Origin: Candidatus Poribacteria bacterium
Lineage (GTDB): Bacteria > Poribacteria > WGA-4E > WGA-3G
DNA: 46,580 nucleotides
Reading direction: 5' to 3'
Assembly (NCBI GenBank): GCA_028820845.1
Contig: JAPPII010000026.1
Span: forward strand, 89,421-136,000
A model generated the notes under the pieces. That model had not been told where the DNA came from, ran no database searches, and saw only the letters and a list, made by a program, of their open reading frames with translations. Below are positions 1 through 46,580 of the stretch, in pieces (position 1 is the first letter of the stretch; every line of letters starts with the position of its first letter). The position numbers and the translations under genes were made by a program.

Positions 1-252
1 GATACGGGGTTTCACGGCACATAGAGACGCTGTTCTGAGTGTTGCGTTCAGTCCTAATGGGAACCGCCTCGCTACCAGTAGTGCGGATGGGACGGCACGG
101 CTCTGGAATGTCAATACAGGTAAAGAGATACGGGGTTTCACGGCACATAGAGACGCTGTTCTGAGTGTTGCGTTCAGTCCTGATGGGGTTCGCCTTGCTA
201 CCAGCAGTGCGGATGGGACGGCACGGCTCTGGAATGCTAACACGGGTAGACA
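1..252 (+). repeat. Two near-identical 126-bp WD40-coding direct repeats
   Basis: Bases 1-126 and 127-252 are nearly identical and keep the reading frame (42 residues each). They differ mainly at a few codons after the 'FSP' motif and at the 3' end of each unit. The array probably continues to the left of the window. The near identity suggests recent duplication or gene conversion within the propeller. Confidence 0.85.
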
Positions 253-2863
253 CATACGCGTATGGGATAGGGTAAAACTTCCGGCAAAACTTCCCAGTGG
301 CTATTTCGTAGTCGATCATTCGGAAAACGGAGATTTTATTTCTTTTGTCACTGCTTTTAGTGTTGCGTTCAGCCCTGATGGGAATCGACTCGCTATAGGG
401 ACTCTTAATGCTGATGCTCAGATGTGGAATACCAACACGGGTGACTTGATATACATACTGAATACGGGCACTGTGCAGAGCCTTGCTTTTCGTCCTGATG
501 GAAAGCGGAAGCAACTTGCTACAACTTTTGGGTCTGAGGTTCGACTCTGGAATACCAACACAGGTAAACGTATATGGACTTTTGAAGGAGACACGGAAAT
601 TCGTAGTGTCGCCTTCAGTCCTGATGGAAAACAACTTGCCACAGTCAGTATAGATGGGACCGTGCAGCTCTGGAACGTCAACACAGGTAAACGTCTATGG
701 ACTTTTGAAGGAAATACACGAATCCGTAGTGTTGCGTTCAGTCCTGACGGGAATCGGCTCGCTACAGGCAGTATGGATGGAACTGCGTGGCTCTTGAATG
801 CTAACACTGATGCGATTGAGGAGATAAATAATATTTCAATACCTGATAAGATGTTAGCCTCCGTAATACGGAAAAAATTAGGGTTGAAATCTCAGGAACC
901 TATCACGCAACTGGACTTGAGGACACTTACCAGACTAAACGCAAGAGATAGTAATATAACAAATATTTCAGGTATTGAACATGCGGTTTCTTTAAGTGAA
1001 CTTCAACTTGATACCAATCATATTAGCGACATCAGCGGGCTTTCAAGGTTGACGGGTTTACGTGTGCTCAAATTAGATAGCAATCAAATCAGCGACATGA
1101 CCCCTCTTGCTAAGTTGAAAAACTTACAGAGTTTGACTGTTTCGTATCAAAGGAACTCTTTCAGTGATATAACGCCACTGGCAAATCTGAAAGTATTATT
1201 TGAATTACATTTATACGGCAATCATATCAAGGACATCAGTGCGCTTTCAGGGTTAACAAACCTATGGAGTTTGCTTCTTGATGGCAATCAAATCAGGGAC
1301 ATCACACCATTGGCAAATATGAAAGCACTTGTACATTTAGGTCTGAATGATAACCGTATCAGTGACATCACGCCACTGGCAAAATTGACAAATGTAAAGT
1401 ATTTATACCTCCAAAACAATCAGATTCGTGATGTTAGTCCGCTTGCTGAATTAACAAACCTCAAGGAATTAAAACTTTACGGCAATCCGATTAAAGATAC
1501 GGAGCCACTTCTTGCCTTGCTACGTAAGAATCCGGATGTAAACATATATCTCAAAGACGACGGTGAACCTTTGCCTCCTCCGGACGATGTTATGGAACTC
1601 CCCGAACCACCCGAAGTTGTCATACATGTCGATCCCGACCAACTGCCTCCGATGTATTGGTCCTCCTCGTTCCGGACGGTATCTCGTCTTGTCGGCGGCA
1701 AGGTCGAAAGAGATTACATTTTTTCTGGATCCATGCAAAATCTGACAGGTTTCGCGGTCGATTCATCAAACAACAAAATTTACTGGCAAGGGGCATCTTA
1801 CCTCAATGCACAGGAGAGCAAAATCAGACGTGCGAATCTTGATGGGACCAACGCGAAGGAACTCGCGACACTACAAGCTCTGGCGTTCTCGATTTCCGTT
1901 GATCCGCAGCGAAAGAAACTCTATTGGATAAGTTTCAGGCAGAATTCCTTCAACCTTATGCAGTCAAATCTCAACGCCAAACATATCAAGAAGTTAGGAA
2001 GTGTGGATGTGGGAGATAGGTACCTTCAGGGTATTGACGTTGATATTGTAGGGGAAAAGTTGTATATCATGGTTTCAAAGTTAGACGGTAGCTTTATTGT
2101 CAGGACCGACCTTAACTTTAAGAACCCTCAGCGGATCGCAAATAATTTGCGGTTTGCAACGGATCTGGCTATATCAGGAAACAAAATTTACTGGATGGAA
2201 TCAAACGCAAGAGAAGACGAACCCCATAGTGGGATATGGACGATTTTTAACCATCGAATCAAAAGTGCGAATCTCAACGGTTCAAATGTCAAGGTACTGG
2301 TTAGGAATTTTGCTGAAGCACTTACTCTTGATGTTTTTGGCCCTATTCCTGTTGATGATTCTGTGCCCTTTACTGTCGATTCTGCAGGTAAGAAACTTTA
2401 TTGGACAGCCAACGGGGAGGTCTGGCGGGCGAATCTTAACGGCAAGAATCGCCAAAAAGTGGCTTCGGGCATATATGTAACTGGCGGTTTAGGGCAAAGG
2501 TTTTTTACCGTCGGGAGTTCCAATGCCGTGCCAGCAGCACCTACGAATATAGACACTGCAACGCCGCCCGAAGCCACAGCGCTACTCCCAAACTACCCGA
2601 ACCCGTTCAATCCTGAGACGTGGATACCGTATCAGTTAGCAGCACCCGCAGACGTTCGCATCTCGATTTATGCTGCAGATGGGACGTTGGTGCGGAGGTT
2701 GGCATTAGGGCATCAAAGTGTCGGTATCTATGCGTCTCGGAGCCGTGCTGCGTATTGGGATGGTCGGAACGATCTCGCGGAACCCGTGGCAAGCGGTGTC
2801 TATTTCTACACACTCACTGCGGGGGATTATACGGCTACGCGCAAGCTGTTGATACGCAAATAG
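2..2863 (+). CDS. Partial WD40 / leucine-rich-repeat / YWTD-propeller surface protein with FlgD-like C-terminal tail
   Basis: The reading frame is open from base 2 without a start, so the 5' end lies outside the window; 953 residues are visible. In order: WD40 repeats (roughly residues 1-270, recurring 'SVAFSPDGNRLAT...DGTARLWN'), internalin-like leucine-rich repeats of about 22 residues (roughly 300-510, 'LTNLKELKLYGNPIKD'), a Pro/acidic linker, a YWTD-type propeller (roughly 560-850, 'KIYWQG', 'KLYWTANGEVWRANLNG'), and a terminal FlgD-like sandwich starting 'LLPNYPNPFNPETWIPYQL' and ending 'YFYTLTAGDYTATRKLLIRK'. In Bacteroidetes-type proteins such tails mark export and surface attachment; that use here is inferred. 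It probably acts at the cell surface in protein or glycan binding. A lipoprotein gene follows 30 bases downstream on the same strand. Confidence 0.88.
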   Translation: MRGFTAHRDAVLSVAFSPNGNRLATSSADGTARLWNVNTGKEIRGFTAHRDAVLSVAFSPDGVRLATSSADGTARLWNANTGRHIRVWDRVKLPAKLPSGYFVVDHSENGDFISFVTAFSVAFSPDGNRLAIGTLNADAQMWNTNTGDLIYILNTGTVQSLAFRPDGKRKQLATTFGSEVRLWNTNTGKRIWTFEGDTEIRSVAFSPDGKQLATVSIDGTVQLWNVNTGKRLWTFEGNTRIRSVAFSPDGNRLATGSMDGTAWLLNANTDAIEEINNISIPDKMLASVIRKKLGLKSQEPITQLDLRTLTRLNARDSNITNISGIEHAVSLSELQLDTNHISDISGLSRLTGLRVLKLDSNQISDMTPLAKLKNLQSLTVSYQRNSFSDITPLANLKVLFELHLYGNHIKDISALSGLTNLWSLLLDGNQIRDITPLANMKALVHLGLNDNRISDITPLAKLTNVKYLYLQNNQIRDVSPLAELTNLKELKLYGNPIKDTEPLLALLRKNPDVNIYLKDDGEPLPPPDDVMELPEPPEVVIHVDPDQLPPMYWSSSFRTVSRLVGGKVERDYIFSGSMQNLTGFAVDSSNNKIYWQGASYLNAQESKIRRANLDGTNAKELATLQALAFSISVDPQRKKLYWISFRQNSFNLMQSNLNAKHIKKLGSVDVGDRYLQGIDVDIVGEKLYIMVSKLDGSFIVRTDLNFKNPQRIANNLRFATDLAISGNKIYWMESNAREDEPHSGIWTIFNHRIKSANLNGSNVKVLVRNFAEALTLDVFGPIPVDDSVPFTVDSAGKKLYWTANGEVWRANLNGKNRQKVASGIYVTGGLGQRFFTVGSSNAVPAAPTNIDTATPPEATALLPNYPNPFNPETWIPYQLAAPADVRISIYAADGTLVRRLALGHQSVGIYASRSRAAYWDGRNDLAEPVASGVYFYTLTAGDYTATRKLLIRK

Positions 2864-2893
2864 CACTGTTTGACCGCAAAAAGGAGAGGATTT

Positions 2894-3724
2894 ATGTTTT
2901 TGGGCTTTCACCAGAGATATACCGTCGCATGCGTCCTGCTTTTGGGTGCTTGCTTTCTGTCTTGCAATCGGATCACACCGCTTTCGCCCGTTTCAGGCGA
3001 TGTCCAACTTTTACCGCTTTCGCCGAAACTCAGCGAATCCTTGCTCGGAACCTGGCAGATTGTCGAGATTGATGGTGCGGATGTGTCTGAGAGTTTATCG
3101 AAAGTTCAGACGATCACCGAAAGGCATGTGGTGGAGACCGCCTCTTTGACACCCGAGGGGCAATGGTCTTTAGAGTTTTTTAGAGGCATTGAAGGGGCTA
3201 AAGTTGAAACCGTTGAATGCGTTGAAAAGGTTTTGACGCTGACACCCGAGGGGGAATGGTCTTTATCGCTTAGCTACAACATCCGCCTCAACATATCGGC
3301 GTTCGGTGCCGCCGAGGATTTCGCGGATGTCGGGGTCATCCTTTCGGTCGATGGCAGCTACCTCGCAGGGCTTGACAGTATCTCCAACGAAATGCTTTTC
3401 ATCTTTGAAACAAAAGCACACGCGACGGAATTTATACATGAGAGTGTCATAGATCCGGGGTGTCCGGAAGGGATGGTATGTCCTGCTGTCTCCTATCCAC
3501 CCTTCTTTACCGTAGCCCTTGACTGGAGCTTCTTTGACGCAGCACGAAAGCCGTTATCACACCTGTTTTCATCGCCGCTTTTTGCCGCCGATCACCAGAC
3601 CCCGGTGATGTATACATGGAATATAGCCATTCTTGAACCGGTTCAAGCGAATTATTCGCTTTGGCTTTCTTCTCCGGAGAAAATAGAGGACATCACGTTG
3701 ACACGGGTCGATGAGTTTAGGTAA
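2894..3724 (+). CDS. Putative lipoprotein of unknown function
   Basis: A 276-residue product is predicted from the ATG at 2894, chosen because AAGGAGA lies at 2881-2887 with normal spacing; an upstream in-frame TTG at 2870 lacks such a site. The N-terminus is a lipoprotein signal peptide: basic start, hydrophobic core 'VACVLLLGACFLSC', and a lipobox Cys followed by Asn. After the Cys the protein is soluble, with a repeated pair 'SLTPEGQWSLEF' and 'TLTPEGEWSLSL' that looks like a small internal beta duplication. No family was recognised. It sits just downstream of the surface propeller gene and may be co-transcribed with it. Confidence 0.72.
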   Translation: MFLGFHQRYTVACVLLLGACFLSCNRITPLSPVSGDVQLLPLSPKLSESLLGTWQIVEIDGADVSESLSKVQTITERHVVETASLTPEGQWSLEFFRGIEGAKVETVECVEKVLTLTPEGEWSLSLSYNIRLNISAFGAAEDFADVGVILSVDGSYLAGLDSISNEMLFIFETKAHATEFIHESVIDPGCPEGMVCPAVSYPPFFTVALDWSFFDAARKPLSHLFSSPLFAADHQTPVMYTWNIAILEPVQANYSLWLSSPEKIEDITLTRVDEFR

Positions 3725-3812
3725 TTGAAACGCTGCCAAACGCAACCGATTTTGAGGGAGATTGAAACGCTTTAATGCGGTGGTGCTGCTTCTCATCGCA
3801 CCCGTTAACGAA

Positions 3813-3983
3813 GCAGTCGTCCGAACCTTGGGGTTGGGACATCAACCTCTATCAGAACAGAGCGCGTGCTGCTTATTGGGATGGGAGGAATGAACTCGGT
3901 GAACCTGTCGCAAGTGGGTGTATTTCTATACATTGACAGCAGGCGATTTCACTGCAACACGAAAGATGCTAATAGCGAAATAG
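3813..3983 (+). pseudogene. Frameshifted remnant of a FlgD-like C-terminal tail
   Basis: Three consecutive stretches in shifting frames encode pieces of the same tail found at the end of the first gene: 'VVRTLGLGHQ', then 'RARAAYWDGRNELGEPVASG', then 'VYFYTLTAGDFTATRKMLIA' before TAG at 3981-3983. Frame changes fall near 3848 and near 3917; the second is explained by loss of one G in a G run. The rest of the gene is absent. This is a decayed copy of a protein with the same export tail as its neighbour. Confidence 0.75.
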
Positions 3984-4016
3984 ATAGTGATAAGTTATAA
4001 GTGGTAGGTTGTATTT

Positions 4017-4295
4017 TTGAACAATATCAAATTTTTTGACGCGCAAAGGGATGCGCCTCTACGACATCCACCCACTAAAGTAGGGGGATTTGTAGCGGAG
4101 GATACGGTAAACTGGCAAACCCTTTTATATAGAATTGTGGCAACTCTGTTTGCGATTATAATTTTTGTCTGGTTCGGTTGTGGCGAAACGATAGAAATAG
4201 AGAGAGCGAGTTTTTCAGGGCGTGTTGTTGATGAATCTGGAAATCCGGTCGCTGGACTCGGACTCGGCATTATCCCCTGCGATGTTGTTGATTAG
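4017..4295 (+). pseudogene. Truncated carboxypeptidase-regulatory-like lipoprotein remnant
   Basis: The frame encodes a hydrophobic signal segment ending in a lipobox-like 'FVWFGCGETIEI', followed by 'FSGRVVDESGNPVAGLGLGI', which matches the start of a carboxypeptidase regulatory-like (CarboxypepD_reg) fold. It stops abruptly, so the domain is only begun. The first 30 or so residues look like intergenic sequence read in frame, and the only starts are a weak TTG at 4017 and internal alternative codons. The likeliest reading is a lipoprotein gene truncated at its 3' end and joined at its 5' end to unrelated sequence. It could also be a short expressed peptide. Confidence 0.4.
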
Positions 4296-4362
4296 GTAGA
4301 CTCGAACAACATATAGGTCCTTCTGCTGGATTTATGCTTTTCGCATTCCTTCCAATTCAGAT

Positions 4363-4391
4363 TTGAAAAAAATACGCACCTGTGATAATAT
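4363..4391 (+). promoter_or_regulatory. Sigma-70-type promoter for the phosphohexomutase gene
   Basis: TTGAAA (4363-4368), a 17-bp spacer and TAATAT (4386-4391), preceded by an extended -10 TG, lie 36 bp upstream of the ATG at 4428. A TAGGAG ribosome-binding site follows at 4415-4420. Confidence 0.6.
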
Positions 4392-4427
4392 ACCTATCAA
4401 ATCCCTATCTCCGTTAGGAGAACGTTG

Positions 4428-6614
4428 ATGATTATCACAGTTGACGAAAGTTTCCATCATAAGAGAAACCAGACCGAGCAGCAACTCTTTACAGTCGTTG
4501 AGCAGAATACACCCGATACTATCAAAACACCCCTTTTTCCGCAAGATGAACCAAATGCATTTACATTCCAGCTTGATAAAGGCGTTATCGAACGTTTGAA
4601 CCTCTGGGAGTGGTTCCGCAATTACGCCAAGGAGGCACAAGTCTCGACCGCTGGCATCCGGGGTCCACAAAATATCTTATACCCTTGGGATACCCGCTTT
4701 CCCATTAATCAGATCGGAATTATCTTAGCGACACTCGGAAAGAGTCTCGTTGCCAACGAAACTGCAGACGGAAGGCTTGTTGAGAAAATCGCGGGATGTG
4801 AGGTGCGCTACAACTCGCAGAAATACGTTGAGTTCATCGCCCGTATCCAAGCCGCACAAGGCATTCGGACTTACGTACCGAAAGCGTTTGGTACACTGCC
4901 TATCTGGATGACATCCTTTTTGATTTTCATGCTGGATCTCGATGGTGGCGAGCATGTTACGTCAAGCCACTCCGTCAGCACCAAAAACGCGACGAAAGAC
5001 CTCAACAATCAGGGAAGTCAATATCTACCTGAAGAATCTATGCGGTTCGTTAACAAGATTGAAGAAATTCTCGAAACCGCTGAAACGGAAGGTTATCCAA
5101 TTCAATTCAGCATGATTAACGACGAGCACATCGACTTTGAACGGTTAGATGAGCTCCACGACGGCGTGCAGCTTTATGTCGGCTATCTCAAAAATGGCGT
5201 GGCTACGGATGCCAACCTTAGCCTCATCCGCGAAGTTAAACCGCCGATTGTTGTCGATTGTGTTGGTGGATGTATGTATCGTCCGATGCGTGCTATCTTT
5301 GAACGGTTAGGCATCGCGGATTCTGTTAACTGGCTACATGTTGAAGCAGACCCGCTTTATCACAACATCGGGAAACTCAATCGGAATCCGAAGACCGGCG
5401 AGGCTGAATTTTATGACCTCGGCTGCGATTTTAGTGTTCTGGATGTCGTCAAGTCCACAGATTATGCAACGAAACTCAAGGCACAACCGGTCGGTACCAT
5501 TATTGAAGCGACCGATCCCGATGGGGATCGACTCGTCGTCTGTGAAATAGAAGAAGCATCGCGGGCAGAAACCCTGGAACGCCTCGGTGTGGATTTCCTT
5601 GGTCTTGGTGATAACCGGCTTCTAACGATTTACACGCCGAATCAGGCGTTTCTCATGTTGATGGACTTCTATGCGAAGCAACTCAGAACTTCTGGACTGT
5701 GGGAGAACCATCCGCGGTTCATGATTAAGACGACACCTTCCGCGCTCGCTTGGGACCAGTGGGGTGACACAAACGATGTTAAGGTCATTAACGTTCCCGT
5801 CGGTTTCAAGGAGATTGCCGCGATTATGAAAAAAATTGAACGGCAGATTGCTGATGCCGCAGACGCACCGGTTGTTATCCAAGATGTCTACGGCGAAACG
5901 ATTTCACTCGGTGTGCAGCCGAGGCTCATTTTTGCGGGTGAAGAGAGCGGCGGAATGATTACCGGTCCTGAGGAACTCATTCGGAGTCAAGGCGGACGCA
6001 CTGCGATTGCGATGCGTGAGAAGTCGGCAGGCGAATCTATGGTGTTAGTCACGGCACTCGCTGCGCATTGTAAACAGGCGGATATATCTCTGTCTGATTA
6101 CCTTGCCGCTGTTTTTGCCGAAAGCCACATCACCGCAACGTGCGATGTGAGAGAGGATATTACCTATTACAATGAGTCTGAGCCGAACCCAGAAAAACTT
6201 CGTGCAGCGAAGTTGGAAGGTGAAGCAAAACGTGATAAAAATGACCTATTCTTCCTCGGCATCGCTATTGCCCTCCGCGATGGGAAAATAGATATGGATC
6301 AGGCACGCGCAATCCTTTCAGACGCGCTTCCGGGTCTTGATTTTGATGACCTTGAGGATGTCCGATTTGTTGGTGATGGAAGTTATCTCAAATTTCGTGA
6401 TAAGTTTGTTGAAGTTCGGAAATCTGGGACAGACGCGAAAACAAAAGCCTACGCCTCTGGTAGGGATAAAGAAGAATGTCGGAGATTCGCCAAAATTTTT
6501 GGTGAAGCGAGCGGTGAATTAACCGAACTTTATACCGAACAAATAGGTCAAAATTACTTAAGGGATGTTGAAAATAGAGCACGGCAGATTTATGACGCAT
6601 TTCAGTCGAGCTAA
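4428..6614 (+). CDS. Phosphoglucomutase/phosphomannomutase-family protein with an unusual active-site loop
   Basis: The product is 728 residues, longer than most bacterial alpha-D-phosphohexomutases. The ATG at 4428 is preferred over the TTG directly before it because TAGGAG at 4415-4420 fits better. Family landmarks are clear: 'STAGIRG' (residues 73-79), the metal-binding loop 'DPDGDR' (363-368), the sugar-binding loop 'GEESGGM' (504-510) and a phosphate-binding 'RKSGTDAK' near the C-terminus. The phosphoserine loop, usually TASHNP, reads 'VTSSHSVSTKNATK' around residue 180, so the Ser and His are kept but the following Asn-Pro is not. It is likely cytosolic and moves phosphate between C1 and C6 of a hexose; the exact sugar cannot be told. 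It may equally have lost or changed activity. Confidence 0.8.
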   Translation: MIITVDESFHHKRNQTEQQLFTVVEQNTPDTIKTPLFPQDEPNAFTFQLDKGVIERLNLWEWFRNYAKEAQVSTAGIRGPQNILYPWDTRFPINQIGIILATLGKSLVANETADGRLVEKIAGCEVRYNSQKYVEFIARIQAAQGIRTYVPKAFGTLPIWMTSFLIFMLDLDGGEHVTSSHSVSTKNATKDLNNQGSQYLPEESMRFVNKIEEILETAETEGYPIQFSMINDEHIDFERLDELHDGVQLYVGYLKNGVATDANLSLIREVKPPIVVDCVGGCMYRPMRAIFERLGIADSVNWLHVEADPLYHNIGKLNRNPKTGEAEFYDLGCDFSVLDVVKSTDYATKLKAQPVGTIIEATDPDGDRLVVCEIEEASRAETLERLGVDFLGLGDNRLLTIYTPNQAFLMLMDFYAKQLRTSGLWENHPRFMIKTTPSALAWDQWGDTNDVKVINVPVGFKEIAAIMKKIERQIADAADAPVVIQDVYGETISLGVQPRLIFAGEESGGMITGPEELIRSQGGRTAIAMREKSAGESMVLVTALAAHCKQADISLSDYLAAVFAESHITATCDVREDITYYNESEPNPEKLRAAKLEGEAKRDKNDLFFLGIAIALRDGKIDMDQARAILSDALPGLDFDDLEDVRFVGDGSYLKFRDKFVEVRKSGTDAKTKAYASGRDKEECRRFAKIFGEASGELTELYTEQIGQNYLRDVENRARQIYDAFQSS

Positions 6615-6727
6615 TAGCAGTCGGCTGTCAGAAGTCAGCGGTCAGCGAGGGGATGTAACTTCGCCGAAAACCTCTTTGCTGAAGGTTGAGAGCCGATGTC
6701 TCATGGCTAATAAAAAGGAGAATTATC
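6612..6727 (+). repeat. Dispersed intergenic repeat with CAG/TCAG-rich segment
   Basis: The spacer carries 'CAGTCGGCTGTCAGAAGTCA' and a 19-base core at 6665-6683 (CGAAAACCTCTTTGCTGAA). The core recurs with one mismatch in reverse orientation at 21432-21450, in another repeat-rich spacer upstream of thiE. Confidence 0.55.
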
Positions 6728-7834
6728 ATGATCAGAACGATTACCGCCTTGTTTGGAGTGTTTATCGGAGTCGCGTTCCTTTTTTCTTTCGCGATGGTTG
6801 CCGAGGCAGAGTGGACTGTCCTCCGCGAAGATGATATCCTCCGCGGCGACGGCATTGAAGGCATGCTACACGATGTCTATTTCAGGGATAACCAGAACGG
6901 TTTGGTCGTTGGAGATAACGGTTTAATATTGGTAACAACCGATGGTGGCACGACTTGGGGGAGAATGGAAGTTGATATGCGACCTCCGGGTGCCGGACAA
7001 AGACCGGGTGGTGGTCCTCCCGGTGGCGGTGGTCCACCAGCGGGTATGTTCGGCGGGGGCGGGGCTTCACCGCTCTATCATATCTATTTTATAGATGAAA
7101 ACGCCGGATATATAATCGGTGGTCGAGGCACTATCTTAAAAACCGAAGACGGTGGCAAAACTTGGGCACGTAAAATGGCAAGGAGTAATAACCCTAACGC
7201 TGGACGTGGTGGAAGACGAGGCGGCGGCATTCGCGCGAATTTAATGGGCATCCAGATGATTAGTGAGATGACCGGTTTCATCGCTGGATCGGAGAATACT
7301 ATCCTCAAAACAACCGATGGCGGCGAAACGTGGATGGGCAGCTCGGAACGCGCACGCGTCGGCGAAACCCGGAATAACCTTGAAGGTCTTTGGTTCGTTT
7401 CCCCTACAATGGGTTGGGTGATTGGTTCATTCGGTACACTTATGCATACTACTAATGGTGGTGAAACGTGGGAGAAGCGGGATCCCGGGTTTGATAATAA
7501 TCTTTTCGGTATTCACTTCCTTGATGAAAACACGGGTTGGATTTGTGGACAGGAGGGTTTAATCCTACATACCACGGATGGCGGCGCGACCTGGAACCAG
7601 CAAAAGACCGAATCTTATGACGATCTCCACGATATTATCTTTGTCGATGCGATGGTCGGTTGGGCGGTCGGTGGTTTCAATTCTGTTCTCCACACCACGG
7701 ATGGCGGTCAGACATGGACGGTATCGAATATACCCGGAGCCGCAAACCTCAAGGGTGTTCATGCAACTGATCAAAACAACTGTTGGACGATTAACGATTG
7801 GGGTGTCATTGCAGGATATAAAGTGCAAGAATAG
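6728..7834 (+). CDS. Secreted Ycf48/BNR-like beta-propeller protein
   Basis: The ATG at 6728 is preferred (AAGGAG just upstream), giving 368 residues; a start at 6686 would put 14 extra residues before the signal peptide. A Sec signal peptide ends at about 'AMVAEA'. The body consists of repeats like 'ILHTTDGGATWNQQ' and 'LMHTTNGGETWEKR' with conserved Asp-box motifs, as in Ycf48/HCF136 and other sialidase-like propellers. Two Gly/Pro- or Gly/Arg-rich loops interrupt the repeats, around residues 83-116 and 155-172. Such proteins act as periplasmic or surface scaffolds; no enzymatic residues are evident. It lies downstream of the phosphohexomutase with a repeat-bearing spacer. Confidence 0.82.
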   Translation: MIRTITALFGVFIGVAFLFSFAMVAEAEWTVLREDDILRGDGIEGMLHDVYFRDNQNGLVVGDNGLILVTTDGGTTWGRMEVDMRPPGAGQRPGGGPPGGGGPPAGMFGGGGASPLYHIYFIDENAGYIIGGRGTILKTEDGGKTWARKMARSNNPNAGRGGRRGGGIRANLMGIQMISEMTGFIAGSENTILKTTDGGETWMGSSERARVGETRNNLEGLWFVSPTMGWVIGSFGTLMHTTNGGETWEKRDPGFDNNLFGIHFLDENTGWICGQEGLILHTTDGGATWNQQKTESYDDLHDIIFVDAMVGWAVGGFNSVLHTTDGGQTWTVSNIPGAANLKGVHATDQNNCWTINDWGVIAGYKVQE

Positions 7835-7864
7835 CAGGATAGATGGAAGGGTGGAAGAGAAAAC

Positions 7865-7896
7865 GGAAGTATAGGAGCCCCTTTTCCTATACTTCC
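7865..7896 (+). terminator. Perfect 11-bp hairpin downstream of the propeller gene
   Basis: GGAAGTATAGG (7865-7875) pairs exactly with CCTATACTTCC (7886-7896) across a 10-nt loop, 30 bp after the stop codon. No long T run follows, so it is either a weak terminator or an RNA-stabilising hairpin. Confidence 0.45.
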
Positions 7897-7916
7897 AATC
7901 TTCCAGTCTTCCAATC
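7893..7916 (+). repeat. Three tandem 8-bp repeats
   Basis: TTCCAATC, TTCCAGTC and TTCCAATC follow one another directly. The first unit overlaps the right arm of the preceding hairpin. Confidence 0.7.
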
Positions 7917-7978
7917 CCGCAAGCAAACGGTAAGATTTGTGTCCACCCGAATTAAAAGATCGTAGAGAAAGGAAAACA

Positions 7979-9190
7979 ATGTCAGAACTGAAGAGCCATA
8001 AGGTTACCATGCTCGGTACGGGACTCATCGGAATGTTTTATACGATGACGCTCCATAACCAACGCGGTGCAGACCGCGTCCACAGCGTCTACTCGCGGCG
8101 CGAGGAACGCGCAACCGCATTTGCTGAAGAGTGGAACATCCCTCATGCCACCACTGATTTAGCGGAAGCTATAAACCACCCCGAAACGGATACCATCGTC
8201 ATCGGGTTACCCAATAACTTACACCTGAAAGCAGTCGAACTCGCTGCAGCTGCTGGCAAAGCCATTCTCTGCACGAAACCGCTTGGACGCACTGCTGAAG
8301 AGGCGAAAGCGATGTTGGACATCGTTGAAAACGCAGGTGTGTTTGGTGGGTATCTTGAAGATCTCGTCTATCCGCCAAAAACCCTCAAGGCGTTGGAATC
8401 CGTACAAAACGGCGCACTCGGTAAGATTTTGTGGGTACGTTCCCGCGAGACACACCCCGGTCCCCATAGCGACTGGTTCTGGGATCTCGAACAGGCAGGC
8501 GGTGGTGCTATCGTTGATATGGGGTGCCACTGTATAGAAATTATCCGAAACTTTGTTGGAAAAAACAACAAACCGCTTGAGGTGATGTGCTGGGCGGACA
8601 CACTCGTTCATCCCATTGATGCAGAGGATCACGGCATCGCACTCATCCGATTTGAGAGCGGTGCAATGGGACAGTTCGAGGTCGGGTGGGCATTCCGCGG
8701 CGGTATGGATTTACGCGATGAGGTCTCAGGTAGTGAGGGAACTATATGGCTCAACCACTGGCTCCGCACAGGCTTTGAGATGTTCACGGCTGTCGGACAA
8801 GGTGGTTATGTTGCTGAGAAGGCAGAAAGCGATACGGGTTGGCTCTTTCCCGTCGGTGATGAGGTTGCCGAGCTCGGCTATCGGGATATGTTCCTTGATA
8901 TGTTCAACGCAATCGACGAAGGACGGGAGCCTATGGAAACCTTCTACGACGGTTATGTGGTCAACGCCATTATTGATGCGTGCTATAAGTCCGCAAAATC
9001 CAAACAGTGGGAATCGGTTGAAATTCAGGAGTGGCGAGGCGAATTGCAAGCTGTAGATGCTCAAGCAAGCAAGTCGGATGCGGATGAACGCTATGCACAC
9101 CTCAAAGATGAGCGAATGCCCGACGGCAGAATGAAGCGGATCTTTAGAGATCGGGAAACTGGAGAAATTATTGAACGGGTAGAAGATTAA
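7979..9190 (+). CDS. Gfo/Idh/MocA-family NAD(P)-dependent oxidoreductase
   Basis: The product is 403 residues. The ATG at 7979 is preceded by AAAGGAAA. The N-terminal Rossmann fold shows 'MLGTGLIG' (residues 11-18), and the usual E-K-P motif appears as 'CTKPLG' with Lys100 in the catalytic position. The substrate domain contains '[15 protein letters not shown]', with the conserved Asp and His-containing helix. These enzymes oxidise or reduce sugars, inositols and related polyols in the cytosol. A C-terminal extension with charged residues ends '[14 protein letters not shown]'. It is followed directly by a strong hairpin terminator. The substrate is unknown; the family is certain. Confidence 0.9.
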
Positions 9191-9199
9191 AAAAATGGA

Positions 9200-9225
9200 G
9201 GCGATTGCTAACAGCAGCAATCGCC
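9200..9225. terminator. Bidirectional intrinsic terminator
   Basis: GGCGATTGCT pairs perfectly with AGCAATCGCC (9216-9225) over a six-base loop. TTTATT follows on the plus strand and an A7 tract precedes it at 9189-9195, giving a T run on the minus strand after CCA. It separates the convergent oxidoreductase and sigma-factor genes. Confidence 0.75.
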
Positions 9226-9251
9226 TTTATTCAGCGTTCATAGTGTTTCCT

Positions 9252-9911
9252 CTATTCAATAATCCCGATATGCCGACATTCACGGGTTAACTTCAGTTCC
9301 ACCTGTTTCAAGAGTTGGCTGACCCTTGGTCTACTCAGTCCTAATGTTTCCGAGATGTCGCACTGTTTCATATTGGATCGAATGGCACTGAAAACCTTGT
9401 GTTCACGTTTGGTTAAGCATTTTAACAGGCGCGGCAATGCCTGCTCAAAATCCGCGTTCCACATTTCCCATACCAGTGTGTTCTCAAAGTTGCCCTCCCG
9501 ACATGAGGTGCTTGGAAGAAACACACCTTGTGGAGATGTGCTTACCTCCGAGGTGCCGTTCGGCACTGCCTCTTCGCTGGGAGGATGTATAAAGTGTCCG
9601 TAATGTTGTATCTCCTTTGTTTTTGCGTTGGTCAATGCCCCGCAGATGCGCGGCAGCATGTAAGTCCGAAAACTTGCCTTTTGTGGGTGATTCGGATCAA
9701 ACGCGGGACCTTTTTGGCATAGCGTTACCCGAGCAATCTGCAGCAAATCGTCCTGAAAGCTCGGGAGCTGCGGCTTTGCATACGCGATACATTTCGCACA
9801 CCTATTCAAGTCGGGTTCAAGACGAGTCAATGTTTCATTGGTCGCTTCAAAAACCCCGTCATGTTTGTACGGTGGGCATCTTGCGCCTTTCCATTGACAT
9901 TTGAGTGTCAT
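9252..9911 (-). CDS. Atypical sigma-70-family RNA polymerase sigma factor with Cys-containing N-terminus
   Basis: The product is 219 residues, and a strong AAGGAGG precedes its ATG. A region-2-like stretch appears at about 50-110 ('FQDDLLQIARVTLC...FRTYMLPRICGALTNAKTKE'). A clear region 4 helix-turn-helix lies at about 164-210 ('LTKREHKVFSAI...CDISETLGLSRPRVSQLLK'). The first 42 residues carry four Cys in two pairs ('KCQWKGARC', 'RCAKC'), an arrangement able to bind zinc. The sigma regions suggest a regulator that directs RNA polymerase to a small gene set; target and trigger are unknown. A short inverted repeat ATAACG-N7-CGTTAT lies upstream at 9955-9973. It could also be a phage-like or degenerate sigma homologue. 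Confidence 0.68.
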   Translation of the reverse strand: MTLKCQWKGARCPPYKHDGVFEATNETLTRLEPDLNRCAKCIAYAKPQLPSFQDDLLQIARVTLCQKGPAFDPNHPQKASFRTYMLPRICGALTNAKTKEIQHYGHFIHPPSEEAVPNGTSEVSTSPQGVFLPSTSCREGNFENTLVWEMWNADFEQALPRLLKCLTKREHKVFSAIRSNMKQCDISETLGLSRPRVSQLLKQVELKLTRECRHIGIIE

Positions 9912-10034
9912 AGGTTCCTCCTTACGTCGCTGCTGCTACAAAGCAGTTGTTGCTATAACGCCTTAAACGTTATCATCAGATATTACACCTCTCTTAGACG
10001 TTTTTTTCATCGCGTTCAGATAGTAAATCATATT

Positions 10035-10643
10035 TCACTTTATTTGCCAATACCGAAAATTGACTTCACGTTCCTCGGCTCTCCATTTTTTGAATAATTC
10101 AATGGAACTGCGAGTGCCTTCCGTTGGCCAGATTTCCATCTGTGCTTCTGCGTGGCGTATCATCTCATCAAGGGTGAGCGGGATGTTTTGCCAGACTTTC
10201 GGCTTGAGTTCAGCGAGCGTGTCAATTGCTGCCTGATCCCCAAATTGCTTGATTAATTGGGCGCGATAAGCCTCTGCGCGTTCATACGGATCTGTGATAT
10301 GAAACCAGACGACCGGCGTAGTCTCGTCCTCCATGTCCTCTGCATCTGGAACAATGCTCCACGGATCCGCGTCCAGGTGTCCGTGTTGATGGGTGGGACC
10401 GGTATCCGTTCGCCAGTCGTAATCCACAGTCCCCTCTTGTTTTTGTGAATCAGAGTCTTGAAAAGTTTCTTGCTCTACTTCTGTGTATGCATCGGGACCT
10501 AAGGTGGTAACCTGAGGCTGCTCGACAACCTGTGGCGGTTGCGCGAGACTCTCGACAAACTTTCTGTTTTCAATTTCTGTGTAAATTACGAGTCCAATAG
10601 AAAAAAGAATACAGACGATGGCAGCTACAAATAGGATTCGCAT
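10035..10643 (-). CDS. Membrane-anchored protein of unknown function
   Basis: The product is 202 residues, with AGGAGG upstream of its ATG. One N-terminal transmembrane helix ('ILFVAAIVCILFSIGLVIY', residues 3-21) is followed by a Pro/Gln/Glu-rich spacer and a His-containing acidic segment 'THQHGHLDADPW'. The C-terminal half is predicted helical and charged, with 'AEAYRAQLIKQFGDQAAI' and 'LTLDEMIRHAEAQMEIWP'. No family was recognised. The topology suggests a single-pass protein with most of its mass outside the cytoplasm. It lies downstream of a disrupted small secreted-protein gene in the same direction. Confidence 0.65.
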   Translation of the reverse strand: MRILFVAAIVCILFSIGLVIYTEIENRKFVESLAQPPQVVEQPQVTTLGPDAYTEVEQETFQDSDSQKQEGTVDYDWRTDTGPTHQHGHLDADPWSIVPDAEDMEDETTPVVWFHITDPYERAEAYRAQLIKQFGDQAAIDTLAELKPKVWQNIPLTLDEMIRHAEAQMEIWPTEGTRSSIELFKKWRAEEREVNFRYWQIK

Positions 10644-10771
10644 GTTTTCCTCCTGAATTTAAAACTTACTATTCAGGGGCAATGGCACATCTATTGTTGC
10701 ATGCTACCATTGCCCATTTTAAGGTACTTTCACAGGTCAAAAAAACCTTATGTGTCATCTGCTTTTTTCTC

Positions 10772-11220
10772 TTACCCTGGCCCCAGACAATTTTCACACG
10801 CTTCAACAGTATCAACTGTATTCCGTGTAACGTATATACTTTCAGTCCCGTGGGGATGTGAATCAAAAAGTATATGCCACACAGACTCTTCTACTTCGGT
10901 GTAGTGGTACGTGCCTTCAGTACAACTGCTACCGTTTACTAATACCAATTCTAATTGATAATTCCTCTTAAAAGGTTGGCTATTTTTCAGCACTGCTCGG
11001 TGCGGTTAGAAACCGCACCTACTGGGTGTGACGTGAGTGGGTTCGGTTAATGCGAGATAAACTTTTAGAAATGGTATAAGTTGCATGAATACATTTCCGT
11101 AACATACGTGACTGTTGTTGGTGCAGCCTTGACATCTTCCATTGTAAAGAACAATGTAACTGTTAGTAAGACAACCACCAAGAAGAGACTCAAGCTAAAG
11201 CCAACCGTAAGGTTTTTCAT
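10772..11220 (-). pseudogene. Small secreted-protein gene apparently interrupted by a MITE-like element
   Basis: The 5' part (11065-11220) starts with an ATG preceded by AAGGAG at normal spacing. It encodes 51 residues: signal peptide 'MKNLTVGFSLSLFLVVVLL' and cleavage after 'DVKAA', then 'YVTEMYSC' before the frame runs into the element and stops. Beyond the element the same strand is open and encodes 'VNGSSCTEGTYHYTEVEES' and 'VTRNTVDTVEACENCLGPG', ending at 10772. The two parts plausibly form one short Cys-containing secreted protein. The exact junction frame is not resolved, so the second part could be a separate gene remnant. Confidence 0.45.
10938..11081. mobile_element. MITE-like element of about 144 bp with terminal inverted repeats
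   Basis: The left end reads ACTAATACCAATTCTAA and the reverse complement of the right end reads ACTTATACCATTTCTAA: 17 bases with two mismatches. Inside is a perfect 9-bp hairpin, GGTGCGGTT-AGA-AACCGCACC (10999-11019). It has no coding capacity of its own. No convincing target-site duplication was identified by eye. Confidence 0.5.
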
Positions 11221-11474
11221 GAGAGGCTCCTTATTATATGTTAAACTTTAAAGATTAATTAGACATTCAGCATCGGTGCAGTTGAAAACCATACTGACCG
11301 ATCATTTGCTATATATATCACCTGCAAACGAAAAAAGTTAATAGTAAAAATACATTTTTTTCATTTTTTACAAAAAAACCCGACAAAATTTCATTTTTTT
11401 GATACAATAAGCGCAAATTTTCTGAGGGCCGGTCACGGAATATATTGTGAACCCATAATACGGAGGGTTAAAAA
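11221..11474. other. AT-rich divergent regulatory region
   Basis: This spacer separates the minus-strand small secreted-protein gene from the plus-strand LamG gene. It is strongly A/T-rich with several T and A tracts, consistent with promoters in both directions. No gene was seen. Confidence 0.5.
11380..11408 (+). promoter_or_regulatory. Possible promoter of the LamG gene
   Basis: CCGACA (11380-11385), a 17-bp spacer and an extended -10 TGATACAAT ending at 11408. The -35 matches the consensus only partly. Confidence 0.35.
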
Positions 11475-12233
11475 ATGACTCGCGCGCTAACAATCACAAC
11501 GCTTTTGGTATGTCTAACGATAAATTGTTTTGCCGCATTTGAAGAGGAGACTGTACTGCTCTACCTCTTTGATGAAGAGACAGGCGATGAAGCCACAGAC
11601 CTCTCTGAATTTGAGAATCATGGTGAAATCGTTGATGCTGAATGGACAGCGGACGGGAAGAACGGTGGTGCCCTGGTCTTTGATGGTGCAAGCACGCTCA
11701 TCGAAGTACCGCATCACGAGAGTCTTGTTCCGGGAGGTGATGAACTGACAGTCGAGGCATGGTTCAAACCGAATTCGTTTCCGGTGGGACATCCGCCGAT
11801 TGCAAGGAAAGGCTCTGTTGCGGAAAGTGGTTGGGGATTTGATACACCCGGTGGCCAAATTCGCGGCTTCGTCTATACCGCACCCGGTGCCGCTGCTGTC
11901 GCACAAGGGGCAACACAGATGAAATTGGACACATGGCACCATGTCGCTATGGTCTACGACGGTGATGAAGTACGCATCTATCTTGACGGTGAACAGGATG
12001 GAAAAGTTGATCGAAAAGGAGACATCAACGAGAATCAAGCCTCTGTTTGGATTGGCAAGAAAGCGAATGAGAGCGTCTGGCTTGATGGAACGCTGGATGA
12101 ACTCCGTATTCTCAACATCGCAATTACGGAAGAACAGATTCAGGAAGATATGGAAGGTATTGCGTTTGCTGTTGAAGTTACTGGAAAACTCACAACGACG
12201 TGGGGACGGATTAAAACGGATGTCCTCCGTTAG
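11475..12233 (+). CDS. Secreted LamG (concanavalin A-like) domain protein with TTW tail
   Basis: The product is 252 residues, with GGAGGG upstream of the ATG. The signal peptide ends near 'NCFAA'. The LamG/ConA-like sandwich spans about 25-225, with classic strands 'LTVEAWFKPNSF', 'WHHVAMVYDGDEVRIYLDG' and 'GTLDELRILNIAIT'. The last residues, 'VTGKLTTTWGRIKTDVLR', carry a short motif shared with two other secreted proteins in this window. LamG domains bind carbohydrate or protein outside the cell; ligand unknown. The PhyH-family gene follows 20 bp downstream on the same strand, so the two are probably co-transcribed. Confidence 0.85.
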   Translation: MTRALTITTLLVCLTINCFAAFEEETVLLYLFDEETGDEATDLSEFENHGEIVDAEWTADGKNGGALVFDGASTLIEVPHHESLVPGGDELTVEAWFKPNSFPVGHPPIARKGSVAESGWGFDTPGGQIRGFVYTAPGAAAVAQGATQMKLDTWHHVAMVYDGDEVRIYLDGEQDGKVDRKGDINENQASVWIGKKANESVWLDGTLDELRILNIAITEEQIQEDMEGIAFAVEVTGKLTTTWGRIKTDVLR

Positions 12234-12253
12234 CAAACTTGGAGAGGATAACA

Positions 12254-13105
12254 ATGGACACAAGTTGGCTTGAACACTGCGCGACGGACGAGCAGCTCAA
12301 AGCGTTTAACGACACGGGTTACCTCGTTGTTGAGGACGCTATAAGCACGGAGATGGTAGATGCCTTAGAGGAAGTCGCAGATCGGATTGATGCCGAGGAG
12401 CGTACCAAAACAGGATTAGCACCCCACAAATTGTTATCAAAGTTCCGGACCGTCGCTGAAGACGACTTGCTACTGGAGCTGCTTGATAACAAAAAGGTTT
12501 TCCCGCTGCTTTGGGATATTCTCGGTTGGAACATCCAACTTTACATCTCGCACCTCATCATGTACCCGCCAGAACCTCCTGATACACCTCGTATTGCCAA
12601 AGCCGCCCACTGGCATCAGGACGGTGGTAGACCTGTGCCGGAAATGGAGCGTCCACATCCGCGACTTTCATTAAAAGTCAGTTATTGGCTAAGCGACGTG
12701 CCTGACCGTGATAACGGCGCAATGCGTCTGATTCCGGGTAGCCATAAACTCGACACCCGACCGCCTAATAAGGACGACAATCCTGATGGGGATCCAGAAG
12801 GTGCGATAGACCTGCTCGTTAAGCGCGGCACAGCGGTGCTTTTTGATAGACGGATGTGGCACTCACGCGGCTGGAATTTTTCTGATGTAACTCGGAAAGT
12901 TTTGTTTATGGGGTATAGTTATCGTTGGTTGCGCGGTTTGGATTACAATCTCATGCCACCGGACCTCCTTAAAAAGTGTGACCCGATTCGGCGGCAGCTC
13001 TTGGGTGATGGTGTAGATATTAAGGGCTGGTGGCAACCGACGGATGCGGATGTCCCACTGAAAACGTGGATTGCCGAACATCGTGGGGAGGAATATTTAC
13101 GGTAG
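12254..13105 (+). CDS. Phytanoyl-CoA dioxygenase (PhyH)-family Fe(II)/2-oxoglutarate oxygenase
   Basis: The product is 283 residues; GGAGAGG at 12241-12247 fixes the ATG at 12254. The facial triad is visible: 'HWHQDGG' supplies His121 and Asp123, and 'MWHSRGWN' supplies His203. Arg214 in 'VTRKVLFMGYSYRW' is placed to bind 2-oxoglutarate. The jelly-roll strand 'GAMRLIPGSHK' is typical. The enzyme is cytosolic (no signal peptide) and hydroxylates a small organic substrate that cannot be read from the sequence. Expansions of this family are known in Poribacteria. Its 3' end overlaps the convergent HNH gene by 9 bp. Confidence 0.9.
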   Translation: MDTSWLEHCATDEQLKAFNDTGYLVVEDAISTEMVDALEEVADRIDAEERTKTGLAPHKLLSKFRTVAEDDLLLELLDNKKVFPLLWDILGWNIQLYISHLIMYPPEPPDTPRIAKAAHWHQDGGRPVPEMERPHPRLSLKVSYWLSDVPDRDNGAMRLIPGSHKLDTRPPNKDDNPDGDPEGAIDLLVKRGTAVLFDRRMWHSRGWNFSDVTRKVLFMGYSYRWLRGLDYNLMPPDLLKKCDPIRRQLLGDGVDIKGWWQPTDADVPLKTWIAEHRGEEYLR

Positions 13106-13324
13106 AAATTTTTGCACATAATCTCCACGATCTGCTAACGTGTGACAATTAGGACACAAAGCAATAAGATTTTCATACCTGTGCTCTTTACATTTCGACC
13201 ATGGGATAATGTGGTGGATATCCACCTCAATAATCTCTCTACACTTATGGATAGCACAACGGTGTCCTGCTTCGCAAAGAATGCGTCGTTTCAGTTCTGC
13301 TGGTACGTTTGGACGTGACCTCAT
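13097..13324 (-). CDS. Small HNH endonuclease
   Basis: The product is 75 residues and almost entirely an HNH domain. Structural Cys pairs are 'CAIHKC' and 'CPNC', and the active-site signature is 'VDIHHIIPW...YENLIALCPNCHTLAD', with the His-His pair, Asn and final His in order. AAGGA lies close to the ATG. Stand-alone HNH proteins cut DNA in mobile elements, restriction or repair; no partner domain is attached here. It lies next to the PIN/antitoxin genes on the same strand and overlaps the end of the PhyH gene convergently. Confidence 0.82.
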   Translation of the reverse strand: MRSRPNVPAELKRRILCEAGHRCAIHKCREIIEVDIHHIIPWSKCKEHRYENLIALCPNCHTLADRGDYVQKFLP

Positions 13325-13361
13325 ATTCCTTATCCTAATCCAAATGGCGGGACCGGAGGCC

Positions 13362-13893
13362 TCGCTTGTTGTTAGTCATCAGATTTTTCTGAGGCGGTGC
13401 GTTTGGAGGGATCATAGGGGGTGTATTTGAGTCCGTTGCGTTTGTCCTCTTCCTCCATTGCTTTCAAGTACTTGTAGTATTCGCCCGGTTTCTTGAATTT
13501 GGCACTGATTTCTGCTTTGATTCGATAGCATTCTTCAAGAATCGGATCCGTATAAGTTTCGGGATCGAAATCTGGATGTTTTTCTGGTGTTTCTTTCATC
13601 TGAGCATCCTTCATCAATTTTTCCAAAATTTCGCTTGTTGTTAGTCATCATCAGATTTTTCTGAGGCGGTGCGTTTGGAGGGATCATAGGGGATGTATTT
13701 GAGTCCGTTCCGCTTGTCCTCTTCCTCTCCGGCTTTCAAATACGCAAAGAATTCCGCCTGAGTCTTGAATTGCGCGCTGATCTCCGCTTTGATTCGATAG
13801 CATTCTTCAAGGATAGGATTCGTATATGTTTCGGGGTCGAAATCTGGATGTTTTTCTGAGGTTTCTTTCTCTTTCATCTGAATGTCCTCCATC
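13362..13893 (-). repeat. Tandem duplication of about 269 bp covering the antitoxin-like module
   Basis: Both copies begin with TCGCTTGTTGTTAGTCATCA (13362 and 13631) and stay highly similar through the module and its upstream 'ATGGAA...ATGA(A/G)G' leader. Copy one encodes the free protein and copy two the C-terminus of the PIN fusion. The third and later codon positions differ, so the duplication is not brand new. Confidence 0.8.
13372..13599 (-). CDS. Free copy of the antitoxin-like module
   Basis: The likely start is the ATG at 13599 (AAGGA seven bases upstream), giving 75 residues; the frame also has an ATG at 13626, giving 84. Its sequence ('HPDFDPETYTDPILEECYRI', 'DKRNGLKYTPYDPSKRTASE') is nearly the same as the C-terminus of the PIN-domain protein directly upstream. 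The 'DPI(L/V)EE..(I/K)..I' helix resembles short antitoxin-like proteins found next to PIN toxins in other bacteria; that link is inferred. It arose by tandem duplication and is separated from the PIN gene by 14 bp, so the two are surely co-transcribed. Confidence 0.65.
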   Translation of the reverse strand: MKETPEKHPDFDPETYTDPILEECYRIKAEISAKFKKPGEYYKYLKAMEEEDKRNGLKYTPYDPSKRTASEKSDD

Positions 13894-14372
13894 AGTTCCA
13901 TAGGTGTGCAGATGGTTATAGGTTGAAATCCTACTTCTTGGCAAACTTGATTGATATATTCACGTTTGTTTTCATTCACAATATGTTTATGGTTCCATGA
14001 CACCAAGTAATCAACACCATGCCCTGTTGCAATGGCGATATGCTGTGCATCGGGTCTTGCATTTCGTGGCACTGCACCGGAATCAAGCAGTTTTTCCACG
14101 AGGTTATCCATCTCGGGTGAAATTTCCAATGTCGTTAGCGAAGATACCACATCAAGTCGTTGCTGTGCTGCGGTTGGATCGCCTCGCTGGATTTCGGCGC
14201 GAACTACGCGGGAAATAACGAACTCAAACCTATCTGCATAATTCTCCCACAGCTGCCGACTCGCTCTTTGCCAAGAGGCTAATATTGGATCATTACTTGG
14301 TCGCGCTACCAAGTGACTAACAACTGTGGGTTCAATATAGACCCTTGGCTTTATTGTTACATATTTTAGCAT
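13641..14372 (-). CDS. PIN-domain (VapC-like) toxin fused to an antitoxin-like module
   Basis: The product is 243 residues. Residues 1-155 form a PIN domain with the expected acidic positions: Glu14 in 'YIEPTVVS', Glu60 in 'VVRAEIQRGD', Asp108 in 'ARPDAQHIAIA' and Asp121 in 'VDYLVSWNHK'. Residues 157-243 are the antitoxin-like module that also exists as a free gene next door. Inside the frame, GGAGGA precedes Met166 (13877) by normal spacing, so a separate 78-residue module could be translated from the same message. PIN proteins are Mg-dependent RNases. Whether the fusion is natural or arose by loss of a stop codon cannot be told from sequence. Confidence 0.75.
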   Translation of the reverse strand: MLKYVTIKPRVYIEPTVVSHLVARPSNDPILASWQRASRQLWENYADRFEFVISRVVRAEIQRGDPTAAQQRLDVVSSLTTLEISPEMDNLVEKLLDSGAVPRNARPDAQHIAIATGHGVDYLVSWNHKHIVNENKREYINQVCQEVGFQPITICTPMELMEDIQMKEKETSEKHPDFDPETYTNPILEECYRIKAEISAQFKTQAEFFAYLKAGEEEDKRNGLKYIPYDPSKRTASEKSDDD

Positions 14373-14387
14373 AAAAAACGACTGCTT

Positions 14388-15452
14388 TCAAATTGAATCT
14401 TCCCTATTTGTCAGCCATGCCAAATCAAACTTCGCAAACGATAGTGTCTCGTAGGCACTGCTCTCACCACGTTCATAGAAACAACAGATCTCCATATCTG
14501 AGGCGATACAGAGGTCGGAATACGCTGCAGGACCGGCGTGCAAGACCTTGCCGCTGCTCCAACTTTGACACTCATTATAACTAATGCGAATCGTCATCCG
14601 CTCACGATTTGTGCTAGCAGGATTAGAGAACAAGACGCGGTTTTTGTCGTGTTTATTTTTGTCTGTATACCGCACCATGCTTGCCTGACAAATCGGTTCA
14701 ACCAGATCCTCCTCGTAACCGAATGCCGTGAATGTATCGCCGCCGTCGCTGCTTCGCGCATAGGCACGCCGTTTCGGTGCGACATAGTTCCGACAATTGA
14801 AATAGAGTCCACCATCCACCGTTTCAACGACAACAGATTCATTCGTCCCGGGTTGTGCCTTACCACCGATCTTCCACGTTTCACCGCCATCATCGCTGAC
14901 AATCAGGTGTGAGTAGCCGTATTGCGAGTAGTCTCGGTTGTTTCCAAGCACATGATCACACGGAATCACCAATCTGCCGTTTGCGAGTTGAATCCCGTGA
15001 CAGGGACCCGTCGCGTACCACGTCCAATCTTCGTCTTTCGTTGTCGCAGTGATTTCCCTCGGTTCTGCCCACGTTTCGCCGTCGTCATTGCTGGCGGTTA
15101 CCCAAACAGTTCGCGGTGCTTCTCCTGCGACAATCTTCCCTTCCGCACCTTCAGCGAGATTCTTACAGAAAAGGAGCCAGATTGTACCCGAATCGCGATC
15201 AACGACCGGTGCAGGGTTACCATCCGTGTCACTTCCCGTGGAGACAGCGATTTGCATCGGCTGCCAATTCTCGCCGTTGTCAAAACTCCGTTTCAGAACA
15301 ATATCAATATCTCCTGAATCCCCACCGCCTGTGCGTCTGCCCTCACAGAACGCCAACAGCGTTCCTTCGTTGGATCGGACGAGCGCGGGGATACGGAAGG
15401 TATGGTATCCTTCCGTTCCCGCTGTGAAAAGTGGACGCTCCGTTTTGTGCAT
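14388..15452 (-). CDS. Exo-alpha-sialidase-like (BNR) protein
   Basis: The product is 354 residues, the size of a minimal bacterial sialidase. The FRIP motif is 'YHTFRIPALV' (Arg20). The catalytic Asp lies in 'GGGDSGDIDIV' (44-52). Four Asp boxes follow: 'SFDNGENW', 'SNDDGETW', 'SDDGGETW' and 'SSDGGDTF'. A nucleophile pair is suggested by Glu205 in 'TNESVVVE' and Tyr311 in 'AAYSDL', with further Arg at 221 and 283-285. No signal peptide is visible, so it is cytosolic or exported by another route. It may act on sialic acid or related host glycans. It ends a run of four same-strand genes. Confidence 0.85.
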   Translation of the reverse strand: MHKTERPLFTAGTEGYHTFRIPALVRSNEGTLLAFCEGRRTGGGDSGDIDIVLKRSFDNGENWQPMQIAVSTGSDTDGNPAPVVDRDSGTIWLLFCKNLAEGAEGKIVAGEAPRTVWVTASNDDGETWAEPREITATTKDEDWTWYATGPCHGIQLANGRLVIPCDHVLGNNRDYSQYGYSHLIVSDDGGETWKIGGKAQPGTNESVVVETVDGGLYFNCRNYVAPKRRAYARSSDGGDTFTAFGYEEDLVEPICQASMVRYTDKNKHDKNRVLFSNPASTNRERMTIRISYNECQSWSSGKVLHAGPAAYSDLCIASDMEICCFYERGESSAYETLSFAKFDLAWLTNREDSI

Positions 15453-15486
15453 GCTTTATAGTCTCCATTGTTATGAACGGTAATTA

Positions 15487-16209
15487 TCACTTGGCTCGCT
15501 TAATCCGTGCCCACGTTGTTGCGAGTTTTCCGATCGGTTGGACATCTGCCGGATCGTCCATTACAAACTCATCAGGTTCCTTCTGGTGATCGGAGAGTCG
15601 CAGTCCATCAACGACACAATTCGTTGGGAATCTTGGGTCGGGCGGCGAGGCGTTATTAATCTCAAAGGTTTCCGCGAACACTGTAGGTCCCTTTTTGAAA
15701 TCGGCTTCGCCTTCAAGTTTGCCATCTAAATAGAGTTTCAAGCCGTCGGGTCCCCATGTTCCCGCCATGTGATGATGCTCTCCCGTTTTCCAGTCGAGTG
15801 CGGCACTGTTGGCGTTATGCCACGACCCCGCGCTTTTAATCCGCATCTGTGCGATCCCGCCTGTGTTAAACTGCAGAAATACAGCATCCGTTCCACGTTT
15901 ATAGGTCATGAACATAAAGAGTTCACCTGCAACGTCGCCGGTATCTAATCCCATCGTTATCCACAACTCGACTGTCCCTTCGTCAAGGTTGACGAAGCGG
16001 TCGTCTACGGGGAAATGAATAACATCCCCAACTTCCTTGCTAACAAAACCGTTGCCGTATTTACCGGGTTCAAAACTCCCGCCATCCACAGTGGCTCCCT
16101 CTTTTTCGACTTCCGCTTGGCTCTCTAACGCAGAAAAGAAGGTCTCCTCTGCCCTAGCCATGGAGACATAAAGCAGCGTGATCGTCAAAAGACACAATAT
16201 AATTTTCAT
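15487..16209 (-). CDS. Secreted LamG-domain protein with TTW tail
   Basis: The product is 240 residues, with AGGAGG upstream of the ATG. The signal peptide ends near 'VSMARA'. A LamG/ConA-like domain spans most of the rest: 'VNLDEGTVELWITM', 'HHHMAGTWGPDGLKLYLDGK' and 'NCVVDGLRLSD'. The final residues 'PIGKLATTWARIKRAK' repeat the tail seen in the LamG protein at 11475 and the amidotransferase-like protein at 17211. It probably binds a glycan or matrix component outside the cell. The sialidase gene lies 34 bp downstream on the same strand, which suggests a joint role in glycan use. Confidence 0.83.
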   Translation of the reverse strand: MKIILCLLTITLLYVSMARAEETFFSALESQAEVEKEGATVDGGSFEPGKYGNGFVSKEVGDVIHFPVDDRFVNLDEGTVELWITMGLDTGDVAGELFMFMTYKRGTDAVFLQFNTGGIAQMRIKSAGSWHNANSAALDWKTGEHHHMAGTWGPDGLKLYLDGKLEGEADFKKGPTVFAETFEINNASPPDPRFPTNCVVDGLRLSDHQKEPDEFVMDDPADVQPIGKLATTWARIKRAK

Positions 16210-16363
16210 GAGACTTCCTCCTATTTAGGTTAAGGATTTTGACAAATAATGGCACAGGAATTCTAATTCCCAGTCCAACAATTAAAACAGTGGCTAAGCT
16301 CAGCACGACTTTTTTCGTGCGTTTATAACGAATAGAGACATTTCTGCCTCCTTTGGTTGGCAT
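16154..16363 (-). pseudogene. Degenerate signal-peptide-coding remnant
   Basis: The frame encodes 'YKRTKKVVLSLATVLIVGLG' followed by a hydrophobic stretch, typical of an export signal. A perfect AAAGGAGG with an ATG (16339-16341) sits just before it but in another frame, opening only a 13-codon ORF. A two-base insertion after that ATG would explain the shift. The frame runs on into the start of the LamG gene. It looks like the relic of a small secreted protein. Confidence 0.35.
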
Positions 16364-16375
16364 CCTACTGCCCTT

Positions 16376-17197
16376 TTACTTCTTACTGTTCGGTTTCTCA
16401 GCGAAACGCCAATGTAGACAGCACTCCAGCGGCCAATCAGTGCAAATGCCGTCCACTTTGCTTGCACGGGCTTTGTCCCAGGTGTCGGGTCGATTCTCGG
16501 CGATGTGCAAGCTGATCCAGACGCGCTTACCGAGCTGGTGAGCCTGTTCAACCGCTTTCGCATCCGGAACGAATACTACCCATAGGTCATTAGCGAGTGG
16601 ATCTCGTAGGTCTGCGTCGAACTGCTCGATATCGCGAATGTGTTGCGTCGTAGTCCGCAGCTTTGGGTTGGCTTCTTTGAAGCGACGGGTCGAATCGATG
16701 GGCTGACCGAAGGCGAAGAGCTGATCGAACAGGTCATATTTTTCGACGAGCTGCACGATGTTCTGTTCAATACCCGGCGAGATGACTTTCATATTCAGTC
16801 CGATGCTCACCGGCGTTCGCTGACGCTCGCGGATAAGTTGAAACACTTCTTCCAATGTCGGTATCTTCTCGCCAGCGAAACGTGGATCGAACCAACTTCC
16901 GGCATCCAGCTTGCGGATTTCTGCCAATGTCATATTAATCACTCTACCGGTGCCATTGGTCGTGCGGTCCACAGCTTCGTCGTGGATGACCACCAAGTGT
17001 TTGTCGCTTGTTTGGTAGACATCCAACTCAAGCGACAGACCCAACTCGATGGCTGCCGCAAAGCCGGGCAAGGTGTTTTCAGGCGCGTGCCGGACCAAAC
17101 CACGGTGAGCGAGCAAGATTGGATCCGCGTTCGACTCGTTCGCCGCTGGCTCCGAGGCACCGACCACGCCCGAAAGCCTCCGCATGTTGAACGACAT
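16376..17197 (-). CDS. Glycerophosphodiester phosphodiesterase
   Basis: The product is 273 residues, and AGGAG precedes the ATG. The GDPD barrel signature is complete: 'LLAHRGLVRHAPENTLPGF' gives His31-Arg32 and Glu40-Asn41-Thr42, 'LELDVYQTSD' gives Glu57 and Asp59, and 'VIHDEAVDRTTNGTG' gives His72-Asp73. It hydrolyses glycerophosphodiesters to glycerol-3-phosphate and an alcohol, using a divalent metal. No clear signal peptide is present, so a cytosolic location is likeliest, although many homologues are periplasmic. It starts 13 bp after the stop of the upstream amidotransferase-like gene. Confidence 0.9.
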   Translation of the reverse strand: MSFNMRRLSGVVGASEPAANESNADPILLAHRGLVRHAPENTLPGFAAAIELGLSLELDVYQTSDKHLVVIHDEAVDRTTNGTGRVINMTLAEIRKLDAGSWFDPRFAGEKIPTLEEVFQLIRERQRTPVSIGLNMKVISPGIEQNIVQLVEKYDLFDQLFAFGQPIDSTRRFKEANPKLRTTTQHIRDIEQFDADLRDPLANDLWVVFVPDAKAVEQAHQLGKRVWISLHIAENRPDTWDKARASKVDGICTDWPLECCLHWRFAEKPNSKK

Positions 17198-17210
17198 AAT
17201 TTATCTCCTA

Positions 17211-17984
17211 TCACATTTTTAGTTTCGCCCATGTCGTTGTTACCTTACCACCTGCTTCAACAGCGGCAAATTCTTCAACATGGAACAGCAAATTCTCCAT
17301 GAAAAGCTTTGCCATGTCTTTCGTGTTGGCATCGTTGCCTGCGATATGGTATTTATCAGGCGCAATTGCCATCATTAAGAATTTACCTTGTCCGAATTCT
17401 GCTTCCATAATGGCAGGTCGTCCCCCACTTTCCATCAACACGTCAAATCCCTTTTGAGAACCGATGACTTCCCAAACAGTAGGCCAGCCTTGATGTCCCC
17501 AGCCTTCAAATGTTTTCTCAGTTATACGATTTGGTGCGTTAAACAGCGGATGGTCCGCTGCCAGTATTTTAACGTCTGGAAGGTCCGCGTCAGTCCGAAC
17601 ACAACTCAGTCCAGGCGGCAGCCAATCCACATTTGCTTCGTTCTGATCAGCTTGGGTCGGTTCCCAGACGACACCCCCATTTTCGACGAAATCCTGAATC
17701 GTTTTTGCATTCTTGTCGAGGCTTTGGTGAAGTTCAGCATTGTTGGTCACCATACTACCGATTAAGAAAGTTCTATTTTCCGCTTTGAAAGGTAAATTCC
17801 CACCTTCGATCGACTTTGTCAAATCATCGTACTCAACTTTGAATTCATCCAGTGTCTGACGCAACGCGTCAACCTGTGTCCATTGGTCAGCAAAATCAAC
17901 AAGGGCAATTTGAGCGGCTTTTACAGCCGTTACGCTCAAAACGAGATTCAAAATACAGAGCCATGCAAACAAACGGAGGAACAT
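17211..17984 (-). CDS. Secreted glutamine-amidotransferase-like (ThuA/DUF4159-type fold) protein with TTW tail
   Basis: The product is 257 residues; AAAGGAG precedes the ATG. The signal peptide ends near 'AVKA'. The body has alternating strands and helices of a class-I glutamine-amidotransferase-like flavodoxin fold: 'KTIQDFVENGGVVWEP', 'VKILAADHPLFNAP', 'GRPAIMEAEFGQGKFLMMAI'. No catalytic Cys-His-Glu triad is obvious, so it may be a binding or structural protein. The assignment rests on fold-like motifs and is tentative. Its end, 'VEAGGKVTTTWAKLKM', is the third example of the short tail in this window. It heads a four-gene run ending in the sialidase. Confidence 0.6.
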   Translation of the reverse strand: MFLRLFAWLCILNLVLSVTAVKAAQIALVDFADQWTQVDALRQTLDEFKVEYDDLTKSIEGGNLPFKAENRTFLIGSMVTNNAELHQSLDKNAKTIQDFVENGGVVWEPTQADQNEANVDWLPPGLSCVRTDADLPDVKILAADHPLFNAPNRITEKTFEGWGHQGWPTVWEVIGSQKGFDVLMESGGRPAIMEAEFGQGKFLMMAIAPDKYHIAGNDANTKDMAKLFMENLLFHVEEFAAVEAGGKVTTTWAKLKM

Positions 17985-18017
17985 AAGTTAATCTCCTTTA
18001 GCATATTCCCGTTAAAC

Positions 18018-18400
18018 CCCCTGCCTTTAGGTAGGGGATGTAGACGGCGAAAAACCTGACAGAAAAATAAACCTTATTCACAGTAATACGTCTCACTTCA
18101 TAGTGTTCGGCATAGGTTGTGATTGATGTGTCGTCGGAACGCTCGTCAATGAGTCCAATCACGTAAAAGCCTCACACGCCTCTATATTGACAAAGCCTTT
18201 CACGGTATCCGTTGCATGTATAGGGTCGCAGGGGTAAAATCCGCACCCGTTGAAAATCACATGTCAAAGTCAAATAGGTTGACCCTTCGGGGTCACATAG
18301 CAGGCTCGGCTGCTATTGTGGAGACGGAATAAGACGGTAGACCTTCGGGAACACCGCACTGTCTACGAAGCACAAGCCCCAACCTTCAGGTTGTGGGTAC
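18018..18400. mobile_element. Non-coding IS200/IS605-like relic with omega-RNA-like hairpins
   Basis: The spacer between 17985 and 18445 holds no gene. At its left, CCCCTGCC-TTTA-GGTAGGGG (18018-18037) forms an 8-bp stem. Toward the right, hairpins follow one another: GACCC-TTCG-GGGTC (18281-18294), TAGCAG-GCTCGG-CTGCTA (18298-18315), a GTAGAC/GTCTAC pair (18337-18366), and CCCCAACC-TTCA-GGTTGTGGG (18377-18397). Subterminal hairpins of this kind mark IS200/IS605 ends, and a structured run at the right end resembles the omega RNA beside tnpB. No TnpA or TnpB reading frame remains. Confidence 0.42.
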
Positions 18401-18445
18401 CGTTGACTTAGGCAACACCCTCAAAAAACAAAACGTGTTCTTGAA

Positions 18446-19249
18446 TCACGTACTATTTGGTTTTGTACAGAGGGCATACACATAAGGTGATGTCAACTGC
18501 TGATTCGGCACGCGAATCACCGCCAATAGATTTCCAATAACAATATCTGTTAAGTTAACACATTTACAAAGCACTTCGTGACCCCATTTACCAATAACTG
18601 CTCGCCAGGGTGAATAATCGACAACACTCAACTTCAAAGGACCACCCGTATATCCATACTCAGTGACGTGAAATCCAGTGTCTTGTAATACCGCAGCAAG
18701 ACCCACCGGTGGAATTACTTTGTGGGTTGCAAGGAGTTTCGGACTCGCAACGCGGGCTATGGGTGTATACATGCCACGCAAATTCGGCGTTATTGTAAGC
18801 ATTGTGCCACCCGGTTTCAGAAGATTGTACATCTCTTCCAAAATTGCTTTCGGTGTGCTGAAATGTTCTATTAACCCCATTGAGTAAACAAAATCAAATA
18901 CTGTCTGCTGCTCTTTGGCAAAATCAAACAGATCTTCGCAGATGATTGTGCCTTTCGCTCCTGCAAGCGCAAGGTTGCGTTCGGCGAGTTGACACCCCAA
19001 TTCTGAAAAGTCAACCCCATAGCAAGTGCTTTCATAGTTGCGGGCAAGATACGGAAGCCACAATGAATCGGCGCAGCCCAACTCAATCAGGGTCGGTTCT
19101 TTAAAACCCGCAAGCGCACGGTGAAACAATTCAGCGAGTTGTCGATTCGCCACATAAGCCCAGCGCAGGTGCCGTACTTTATGCTGTTGCCCATCCCAGA
19201 GCGTTGTCCAATAGGATTCATCTGTCAAGGGTGTAACGTGTGAATCCAT
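18446..19249 (-). CDS. Class I SAM-dependent methyltransferase
   Basis: Starting at the ATG at 19249 gives 267 residues; GGAGGA in the end of the upstream gene serves as its ribosome site, and the stop of that gene lies one base before. Motif I is 'LIELGCADSLWLPYL', motif II 'YGVDFSELG', and the post-I region 'TIICEDLFDF'; 'LKPGGTMLTITP' is the usual strand before the substrate face. It transfers a methyl group in the cytosol; the substrate is unknown. 'MGLIEHF' is typical of the type-11 methyltransferase fold. It ends the thiE-DUF2851-methyltransferase run. Confidence 0.86.
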   Translation of the reverse strand: MDSHVTPLTDESYWTTLWDGQQHKVRHLRWAYVANRQLAELFHRALAGFKEPTLIELGCADSLWLPYLARNYESTCYGVDFSELGCQLAERNLALAGAKGTIICEDLFDFAKEQQTVFDFVYSMGLIEHFSTPKAILEEMYNLLKPGGTMLTITPNLRGMYTPIARVASPKLLATHKVIPPVGLAAVLQDTGFHVTEYGYTGGPLKLSVVDYSPWRAVIGKWGHEVLCKCVNLTDIVIGNLLAVIRVPNQQLTSPYVYALCTKPNST

Positions 19250-19250
19250 A

Positions 19251-20711
19251 CTAACTGTCCTCCGATAGAACCGCACCGTGTTCCAAAATAGGGCAGAGGT
19301 CGCAGAGCCAATCAGCACAGTAGTTCTTGTAAAGACGAATAACCCCTTGCTCAATTTTTGCTGTCGGTTTTAAGTGACGCAGCTGCTGCGTTTCCGTGAA
19401 AATCTGTTCATTAATTTGACTGATAATCTTATTTCCGGTTGACTTCGGAGAGGCACTATAGAGTCTTAATATTGCGTCTTGGAGTTTCTGACTTTCTGCT
19501 TCAACTGCCCAAATATAAATAACCGGTAGTATCTTGTTGACAATAATATCTACCGCTCTCGCATTTCCAATCAAGGCTTCTTTCCGAGGGTTGTTTATTC
19601 CGAAACTAAAATGTGTTTCCCAGTAGCCCGTCGGTTCAAGTGTTAACAGCGTACGGAGTTCTTTTCCGATCTTTTGCAGGGACCGCGGGCCTTCCAGATG
19701 GATGGTTTTTTCACACGTGGGTAGAAAATACATCATGAGGCTACCTTGGCAGCGGTGAATTAACTGACCCACCGCGGCGATACGCCGGACAGGGTGATTA
19801 ACAGGTCTACTTGTGAAACTCCAACGTGCATCCGTCATGCGTTGCGGAAGTTCAGCATATTCTGAAGCATACCACGATTTTTCTAATGCCACAATGCTTG
19901 GGTCACTTGTTACCTCAATTGGTAACGGTTTCTCCCGTTGTGATGGCAAAAGTCCAGCGACTCCGAAGAGAGTAGCCTGAATCTCTAACTCGGATTTCTC
20001 ATCGAGATCTGTGAAAGGAACGTGCTGCGCTAACTCACGCATCGCCTTGTTATTGCGGGCATACCCCAGTGCTTCCATAATACCTTCGTAGAGGAGTTGT
20101 TCAAATTCAAGCCGCGTTCTTAGCAGACGCATTGATTCTACTTTTTCTAAGAAGCGTTCACGTCCTAACGATTCAAAAACGCCTTTCAGCACCTCCATGT
20201 TCAGCGGTTTCCCCGTAACTCGGCAGATGCCATCTTCTGAAGCCGCCTCTTGAGCATTGTTATATAGGTCACCGATGTCCGCATTAACCCATTTCAGGAA
20301 TTCTAAGGTTGGGATGCGTTTGCCATTCTGAAGCCGCGTCCGCAGGTTGATGTCATCGTCAAAATACACAGCATGGAGGATAACGCGATTGTATCTGGAA
20401 TTAAGGTGATGCTTATGGTCATACCACTCCGAAGATTGGACATGGATTTCAACATCGCCGATTTGGAGTTTGCCGTCAATTTCAATCTCGGCGTGCATAA
20501 AATCAGGTCCTTCGTTATGGTTCCAGATGCCCGGTTTTAGCACACGGATCGTACGTCTATCAATCGCCTGCATGTTGGTGTCAAAGAAACGCTGCTCATT
20601 CCACAGTTTCTGAACAAACGCCTCGTCTATTTTATCCAGATCTGGCTTGTAAGTCTCATCGAGTTCCCTGAACTGTTTAAAGGTGTGTTCAACTTTTTCT
20701 GCATCATTCAT
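19251..20711 (-). CDS. DUF2851-family protein
   Basis: The product is 486 residues, the usual length for DUF2851. The family core is plain: 'KLWNEQRFFDT', 'LKPGIWNHNEGPDFMHAEIE', 'GDVEIHVQSSEWYDHKHH' and 'YNRVILHAVYFDD'. A Cys cluster 'YCADWLCDLC' lies near the C-terminus. The conserved Asp/Glu/His residues of the core resemble a nuclease-like active site, but no function is established for the family. It sits between thiE and a methyltransferase, with 22 bp and 1 bp spacing, so all three are probably co-transcribed. Confidence 0.85.
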   Translation of the reverse strand: MNDAEKVEHTFKQFRELDETYKPDLDKIDEAFVQKLWNEQRFFDTNMQAIDRRTIRVLKPGIWNHNEGPDFMHAEIEIDGKLQIGDVEIHVQSSEWYDHKHHLNSRYNRVILHAVYFDDDINLRTRLQNGKRIPTLEFLKWVNADIGDLYNNAQEAASEDGICRVTGKPLNMEVLKGVFESLGRERFLEKVESMRLLRTRLEFEQLLYEGIMEALGYARNNKAMRELAQHVPFTDLDEKSELEIQATLFGVAGLLPSQREKPLPIEVTSDPSIVALEKSWYASEYAELPQRMTDARWSFTSRPVNHPVRRIAAVGQLIHRCQGSLMMYFLPTCEKTIHLEGPRSLQKIGKELRTLLTLEPTGYWETHFSFGINNPRKEALIGNARAVDIIVNKILPVIYIWAVEAESQKLQDAILRLYSASPKSTGNKIISQINEQIFTETQQLRHLKPTAKIEQGVIRLYKNYCADWLCDLCPILEHGAVLSEDS

Positions 20712-20733
20712 GGATATTTCCGTGTGTTTCGAC

Positions 20734-21363
20734 TTATTTTGCTCCCTGAATTTCGTTCAGTAGTGCCTGTGTTGCGACATCGGGTTCAGGATGCGCGCAA
20801 ACAGCGGAGATCACAGCAATACCGTGTGCCCCCGTCCGAATGACATCACCGGCGGTTTCGACCCCGATGCCACCAATGGCGATAACTGGACATGCCGCGA
20901 TGTCGCACATCCGACGGAGGCGTTCTAATCCCTTAGCCGTCTCCGCGTCCGGTTTTGAAGTCGTGCCGTAGATAGGACCGAACCCGATGTAATCAGCACC
21001 TTCCGTAATCGCTTCGAGAATCTTCTCTTCGGTTCGGGCAGATGCCCCGATGATGGCTTTCGTGGGTAAAATCCGTCTCCCGATAGAGACATGCATATCG
21101 TCTTGTCCAAAATGTGCACCTGCTGCACCGATAGCCAGCGCGATATCTGCTCTATCATTGACAATCAACGGGACTTTGTGCGTCTCGCATACCTTCTGCA
21201 TCGCTTGTGCTGTTGCTACCAATTCACGGGTCGTTCCCTGTTTTTGCCGAAATTGTACTGTATCGGCACCGCCTTGAATTGCTAATTCCGCTAGTTCAAC
21301 GTGTGTGAACCGCGATTGCAGCGTCGTATCTGTGATAACGTGAAGAACACCGATATTTTTCAT
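20734..21363 (-). CDS. thiE: Thiamine-phosphate synthase
   Basis: The product is 209 residues, normal for ThiE. Motifs run in order: 'TVQFRQKQGTT' (pyrophosphate-binding Arg and Lys), 'VNDRADIALAIGAAGAHFGQ', 'IIGASARTEE', 'GADYIGFGPIYGTTSKPDAE' and 'VIAIGGIG'. It joins the thiazole and pyrimidine moieties of thiamine in the cytosol. No other thiamine gene is present in the window. The upstream spacer holds dispersed repeats; no TPP-riboswitch core was recognised. It heads the run with DUF2851 and the methyltransferase. Confidence 0.92.
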   Translation of the reverse strand: MKNIGVLHVITDTTLQSRFTHVELAELAIQGGADTVQFRQKQGTTRELVATAQAMQKVCETHKVPLIVNDRADIALAIGAAGAHFGQDDMHVSIGRRILPTKAIIGASARTEEKILEAITEGADYIGFGPIYGTTSKPDAETAKGLERLRRMCDIAACPVIAIGGIGVETAGDVIRTGAHGIAVISAVCAHPEPDVATQALLNEIQGAK

Positions 21364-21374
21364 TTGGCATACTA

Positions 21375-21500
21375 CCCAAGATGTGATAGATTATAGATAG
21401 CGGTCAGCAGTCAGGTCACTTCGCTTTCGGCTTTCAGTAAAGAGGTTTTCGTTATAACAGCAGCCTCTTGTTACTGATTGCTGATTGCTGATTGCTAATT
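21375..21500. repeat. Dispersed intergenic repeat with tandem TGATTGC heptamers
   Basis: The thiE/SGNH divergent spacer holds a GCGGTCAGCAGTCAG segment and, at 21432-21450, the reverse of the 19-base core at 6665-6683. Three perfect TGATTGC heptamers stand at 21474-21494. Similar heptamer runs may form by slippage. Confidence 0.6.
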
Positions 21501-21526
21501 TAGTATAGCACATAAGGAGACACTTT

Positions 21527-22162
21527 GTGAATAATTTGTTATTCCAATCTGGAGATAAAGTACTTTTTATTGGGGATAGTATTACAGATTGTGGTCGACG
21601 AGACGCACACGCACCGCTGGGACACGGCTATGTCCGCAAAGTAACGGAACTCATCACCGCGAAATACCCGGAACGTCTCATCACTTATGTCAATAAAGGC
21701 ATTGGTGGTGATATTGTTGAAGGTTTAGAGCGTCGATGGGATGCTGATGTGATTGCGGAGGAACCTGATTGGCTTTCGGTGAAAATCGGTATCAACAACG
21801 CCAGTCGGCAGCATGGAGAGGGTATTTCTACGGAAGACTATCTGCCTATTTGGGAGGCTTGCTACCGTCGGATTCTCACACGCGCAAAAAACGAATTAAA
21901 TGCCTCGCTCTTTCTATTTGAAATTTTCTATATTGAAGAAGATGTTGACATGCCACGTCCGTTGGCTGTAGATGCTTACAACGAGAGCATTCACAGGCTT
22001 GCTGAGGAATTTGGGGCGCGGTTGATCCCCACGAATGCTGCTTTTGATCTTGCTGTTGCTGCCCGTCCCGGCGCGCTCTGGACAACCCAAGACGGCGTTC
22101 ATCCGAATGCCGAGGGACATACCTTGATGGCACTGGAATTCCTCAAACAAGCGGTGTGGTAA
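21527..22162 (+). CDS. SGNH/GDSL-family hydrolase
   Basis: The product is 211 residues; the start is GTG at 21527 with AAGGAG at 21514-21519. Block I is 'LFIGDSITDCG' with the nucleophile Ser18. The block II Gly lies in 'NKGIGGDIVEGL'. Block III reads 'VKIGINNAS', with Asn90 or Asn91 in place of the usual G-x-N-D. Block V is 'DGVHPNAEGH', giving Asp189 and His192. These esterases deacylate lipids or acetylated sugars. No signal peptide is seen, so it is cytosolic or exported otherwise. It converges with the TPR gene. Confidence 0.88.
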   Translation: MNNLLFQSGDKVLFIGDSITDCGRRDAHAPLGHGYVRKVTELITAKYPERLITYVNKGIGGDIVEGLERRWDADVIAEEPDWLSVKIGINNASRQHGEGISTEDYLPIWEACYRRILTRAKNELNASLFLFEIFYIEEDVDMPRPLAVDAYNESIHRLAEEFGARLIPTNAAFDLAVAARPGALWTTQDGVHPNAEGHTLMALEFLKQAVW

Positions 22163-22191
22163 ACGGTCTGAGCAGATGCTGTTTGATGAGG

Positions 22192-23052
22192 TTACGGCAA
22201 AACTCCGTCAGCCTGACGTTTTAAGATTTCAATGAATTCCTGTTCGCGTTGTTCGTTATATTCGGAGGCAAGTCGCCGAGCGTCGGTTCGGTTGCCCCAG
22301 TAGAAGTGCCATCCAACCAAAGAGATACCTGCACAATCGACATATCGCCGTTCACGAACGGCATCTGCCGCGAGATAGATGAATGTGCCTGTCACTGCCG
22401 CTGCGAAGATTCCCTCTTTGACGCTCCCTACATACAACTGACCACTTCCGGGAATAATTGTAGAGAGCCATCCTGCCATTTCGGGTGATTTCAGGGATAG
22501 TGGTGTTTCATTGAGAACGGTGTCTGCTAATTGACGCGCTTTTTTTCTTTCAGGGCGATTGTTCTCAGACGCGTCCGCGCGGCGAAATTCCGTGATTGCC
22601 TTGTTCCAATCGGACGTGTGAACGTAGCACCACCCCCGCAAATAGTGTGCTGCTGCTATGACTTCTACATCTTTACTTCTGTTCAGGAGTTCAAAGAGCA
22701 TTGTTCGTGCGAGTGCGTATTTCTCTGCATCGAAATGGAGCTGCCCAAGCATCAACTGACTCCGAAACCGCAGCGGCGAATTCGGGTGAGTGGCTGAAAA
22801 TTCTCGAAAGCGGCGTTCAGCGAGTTCAGGAAGGTTTTGATGGTAATAACTCTCGGCAATCCGATAGTCCGCTACGTCTCTGAGTTGAGTGTCTGGCTGA
22901 TCAAACAGGAACCGTTTATACGCACGTCTTGCCGCTTGATAATCGCCTGATTCAAAAAGCTGCTCTGCATAACGATACTGCTGACTTTCCGCGTAAGAGG
23001 CTCCACTAATTGTGAAGACTATGAGTGAGAGTAAACAAGACGCTGTTGACAT
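22192..23052 (-). CDS. TPR-containing membrane-associated protein, second paralogue
   Basis: Starting at the ATG at 23052 gives 286 residues; an upstream in-frame start at 23115 would overlap the preceding gene. The signal peptide ends near 'ASYA'. TPR units follow, e.g. 'YAEQLFESGDYQAARRAYKR' and 'AERRFREFSATHPNSP'. The C-terminal third starts at 'STIIPGSGQLYVGSVKEGIF' and contains two probable transmembrane helices with a short loop between. It is a clear paralogue of the gene just upstream, whose TGA stop lies one base before this ATG. Such proteins organise envelope complexes; its partner is unknown. Confidence 0.78.
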   Translation of the reverse strand: MSTASCLLSLIVFTISGASYAESQQYRYAEQLFESGDYQAARRAYKRFLFDQPDTQLRDVADYRIAESYYHQNLPELAERRFREFSATHPNSPLRFRSQLMLGQLHFDAEKYALARTMLFELLNRSKDVEVIAAAHYLRGWCYVHTSDWNKAITEFRRADASENNRPERKKARQLADTVLNETPLSLKSPEMAGWLSTIIPGSGQLYVGSVKEGIFAAAVTGTFIYLAADAVRERRYVDCAGISLVGWHFYWGNRTDARRLASEYNEQREQEFIEILKRQADGVLP

Positions 23053-23053
23053 G

Positions 23054-23971
23054 TCAGAACCTGGCGTGCCACACTGTGAGTTTAACGTTGTCTTTTGGCA
23101 TTGATATTGCCCCAAATAATCCCGAGTCTCTGATTTCCTGTTGGATTTGATTCCGAAAACGTTCTTCGTGCTGCAGATTGAATGTCTCTGCTGCTTGGAT
23201 ACCCTGATAGATGTTATTTCCGTAAAGGAGTAAACCGAGGGCTGCTACGGGGATAGCGACTTCATAGCGTTCTTTTCTGGCATAATAGACGCTCGCGCTG
23301 CCTAACACTGCCACACTCATAAAGGTATAGAACCCATCTACACGCCTCCCACTGTAAACCTGTCCACTTCCCGGCACCAACGCTGAGAGTACACCCGCAA
23401 CTGTCGGAGAACGACGGGGCAGAACATCAACGTTTTCTACGATACCTGCTAACTTTGCACTTACTTCAGCAAAACGACTTTCTGGATAGGTTAAAAAGAC
23501 ATCGTTCCATATCCCACTTGCCGCTGCCCATTCTTTTCTATCTATATGGAGCATTCCGATTGTAAAGTGCGCGAGCGGTGCTAAATCGCTGCTCTTGTGT
23601 TTGGCAAGAAAATTTTCGAGTGAAGCAATCCCACGTTCTTTATCACCTAAGAGGATATGGCATTGAGCAATGTTGTTTGTGGAACGTTCAACAAGTGGAC
23701 TGTCCGGGTAGGTGTCAATCAGAAACTGATAGGCGCGAATTGCCTTCTCCAATTGTCCAGCATTCTGATATGATGCGGCAACACGGAAGGCTATAAAGTC
23801 GATATGTGTGGTATCGGGGTGTAGAAAGAGGATCCGTTTATACTCATGTGCGGCGTTTAGGTAGTCGCCTTCTTGGAAAAGCGAATCTGCAAAGTCGAAC
23901 GCCGATGCTGAGGCACGCATTGGCAGGACGCATAGGAAAATTAAAGCGGAAACGGAAAGGAAAATTTTCAT
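23054..23971 (-). CDS. TPR-containing membrane-associated protein, first paralogue
   Basis: The product is 305 residues. The signal peptide ends at about 'RASASA'. TPR units include 'FADSLFQEGDYLNAAHEYKR' and 'AYQFLIDTYPDSPLV'. The C-terminal part 'ALVPGSGQVYSGRRVDGFYT' leads into two hydrophobic segments, as in its downstream paralogue. The ATG overlaps the TGA of the CvpA gene (ATGA), a classic sign of translational coupling. Likely periplasmic TPRs are anchored by the C-terminal helices. Tandem paralogy suggests a heteromeric pair. Confidence 0.8.
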   Translation of the reverse strand: MKIFLSVSALIFLCVLPMRASASAFDFADSLFQEGDYLNAAHEYKRILFLHPDTTHIDFIAFRVAASYQNAGQLEKAIRAYQFLIDTYPDSPLVERSTNNIAQCHILLGDKERGIASLENFLAKHKSSDLAPLAHFTIGMLHIDRKEWAAASGIWNDVFLTYPESRFAEVSAKLAGIVENVDVLPRRSPTVAGVLSALVPGSGQVYSGRRVDGFYTFMSVAVLGSASVYYARKERYEVAIPVAALGLLLYGNNIYQGIQAAETFNLQHEERFRNQIQQEIRDSGLFGAISMPKDNVKLTVWHARF

Positions 23972-24462
23972 TTGGAATCGAGCTGTTTTTGTACATGCTG
24001 TTTACTAACTGCCCAAACGCGATTACCAACATCAAGGAGTTGTGGAGCAAAACGAGAGTTCGCAATTTCCTTTTTGAAACCGTCACCCGCATAGGTATTG
24101 AGAAGAATGAGCGCGAAGGCGATTAAAAGTCCGCCTGAAGCAATACCGAAGCAGAGACCGAGCAGACGGTTTAACCAACCCAAAACTCCCTTCTCAATAA
24201 TTCGCTGGATGCGTTCAAAGAGCGTGTCAACTATAATAGAGGTAATGATAATCAGAGCAACAATGCTCCCCCATTTCGCGAAGGTCGGATTTTCTATGAA
24301 TTTTTGAATGAATCTTGCGAGGGAGGGCCAAAATTGACAGGCAGTCGCGAAACCTGTCCCGAGGGCGAATATCCCCCAAACACTTCGAGTAAAACCTGCA
24401 CGGTAACAACTCAATCCGGCTAATGCGACAAGAATAAGGATACCTATATCTAATTTCGTCAT
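23968..24462 (-). CDS. CvpA-family membrane protein
   Basis: The product is 164 residues with four hydrophobic segments: about 5-21, 28-45, 65-82 and 103-122. The family pattern is visible in 'DIGILILVALAGLSCYRAGF' near the start and 'VLGWLNRLLGLCFGIASGGL' in the middle. CvpA proteins were first found through colicin V production and contribute to envelope and stress functions in other bacteria. Here it is inserted in the ECF/FHA/peptidase/TPR run, 40 bp after the peptidase gene and overlapping the next gene by four bases. Confidence 0.87.
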   Translation of the reverse strand: MTKLDIGILILVALAGLSCYRAGFTRSVWGIFALGTGFATACQFWPSLARFIQKFIENPTFAKWGSIVALIIITSIIVDTLFERIQRIIEKGVLGWLNRLLGLCFGIASGGLLIAFALILLNTYAGDGFKKEIANSRFAPQLLDVGNRVWAVSKQHVQKQLDSK

Positions 24463-24502
24463 CGTTTGTATGTTGTGGTATGGGAAGTTTGGAAGTTATT
24501 CC

Positions 24503-25594
24503 TCAGCACGCACCTGCTAACGGTATTTCTGCCAGAGTTCGCTCAAACACCTTTTCGACTGCGTCTTTTGTCTGAATGCCGTTCCTGAGTTCATAGAGGA
24601 GTTCGCGAATTTTTGGGAAACCGAATTGCTGAATGAGAAAATCAGCTATCGCTGCGGATTGGATATAGGCTAATTTCCGGGATTTCGTAGGCAGTTCGCT
24701 AAACGATTCGCTTAAGGTAGAGAAAGAGAGAAGCCCCTTTTTCTCGGTCGCGTGTTCTAATGCAAATCGTTCAGATTGGAACATTGGACGTGCGAGGTTT
24801 TGTGCAAGTCCTTCGTTAAGCCACATCGGGCAGTGTCCTTGCGTCAAGTGATGCACTAACAGATGGACCCACTCGTGTCGGAGGAGCGCATATAGGATAC
24901 TCAGTACAGGTTCACCAGCCGCACAGTATGCCAAGTGAATGCCGCCGTCATAATACCCGCTCGCCCATTTCGGGAGAGAACGTTCTGACACTGTCATACC
25001 GTTTGTGTTTGTAATTGAGATGGGGACTTGGGCGATGGGGTAGCCCCCCAACATCTCGCCGATTTCTGCCCGGGTTTGATGGATGAGACGGTAGATATTC
25101 CACACCGTCTGGGGTTTCATTGGTGAATGACAGGTGAGATCGAAAAATTCAGAATTTACGACCCATTGAGGGGATGTTGTAGGGTCCTCTTGCAAGCGTT
25201 CGAGAAATTCTTGGGGCGGTGGTTCCCGAAAGTCATCCGCACAAATCAGTGTGTCATAACACGCTTTCTCATCAAGGATACGTGCTTTCCGGCGAAGAGT
25301 TGTCGGTGAATCCGGGCATAATCGCAGCGCGATGTCAAGGCATGCCAACGCCTTATCCCACTGACCGACCATCTCGTATGCTTTCGCAAGGTCTGCATAG
25401 ATGTAGTGGTGCTGTGCTGCTCCTAATTTCAAGCCAGCGAGGTAGTGTTGGATGGCTTCAACGTAGCACGCTTGTCCGTAGCTGAGCGTAGCTTGCTGAA
25501 AATGCAATAATGCCAGCGAACTGGTCTGATTTAAGTACACTGCCTCTATAAGGAATGGAAGTGCATTGAAGTGTGCGTCCCCAATGCACAGCAC
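24503..25594 (-). CDS. TPR protein with gluzincin (peptidase MA-like) zinc-protease domain
   Basis: The product is 363 residues; the start is GTG at 25594 behind AGGAG. The N-terminal half (about 25-110) holds TPR-like helices, with 'AIQHYLAGLKLGAAQHHYIY' and 'GQWDKALACLDIALRLCPDS'. The C-terminal half carries 'LLRHEWVHLLVHH' (HExxH with His240, Glu241, His244) and a third ligand in 'WLNEGLAQNLA' (Glu261), the gluzincin pattern of peptidase-MA proteins. No signal peptide is apparent. It probably cleaves a protein in the envelope-stress route suggested by its neighbours. The metal site looks intact. Confidence 0.85.
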   Translation of the reverse strand: MLCIGDAHFNALPFLIEAVYLNQTSSLALLHFQQATLSYGQACYVEAIQHYLAGLKLGAAQHHYIYADLAKAYEMVGQWDKALACLDIALRLCPDSPTTLRRKARILDEKACYDTLICADDFREPPPQEFLERLQEDPTTSPQWVVNSEFFDLTCHSPMKPQTVWNIYRLIHQTRAEIGEMLGGYPIAQVPISITNTNGMTVSERSLPKWASGYYDGGIHLAYCAAGEPVLSILYALLRHEWVHLLVHHLTQGHCPMWLNEGLAQNLARPMFQSERFALEHATEKKGLLSFSTLSESFSELPTKSRKLAYIQSAAIADFLIQQFGFPKIRELLYELRNGIQTKDAVEKVFERTLAEIPLAGAC

Positions 25595-25630
25595 AATCCT
25601 TCTCCTACGCGACTCTGAATATTAATTTGT

Positions 25631-26278
25631 TTATTTGATGTTGACGACTTTAAAACTGACTTTTCCACATTTTAGCGTAGCCCCAGGTTGAACACGCGTC
25701 TGTGTCTCAACGCGTTCATCGTCAACATAAGTTGTCTCGGAACTTCCTAAATCTGTGACGTACACATCTTCATCTTTCTGTTCAAATCGGATGTGTAAAC
25801 GGGAAAGCGTTTGGATTGTGTCGTAACGTTTCAATTCCTCTGAAGGTGCGGTCGGCTGCTCAGTGTCCCATTGCTCTATTGTGTCGGTGTTCGGTAGAGA
25901 CGCGTGAATCTGCATAATTTCAGTGGTCTCACTACCCATACCGTGCGGACTATAGCCGAGTTGCGGCTCCAGTCCGTCAGCAGAAACGGTTTCTGGTGCG
26001 TCCCCTCGAATTTCCGCCATCACGCGGGCTCTCACCCGTTCTTCTGATCCAGGTCGCGGCATAATATTTTCTCGCTCTTCAAAGCGATAGTGTGCAAAGT
26101 CGACCAACTGTTTCAATGGTCGGAACGCCGGTGAACTGTTGAATTCCTTCAGAAGCCGTTTCTGTTTACGTGATAGCCTTTCGTTTTTTAGCCAACGCGT
26201 GTAGGCTTCCAACATCTCTGCTTTTTTTAATTCATCTGCTGAGATATCAAACCTCCGCGATTTCCTCCAAAAGCGCAT
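25631..26278 (-). CDS. FHA-like-tailed protein next to an ECF sigma factor
   Basis: The product is 215 residues; GGAGGA in the 18-bp gap after the sigma gene is its ribosome site. The N-terminal 90 residues are charged and helical ('ADELKKAEMLEAYTRWLKNE'), possibly sigma-binding. A disordered acidic linker follows. The C-terminal ~60 residues resemble an FHA domain: 'LSRLHIRFEQKDEDVYVTDL', 'GSSETTYVDDERV' and 'LKCGKVSFKVVN', with the phosphothreonine-binding Ser-Arg and the Ser of the second loop. FHA domains read phospho-Thr peptides. Its place suggests control of the sigma factor, which is inference; no zinc anti-sigma motif is present. Confidence 0.62.
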   Translation of the reverse strand: MRFWRKSRRFDISADELKKAEMLEAYTRWLKNERLSRKQKRLLKEFNSSPAFRPLKQLVDFAHYRFEERENIMPRPGSEERVRARVMAEIRGDAPETVSADGLEPQLGYSPHGMGSETTEIMQIHASLPNTDTIEQWDTEQPTAPSEELKRYDTIQTLSRLHIRFEQKDEDVYVTDLGSSETTYVDDERVETQTRVQPGATLKCGKVSFKVVNIK

Positions 26279-26296
26279 AACAGTTAATCCTCCAAT

Positions 26297-26911
26297 TTAA
26301 TATATCCATTGGATACCTTTAGCAATCAAAATTTTCCGCAATTCTTCTGTACACCGAAAAATCCAGATTTTCACAGTGCCGTCTTTCCGGTTCAGAATGC
26401 GGGCGATTTCTGCAATACTATAACCTTCCAAGTGTCGCAGCATCCATGCAATACGATGGTTGGGTTTCGTTACCTGTTCAAGGGCACCCTCCAAGATTCT
26501 TTGTGCTTCCGCGGCTTCAAATTCTTGGTCGGGTCCCGGACGCGGGTCCTCGTATTGACTCAGGGGCTGTTCATCCTCATCGGGTAAACCGCTGAGCGGA
26601 CGTTCTCGGATCCGATCTCGTTTCCGTATCGCATCAATAATCGTATTTCGGGCCACCGTATTTAGCCATGCTTGAAAACTGCCCTGCTCTGTGTTCCATT
26701 TGCCCAGTTTTTGCCAGACCTTGATAAACACATCTGAGGCTACCTCTTCCGCATCTTGGTAGTTCCCAAGCATCCGGTGGGCTTTATTATACACCCACTT
26801 ATAGTGCTTGTCGAACAATTGCCTAAACGCAGCATCATTACCCGCTTTCGCTTGCGTCGCGAGATAGGTATCTTCGACAGCAGATAAGTCGTTAGTTGTT
26901 TGGCGCGCCAT
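26297..26911 (-). CDS. ECF-subfamily RNA polymerase sigma factor
   Basis: The product is 204 residues; AAAGGAG precedes the ATG. Region 2 spans about 24-90: 'AAFRQLFDKHYKWVYNKAHR', 'DAEEVASDVFIKVWQKLGKW' and 'FQAWLNTVARNTIIDAIRKR'. Region 4 spans about 138-195, 'HLEGYSIAEIARILNRKDGT'. An acidic Pro-rich linker joins them. It directs RNA polymerase to a stress or envelope regulon and probably controls its own operon. It heads the six-gene run; the 265-bp AT-rich spacer upstream (26912-27176) likely carries the promoter. Confidence 0.92.
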   Translation of the reverse strand: MARQTTNDLSAVEDTYLATQAKAGNDAAFRQLFDKHYKWVYNKAHRMLGNYQDAEEVASDVFIKVWQKLGKWNTEQGSFQAWLNTVARNTIIDAIRKRDRIRERPLSGLPDEDEQPLSQYEDPRPGPDQEFEAAEAQRILEGALEQVTKPNHRIAWMLRHLEGYSIAEIARILNRKDGTVKIWIFRCTEELRKILIAKGIQWIY

Positions 26912-27176
26912 TATTATCTGCTCCTTTACCTATTAAAGACCTTATAGCAGGCTAAATGATATAACGTAGATGTACCCAATTGCGTTTCAAAATATCGAAA
27001 AAAAATTAAGGAAAATGGCACGCTGTGGAGAATTAACGCGCAATAAACATCTGAAAAAAAATAAACATCACAAGAAAAAAGTTATTCTAATTTTACTCTA
27101 TTTTGGCACGATATGTCAAGAAAAAAACAAGTTTTGTCTGATTCTCGCTATTTTTGGTGTCTTTAAGGCGGAATTG

Positions 27177-28280
27177 CTATGCGGAGTGGGCTTGAAACCC
27201 TGAAGATTTTAAGTCAGAGAGTATTTCATCCAATACCACTGTGGCATAACCACCTGCGGGGAGTGTAAAGTTAAGACGGATGTCAGTATTGTCAACGCTT
27301 GAAACTTCATGGCAGTGCATCTGCATCCGCAGTGGTCGGCGTGTACCCGGTAACCGGATACCCATGACCTTGCGAAATGCTTCAAAACGGATTCCTTCAT
27401 CGACAAGAATTGAGGTCTCCAGTGCTAACACATCGTCAGCTGGTAGGCGCATCTTATATCCGAAGATCGGTCCTGACGGACTGATTTCAAGGGCGTCCGC
27501 ACGCCGCTGTTCAGTGTTTGCGTCTGTAACGAGAAAGAACGCGCCATTGTCGTGTTTTACCGCAAGATCGCCATCAAGGAGTTTCCCTAAATGCGGTGAG
27601 CGTTTCTCCAGTAGGCGGTTGAACAGATACGCCTGATACGCCGACATAAATAGTTTCCGAAGTCGATGCGGAATGCATATTACTGCTTTCTCGGCAGATT
27701 TCCTCGCTAATTCCCGTCGCATGCGTCGGGCGACACCGTTAACCTGTGGTGTATCATCTGTGAGCATGTAACGAACAACCGTTTCCCATTCCGATTTTAT
27801 GAGTGCTTTGCCAATCAGATGTGAATCGTTTTTGTTTCCAAATCTCTGCGCGCCGAACCGATTTGGCGCACCCCCAGTCGCGAGTCGTTCCATGACCGTT
27901 TTAATTGCTGAGAGATGGTCTTGTGCTAAATCGCGGACTGTAATCTGAAAACGATTGCCACGCAGGTGTCCGACTCTCAATTTATGTCTGTGCCGTTCTG
28001 CCCATAAAACTTCAATAGCAGGCTGCTCAATCTTCAAAACCCGTTCTGGTGGGACTCCTTCCACAGATAATGTCTGGGTCGTGACCGCATTCTTATCTTT
28101 CAATCCAGCGTAACCGAAATCTCGCGAAGGTACGTGTAGCTCTCGCGCGATGCGGTTGATTGCCTCTAATGTACTCATGTTCCGTTTTTGAATGGCGAAG
28201 AGGGTGTGTGTCCCTTCACGCGAGGGGTCATAAAGCGGAAGTTCTTCAACAATGAAATCTTCTGGTGCTATTTTGAACAT
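27177..28280 (-). CDS. truD: tRNA pseudouridine(13) synthase
   Basis: The product is 367 residues, the usual TruD length. The catalytic motif 'GYAGLKDKNAVTTQ' places Asp62 in the active site. Further family marks are 'PEDFIVEELPLYDPSREGTH', 'HKLRVGHLRGNRFQITVRDL' and 'PNRFGAQRFGN'. It converts U13 of tRNA-Glu and others to pseudouridine. It is divergent from the ferredoxin fusion gene, and both share the spacer 28281-28475. Ribosome-binding-site evidence is weak (GGAAAG). Confidence 0.93.
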   Translation of the reverse strand: MFKIAPEDFIVEELPLYDPSREGTHTLFAIQKRNMSTLEAINRIARELHVPSRDFGYAGLKDKNAVTTQTLSVEGVPPERVLKIEQPAIEVLWAERHRHKLRVGHLRGNRFQITVRDLAQDHLSAIKTVMERLATGGAPNRFGAQRFGNKNDSHLIGKALIKSEWETVVRYMLTDDTPQVNGVARRMRRELARKSAEKAVICIPHRLRKLFMSAYQAYLFNRLLEKRSPHLGKLLDGDLAVKHDNGAFFLVTDANTEQRRADALEISPSGPIFGYKMRLPADDVLALETSILVDEGIRFEAFRKVMGIRLPGTRRPLRMQMHCHEVSSVDNTDIRLNFTLPAGGYATVVLDEILSDLKSSGFQAHSA

Positions 28281-28413
28281 TTTGTTTGCTTTCCGTAGGG
28301 TTGTTATTAAATTTTTATCTTTCTATACAAGATTATTGCGTTTGTGGAATATGTTCTTTTTTTATTTTAGGGACGATCACCTTGTTTGTCAACTCGTGAA
28401 GATAGCAAATTGT

Positions 28414-28442
28414 TTGCCATCTACAATGAATTGTGATATACT
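28414..28442 (+). promoter_or_regulatory. Near-consensus sigma-70 promoter for the ferredoxin fusion gene
   Basis: TTGCCA (28414-28419), exactly 17 bp, then TATACT (28437-28442), which lies 33 bp upstream of the ATG at 28476. AAGGAGG at 28464-28470 is the ribosome site. Confidence 0.7.
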
Positions 28443-28475
28443 TAATACCGACATATCTACAAAAAGGAGGGAAGA

Positions 28476-29735
28476 ATGGCTTACGTAATTTGTGAACCGT
28501 GCGTTGACGTGATGGATACTGCATGTGTTGACGTATGCCCGGTTGATTGTATACATACCACAGATGGCGAAACGCAGCTTTATATCAATCCGGATGAATG
28601 TATTGACTGCGCTGCGTGTGAACCTGCATGTCCTGTTGATGCCATCTTCATGGAAAGTGATGTGCCAGCCGAGTGGCAACCGTATACTGAGATAAACAGT
28701 AAATTTTTCGAGACATTTGTTAAACCCGAAACTGCGGACACCGCAGACGGTGAAGCAGGAGCGACTGGGAGAGGAAAGGAACAGGGCATCCCCGAAGAAT
28801 TCGCACAAGTGCCGGAGGTTCCGGAGTCAAGGCTTCGTGCCCCTTTTAATCTCTTGGTAATGCTTTTACAGCCACTGCTCGGTGCCTTTTCAGCGGGTTT
28901 TAAAACACGGCTTGAAGAGATGGCAGGGAACGCGATCGTCTTTAGTTCAGCGGTATCAACCGGTATCAATGCGCTCATCAATATAACGCTCTATCCGCTT
29001 GTCCTTTTCTTAATCGGTGTAAGAGGAGAAAGTGCGAGCCTGTTCACCAGTGAAGGTAATTTGATGATCTTCTTGGGAATCGTGATTGCAATCGTGGAAG
29101 GTGTTTATCGGTTTAAAGACGAATTCAATTCAACAGTCGAGCAACCCCGCTATGGCGCGGCGTTCTACGGTTGGTTCCTCTCATTGGTGGCTACACCTGT
29201 GCTGATGGGTTTGCGCGCTGCTCTCGTTGTTACACCTACACAGGCGCGGACAACGGTACCTGGATCCGTGGATACCGGTGGTGCTGTCTATTCCGATGAC
29301 GTGCGAGAACGCTACAGACGCTACGGTATGTTGAATCGCATCACAGAAAAAGCGAACCACTATGAAGTTGAAATTGAGTTTCCCAGATGGGTACCTAATT
29401 CCGTTAGTAAAGAGACGTACAATCTGCCGGATCGCATGCCTGACTACACTTATGAAATTAATCTCAGTTCACCTTATGTGCCTGGTGAAACCCCTGCCCC
29501 TGAAAGTGTTTTAACTGTTCAGACTCAGTTGGATGATCCGAGATTCGCTCCCATATTAGGGCGCGCAAGTTCGTTCCCAAACGGCTTCACGAATATCCTA
29601 CCGCTCACAGGACAACCGGAGGATTTTCAAGCGATTTATCGGGATAAAGTACTAACGATTGTTGTTGCCAAAAATGGCAGTTGTGACGCGCTCGGACTTG
29701 AGCCGACCATCCATTACGCCAAGCTCAAGGGGTAG
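28476..29735 (+). CDS. Seven-iron-type ferredoxin fused to a membrane domain and a soluble beta-rich C-terminus
   Basis: The product is 419 residues. Residues 1-60 are a 3Fe-4S/4Fe-4S ferredoxin: Cys6, 9, 17, 21 and 25, then the 'CIDCAACEPACP' block (42-53). A flexible acidic linker follows, then four or so hydrophobic segments (about 130-245: 'LLVMLLQPLLGAF', 'LINITLYPLVLFLIGV', 'LMIFLGIVIAIVEGV', 'GWFLSLVATPVLMGLRAAL'). The C-terminal 160 residues are beta-rich ('NHYEVEIEFPRWVP', 'VLTIVVAKNG') and may be alpha-crystallin-like. The ferredoxin would sit in the cytoplasm and hand electrons to an unknown membrane partner. bioA follows 18 bp downstream. Confidence 0.75.
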   Translation: MAYVICEPCVDVMDTACVDVCPVDCIHTTDGETQLYINPDECIDCAACEPACPVDAIFMESDVPAEWQPYTEINSKFFETFVKPETADTADGEAGATGRGKEQGIPEEFAQVPEVPESRLRAPFNLLVMLLQPLLGAFSAGFKTRLEEMAGNAIVFSSAVSTGINALINITLYPLVLFLIGVRGESASLFTSEGNLMIFLGIVIAIVEGVYRFKDEFNSTVEQPRYGAAFYGWFLSLVATPVLMGLRAALVVTPTQARTTVPGSVDTGGAVYSDDVRERYRRYGMLNRITEKANHYEVEIEFPRWVPNSVSKETYNLPDRMPDYTYEINLSSPYVPGETPAPESVLTVQTQLDDPRFAPILGRASSFPNGFTNILPLTGQPEDFQAIYRDKVLTIVVAKNGSCDALGLEPTIHYAKLKG

Positions 29736-29753
29736 TGAAACCGATTAGAGACT

Positions 29754-31100
29754 ATGGTTGATAAAGAGACGCTTGCCGCTTGGGATAAGCGTTATCTCTG
29801 GCACCCATTTACACAAATGCAGGATTGGTTGACAGAGGAACCGGTCATTATTGCGCGCGGTGAAGGGTGCTATCTCATTGATGTTGATGGAAATCGGTAT
29901 ATTGATGGTGTGGCTTCTATGTGGACGAACGTCCATGGACACAATCATCCTGAGTTGAACATTGCACTCAAAACACAGGTGGATAAGGTTGCTCATAGCA
30001 CGTTGCTCGGTTATAGCAACATTCCCGCGATTGAACTCGCAAAAAAATTAGTAGAACTCACGCCGGTAGGACTCAATAAGGTATTTTATTCCGATAACGG
30101 TTCAACCGCCGTCGAAATTGCCTTAAAGATGGCGTATCAGTACTGGCAGCACAAGGGTGAACCGCAACGGAAACTGTTTGTTCATTTTGATAAAGCATAC
30201 CACGGCGATACGATAGGGGCTATGAGTATCGGCGGTATTGATAGTTTTCACACGACCTTTGATTCCCTCCTTTTCAAAGGGATCCGTGTATTTGCTCCTG
30301 AAACCTATCGTTCCGGCAATACCAATGACTCGGCGATTAAAACGCAATGGCTCAATGCGGTGGAAAATGTCCTCACTGAGCATAGCGGGCAAATTGCGGG
30401 TATCATTTTGGAGCCCTTAATTCAGGGCGCGGGTGGTATGCTTCTCTCACCGAGAGGGTTTTTGAAAGAACTCTCTGTATTGGCGAAACGGTCGAAGACA
30501 CTTCTCATCGTTGATGAAGTGATGACCGGATTTGGGCGGACAGGTAAAATGTGGGCATGTGAACACGAAGCCGTTACACCTGACCTCTTATGCACAGCAA
30601 AAGGGCTCGCAGCGGGTTACCTCCCTCTCGCTGCGACGTTAGCCACGGATGAAATCTATAACGCCTTCCTCGGCGAATATAGAGACCTCAAAACCTTTTT
30701 CCACGGACATACCTTCACTGGCAATCCCTTAGCATGTGCTGTCGCGTTAGAAAATATCGCTATTTTCGAGCGCGAAGACCTGCTTTCCCGACTCCAACCT
30801 ACTATTAAGCACTTCAACAATCGGCTCCAAGAATTTTACAGACTTACGCATGTCGGTGATGTACGTGTGTGCGGACTTGCAGCAGGTGTAGCGTTAATGA
30901 AAAACCCAGATACCAATACACCTTATCCCTTTGCGGAGAAGGTAGGTATCCGGGTTTGTAAAGAGGCTCTCACTCGTGGCGCAATACTCCGTCCGCTTGT
31001 CAATACGATTGTCTTGATGCCGCCGCTGCAGATGTCGATTTCAGCGTTAGATGCGCTGTTGGACATCGTTTATGCGTCAATTGCAGCGGTGACAGCGTGA
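29754..31100 (+). CDS. bioA: Adenosylmethionine-8-amino-7-oxononanoate aminotransferase
   Basis: The product is 448 residues. BioA-specific features are 'LWHPFTQMQDW' near the start and 'YSDNGSTAVEIALKMAYQYW'; the PLP-binding Lys is in 'CTAKGLAAGYLPLAATL', and the cofactor Asp in 'LIVDEVMTGFGRTGKMWA'. It makes 7,8-diaminopelargonic acid in biotin synthesis, using S-adenosylmethionine as amino donor. No other bio gene is in the window. It is probably read with the upstream ferredoxin fusion gene and ends at a bidirectional terminator. Confidence 0.92.
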   Translation: MVDKETLAAWDKRYLWHPFTQMQDWLTEEPVIIARGEGCYLIDVDGNRYIDGVASMWTNVHGHNHPELNIALKTQVDKVAHSTLLGYSNIPAIELAKKLVELTPVGLNKVFYSDNGSTAVEIALKMAYQYWQHKGEPQRKLFVHFDKAYHGDTIGAMSIGGIDSFHTTFDSLLFKGIRVFAPETYRSGNTNDSAIKTQWLNAVENVLTEHSGQIAGIILEPLIQGAGGMLLSPRGFLKELSVLAKRSKTLLIVDEVMTGFGRTGKMWACEHEAVTPDLLCTAKGLAAGYLPLAATLATDEIYNAFLGEYRDLKTFFHGHTFTGNPLACAVALENIAIFEREDLLSRLQPTIKHFNNRLQEFYRLTHVGDVRVCGLAAGVALMKNPDTNTPYPFAEKVGIRVCKEALTRGAILRPLVNTIVLMPPLQMSISALDALLDIVYASIAAVTA

Positions 31101-31110
31101 AAGAAAAAAA

Positions 31111-31137
31111 ATAGGACGGGTTTCAAACCCGCCCTAT
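31111..31137. terminator. Bidirectional hairpin terminator
   Basis: ATAGGACGGGTTT (31111-31123) pairs with AAACCCGCCCTAT (31125-31137), with one mismatch. An A8 run at 31103-31110 supplies the T tract for the minus-strand gene ending at 31154; the plus-strand side has no T run. Confidence 0.65.
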
Positions 31138-31153
31138 GATTTACTTAAACCTG

Positions 31154-33292
31154 TTAGAAACTGCCGCGGCGCACTGCCATGTTTTGTGCCCTATCTGTTA
31201 CCTGAATGGTGATCGTATGTGCCCCTTCAGAGAGTTCACCGGTTTCCAATAGAAGTTTCTCCTGCTTGGAGTCAAAGATACCATCCTCTGGGAAGATTGC
31301 TTTCCAGTGTTCATCGTTGTCAATCTTATAAACCGCTTTTTCAATCGGGGTGCTCATATCCGTGACATCACAAGCAACTTGGTAAGTGCCGTTGCCGTTC
31401 GCGGTGACCTGAATTTCCCCGATAGAAGGTTGGGTGTTATCTATGTCAAACGGCGTGCTAACCTTTTTAACAGATTTTGCCCAGCCAACTGGGTTGCTAA
31501 GTTTGTCAGTTGCGACAACTTTCACTGTATAGCGTCCATCTCCGACAGTGGTGATATCCCATTCATGTTCTGCCTTGGACAGTTCTTTTTTCAGAAGCCG
31601 CCAGTTGCTTTCAGTAACTGCTTTGTAGTAGACAGTATACTGCAAAGTGTCATCGTTTGCGTCTTCCACTTTCCAACTAATTTTCCAGTTTTTAGACGGG
31701 GTACTGTTTCCACCGCTGGATCCACCACTACTGCCGCCTCGCGCGCTCGGTGGTGCTAATCCGCCGGAAGGGCGGCGTCCTTGTTCCCTGTTACCACTGC
31801 CACTGCCATCATCTATCTCAATGCTGGTAAACCTCGGTTCGACGTTAGTCTGCACAGAGGCAAGCGTTACCTTCTTCAAGATGGGAGTTTGCGCGGTATC
31901 ACTGGTGGTAATCTTGGCGCGCCATTGGATGTACTGTGCGTCGGTGTTCGGAATTTGAGAACCTTCTGCGGTTGTGAGTTCATCTGACCACTCGTTCCAT
32001 GTATCATCCGGCTTTTTGGTATTACCGGTACGGGTTGAGAAGGAGATAGCCGTTCCCTCTGATATTTCGGCTTCCCATGAGAGTTTACCCCAGCGCGACA
32101 GGCTTTGGGCATCGTGAACTGTTGACTCAAGCGTTCCTTCTTCGCCATAGGTCGTTGTGAGCGTAAAAAGTCGCCCCGGGTTTCCCGTGGCAAGCAGTGT
32201 TCGTGTATTTCCTTCTACCTCTTTTTGGTGTATCGCGATGACTTGGTTCGCTGAACATTTTCCAACTTCAACGTGATCTCCAGTCATCGGGTTGATGCGG
32301 TAGAGTTTCCCATCATCTCCGGTCCCTACGAGGATTTGGGTGTCGCTTTCAAGGACAATCGCCAAGATGAGCGGTTCCGGCGAATTCCAAATTGGCGAGA
32401 TAGTGCCGTCTGGACGAATTTTGTAGATGTTGGATTTATTTTCTTGAGGTGCGCCACCACCAGGGGGTGGTGGACCGCTCGGTGTGGGTGGCCCATTTGC
32501 GCTTCGGCGACCTCTTGAAGGTTCGGCAGGTGCCGAGGTAACGACTGCGGCATAGAGATTCCCTTGGCTATCCATTTTGAGGGCGCGAACCTCTTTTTCG
32601 TCCGCTTGATAGATAACTTTTGCTGTGCCGTCGTTCATGACATGATAGATGATGCCATTTTCGCTACTTCCAGCGTAAAACCCGTTTTCTGCTGCCAGTA
32701 ACGTCATAATGTTTTTCTCTTCGGCATCAAAGAGGACGCTGGATTCACCTTCTGGTGTGATTTTATAGATTTTACCATCCGTGCCTGTTGCAGCATAGAG
32801 ATTGCCCGCATCGTCAAATTGCAACGACCATACGTATTTATCACCTTCATTGAGAATCGTCTGTGGCGGCGTTGTAGCGTCAGTGATTTTGTAAATCAAC
32901 CCATCCGGTCCTGTACCCGCATAGAGAACATCGTCGGGTCCAATGGCAAGGCTGTAAATTGTAACTTCGGGTGAGTTATAGTAAAGTTCAGCAGTATCTC
33001 CATCGGCGTTAATTTTATAGATTTTTCCTTCGTTACCAGTGCCAACATAGAGGTTTCCTGCTAAATCCTCAACAAGTGCCCACACCTGAGTCTCTTTCAG
33101 TTTTGTAAAGGCTTCAATTTTAGGAGACAACATAACGTCGCCAGTACTTGTGAGTGAAAGATCTTTAGGTTTGCCTGCCTCAAAATCGGCGTGATTTTGC
33201 TGTTCCCACAACGAAGTCTTGACGGCGAGTGCGACATTTGTGAGCATAAAAACGGTTAAAATAAGACTCCAAAAGGAGATGACACGGCGCAT
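31154..33292 (-). CDS. Large secreted beta-propeller protein with Ig-like C-terminal region
   Basis: The product is 712 residues; AGGAGGG precedes the ATG. The signal peptide ends near 'NVALA'. Residues about 60-400 form repeated blades, e.g. 'GNLYVGTGNEGKIYKINADG' and 'NLYAATGTDGKIYKITPEG', of an SGL/NHL-like propeller. A low-complexity Pro/Gly loop ('PPTPSGPPPPGGG') interrupts it, and a second Gly/Ser run ('GGSSGGSSGG') precedes the C-terminal fibronectin/Ig-like part ('YTVYYKAVTESNWRL', 'GRYTVKVVATDKLSNPVG'). No catalytic site was identified. It is probably a cell-surface scaffold or sugar/protein-binding protein. The S55 peptidase gene lies upstream on the same strand. Confidence 0.78.
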   Translation of the reverse strand: MRRVISFWSLILTVFMLTNVALAVKTSLWEQQNHADFEAGKPKDLSLTSTGDVMLSPKIEAFTKLKETQVWALVEDLAGNLYVGTGNEGKIYKINADGDTAELYYNSPEVTIYSLAIGPDDVLYAGTGPDGLIYKITDATTPPQTILNEGDKYVWSLQFDDAGNLYAATGTDGKIYKITPEGESSVLFDAEEKNIMTLLAAENGFYAGSSENGIIYHVMNDGTAKVIYQADEKEVRALKMDSQGNLYAAVVTSAPAEPSRGRRSANGPPTPSGPPPPGGGAPQENKSNIYKIRPDGTISPIWNSPEPLILAIVLESDTQILVGTGDDGKLYRINPMTGDHVEVGKCSANQVIAIHQKEVEGNTRTLLATGNPGRLFTLTTTYGEEGTLESTVHDAQSLSRWGKLSWEAEISEGTAISFSTRTGNTKKPDDTWNEWSDELTTAEGSQIPNTDAQYIQWRAKITTSDTAQTPILKKVTLASVQTNVEPRFTSIEIDDGSGSGNREQGRRPSGGLAPPSARGGSSGGSSGGNSTPSKNWKISWKVEDANDDTLQYTVYYKAVTESNWRLLKKELSKAEHEWDITTVGDGRYTVKVVATDKLSNPVGWAKSVKKVSTPFDIDNTQPSIGEIQVTANGNGTYQVACDVTDMSTPIEKAVYKIDNDEHWKAIFPEDGIFDSKQEKLLLETGELSEGAHTITIQVTDRAQNMAVRRGSF

Positions 33293-33386
33293 TGAAAATA
33301 CCCTCCTGTAGGGTTATTTAGGCGAAACTTGAAAAGTGATGTTGCAAGCCGCCAAATTTAAGTTCTCGTATATAATGTATTTAGCT

Positions 33387-35267
33387 TTATTCAGCGTTTC
33401 TGTCAACAACCAATCGAATGATGCCGCTGCCAGAGATAACGTAATCTGTGGCGACCCTGTCAATCTGTAGGGTTGTCGCCGAAGTGTATCCGCTATCGCC
33501 AGCCTGCTTTGCGGTGTTCATCACAGACATAACTGAAGGCGGTAGGTTCTCGAATTCTTCCCCTTGAACCGTGAGTCCCGGTTCTGGCACAAAGAGCTCC
33601 ATGATAATATCGGAGTTCCGTTCACCGCGTTGCAGCAGATTGATGAGTTGGTTGATATTTTTGTGGCGGAAATTAAGCGGGGCGCGAGAACGCTGCCAAG
33701 ACTCGTGAAAGTTCGCATTGCCGGCGAGGAGCGTGACAAGCCCTTCTGGTGCGTCCTTAGGAATTGTGATCGTCCCGGTCTGTGTTAGCGGTGCTTCGAG
33801 ATAGGGTTGCAAAGTTATTTCTACCGCAACGGTGTCTCCAGGGCGGTAGCGAAGTTTATCCATTCGGAGGCTCTGAATCCGCGCCGTGCGTCGTTTATCT
33901 CCTATCTTCAGATCAAGGGTGACGTTCTCAACTTGGACTTTCGTATAAGGGTTACTGCCGAGTTGTAACATTGGCAACATGAGTGTCAGCATGACCCCAG
34001 CCCCTGGTGAACTACTCGAAGAATAGGTGTTCTTATAAACCAATTCACGCGCCTTCAGTTCAGGACTTTCTTTCAAGGTAATAGTTGCGTCCAGATTAAG
34101 TGTGTGATCATTGCGATAAAATTCAAGTGCGTCTACTATATAGGATGCGGCGACTCCTGTATAAATTGGGGAGAAACTGCGATGTCGAATCACCTCATAA
34201 GACTTCTCATGCAGTTTTCCATCGGTCGTTTGTAGGTTGACATTTACAGGAATGTAGCTTGGATGTTTACCGATAATCCCGGCGATGGCTGGTTCTCGAT
34301 CTTGCACTAAGGTGCCGATAGGTTGCGTTGGAGATGCCACCTTGAAAGAGCGTGAACTGCTTGGAAAAATGAAGTGCACGTATCCACCCGACAGGGGCAG
34401 ATTGACGTTGCCTTCCCCGAAGTTTGGGTGCCCATAAGCGAGTAACTCGTTTCCATCTACATAGGTGATCGTCCCATAACCAAAGAACGAAACATCTCCA
34501 CGGACTATCTCCGTTCCGACGATCTGTCCTGCCTCAACGGGTGATTCCTTAATCGGACTTCCCGTTCCTGCTGCTTGCACAGGTGTAAAGTTAAACGCGT
34601 CAAAGAGCGGTTGGACAAACCGCAGTGCTTCCGAGTTGAGCGGTGGAAGCGTGATGGGTATTGATAACTGTCTCGGTCTCGCTTGGGAATGGGAATCGGT
34701 AATATTGCTACGTAATCTTTCATCAAAAATCGATGGAGGTTGTGCAATTTTACTATCAGCAAAAAGAGAAGGTCCCATATCCAGACCGTAGTCTTGTGAG
34801 GCAGCTGTTGAACTGAGGTTGAAAAGTTGGGTGCCTTCGTAGTTTAGGTTGGGTTTCATACCGCGCTCTGCAACTTTGACCATTGATTCAAAGGCAGTAA
34901 CGCCAAAAATATTAGAGTGTTCTCTCTGGTTGAAGTACCCAAGTGCAAGGGCACCCATGAGGCGTCCGTCAATATACATCGGGCTACCGCTCATGCCGCC
35001 TGCGACACCGGTGTACTTGAAGTTATCACTCAACCCTTCAACCCAAACAACGTGCCAACCCGGATAAAAGTTGTATTCGATACTGACAACTTTACATTCA
35101 AATTCTTCCACCGTTGTTCCGAAAAATACCGTGTAACCTGTCACTTTCATGCCCGGTTTCACCTCGGACAACGGCATAAACTTTTCAGCATCCCACTGAA
35201 TCTGCGAATAACTGTGAGGCACAGCCAAGCAAAACACTATGAGCGCACAAAGCAAAGCCTTTTTCAC
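33387..35267 (-). CDS. Secreted SpoIVB-type (S55) serine peptidase-like protein
   Basis: GTG at 35267 with GAGGAG eight bases upstream is the likely start (626 residues); a longer frame to 35312 lacks such a site. The signal peptide 'VKKALLCALIVFCLAVPHSY' ends near Ser-Gln. The S55 core is 'LSEVKPGMKVTGYTVFFGTT' and 'TGVAGGMSGSPMYIDGRLMG', with the catalytic Ser expected in GMSGSP (93-95). The remaining 400 residues are beta-rich, with no family recognised. S55 domains are best known from sporulation peptidase SpoIVB, but similar secreted forms occur in non-sporulating Gram-negatives. The target is unknown. Confidence 0.78.
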   Translation of the reverse strand: MKKALLCALIVFCLAVPHSYSQIQWDAEKFMPLSEVKPGMKVTGYTVFFGTTVEEFECKVVSIEYNFYPGWHVVWVEGLSDNFKYTGVAGGMSGSPMYIDGRLMGALALGYFNQREHSNIFGVTAFESMVKVAERGMKPNLNYEGTQLFNLSSTAASQDYGLDMGPSLFADSKIAQPPSIFDERLRSNITDSHSQARPRQLSIPITLPPLNSEALRFVQPLFDAFNFTPVQAAGTGSPIKESPVEAGQIVGTEIVRGDVSFFGYGTITYVDGNELLAYGHPNFGEGNVNLPLSGGYVHFIFPSSSRSFKVASPTQPIGTLVQDREPAIAGIIGKHPSYIPVNVNLQTTDGKLHEKSYEVIRHRSFSPIYTGVAASYIVDALEFYRNDHTLNLDATITLKESPELKARELVYKNTYSSSSSPGAGVMLTLMLPMLQLGSNPYTKVQVENVTLDLKIGDKRRTARIQSLRMDKLRYRPGDTVAVEITLQPYLEAPLTQTGTITIPKDAPEGLVTLLAGNANFHESWQRSRAPLNFRHKNINQLINLLQRGERNSDIIMELFVPEPGLTVQGEEFENLPPSVMSVMNTAKQAGDSGYTSATTLQIDRVATDYVISGSGIIRLVVDRNAE

Positions 35268-35655
35268 AACATTTACTCCTCTCTGAACTATTGAAAATCT
35301 GTTTGTGTTCACGACAATAATCTCTCTTGTAAGTTGGTTGGATAGTAAATCTATCTAATTCGCCTTTTCGCTGTTTCAATCTCCCAATTGAGGTTTCTGG
35401 TTGGTGGGAGGATGTGTAGTTTTTTTACTGATACTCTGGGCAAAAAGGGTGGTTCTATGTAGTGTAAAGTATTGGGCATCCTACGAATCCATTAAAAACA
35501 TAGTATTATCTATTATACCCAATGATGGATTCGATGTCAACTGGAATTGACGAAAATCTATGGATGTTACCCTTGTTACCTTGCTTTTGACTTGCCCTTT
35601 TTCTCATGCCGTGTTATTATTGTTAAAAAAACAGTTTAGGAGCTGGACGCATAGC
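35268..35655. other. Intergenic region between S55 peptidase and glpK
   Basis: No gene is supported here. It contains the divergent promoters, a TTTTTTACTG stretch and, near its right end, the candidate glpK promoter. Confidence 0.5.
35592..35620 (+). promoter_or_regulatory. Possible promoter of glpK
   Basis: TTGCCC (35592-35597), 17 bp, TATTAT (35615-35620), 35 bp before the ATG at 35656. AGGAG lies about 12 bases before the ATG. Confidence 0.45.
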
Positions 35656-37197
35656 ATGTCAAACACCGCTTGCATTCTCGCAATCGACCAGGGGACAACG
35701 GGTACGACTGCCCTCCTTGTTGATGTAGAGGGCAACATTATCGCACGAGGCTATCAAGAATTCACGCAATACTACCCCAAACCGGGTTGGGTAGAACACG
35801 ATCCAGAGGAAATTTGGGACGCGACACTACAAGCAATAGACGCACTTTTTGATGACCGTCCATTGAACATTGTTGCTATTGGGATTGCAAACCAGCGCGA
35901 AACCACACTCGTTTGGGACAAACAAACAGGAAAACCGATCCATCCAGCGATTGTATGGCAGTGTCGGCGCACTGCTGATATGTGTGCTTCTCTTGAGAAG
36001 CGAGGGGTTGCTGAAGAGATAAAAGCGAAAACCGGTCTTGTACTTGATGCCTACTTTTCTGGCACAAAAATAGCATGGATTCTGGATCACGTCAGCGGTG
36101 CTCGAGAACGTGCGGAACAGGGTGAACTCGCATTCGGGACGGTGGACACTTGGCTTCTGTGGCAGCTAACAGATAAAGCAGTCCATAAAACTGATTATAC
36201 AAACGCATCGCGCACGCTGCTTTTTAATATCAACACACTTTCATGGGACGAAACGCTTTTGGAAATGTTCAACGTTCCAAGGTCCGTGTTGCCCGAAGTC
36301 TGTCCGTCTGCCAGTAATTTCGGCACAGCGAGTTTCTATCGCAATTTTTGGCTTGAAACCTTCGGTAAAAATGTATCCTTAGACGGCATTCCCATTGCCG
36401 GCATCGCTGGCGACCAGCAGGCAGCACTTTTCGGTCAATTGTGCACAAACCCCGGCATGGCGAAAAACACTTATGGCACTGGGTGTTTTCTCATGCTGAA
36501 TACGGGGGATGAAAAAGTTGAAACGGAGACAGGACTGTTGACGACGCTCGCTTGTAGTTTGGATGAGAATCCGGTTTATGCCTTGGAAGGGAGTGTCTTT
36601 GTTGCGGGTGCTGCTGTCCAATGGCTCCGAGACGGTATTGAGGTTATCAATAGCGCGCAGGAAACCGAGGAAATCGCAAGGCGTATACCCGATTCAGGCG
36701 GTGTTTTCGTCGTGCCTGCCTTTACAGGGCTTGGCGCGCCGTATTGGGACCCGGAAGCGCGGGGTGCTATTCTCGGCTTAACGCGAGGCAGTACGCGTGA
36801 GCAGATTGTCCGTGCCACTTTAGAGTCGATTGCTTATCAATCGGCGGATGTCGTTACCGCGATGCTCGATGAGACAGACGTGGCGATTAACCGATTACGC
36901 GTAGATGGCGGTGCGACCGCGAACAACTTTCTCATGCAGTTCCAAGCCGATATTCTCGGAATAGACGTAGAACGACCGGCGCAAATAGAATCCACAGGAC
37001 TGGGGGCTGCCTACCTCGCTGGGATTACAACGGGTGTATGGAACAATATTGAAGAACTGGAGACCTACCAATCTAAGCAAGCAAACCTTGAAAGCAATGC
37101 CCTTAAAGTTAGCGTCTTTTCACCACAGATTAACGCTGACCAACGCAATCTGAAACTCGCGCAGTGGAAAAAAGCGGTGCAACGAGTGATGGGTTAA
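35656..37197 (+). CDS. glpK: Glycerol kinase
   Basis: Starting at the ATG at 35656 ('MSNTACILAIDQGTTGTTAL') gives 513 residues, normal for GlpK; the longer upstream frame is not family sequence. Motifs: the phosphate-binding 'DQGTTGTTALLVD', 'GIANQRETTLVWDKQTGKPI', the substrate site 'GIAGDQQAALFGQ', 'GTGCFLMLNTG' and the adenosine site 'DGGATANNFLMQFQADILG'. It phosphorylates glycerol to glycerol-3-phosphate in the cytosol. No glpF or glpD is nearby. The histidine kinase starts one base after its stop, so the three genes form one transcription unit. Confidence 0.95.
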   Translation: MSNTACILAIDQGTTGTTALLVDVEGNIIARGYQEFTQYYPKPGWVEHDPEEIWDATLQAIDALFDDRPLNIVAIGIANQRETTLVWDKQTGKPIHPAIVWQCRRTADMCASLEKRGVAEEIKAKTGLVLDAYFSGTKIAWILDHVSGARERAEQGELAFGTVDTWLLWQLTDKAVHKTDYTNASRTLLFNINTLSWDETLLEMFNVPRSVLPEVCPSASNFGTASFYRNFWLETFGKNVSLDGIPIAGIAGDQQAALFGQLCTNPGMAKNTYGTGCFLMLNTGDEKVETETGLLTTLACSLDENPVYALEGSVFVAGAAVQWLRDGIEVINSAQETEEIARRIPDSGGVFVVPAFTGLGAPYWDPEARGAILGLTRGSTREQIVRATLESIAYQSADVVTAMLDETDVAINRLRVDGGATANNFLMQFQADILGIDVERPAQIESTGLGAAYLAGITTGVWNNIEELETYQSKQANLESNALKVSVFSPQINADQRNLKLAQWKKAVQRVMG

Positions 37198-37198
37198 A

Positions 37199-38914
37199 AT
37201 GAGACTCCAATGGAAATATTCACTTGTTATCAATCTCTGTGTAATAGCAATCCTCGTGGCGTTTTATTTTTTCGATAGTGCCCGGGTCCGCAATGAGATG
37301 TACGCGCTTCACGCCTTAGGGGCAGAACGCGGGGCGGAACTGAAGAAAATCGTTGAAAATACAATTCTTGATGCTGTTATCAGAGAAATTGAGACAACAA
37401 AGCGGTTTGATGCACAGCAATTGGATCGAATACTCAATAGACTGAAGCGGGAACATCCAGATATGCGAGATGTGCTAAATGTCCACATATCCTTAAATGA
37501 TACCCGTGTTCGTTCGAGTCTGATTACCCGTGAAGATGCCGTTGACATAAATCTGGATACAGCGGATCTTGCGCAAATTGAGTCGAAAGGGGCAACGATA
37601 CGGACTGTTGAAGGACAAAACGCAACGGCTATGGTCATTAAATACACTGTTGTTTTGACCCCGCCAAAGCCGATTGAGTTGGAACCGAGTAGTGTCCCTT
37701 ACGAGTCAATGCTTGATGCAGGAACATTGCCCTATGATGTTTGGTATGATGTTTGGTGGAGAGTCTTTGGTGAAGACATCTATGTACCAGACGAACCTGT
37801 CGTCCCTGAGGAGAAAGGCAGACGCTGGCGAGTTACAGATCAGGAGAAAGGCGAGCTTTATAATTTATGGAGGGATGATGAGAACTTATGGATTCAGAGA
37901 TCATTAACCGGCTACATACAAGTGCTTTTTGATGTTCCTTATATTGGTAGGTCGATTCGATATTCATTACTGATGCACGCCATAATGATTGTTATTGTCG
38001 GTGCCCTGCTCGTAATTCTGATTGATTTGACAACGAATCATCTCATTATGAGACCGCTGGAACGCATGACGCGGATTATTCAGAGCGCGGAGCGCGGGGA
38101 TTTATCAACGCAAGAGGATTATTCGTCAGATGAAATTGGGCGAGCAACATATAACCTCGCAAGGATGCTCTGGCAGCTACGGGATTCCCATTCGAGGCGG
38201 ATTGCTGCCTTGGGACAATTCGCCGCTGGTGTGGCTCACGAAATTCGGAATCCACTCAACTCAATTGGTATGACGGCGCAACATCTGAAGTCTGTTTTTT
38301 CGCAATCCGAAGTTAAATCTGAAGATATTGAAGAAGCAAAAGAACTTTTGGATATTGTAGATGAAAAAATAACCGAACTCAAGCATACTTCAGAGCAGTT
38401 TCTTACCCTGAACCGTCCCAGAAAATTAAATGTGGAACCGGTAAATCTCAATACACTCATGGATCGTGTGTTATCTGAGTTCACACTCATTGCTGAAGAA
38501 GCAAAAGTTCAGGTAATCAGAAGCTATGATGAAACCTTGCCTGATATTTCATTAGATCCGGGTCTAATGCGACAGACGCTCTTTAATCTTGTGCAAAATA
38601 GCATCCAAGCAATGCCGAAGGGCGGCAGTATTTATGTGACCACCGTGTTGGAGACGGTAGATAAAACGTCCCAGCAGGTCGTCCTCGAAATTCGAGATAC
38701 AGGCATCGGCATTCCTGAAGAGGTTCAGGAACAGATTTACGACGCATATTTTACAACAAAAGACGCTACCGGTGGCATCGGTCTCGGGCTCGCAATCTCT
38801 CACCAGATTATTAACGCCCATAAAGGCAAGATTGAAGTCCGAAGCAAGATGGGGATGGGAACGGCTTTTAAAATTAGTTTTGCGCTTGATCGGGATCACT
38901 TTCCCAAAAATTAG
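37199..38914 (+). CDS. NtrB-like membrane sensor histidine kinase
   Basis: The product is 571 residues. The first transmembrane helix is about 6-24 and the second about 260-280 ('HAIMIVIVGALLVILIDLTT'), with a large periplasmic sensing loop between them. A HAMP-like segment follows ('MRPLERMTRIIQSAERGDLS'). The dimerisation helix carries 'GVAHEIRNPLNSIGMT' with phospho-accepting His347. The ATPase has 'LFNLVQNSIQAM' (N box), 'DTGIGIPEEV' (G1) and 'GGIGLGLAISHQII' (G2). The signal sensed is unknown. It is paired with the response regulator 25 bp downstream and follows glpK by one base. Confidence 0.92.
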   Translation: MRLQWKYSLVINLCVIAILVAFYFFDSARVRNEMYALHALGAERGAELKKIVENTILDAVIREIETTKRFDAQQLDRILNRLKREHPDMRDVLNVHISLNDTRVRSSLITREDAVDINLDTADLAQIESKGATIRTVEGQNATAMVIKYTVVLTPPKPIELEPSSVPYESMLDAGTLPYDVWYDVWWRVFGEDIYVPDEPVVPEEKGRRWRVTDQEKGELYNLWRDDENLWIQRSLTGYIQVLFDVPYIGRSIRYSLLMHAIMIVIVGALLVILIDLTTNHLIMRPLERMTRIIQSAERGDLSTQEDYSSDEIGRATYNLARMLWQLRDSHSRRIAALGQFAAGVAHEIRNPLNSIGMTAQHLKSVFSQSEVKSEDIEEAKELLDIVDEKITELKHTSEQFLTLNRPRKLNVEPVNLNTLMDRVLSEFTLIAEEAKVQVIRSYDETLPDISLDPGLMRQTLFNLVQNSIQAMPKGGSIYVTTVLETVDKTSQQVVLEIRDTGIGIPEEVQEQIYDAYFTTKDATGGIGLGLAISHQIINAHKGKIEVRSKMGMGTAFKISFALDRDHFPKN

Positions 38915-38939
38915 GAGTGCATAGGAGGAGGGCTGGACG

Positions 38940-40331
38940 ATGGCATCTATACTACTTGTAGACGATGACCGGGCACAACTGACAATTCTACAGCGTATCT
39001 TAAAACGCGAGGGTTACACCGTTGATGTCGTTGGCGATAGTAAAGCCGCGCTTGAAAGTTTGGACAAGCAGATGTTTGATCTCGTTATCAGCGATATGTG
39101 GATGTCCTCACGGTTTGAGGGACGTGATCTGCTTCGGGAAATAAAACGGACAGACCCAGACCTACCCGTCCTTATCATGACAGCCTACGCCGAACTTAAC
39201 GATGCCGTCAATCTCGTTGCACATGAGGGAGCGTTCTACTATCTTGAGAAACCTATTCAGGTAGATGTGCTTAAACGGGAAGTGAAACACGCCTTGCAGA
39301 CCCGTGGTGCGCTTGGGGACACTGAGGACGGAAGCGATACTTCAGTCCCTGAAATTCAGATTGATGAAATTATCGGTGAAAGTGAACGGATGCGGGAACT
39401 TTTCAAAAATATGGCACGGATCCTTCACCGTGGCGTGACACAAGTGCTTATTACTGGCGAAACCGGTTCCGGGAAAAGTCTGATTGCCCGGGCACTCCAT
39501 AAATACGGAAACCGAAAAGACAAGCCGTTCATAGCGATTAACTGTGGTGCTATCCCGGAGACGCTCATTGAGAGTGAACTCTTTGGACATGAAAAGGGGG
39601 CGTTTACGGACGCAGCACAACAGAAGAAGGGGCTTTTTGAGGTGGCAAACGACGGGATACTTTTTCTTGATGAAATTGGCGATTTGCCTGTTCAGACGCA
39701 GAGCAAACTCTTACAAGTACTCGAGGAACGAGAAATACGTCGCATCGGAGGGACCCAGAATATCAAAGTGGATGTCTGTGTAATTGCTGCAACGAATAAA
39801 GATCTCATTCAGGCTGTCCGAGACGCTGCTTTTCGGGACGACCTCTATTTCCGGCTCAATGTTATTCCGCTCCATGTGCCGCCCCTTCGAGAACACCCTG
39901 AGGACATTCCGTTACTCGTGAATTTTCTAATCCAAAAGTTTAGCAGCGAGTACGCCGAGGCACTCCCAAAACAGGTCACGCCGCAAGCGATGTCTGCCCT
40001 CAGGCGGTATCAATGGCCCGGCAATATTCGGCAGTTAGAAAATTATCTCCGTCGCATCTTTGTACTCTCAGAAAATGAGGTCATTGACATGGACGAGCTG
40101 CCACCTGAGATTTTGGACACCTCACTACCAACTACTGATCTTGAGTTTGATATTCCTGAGGAAGGGGTCTCTCTTGATGATATTATCAAGGAATATATCT
40201 GTAGTGCATTAGCAAAAAGTAACGGCACCCAGATTCAAGCCGCGAAATTGCTTGGTATTTCGCGTCGAAAACTTCAGCATCGGATGCAGAAATATGGACT
40301 TCAAAGCCAGGACTTCAAAGCCGCTTCGTAA
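38940..40331 (+). CDS. NtrC-like sigma-54-dependent response regulator
   Basis: The product is 463 residues. The receiver domain has the Asp pair 'DDD' at 8-10 and phospho-accepting Asp52 in 'VISDMWMSS', with Lys at 'YYLEKPIQVD'. The AAA+ domain shows Walker A 'GETGSGKSLIARAL', Walker B 'ILFLDEIGDL' and the Arg finger 'FRDDLYFRLNVI'. The loop that normally reads GAFTGA is 'GAFTDA' (about residues 221-226). A Fis-type helix-turn-helix ends it ('IQAAKLLGISRRKLQHRMQK'). It probably activates sigma-54 promoters under the upstream kinase; the loop change could affect sigma-54 contact. Confidence 0.92.
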   Translation: MASILLVDDDRAQLTILQRILKREGYTVDVVGDSKAALESLDKQMFDLVISDMWMSSRFEGRDLLREIKRTDPDLPVLIMTAYAELNDAVNLVAHEGAFYYLEKPIQVDVLKREVKHALQTRGALGDTEDGSDTSVPEIQIDEIIGESERMRELFKNMARILHRGVTQVLITGETGSGKSLIARALHKYGNRKDKPFIAINCGAIPETLIESELFGHEKGAFTDAAQQKKGLFEVANDGILFLDEIGDLPVQTQSKLLQVLEEREIRRIGGTQNIKVDVCVIAATNKDLIQAVRDAAFRDDLYFRLNVIPLHVPPLREHPEDIPLLVNFLIQKFSSEYAEALPKQVTPQAMSALRRYQWPGNIRQLENYLRRIFVLSENEVIDMDELPPEILDTSLPTTDLEFDIPEEGVSLDDIIKEYICSALAKSNGTQIQAAKLLGISRRKLQHRMQKYGLQSQDFKAAS

Positions 40332-40337
40332 TGGCTA

Positions 40338-40781
40338 TTAATACCGTAGGATTTGTGTGTCAATCTCCTCTGCCCATCGATCAATGCCGCCAAGTAGACA
40401 CTTGACCGATTTAAAACCGAGTTGTTGTAAAAGAAACGCTGCATCAAGACTCCGCATGCCCCAATGGCAATAAACCACCACTTCACTTCCGGGTTTGATG
40501 TCCTGAAATCGTTTTAACAACTCACCCAAGGGAATCGAGATGGCACCTTCAAGGTGAACCATCTGATATTCCCACTCTTCCCGCACATCCAACAAAACAA
40601 ACGGTTTACCGGCGTTCATCATTCCTTTGAGTTGATATGGCGTAATGGTATACGTATCCGTGTCTGTCGGAAAAATTGCCTCTACCACGCTTGGCGCAGC
40701 CTTCGGTAATTTCTGATCCCGCGCCTTTGCAATAAAATACCACCGTATTTCTCTCAGTGCTTTCTTGATATGTTTGAACAT
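40338..40781 (-). CDS. Rhodanese-domain protein
   Basis: The ATG at 40781 gives 147 residues; upstream in-frame starts lack a ribosome site. A basic N-terminal helix ('MFKHIKKALREIRW') precedes a rhodanese domain (about 45-145): 'GKPFVLLDVREEWEYQMVH', 'VVVYCHWGMRSLDAAFLL' with catalytic Cys105 and loop Arg110, and 'CLLGGIDRWAEE'. Single rhodanese domains move sulfane sulfur or act as sulfur carriers. The N-terminal helix may associate with membrane. It is convergent with the response-regulator gene, six bases away. Confidence 0.88.
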   Translation of the reverse strand: MFKHIKKALREIRWYFIAKARDQKLPKAAPSVVEAIFPTDTDTYTITPYQLKGMMNAGKPFVLLDVREEWEYQMVHLEGAISIPLGELLKRFQDIKPGSEVVVYCHWGMRSLDAAFLLQQLGFKSVKCLLGGIDRWAEEIDTQILRY

Positions 40782-40920
40782 TTTAACTATTGACTCTGAG
40801 CTGCTGCGTCCGTTGTCCTTGCAGTATTCCAATAGTTAAGAAACTATTGGTAACCTAAAGCAGGCTTTTTAACGATTTTAGGTCGATGTTGACAACAGAG
40901 ACATCGCCCAGACATAATCG

Positions 40921-42948
40921 TTAAAAATTTATCGTGACACCTAACGTCGGAACGATTGGAAAAAGGGGTTCTTCGTCAATTTCACAACCGATAACGGCAT
41001 CTGTTCCTTCATCTCGCACTTCACTGAAGGCGTACTGATCTACATTTGTGTTGTTGTATAAATTTAAAATCTGGAAATACCAAGACAACTCCCACCGTCG
41101 ATAAGGACTCCGTTTTGTAATGCGAAAATCGAGGCTATGGTATGCAGGCATCCGCGCTGCGTGTGTATCTCCAAACTGTCGATCGCAAGCGATAATGCCA
41201 TCGGATAAACCAACCGCCGTGTGAATCAGAGGCGTTCTCGGTTCACCTGTATGGAAACGCCAACTCAGGTAGAGATGCCAAGTCGGTGCAAACTGATAAT
41301 TACTGCTGATGGCGAAAGAGTGTCGTCGATCATATTGACGGAAAATTGTTGTTCCACCTGCAATTTCTTCTGCAATTCCGAACGCATAACCGAGTGTCCA
41401 TGCCAAACGACTGGAAACCGTATGCGTCATAAATACGTCAACACCTCTTGCTGTTCCAGATTCAGGTGGAACGAAAATCTGATTCTGTCGTCCAAACTCG
41501 CGGAGCCGACCAACAAGGTTATCGAATGTGTTATAATACCCTTCAATGTTCACTAAGAAATTATCACGGGTATACTCAGTTCCGAGAATATAATGCACGG
41601 CTCGCTCGGCGCGTCCGGCTGTCTCAATTCCATCCTCCACCGGAATTCCCATCAGATGGACGGGTTGGTGGTAAATCCCCCATGCCCCTCGCAATGTGAG
41701 ATTTTCCGCAGGTTTCACCGCCAGAGCGACCCGTGGTCCAATCTCATAACGCTGGATACCTTCTTCCCGATACTGCTGATAGAGATAACGGCCACCGATA
41801 TTCAGCGCAAGTTTCGGATGCAGCTGCCATTCATCTTGCAGAAAGATATTGAATTCGTTACCTTGATCGTCAACATCAGCAAGAATCGGCTTGTAGACGT
41901 TTATACCTGCTTGCCGTTCTTGAACGTTGTATTGGTATTGTCCTGCTAACCATCGCCACGTTACACCACTACGTAACGTATGTTTTTCAAAAAGGTTTGC
42001 TGTAAGTTCCGCTTTTGTCCCGAGAAATTGAAAATCGCGATCGTCAAAATCCGCTTTCCCTGTCGTTCTATCCTGACGTGAGGTGCCGCCGAAAACAAAA
42101 ACGTCTGTCCAATGGGAAGTGCCGAACGTCCGCCGCCATTTCACCCAAGCCGTCGAATTGTCGTATCGAGAATCTAAGTTGTTATCTTCATCATCTACGC
42201 GAATCCTATTTTTATCCCAACCGTAAAGTCCATTGATAGTAAGCGTATCCGAGGGTGTCATCTGATAGGTGAGTTTACTATAGACATCGGCATACTGAGG
42301 CTTATAATTTTCGTCGATGTCCATCAGTATGAGAATCAGATCGATATACCCGCGTCGTGCTGACAGGAGCCAACCCCCCTTATCGGTGAGGGGTCCTTCC
42401 AGAGTGGCTGTCGCGTTAATCAAGTCTACCCCAAAATTGGCGGAAAATTTCTCGGTGTTTGGTGTTCTTGTTGTGATGTCAAAGACACCTGACATTTTCT
42501 CGCCGTATTCTGCCGGAAAACCGCCAATGAGTAGTTCGGTGTTCTGAATGAGGTCGATACCGATGAGTGAGACGGCACCCCCGAAGTCCTGAAGATGATA
42601 TGGATTGTAGAGTTCCATTCCGTCTAATCTGACCGAAATATCATCTTTTTCGCTGCCGCGGACGCTGAATCGTGCACTATAATCGCTTGAGACCACACCC
42701 GGAAAGACGTGTCCCGCCCGCATTACATCGTTGTCGATGAGTGGAAAACGTTCAATCTCTTGTTTGGATAAAGCGATTCTTGCTGAAGTGCCATCATAGA
42801 TTGTAAAGCGACCGGGTGTTACAACGATCTTTTCCATGCGTACAGGTTCAGTATCCTCTTCAGCGAAAGCTGTGAGCACGCTTACGCATCCAAAAAATAG
42901 GACGCAAGAAATCACATACAGTGTACGCTGAAAATGAGTGTTGAGCAT
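40921..42948 (-). CDS. TonB-dependent outer-membrane receptor
   Basis: The product is 675 residues, with a signal peptide to about 'VLTAFA'. A TonB-box-like 'MEKIVVTPGR' follows. The plug domain shows 'SARFSVRGSEKDDISVRLDG' and 'AEYGEKMSGVFDITTRTP'. The barrel has alternating aromatic strands and ends in Phe ('TLGVTINF'), as outer-membrane proteins do. It imports a siderophore, vitamin or oligosaccharide; no partner gene nearby shows which. TonB/ExbBD are not in the window. Confidence 0.92.
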   Translation of the reverse strand: MLNTHFQRTLYVISCVLFFGCVSVLTAFAEEDTEPVRMEKIVVTPGRFTIYDGTSARIALSKQEIERFPLIDNDVMRAGHVFPGVVSSDYSARFSVRGSEKDDISVRLDGMELYNPYHLQDFGGAVSLIGIDLIQNTELLIGGFPAEYGEKMSGVFDITTRTPNTEKFSANFGVDLINATATLEGPLTDKGGWLLSARRGYIDLILILMDIDENYKPQYADVYSKLTYQMTPSDTLTINGLYGWDKNRIRVDDEDNNLDSRYDNSTAWVKWRRTFGTSHWTDVFVFGGTSRQDRTTGKADFDDRDFQFLGTKAELTANLFEKHTLRSGVTWRWLAGQYQYNVQERQAGINVYKPILADVDDQGNEFNIFLQDEWQLHPKLALNIGGRYLYQQYREEGIQRYEIGPRVALAVKPAENLTLRGAWGIYHQPVHLMGIPVEDGIETAGRAERAVHYILGTEYTRDNFLVNIEGYYNTFDNLVGRLREFGRQNQIFVPPESGTARGVDVFMTHTVSSRLAWTLGYAFGIAEEIAGGTTIFRQYDRRHSFAISSNYQFAPTWHLYLSWRFHTGEPRTPLIHTAVGLSDGIIACDRQFGDTHAARMPAYHSLDFRITKRSPYRRWELSWYFQILNLYNNTNVDQYAFSEVRDEGTDAVIGCEIDEEPLFPIVPTLGVTINF

Positions 42949-43118
42949 CCTGTCGCCCCTCAGCCTCTATGTAAATTCACTATAGTGTATCTGGTTTCAT
43001 AGAGGAATTATAACATATTCTGGGGGGACAGTCAACTCTGGATGGGCATCTTTTGGGTTCGTTTAGTTTTCCAAAAATTTCCCTCTGGATGCCCAAACTT
43101 GAATGTAATACAAGGAAT

Positions 43119-43178
43119 GGATTTAGTCTATTCCCAGACTAAATCCGGGAAAAGTGTGCTATCCCGAATAAATTCGGG
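43119..43178. repeat. Two perfect hairpins in the TonB-receptor/hypothetical spacer
   Basis: GGATTTAGTCT-ATTCCC-AGACTAAATCC (43119-43146) is an 11-bp perfect stem, and CCCGAATAAATTCGGG (43163-43178) is a 7-bp near-palindrome. The spacer 42949-43234 otherwise shows no gene. They lie downstream of the minus-strand gene ending at 43235 and may be REP-like or terminators without T runs. Confidence 0.6.
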
Positions 43179-43234
43179 CTTCCGGAAACAAGAAGACTTC
43201 ATATACGGTCATCGATTCGCGATTGGCTGGCAGT

Positions 43235-44155
43235 CTAATTGTCCTCTGTTTCTGTGTTATATTCGGTTTCACCTGTGATTGCCTTTTGTTCTGGCGGTGG
43301 CTGGTGTGCGATGGCGATCTTCCCTAAGGCTTCAACGAGTGCGTTGGCATCCGCAATATGTGTGGGCTGCTGAAGTCCTTCCAATGCGACCGTCAATCTC
43401 TCCAGAATTCCAGCGAGCTGCGGTGTAGCCAGAGTTGCTTGGATGGGTTGCTCACTGGGAGATAATTTCTCCAAACTCTCTAATGTCTTGGTTAGGGATT
43501 GGATCAACGCTTGAAAAGCAGAGGCGGAGTATTCGTTGTTATCCAATGCGGCGTTAACACGCTGGGCATGCTTGGCTAAGAGCGAGGCGCGTTCTACTGG
43601 CGATGAGAGGGGAATGTTGTTGATTTCGTGTGTATATTCCTCACGTGCTTCCTGCCAGATGGTGCCGTATTTTTGCTGGGGCCATCGGGTTGTTCCGGGC
43701 TTGAGATAGGCGAAGCGTGGAATCAAGAGATCTCGAAGCTGCTGGATGCCGAGTGCGTCTGGTTGTGCCAACCTGTTCATGATGCTGTCTTCATGCATTA
43801 GTGCCGTAATTGCCTCGGTGGTAGAGAAGCCGCGTGCGTGGTAGCGGACGATCGCTTCTCGGTGTGTATCTGAGATGAACTTTGAAATGACTTCTGTCAA
43901 TTCGGTGTGGATGGTTCGTCTAATTGAATCCAAGTCACTTGTGCCGATGTCGTCGAAATCCGTGTCCATAGATTCGCCTAATGTTTCTACGGCGTAGCGT
44001 TGAACGTTTTCGATAACTGCTTCAACGAGTGCGTCGCCCTCCAAAGTGGCGAACAGATGCTTAAGATGTGTGCGGAGGTCTCCGGCATCTTTCGCTGCGA
44101 AATCATCACAAAGTGCTGCCTGAATTGAAGTTCTTCTATTCTCTGGGGCTTGCAT
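43235..44155 (-). CDS. Unrecognised helical protein
   Basis: The product is 306 residues; GGAGGAAAC precedes the ATG. It is nearly all helical and has no signal peptide or membrane segment. Noticeable parts are an N-terminal helix ('AAKDAGDLRTHLKHLF'), a middle segment 'ISDTHREAIVRYHARGFSTT' that looks like a helix-turn-helix, 'RWPQQKYGTIWQEAREEYTH' with conserved-looking Trp residues, and a Gln/Pro-rich tail. It might be a DNA-binding protein or a phage-type packaging component. Its upstream region holds striking direct repeats. No family was recognised. Confidence 0.55.
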   Translation of the reverse strand: MQAPENRRTSIQAALCDDFAAKDAGDLRTHLKHLFATLEGDALVEAVIENVQRYAVETLGESMDTDFDDIGTSDLDSIRRTIHTELTEVISKFISDTHREAIVRYHARGFSTTEAITALMHEDSIMNRLAQPDALGIQQLRDLLIPRFAYLKPGTTRWPQQKYGTIWQEAREEYTHEINNIPLSSPVERASLLAKHAQRVNAALDNNEYSASAFQALIQSLTKTLESLEKLSPSEQPIQATLATPQLAGILERLTVALEGLQQPTHIADANALVEALGKIAIAHQPPPEQKAITGETEYNTETEDN

Positions 44156-44180
44156 TGTTTCCTCCGTCTCTATGGCATTT

Positions 44181-44217
44181 CATAGTGATTCATAGTGATT
44201 CATAGTGATTCATAGTA
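44181..44217 (+). repeat. Three perfect 10-bp CATAGTGATT repeats plus a degenerate fourth
   Basis: Tandem units begin at 44181, 44191 and 44201, followed by CATAGTA at 44211. They lie directly upstream of the 43235-44155 gene (minus strand). Confidence 0.85.
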
Positions 44218-44262
44218 ACGTTCTGAAAATTGGGCGTTTAAAACCTTCATAAAGTCAGGTGT

Positions 44263-44420
44263 GACGTGGGTTTGTCGGGCGACTATGAAACGGTCATTTT
44301 TTTCCTGTTACTATGAATCCGAATTTTTCGTCTCTCCGAATTATCGTTGTAACGCCACGGGTGGCGTGGGTTTAAGCGACTTTCTGATTACTGCGCTTTT
44401 AAGGGGGTTACTATGAAAGT
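44263..44420 (+). repeat. Imperfect ~100-bp direct repeat
   Basis: CGTGGGTTT occurs at 44265 and 44366, and GTTACTATGAA at 44307 and 44407, so both motifs recur with spacing of 100-101 bp. The same 'TTCATAGTAAC' occurs inverted at 44209-44219. Confidence 0.65.
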
Positions 44421-44885
44421 TGTGTCCCTCTGTTTAAGGTGATTGGATCTCGACTTTTCTGCGAGTTTTTCGCTGAATTGGGTATGGCGGACATCATAAA
44501 GGTGTTGGGAAGACTTTCCTAAAAAACTTAACACAATCAATATAGGTTTTAGTTAAGTATACCACAGAAAAGGGTTGTGTGCAAATTTTTTTATCGGTGG
44601 GGCTGTTTCCGATTTGTTATATTATATTTAACGTTATGATTGGGATGCGGAGATTGTCAGAATCACGGATTTTCACGGATTCAGCGGATTGTCGCGGATT
44701 TTTTGGGTTTTTGTGTATCGCATGCCTTTAGGGGTATGTTGGGTTTTACTGGATGTGTCTTTGATAGCGGGTGTGTTGATAGGATGTCGGTTTCCTATAC
44801 GGTGCTATCGTTTGCGTATTAGCCGTTCAACCCAACCTCTTGAACAAAGAACTAAGGGATCCACCAGTCATATAACAAATACTGC

Positions 44886-45884
44886 TTAATTGAGACTGTT
44901 TTTCAGTTCTTTGACGGTAATAATAGGTGTTGCCCGAATATCGTTAAATGGTATTGAATTGACGATGTATGGAGTAGATTTTTCATTCGCTATGAACATA
45001 TCGCAGAAATTTAAGTAGTGTAGGTATCTAAAATCACGTACGTATGATTTATCTATGTGTTGCGTTTCGTGCTGTCTGGCATAAATTATATAGAGCATTA
45101 AATAATAAATATAGATTAAATATGCTAAGTCAGGATAATTTTCCGGAGTAAGCATTTTTCGGTCTCGGATTCGATTGAGCAGCACCGTTATATCCCTATC
45201 AGTAAAATGAAAAAAAGTTTTTAATCGGTCAAGAGGTAGATTTACTGGTGTGTTTTCTACGGTTTGTTGTGCCAATTTTGCAACATGGTTTGGTTTTTGT
45301 GTTCCAAAAATTAGTTTATTGCTTCTAATAGTATTCCTGACCTCTTTTTCAGATGGATTTGTGCCAAATGTTCGCTGGAATCGCCTTTGATATCTTGAAA
45401 TTAATTGTTTAGTAGTAAGCGATCCTCTTTCTAACTCACAGGCTTCAGTTAGTGTTTTTACGCGGTTTTTAAAAGCATTTAATCTGGGCTTGTAATGTGC
45501 TATGAGTTTTTCCGGTGTGACACGTTCCATCGTTATAGGAGCCCTTTTTATGCAACCTCTGGCGATTTCTTCAGAAGAAAGAATAGTAGGGTACTCAACA
45601 TCATAAGGTATCTCGATCACAGGCGAAACATGAGTGTTACCAGTAAGGACTATGGGATTTTCTATTAATTCCAATTTTCTGAGAAGCCATTCCTTTTCTT
45701 TCCAGGATGCCTTGTTCGGTGCCAGGCACTCTATTACGAAAACTTGAGGACAAAGGATATTATATTTTTCGTTAACTTTGCAAAGTACTTTATCGCCCAG
45801 AGATTGGAAAGCATCTCTGTCAAACAAGATAAGCTCTCTGTTATGCGGGTAATTGTCCTCCCTTTTGTATTTAACGCGTATCAT
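44886..45884 (-). CDS. PIN-like domain protein, AT-rich
   Basis: The product is 332 residues. The N-terminus 'RELILFDRDAFQSLGDKVLC' and 'VFVIECLAPNKASWKE' resembles the first strands of a PIN-like nuclease, with Asp and Glu in the metal positions. The C-terminus 'YLHYLNFCDMFIANEKSTPY' matches the third acidic strand. About 170 helical residues are inserted between. Base composition is visibly richer in A/T than that of the genes to the left, suggesting transfer. It lies 54 bp downstream of a zinc-ribbon/nuclease-like gene on the same strand and is probably its partner. The family assignment is a fold-level inference. Confidence 0.55.
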   Translation of the reverse strand: MIRVKYKREDNYPHNRELILFDRDAFQSLGDKVLCKVNEKYNILCPQVFVIECLAPNKASWKEKEWLLRKLELIENPIVLTGNTHVSPVIEIPYDVEYPTILSSEEIARGCIKRAPITMERVTPEKLIAHYKPRLNAFKNRVKTLTEACELERGSLTTKQLISRYQRRFQRTFGTNPSEKEVRNTIRSNKLIFGTQKPNHVAKLAQQTVENTPVNLPLDRLKTFFHFTDRDITVLLNRIRDRKMLTPENYPDLAYLIYIYYLMLYIIYARQHETQHIDKSYVRDFRYLHYLNFCDMFIANEKSTPYIVNSIPFNDIRATPIITVKELKNSLN

Positions 45885-45938
45885 ATTTTGCTTCCACAGT
45901 TGCCACGTTTAAGATTTTAACCGGCGGGCCTTCGCATA

Positions 45939-46580
45939 TTACACACCGTATGAGTAGCCCAAAGACTTCAATTCGTACCATATTACCTTGATTTCAAGTG
46001 GACTAAGTTTAGATTGGATTCTTTCTATATGGTTAGTTATAGTTCTTGTCGGTTGCTGTGAATCTACACACGAAAACAAGACTTTGTCTGGTTTTACTCG
46101 CTTAGCAATTTTAGCCATATCGTCAAAGTCCTTTTTACTGAAAAGACCCATTGACTGCTTAACTTCGCCGATGATAAATTTACCATCCTGAATGCAGGCA
46201 ATATCTACCTCCGCAACCGTTTGAAGTTCTTCAGATGATTTATCCTGCGGTATAGTAAGTAGGTTTAGATTCGGCGAAAATAGAAAACAAGTTCTACTTT
46301 CATCAAGCAATTGCCCTAAAACCAAAATAACAGGTGTAGTCCCATGTGAAGCATAAGCAGAATGAACAAGACTATTCAATTTATATTGCCATTTAAGCTC
46401 AGGATCAAGAGAAAACAAAAATCTGCATCCTTGACAAGTTAATTGCTGTCCGATATCATCTACATGATACCAGTTTGTTGTACCACAACTAGGACATTGT
46501 GGTCTTACGCCGATCTGGATAATATTGAAGTGCATACGCTTATTTAGACCACAATTTCGCAAAGTTAAGAGAAGGTTCTT
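45939..46580 (-). CDS. 3' part of a zinc-ribbon / PD-(D/E)XK-like protein
   Basis: The frame stays open to the window edge (at least 213 residues seen), so the start lies beyond it; the TTG at 46562 is not a convincing start. A zinc ribbon is formed by 'CPSCGTTNWY' and 'CQGCRF'. A nuclease-like core follows: 'TVAEVDIACI...KFIIGEVKQS', with Glu/Asp and the Glu-x-Lys pair of the PD-(D/E)XK family. The style, a C-terminal domain with a zinc ribbon followed by a nuclease fold, suggests a large multidomain protein. Together with the PIN-like protein it may form a defence module. Confidence 0.55.
   Translation of the reverse strand, partial: KNLLLTLRNCGLNKRMHFNIIQIGVRPQCPSCGTTNWYHVDDIGQQLTCQGCRFLFSLDPELKWQYKLNSLVHSAYASHGTTPVILVLGQLLDESRTCFLFSPNLNLLTIPQDKSSEELQTVAEVDIACIQDGKFIIGEVKQSMGLFSKKDFDDMAKIAKRVKPDKVLFSCVDSQQPTRTITNHIERIQSKLSPLEIKVIWYELKSLGYSYGV

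Follow-up and report, generated by a model that had tools for sequence, protein, structure and literature searches.

In the Rpn system (RpnL/RpnS), translation from an internal start yields the C-terminal part of the protein, which neutralises the nuclease in its full-length form; additional free copies of this inhibitor (RpnES/ypaA) lie downstream (PMC10327210). EzeT, a zeta kinase with a cis antitoxin, is thought to derive from a fused bicistronic operon, according to excerpts of papers that are cited jointly for EzeT, CapRel and HicAB (PMC4826407, PMC13423816, PMC10865869). For genes-within-genes toxin-antitoxin (TA) systems, the origin of the nested antitoxin is an unsettled question. A search of the literature that included few subscription papers found no description of a fused PIN toxin-antitoxin gene with an internal start.

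The locus analysed here lies in a window of 46,580 nucleotides (the whole stretch of DNA that was studied) from a metagenome-assembled genome (MAG) of Candidatus Poribacteria, which in this case are sponge-associated bacteria. The features of the locus, in window coordinates, are these:

13641-14372, minus strand: PIN-module fusion gene, 243 aa (PIN residues 1 to ~165, flexible linker at ~168-177, module at 166-243)
13878-14372, minus strand: VapC-like PIN domain with acidic residues E14, E60, D108 and D121, recognised by an AlphaFold2 model, PDB fold match and residue conservation
13885-13890, minus strand: internal Shine-Dalgarno (SD) sequence GGAGGA, within the codons of Met161-Glu162-Asp163; duplex energy -9.3 kcal/mol
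13641-13877, minus strand: nested gene for the free module, with the internal Met166 as its start (codon 13877-13875)
13372-13599, minus strand: free module duplicate, 75 aa from the ATG at 13599
13607-13611, minus strand: SD sequence AAGGA of the free copy, preceding the ATG at 13599; duplex energy -4.8
13638-13897: copy 1 of the tandem duplication, the 3' part of the fusion gene with the internal ribosome-binding site (RBS) included
13366-13597: copy 2 of the tandem duplication (the free copy), pairing with 13638-13869 over 232 bp at 85% identity
13592-13619: adjoining duplicated stretch, pairing with 13870-13897 over 28 bp at 82% identity

The sequence-only reading of this locus had described a 243-residue frame that joins a PIN domain to an 80-residue C-terminal module, with GGAGGA at normal spacing before an internal Met166 and with a tandem duplication that supplies the module again as a free gene with its own AAGGA. 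Apart from the exact length of the module, which is ~78 aa rather than 80, this description holds: the ORF at 14372-13641 on the minus strand encodes 243 aa, GGAGGA is separated from the Met166 ATG by 7 nt, and the free copy duplicates, in tandem, the 3'-terminal third of the fusion gene. The ATG of the free copy lies 41 nt past the fusion stop codon, and its ORF (13626-13372, minus strand) would encode 84 aa if opened from the TTG at 13626. A chance repeat was considered as the source of the second module and is ruled out by the length and identity of the two paired stretches. The free and fused copies in the window differ by a dN of 0.09 and a dS of 0.54, and the duplicate is therefore neither fresh nor decaying.

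The preferred reading of the locus, to which a probability of about 0.7 is assigned, is a type II-like TA pair in which overlapping genes merged in frame and the antitoxin start was kept, such that one mRNA would give rise to the fusion and to an excess of free module. The neighbouring genes encode a sialidase-like BNR protein, LamG-domain proteins, a phytanoyl-CoA dioxygenase-like protein, a GDPD and a small HNH protein, and gene types of this sort place the locus outside any obvious defence island within the stretch examined. The HNH endonuclease-like gene (75 aa, 13097-13324, minus strand) lies directly 3' of the free module, and a frame-shifted relative of it lies 3' of the fusion at locus L004. 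The window's genome also carries two seemingly identical PIN pairs (L034 and L035, at G000:C17 and C61) in which the PIN frame is interrupted.

An AlphaFold2 model of the fusion protein that drew on 24 fused homologues (mean pLDDT 84.5, pTM 0.84) consists of a PIN domain at residues 10-166, a disordered segment at 168-177 and two helices within 186-221. The top PDB fold matches of this model were VapC toxins and FitB (Z ~9-11, up to 11.4, with 115-131 aligned residues at 10-20% identity), in agreement with the PIN domain that had been proposed from the sequence. The acidic residues named in that proposal are conserved in the fused family: position 14 is E in 64 genes and D in 2, E60 is kept in 68/68 and D108 in 70/70, and position 121 is mostly acidic (48 E, 18 D, 2 N, 2 A and 1 K). 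The window PIN protein has no match among Pfam or NCBIfam models, and PADLOC has no family for this protein or for the module. A PDB sequence search with the profile returned chance-level matches only, and scanning viral_contigs with the PIN domain of a relative gave no hit, but the Pfam PIN cut-off is passed by a relative from Kovacikia. Given the VapC fold match and the conserved acidic residues, the PIN assignment stands despite the missing Pfam and NCBIfam matches. The domain is probably a VapC-like ribonuclease, and its toxicity would presumably be that of an RNase.

Homologues with the same fusion turned out to be common: genome contigs and 85 poribacterial genomes were scanned, and 71 non-redundant fused genes, spanning several genera, were recovered. 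A PIN-domain tree of these 71 genes and 27 unfused relatives was obtained by a quick search and rooted on the cyanobacterial and gammaproteobacterial relatives; the root is approximate, since these relatives did not form one outgroup. The 71 fused genes make up a single clade (SH-aLRT 97) nested among unfused lineages, and the tree indicates that the fusion is old and of single origin within this clade. The unfused relatives come from Poribacteria, one cyanobacterial plasmid and one gammaproteobacterial plasmid. In all of these the PIN gene comes first and a distinct second gene encodes a similar module; this partner gene nearly always overlaps or abuts the 3' end of the PIN gene and, in nearly every case, lies in another frame. 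The RBS of this partner gene falls within the last PIN codons and often reads AATGGAGG (median duplex energy -9.3 kcal/mol), and codon 166 (Met) of the fusion corresponds by homology to the Met with which the partner gene starts. At one unfused locus (L080), CTAATGGAGGACTTTCAGCATGTGG matches the window's CTGATGGAGGACATTCAGATGAAA, and one base fewer between CAG and ATG would place both genes in one frame.

The sequence-only reading had also entertained a recent stop-codon loss compensated by the duplication, and the PIN and module genes of Kovacikia, which share a frame and are a single stop codon apart, would fit such an origin. For the fusion studied here this explanation is barely credible, because the fusion is common to 71 genes in several genera and its recency is contradicted by the tree, extra module copies are scattered and are absent at many fused loci, the two copies in the window are separated by a dS of 0.54, and the near unfused relatives overlap in another frame. 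In most of the unfused relatives the overlapping genes are in different frames, which makes a merger of the frames by a small indel likelier than the loss of a stop codon, and the comparison of unfused with fused genes suggests that the merger took place in this way. As judged from sequence, these comparisons demonstrate the direction of the fusion, from separate genes to one gene. Another PIN-module fusion, with its own internal SD and ATG and a free tandem duplicate (L119, at G027:C109, about 653-1690), falls among unfused genes in a starred clade of its own, which calls for a second, independent origin of the fusion. Two other variants were observed among the relatives. At one locus (L067, 1486 onwards, the same locus as L023) a fused gene has lost the module and kept its PIN frame open, which counts against the preferred reading; after MKEIPEKY, a GNAT-like start (MFRNATKDDLDK...) replaces the module, with no module in cis. 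In the sister unfused clade (L072-L079), the partner gene encodes ~215 aa, made up of the module and an extra C-terminal domain.

The case for a second product draws on the codons around Met166. In the 71 fused genes, codon 166 is ATG in 59 and GTG in 12 and nothing else, with at least six changes between ATG and GTG on the tree and none to other codons; the neighbouring Met161 is Ile in 27 of the 71. A one-step change from ATG to Val can give only GTG, so the appearance of GTG is not decisive by itself, but the Val codons at 166 have also all stayed GTG, whereas GTG makes up 20% of all Val codons, and codons 1 and 166 are the sole columns, among those listed, in which every Val is GTG. Glu162, which carries the GAGG of the SD, is encoded by GAG in 64/64 genes with 0 changes on the tree, as compared with 1-14 codon changes in 20 other Glu columns, all such counts being limited by the fact that the tips of the tree are not independent. 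Seven fused genes have Arg or Gly at 162, encoded by AGG, GGA or GGG, and retain a purine-rich SD. Codons 163 and 165 are free to change at their third positions (20 and 18 changes), and the stretch is thus not simply frozen.

It could be argued that the internal RBS is an unused fossil of the two-gene operon, or that it is constrained as protein sequence (L-M-E-D/E), and the same residues do belong to the C-terminal helix of the PIN domain. This view is quite improbable, given that GAG is held at 162 while other Glu codons switch, that amino-acid changes at 162 preserve the purine bases of the SD, that codon 166 is never Ile or Leu though Met161 changes, and that the third positions at 163 and 165 are free to vary. 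To the extent that alignments can demonstrate it, the internal SD and start codon are maintained at the nucleotide level across the fused family. The comparative evidence argues strongly for two products from one fused gene, and Met166 is presumably used as a start in the cell. Two narrower candidates were also rejected: protein-level constraint alone on the internal SD, by the codon-level comparison on the tree (GAG in 64/64), and Met161 as the inner start, by free copies (L014, L025) in which its ATG has become ACG or GCG and GGAGGA and Met166 are kept.

Duplex energies bear on the relative amounts of the two products. In 65/65 genes, codon 166 is preceded by a stronger SD than the start of the fusion itself, and the median duplex energy is -9.3 for the internal SD, +0.2 for the fusion's main SD and -0.4 for other in-frame ATGs. 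The window's genome carries a canonical anti-SD, and a clear SD precedes roughly half of the window's long ORFs. By duplex energy alone, the free module should therefore exceed the fusion.

Modelled in isolation, the module forms a two-helix hairpin in which no DNA-binding domain is recognised, and a Foldseek search of this model against the PDB found no match. A C-terminal K-Y motif is conserved. Pfam and NCBIfam gave no match for the module either, including none to a known antitoxin family, although a missing match does not exclude an RHH, AbrB, HTH or Phd domain. In the AlphaFold2 model of the fusion, Met166 lies where the final PIN helix ends, immediately ahead of the disordered linker, so that internal initiation would be predicted to release a clean module. 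By its arrangement and by analogy, the module may act as an antitoxin.

Copies of the module that stand apart from a PIN domain are widespread. In total, 42 free modules were recovered, some next to fused genes, some in arrays and some on their own; a few are at the edge of a contig or follow a PIN frame that is broken. Because the search pattern demanded M/V-K/Q/R-E, it would have missed free copies that start differently. Several orphan modules keep PIN coding remnants upstream. The median pairwise dN/dS (Nei-Gojobori, non-independent pairs) is 0.15 for free pairs, 0.18 for orphan pairs and 0.19 for fused pairs, and the low values for free and orphan copies argue that the module is selected as a protein in its own right. 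The sequence-only reading had named, as evidence that would refute it, a C-terminal module that regularly belongs to the PIN family and lacks free counterparts; half of this holds, in that the module is indeed a regular part of the subfamily, but free counterparts are widespread. The suggestion that one message could yield the fusion, a nested module and a duplicate is plausible, with the nested start conserved and the duplicate under purifying selection.

The number of PIN-module copies varies among poribacterial genomes, a pattern consistent with a system that is accessory, mobile or subject to rapid gain and loss. One array (L179, at G027:C203) holds two PIN fusions and three free modules in ~2.7 kb. 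In the window's own genome, one unfused paralogue (L036) has a tandem second copy of the module, and another (L037) has module copies flanking the PIN gene on both sides.

With no known antitoxin family and no PDB match, the module could also be a specificity or dimerisation domain. It would then help the PIN enzyme to target its substrate or to dimerise, and the free copies would compete or assemble with the fusion and set its stoichiometry, like the Cas11 small subunits in CRISPR complexes. Such a role would suit a module that is almost always linked to a PIN domain and that is a two-helix hairpin lacking a recognised DNA-binding domain, but orphan modules persist under purifying selection after PIN loss, and the two-gene order, embedded RBS and multiple free copies resemble the dosage of an excess antitoxin; this alternative is accordingly rated unlikely.

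The preferred reading, that of a TA pair merged in frame, can be laid out as a sequence of steps. In the ancestral state, the toxin gene would have come first, followed by a separate antitoxin gene whose RBS lay inside the last PIN codons. A small indel would then have put the two overlapping genes in the same reading frame, so that their products became one protein, and, with the RBS and start codon kept, one mRNA would be read twice. A weak main start would yield the full-length fusion, whose own module could inhibit the PIN active site in cis, and a strong internal start at Met166 would yield an excess of free module acting in trans. The tandem duplicate would be a third source of free module and would keep antitoxin above toxin. 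On a wider scale, the evidence leans a little toward a widespread and so far undescribed family of PIN TA systems, in which at least two mergers each kept the antitoxin RBS and start, with free duplicates present, and in which one gene would supply a pre-bound toxin together with excess antitoxin. The family displays, in two independent lineages, a before state of overlapping two-gene operons and an after state of in-frame fusions that keep the inner start, and thereby offers a testable route from a bicistronic operon to a nested gene. A single "VapC family" annotation would miss the second product of the fused gene.

The PIN-module family resembles several known systems in part. With VapBC, including FitAB, it shares the PIN toxin fold with an acidic active site and a small partner in the same operon. 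Unlike in VapBC, the toxin gene comes first, the partner is fused to the PIN domain and has its own internal start, and the module has no detected DNA-binding domain of the RHH or AbrB type, a missing match that is not an exclusion. EzeT, CapRel and fused HicAB likewise combine toxin and antitoxin in one polypeptide, but their toxin folds are different, and the excerpts of the papers concerned describe neither an internal start nor a free antitoxin copy (PMC4826407, PMC13423816, PMC10865869). Cas10d/Cas11d, in so far as it is covered by its citation in PMC10327210, offers an in-frame nested small protein that is made from an internal start and acts with the full-length product, although as a CRISPR complex subunit rather than as half of a TA pair. 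The closest precedent is Rpn, which has in common with the present family the logic of an internal in-frame start for the C-terminal part together with free downstream duplicates, a logic that is read here from the genes alone. Rpn is a PD-(D/E)XK DNA endonuclease, whereas the family described here combines a PIN (RNase-type) domain with an unrelated module, and by its fold it is not a member of Rpn. Unlike in Rpn, the ancestral two-gene operon of the PIN-module family can still be seen in its relatives.
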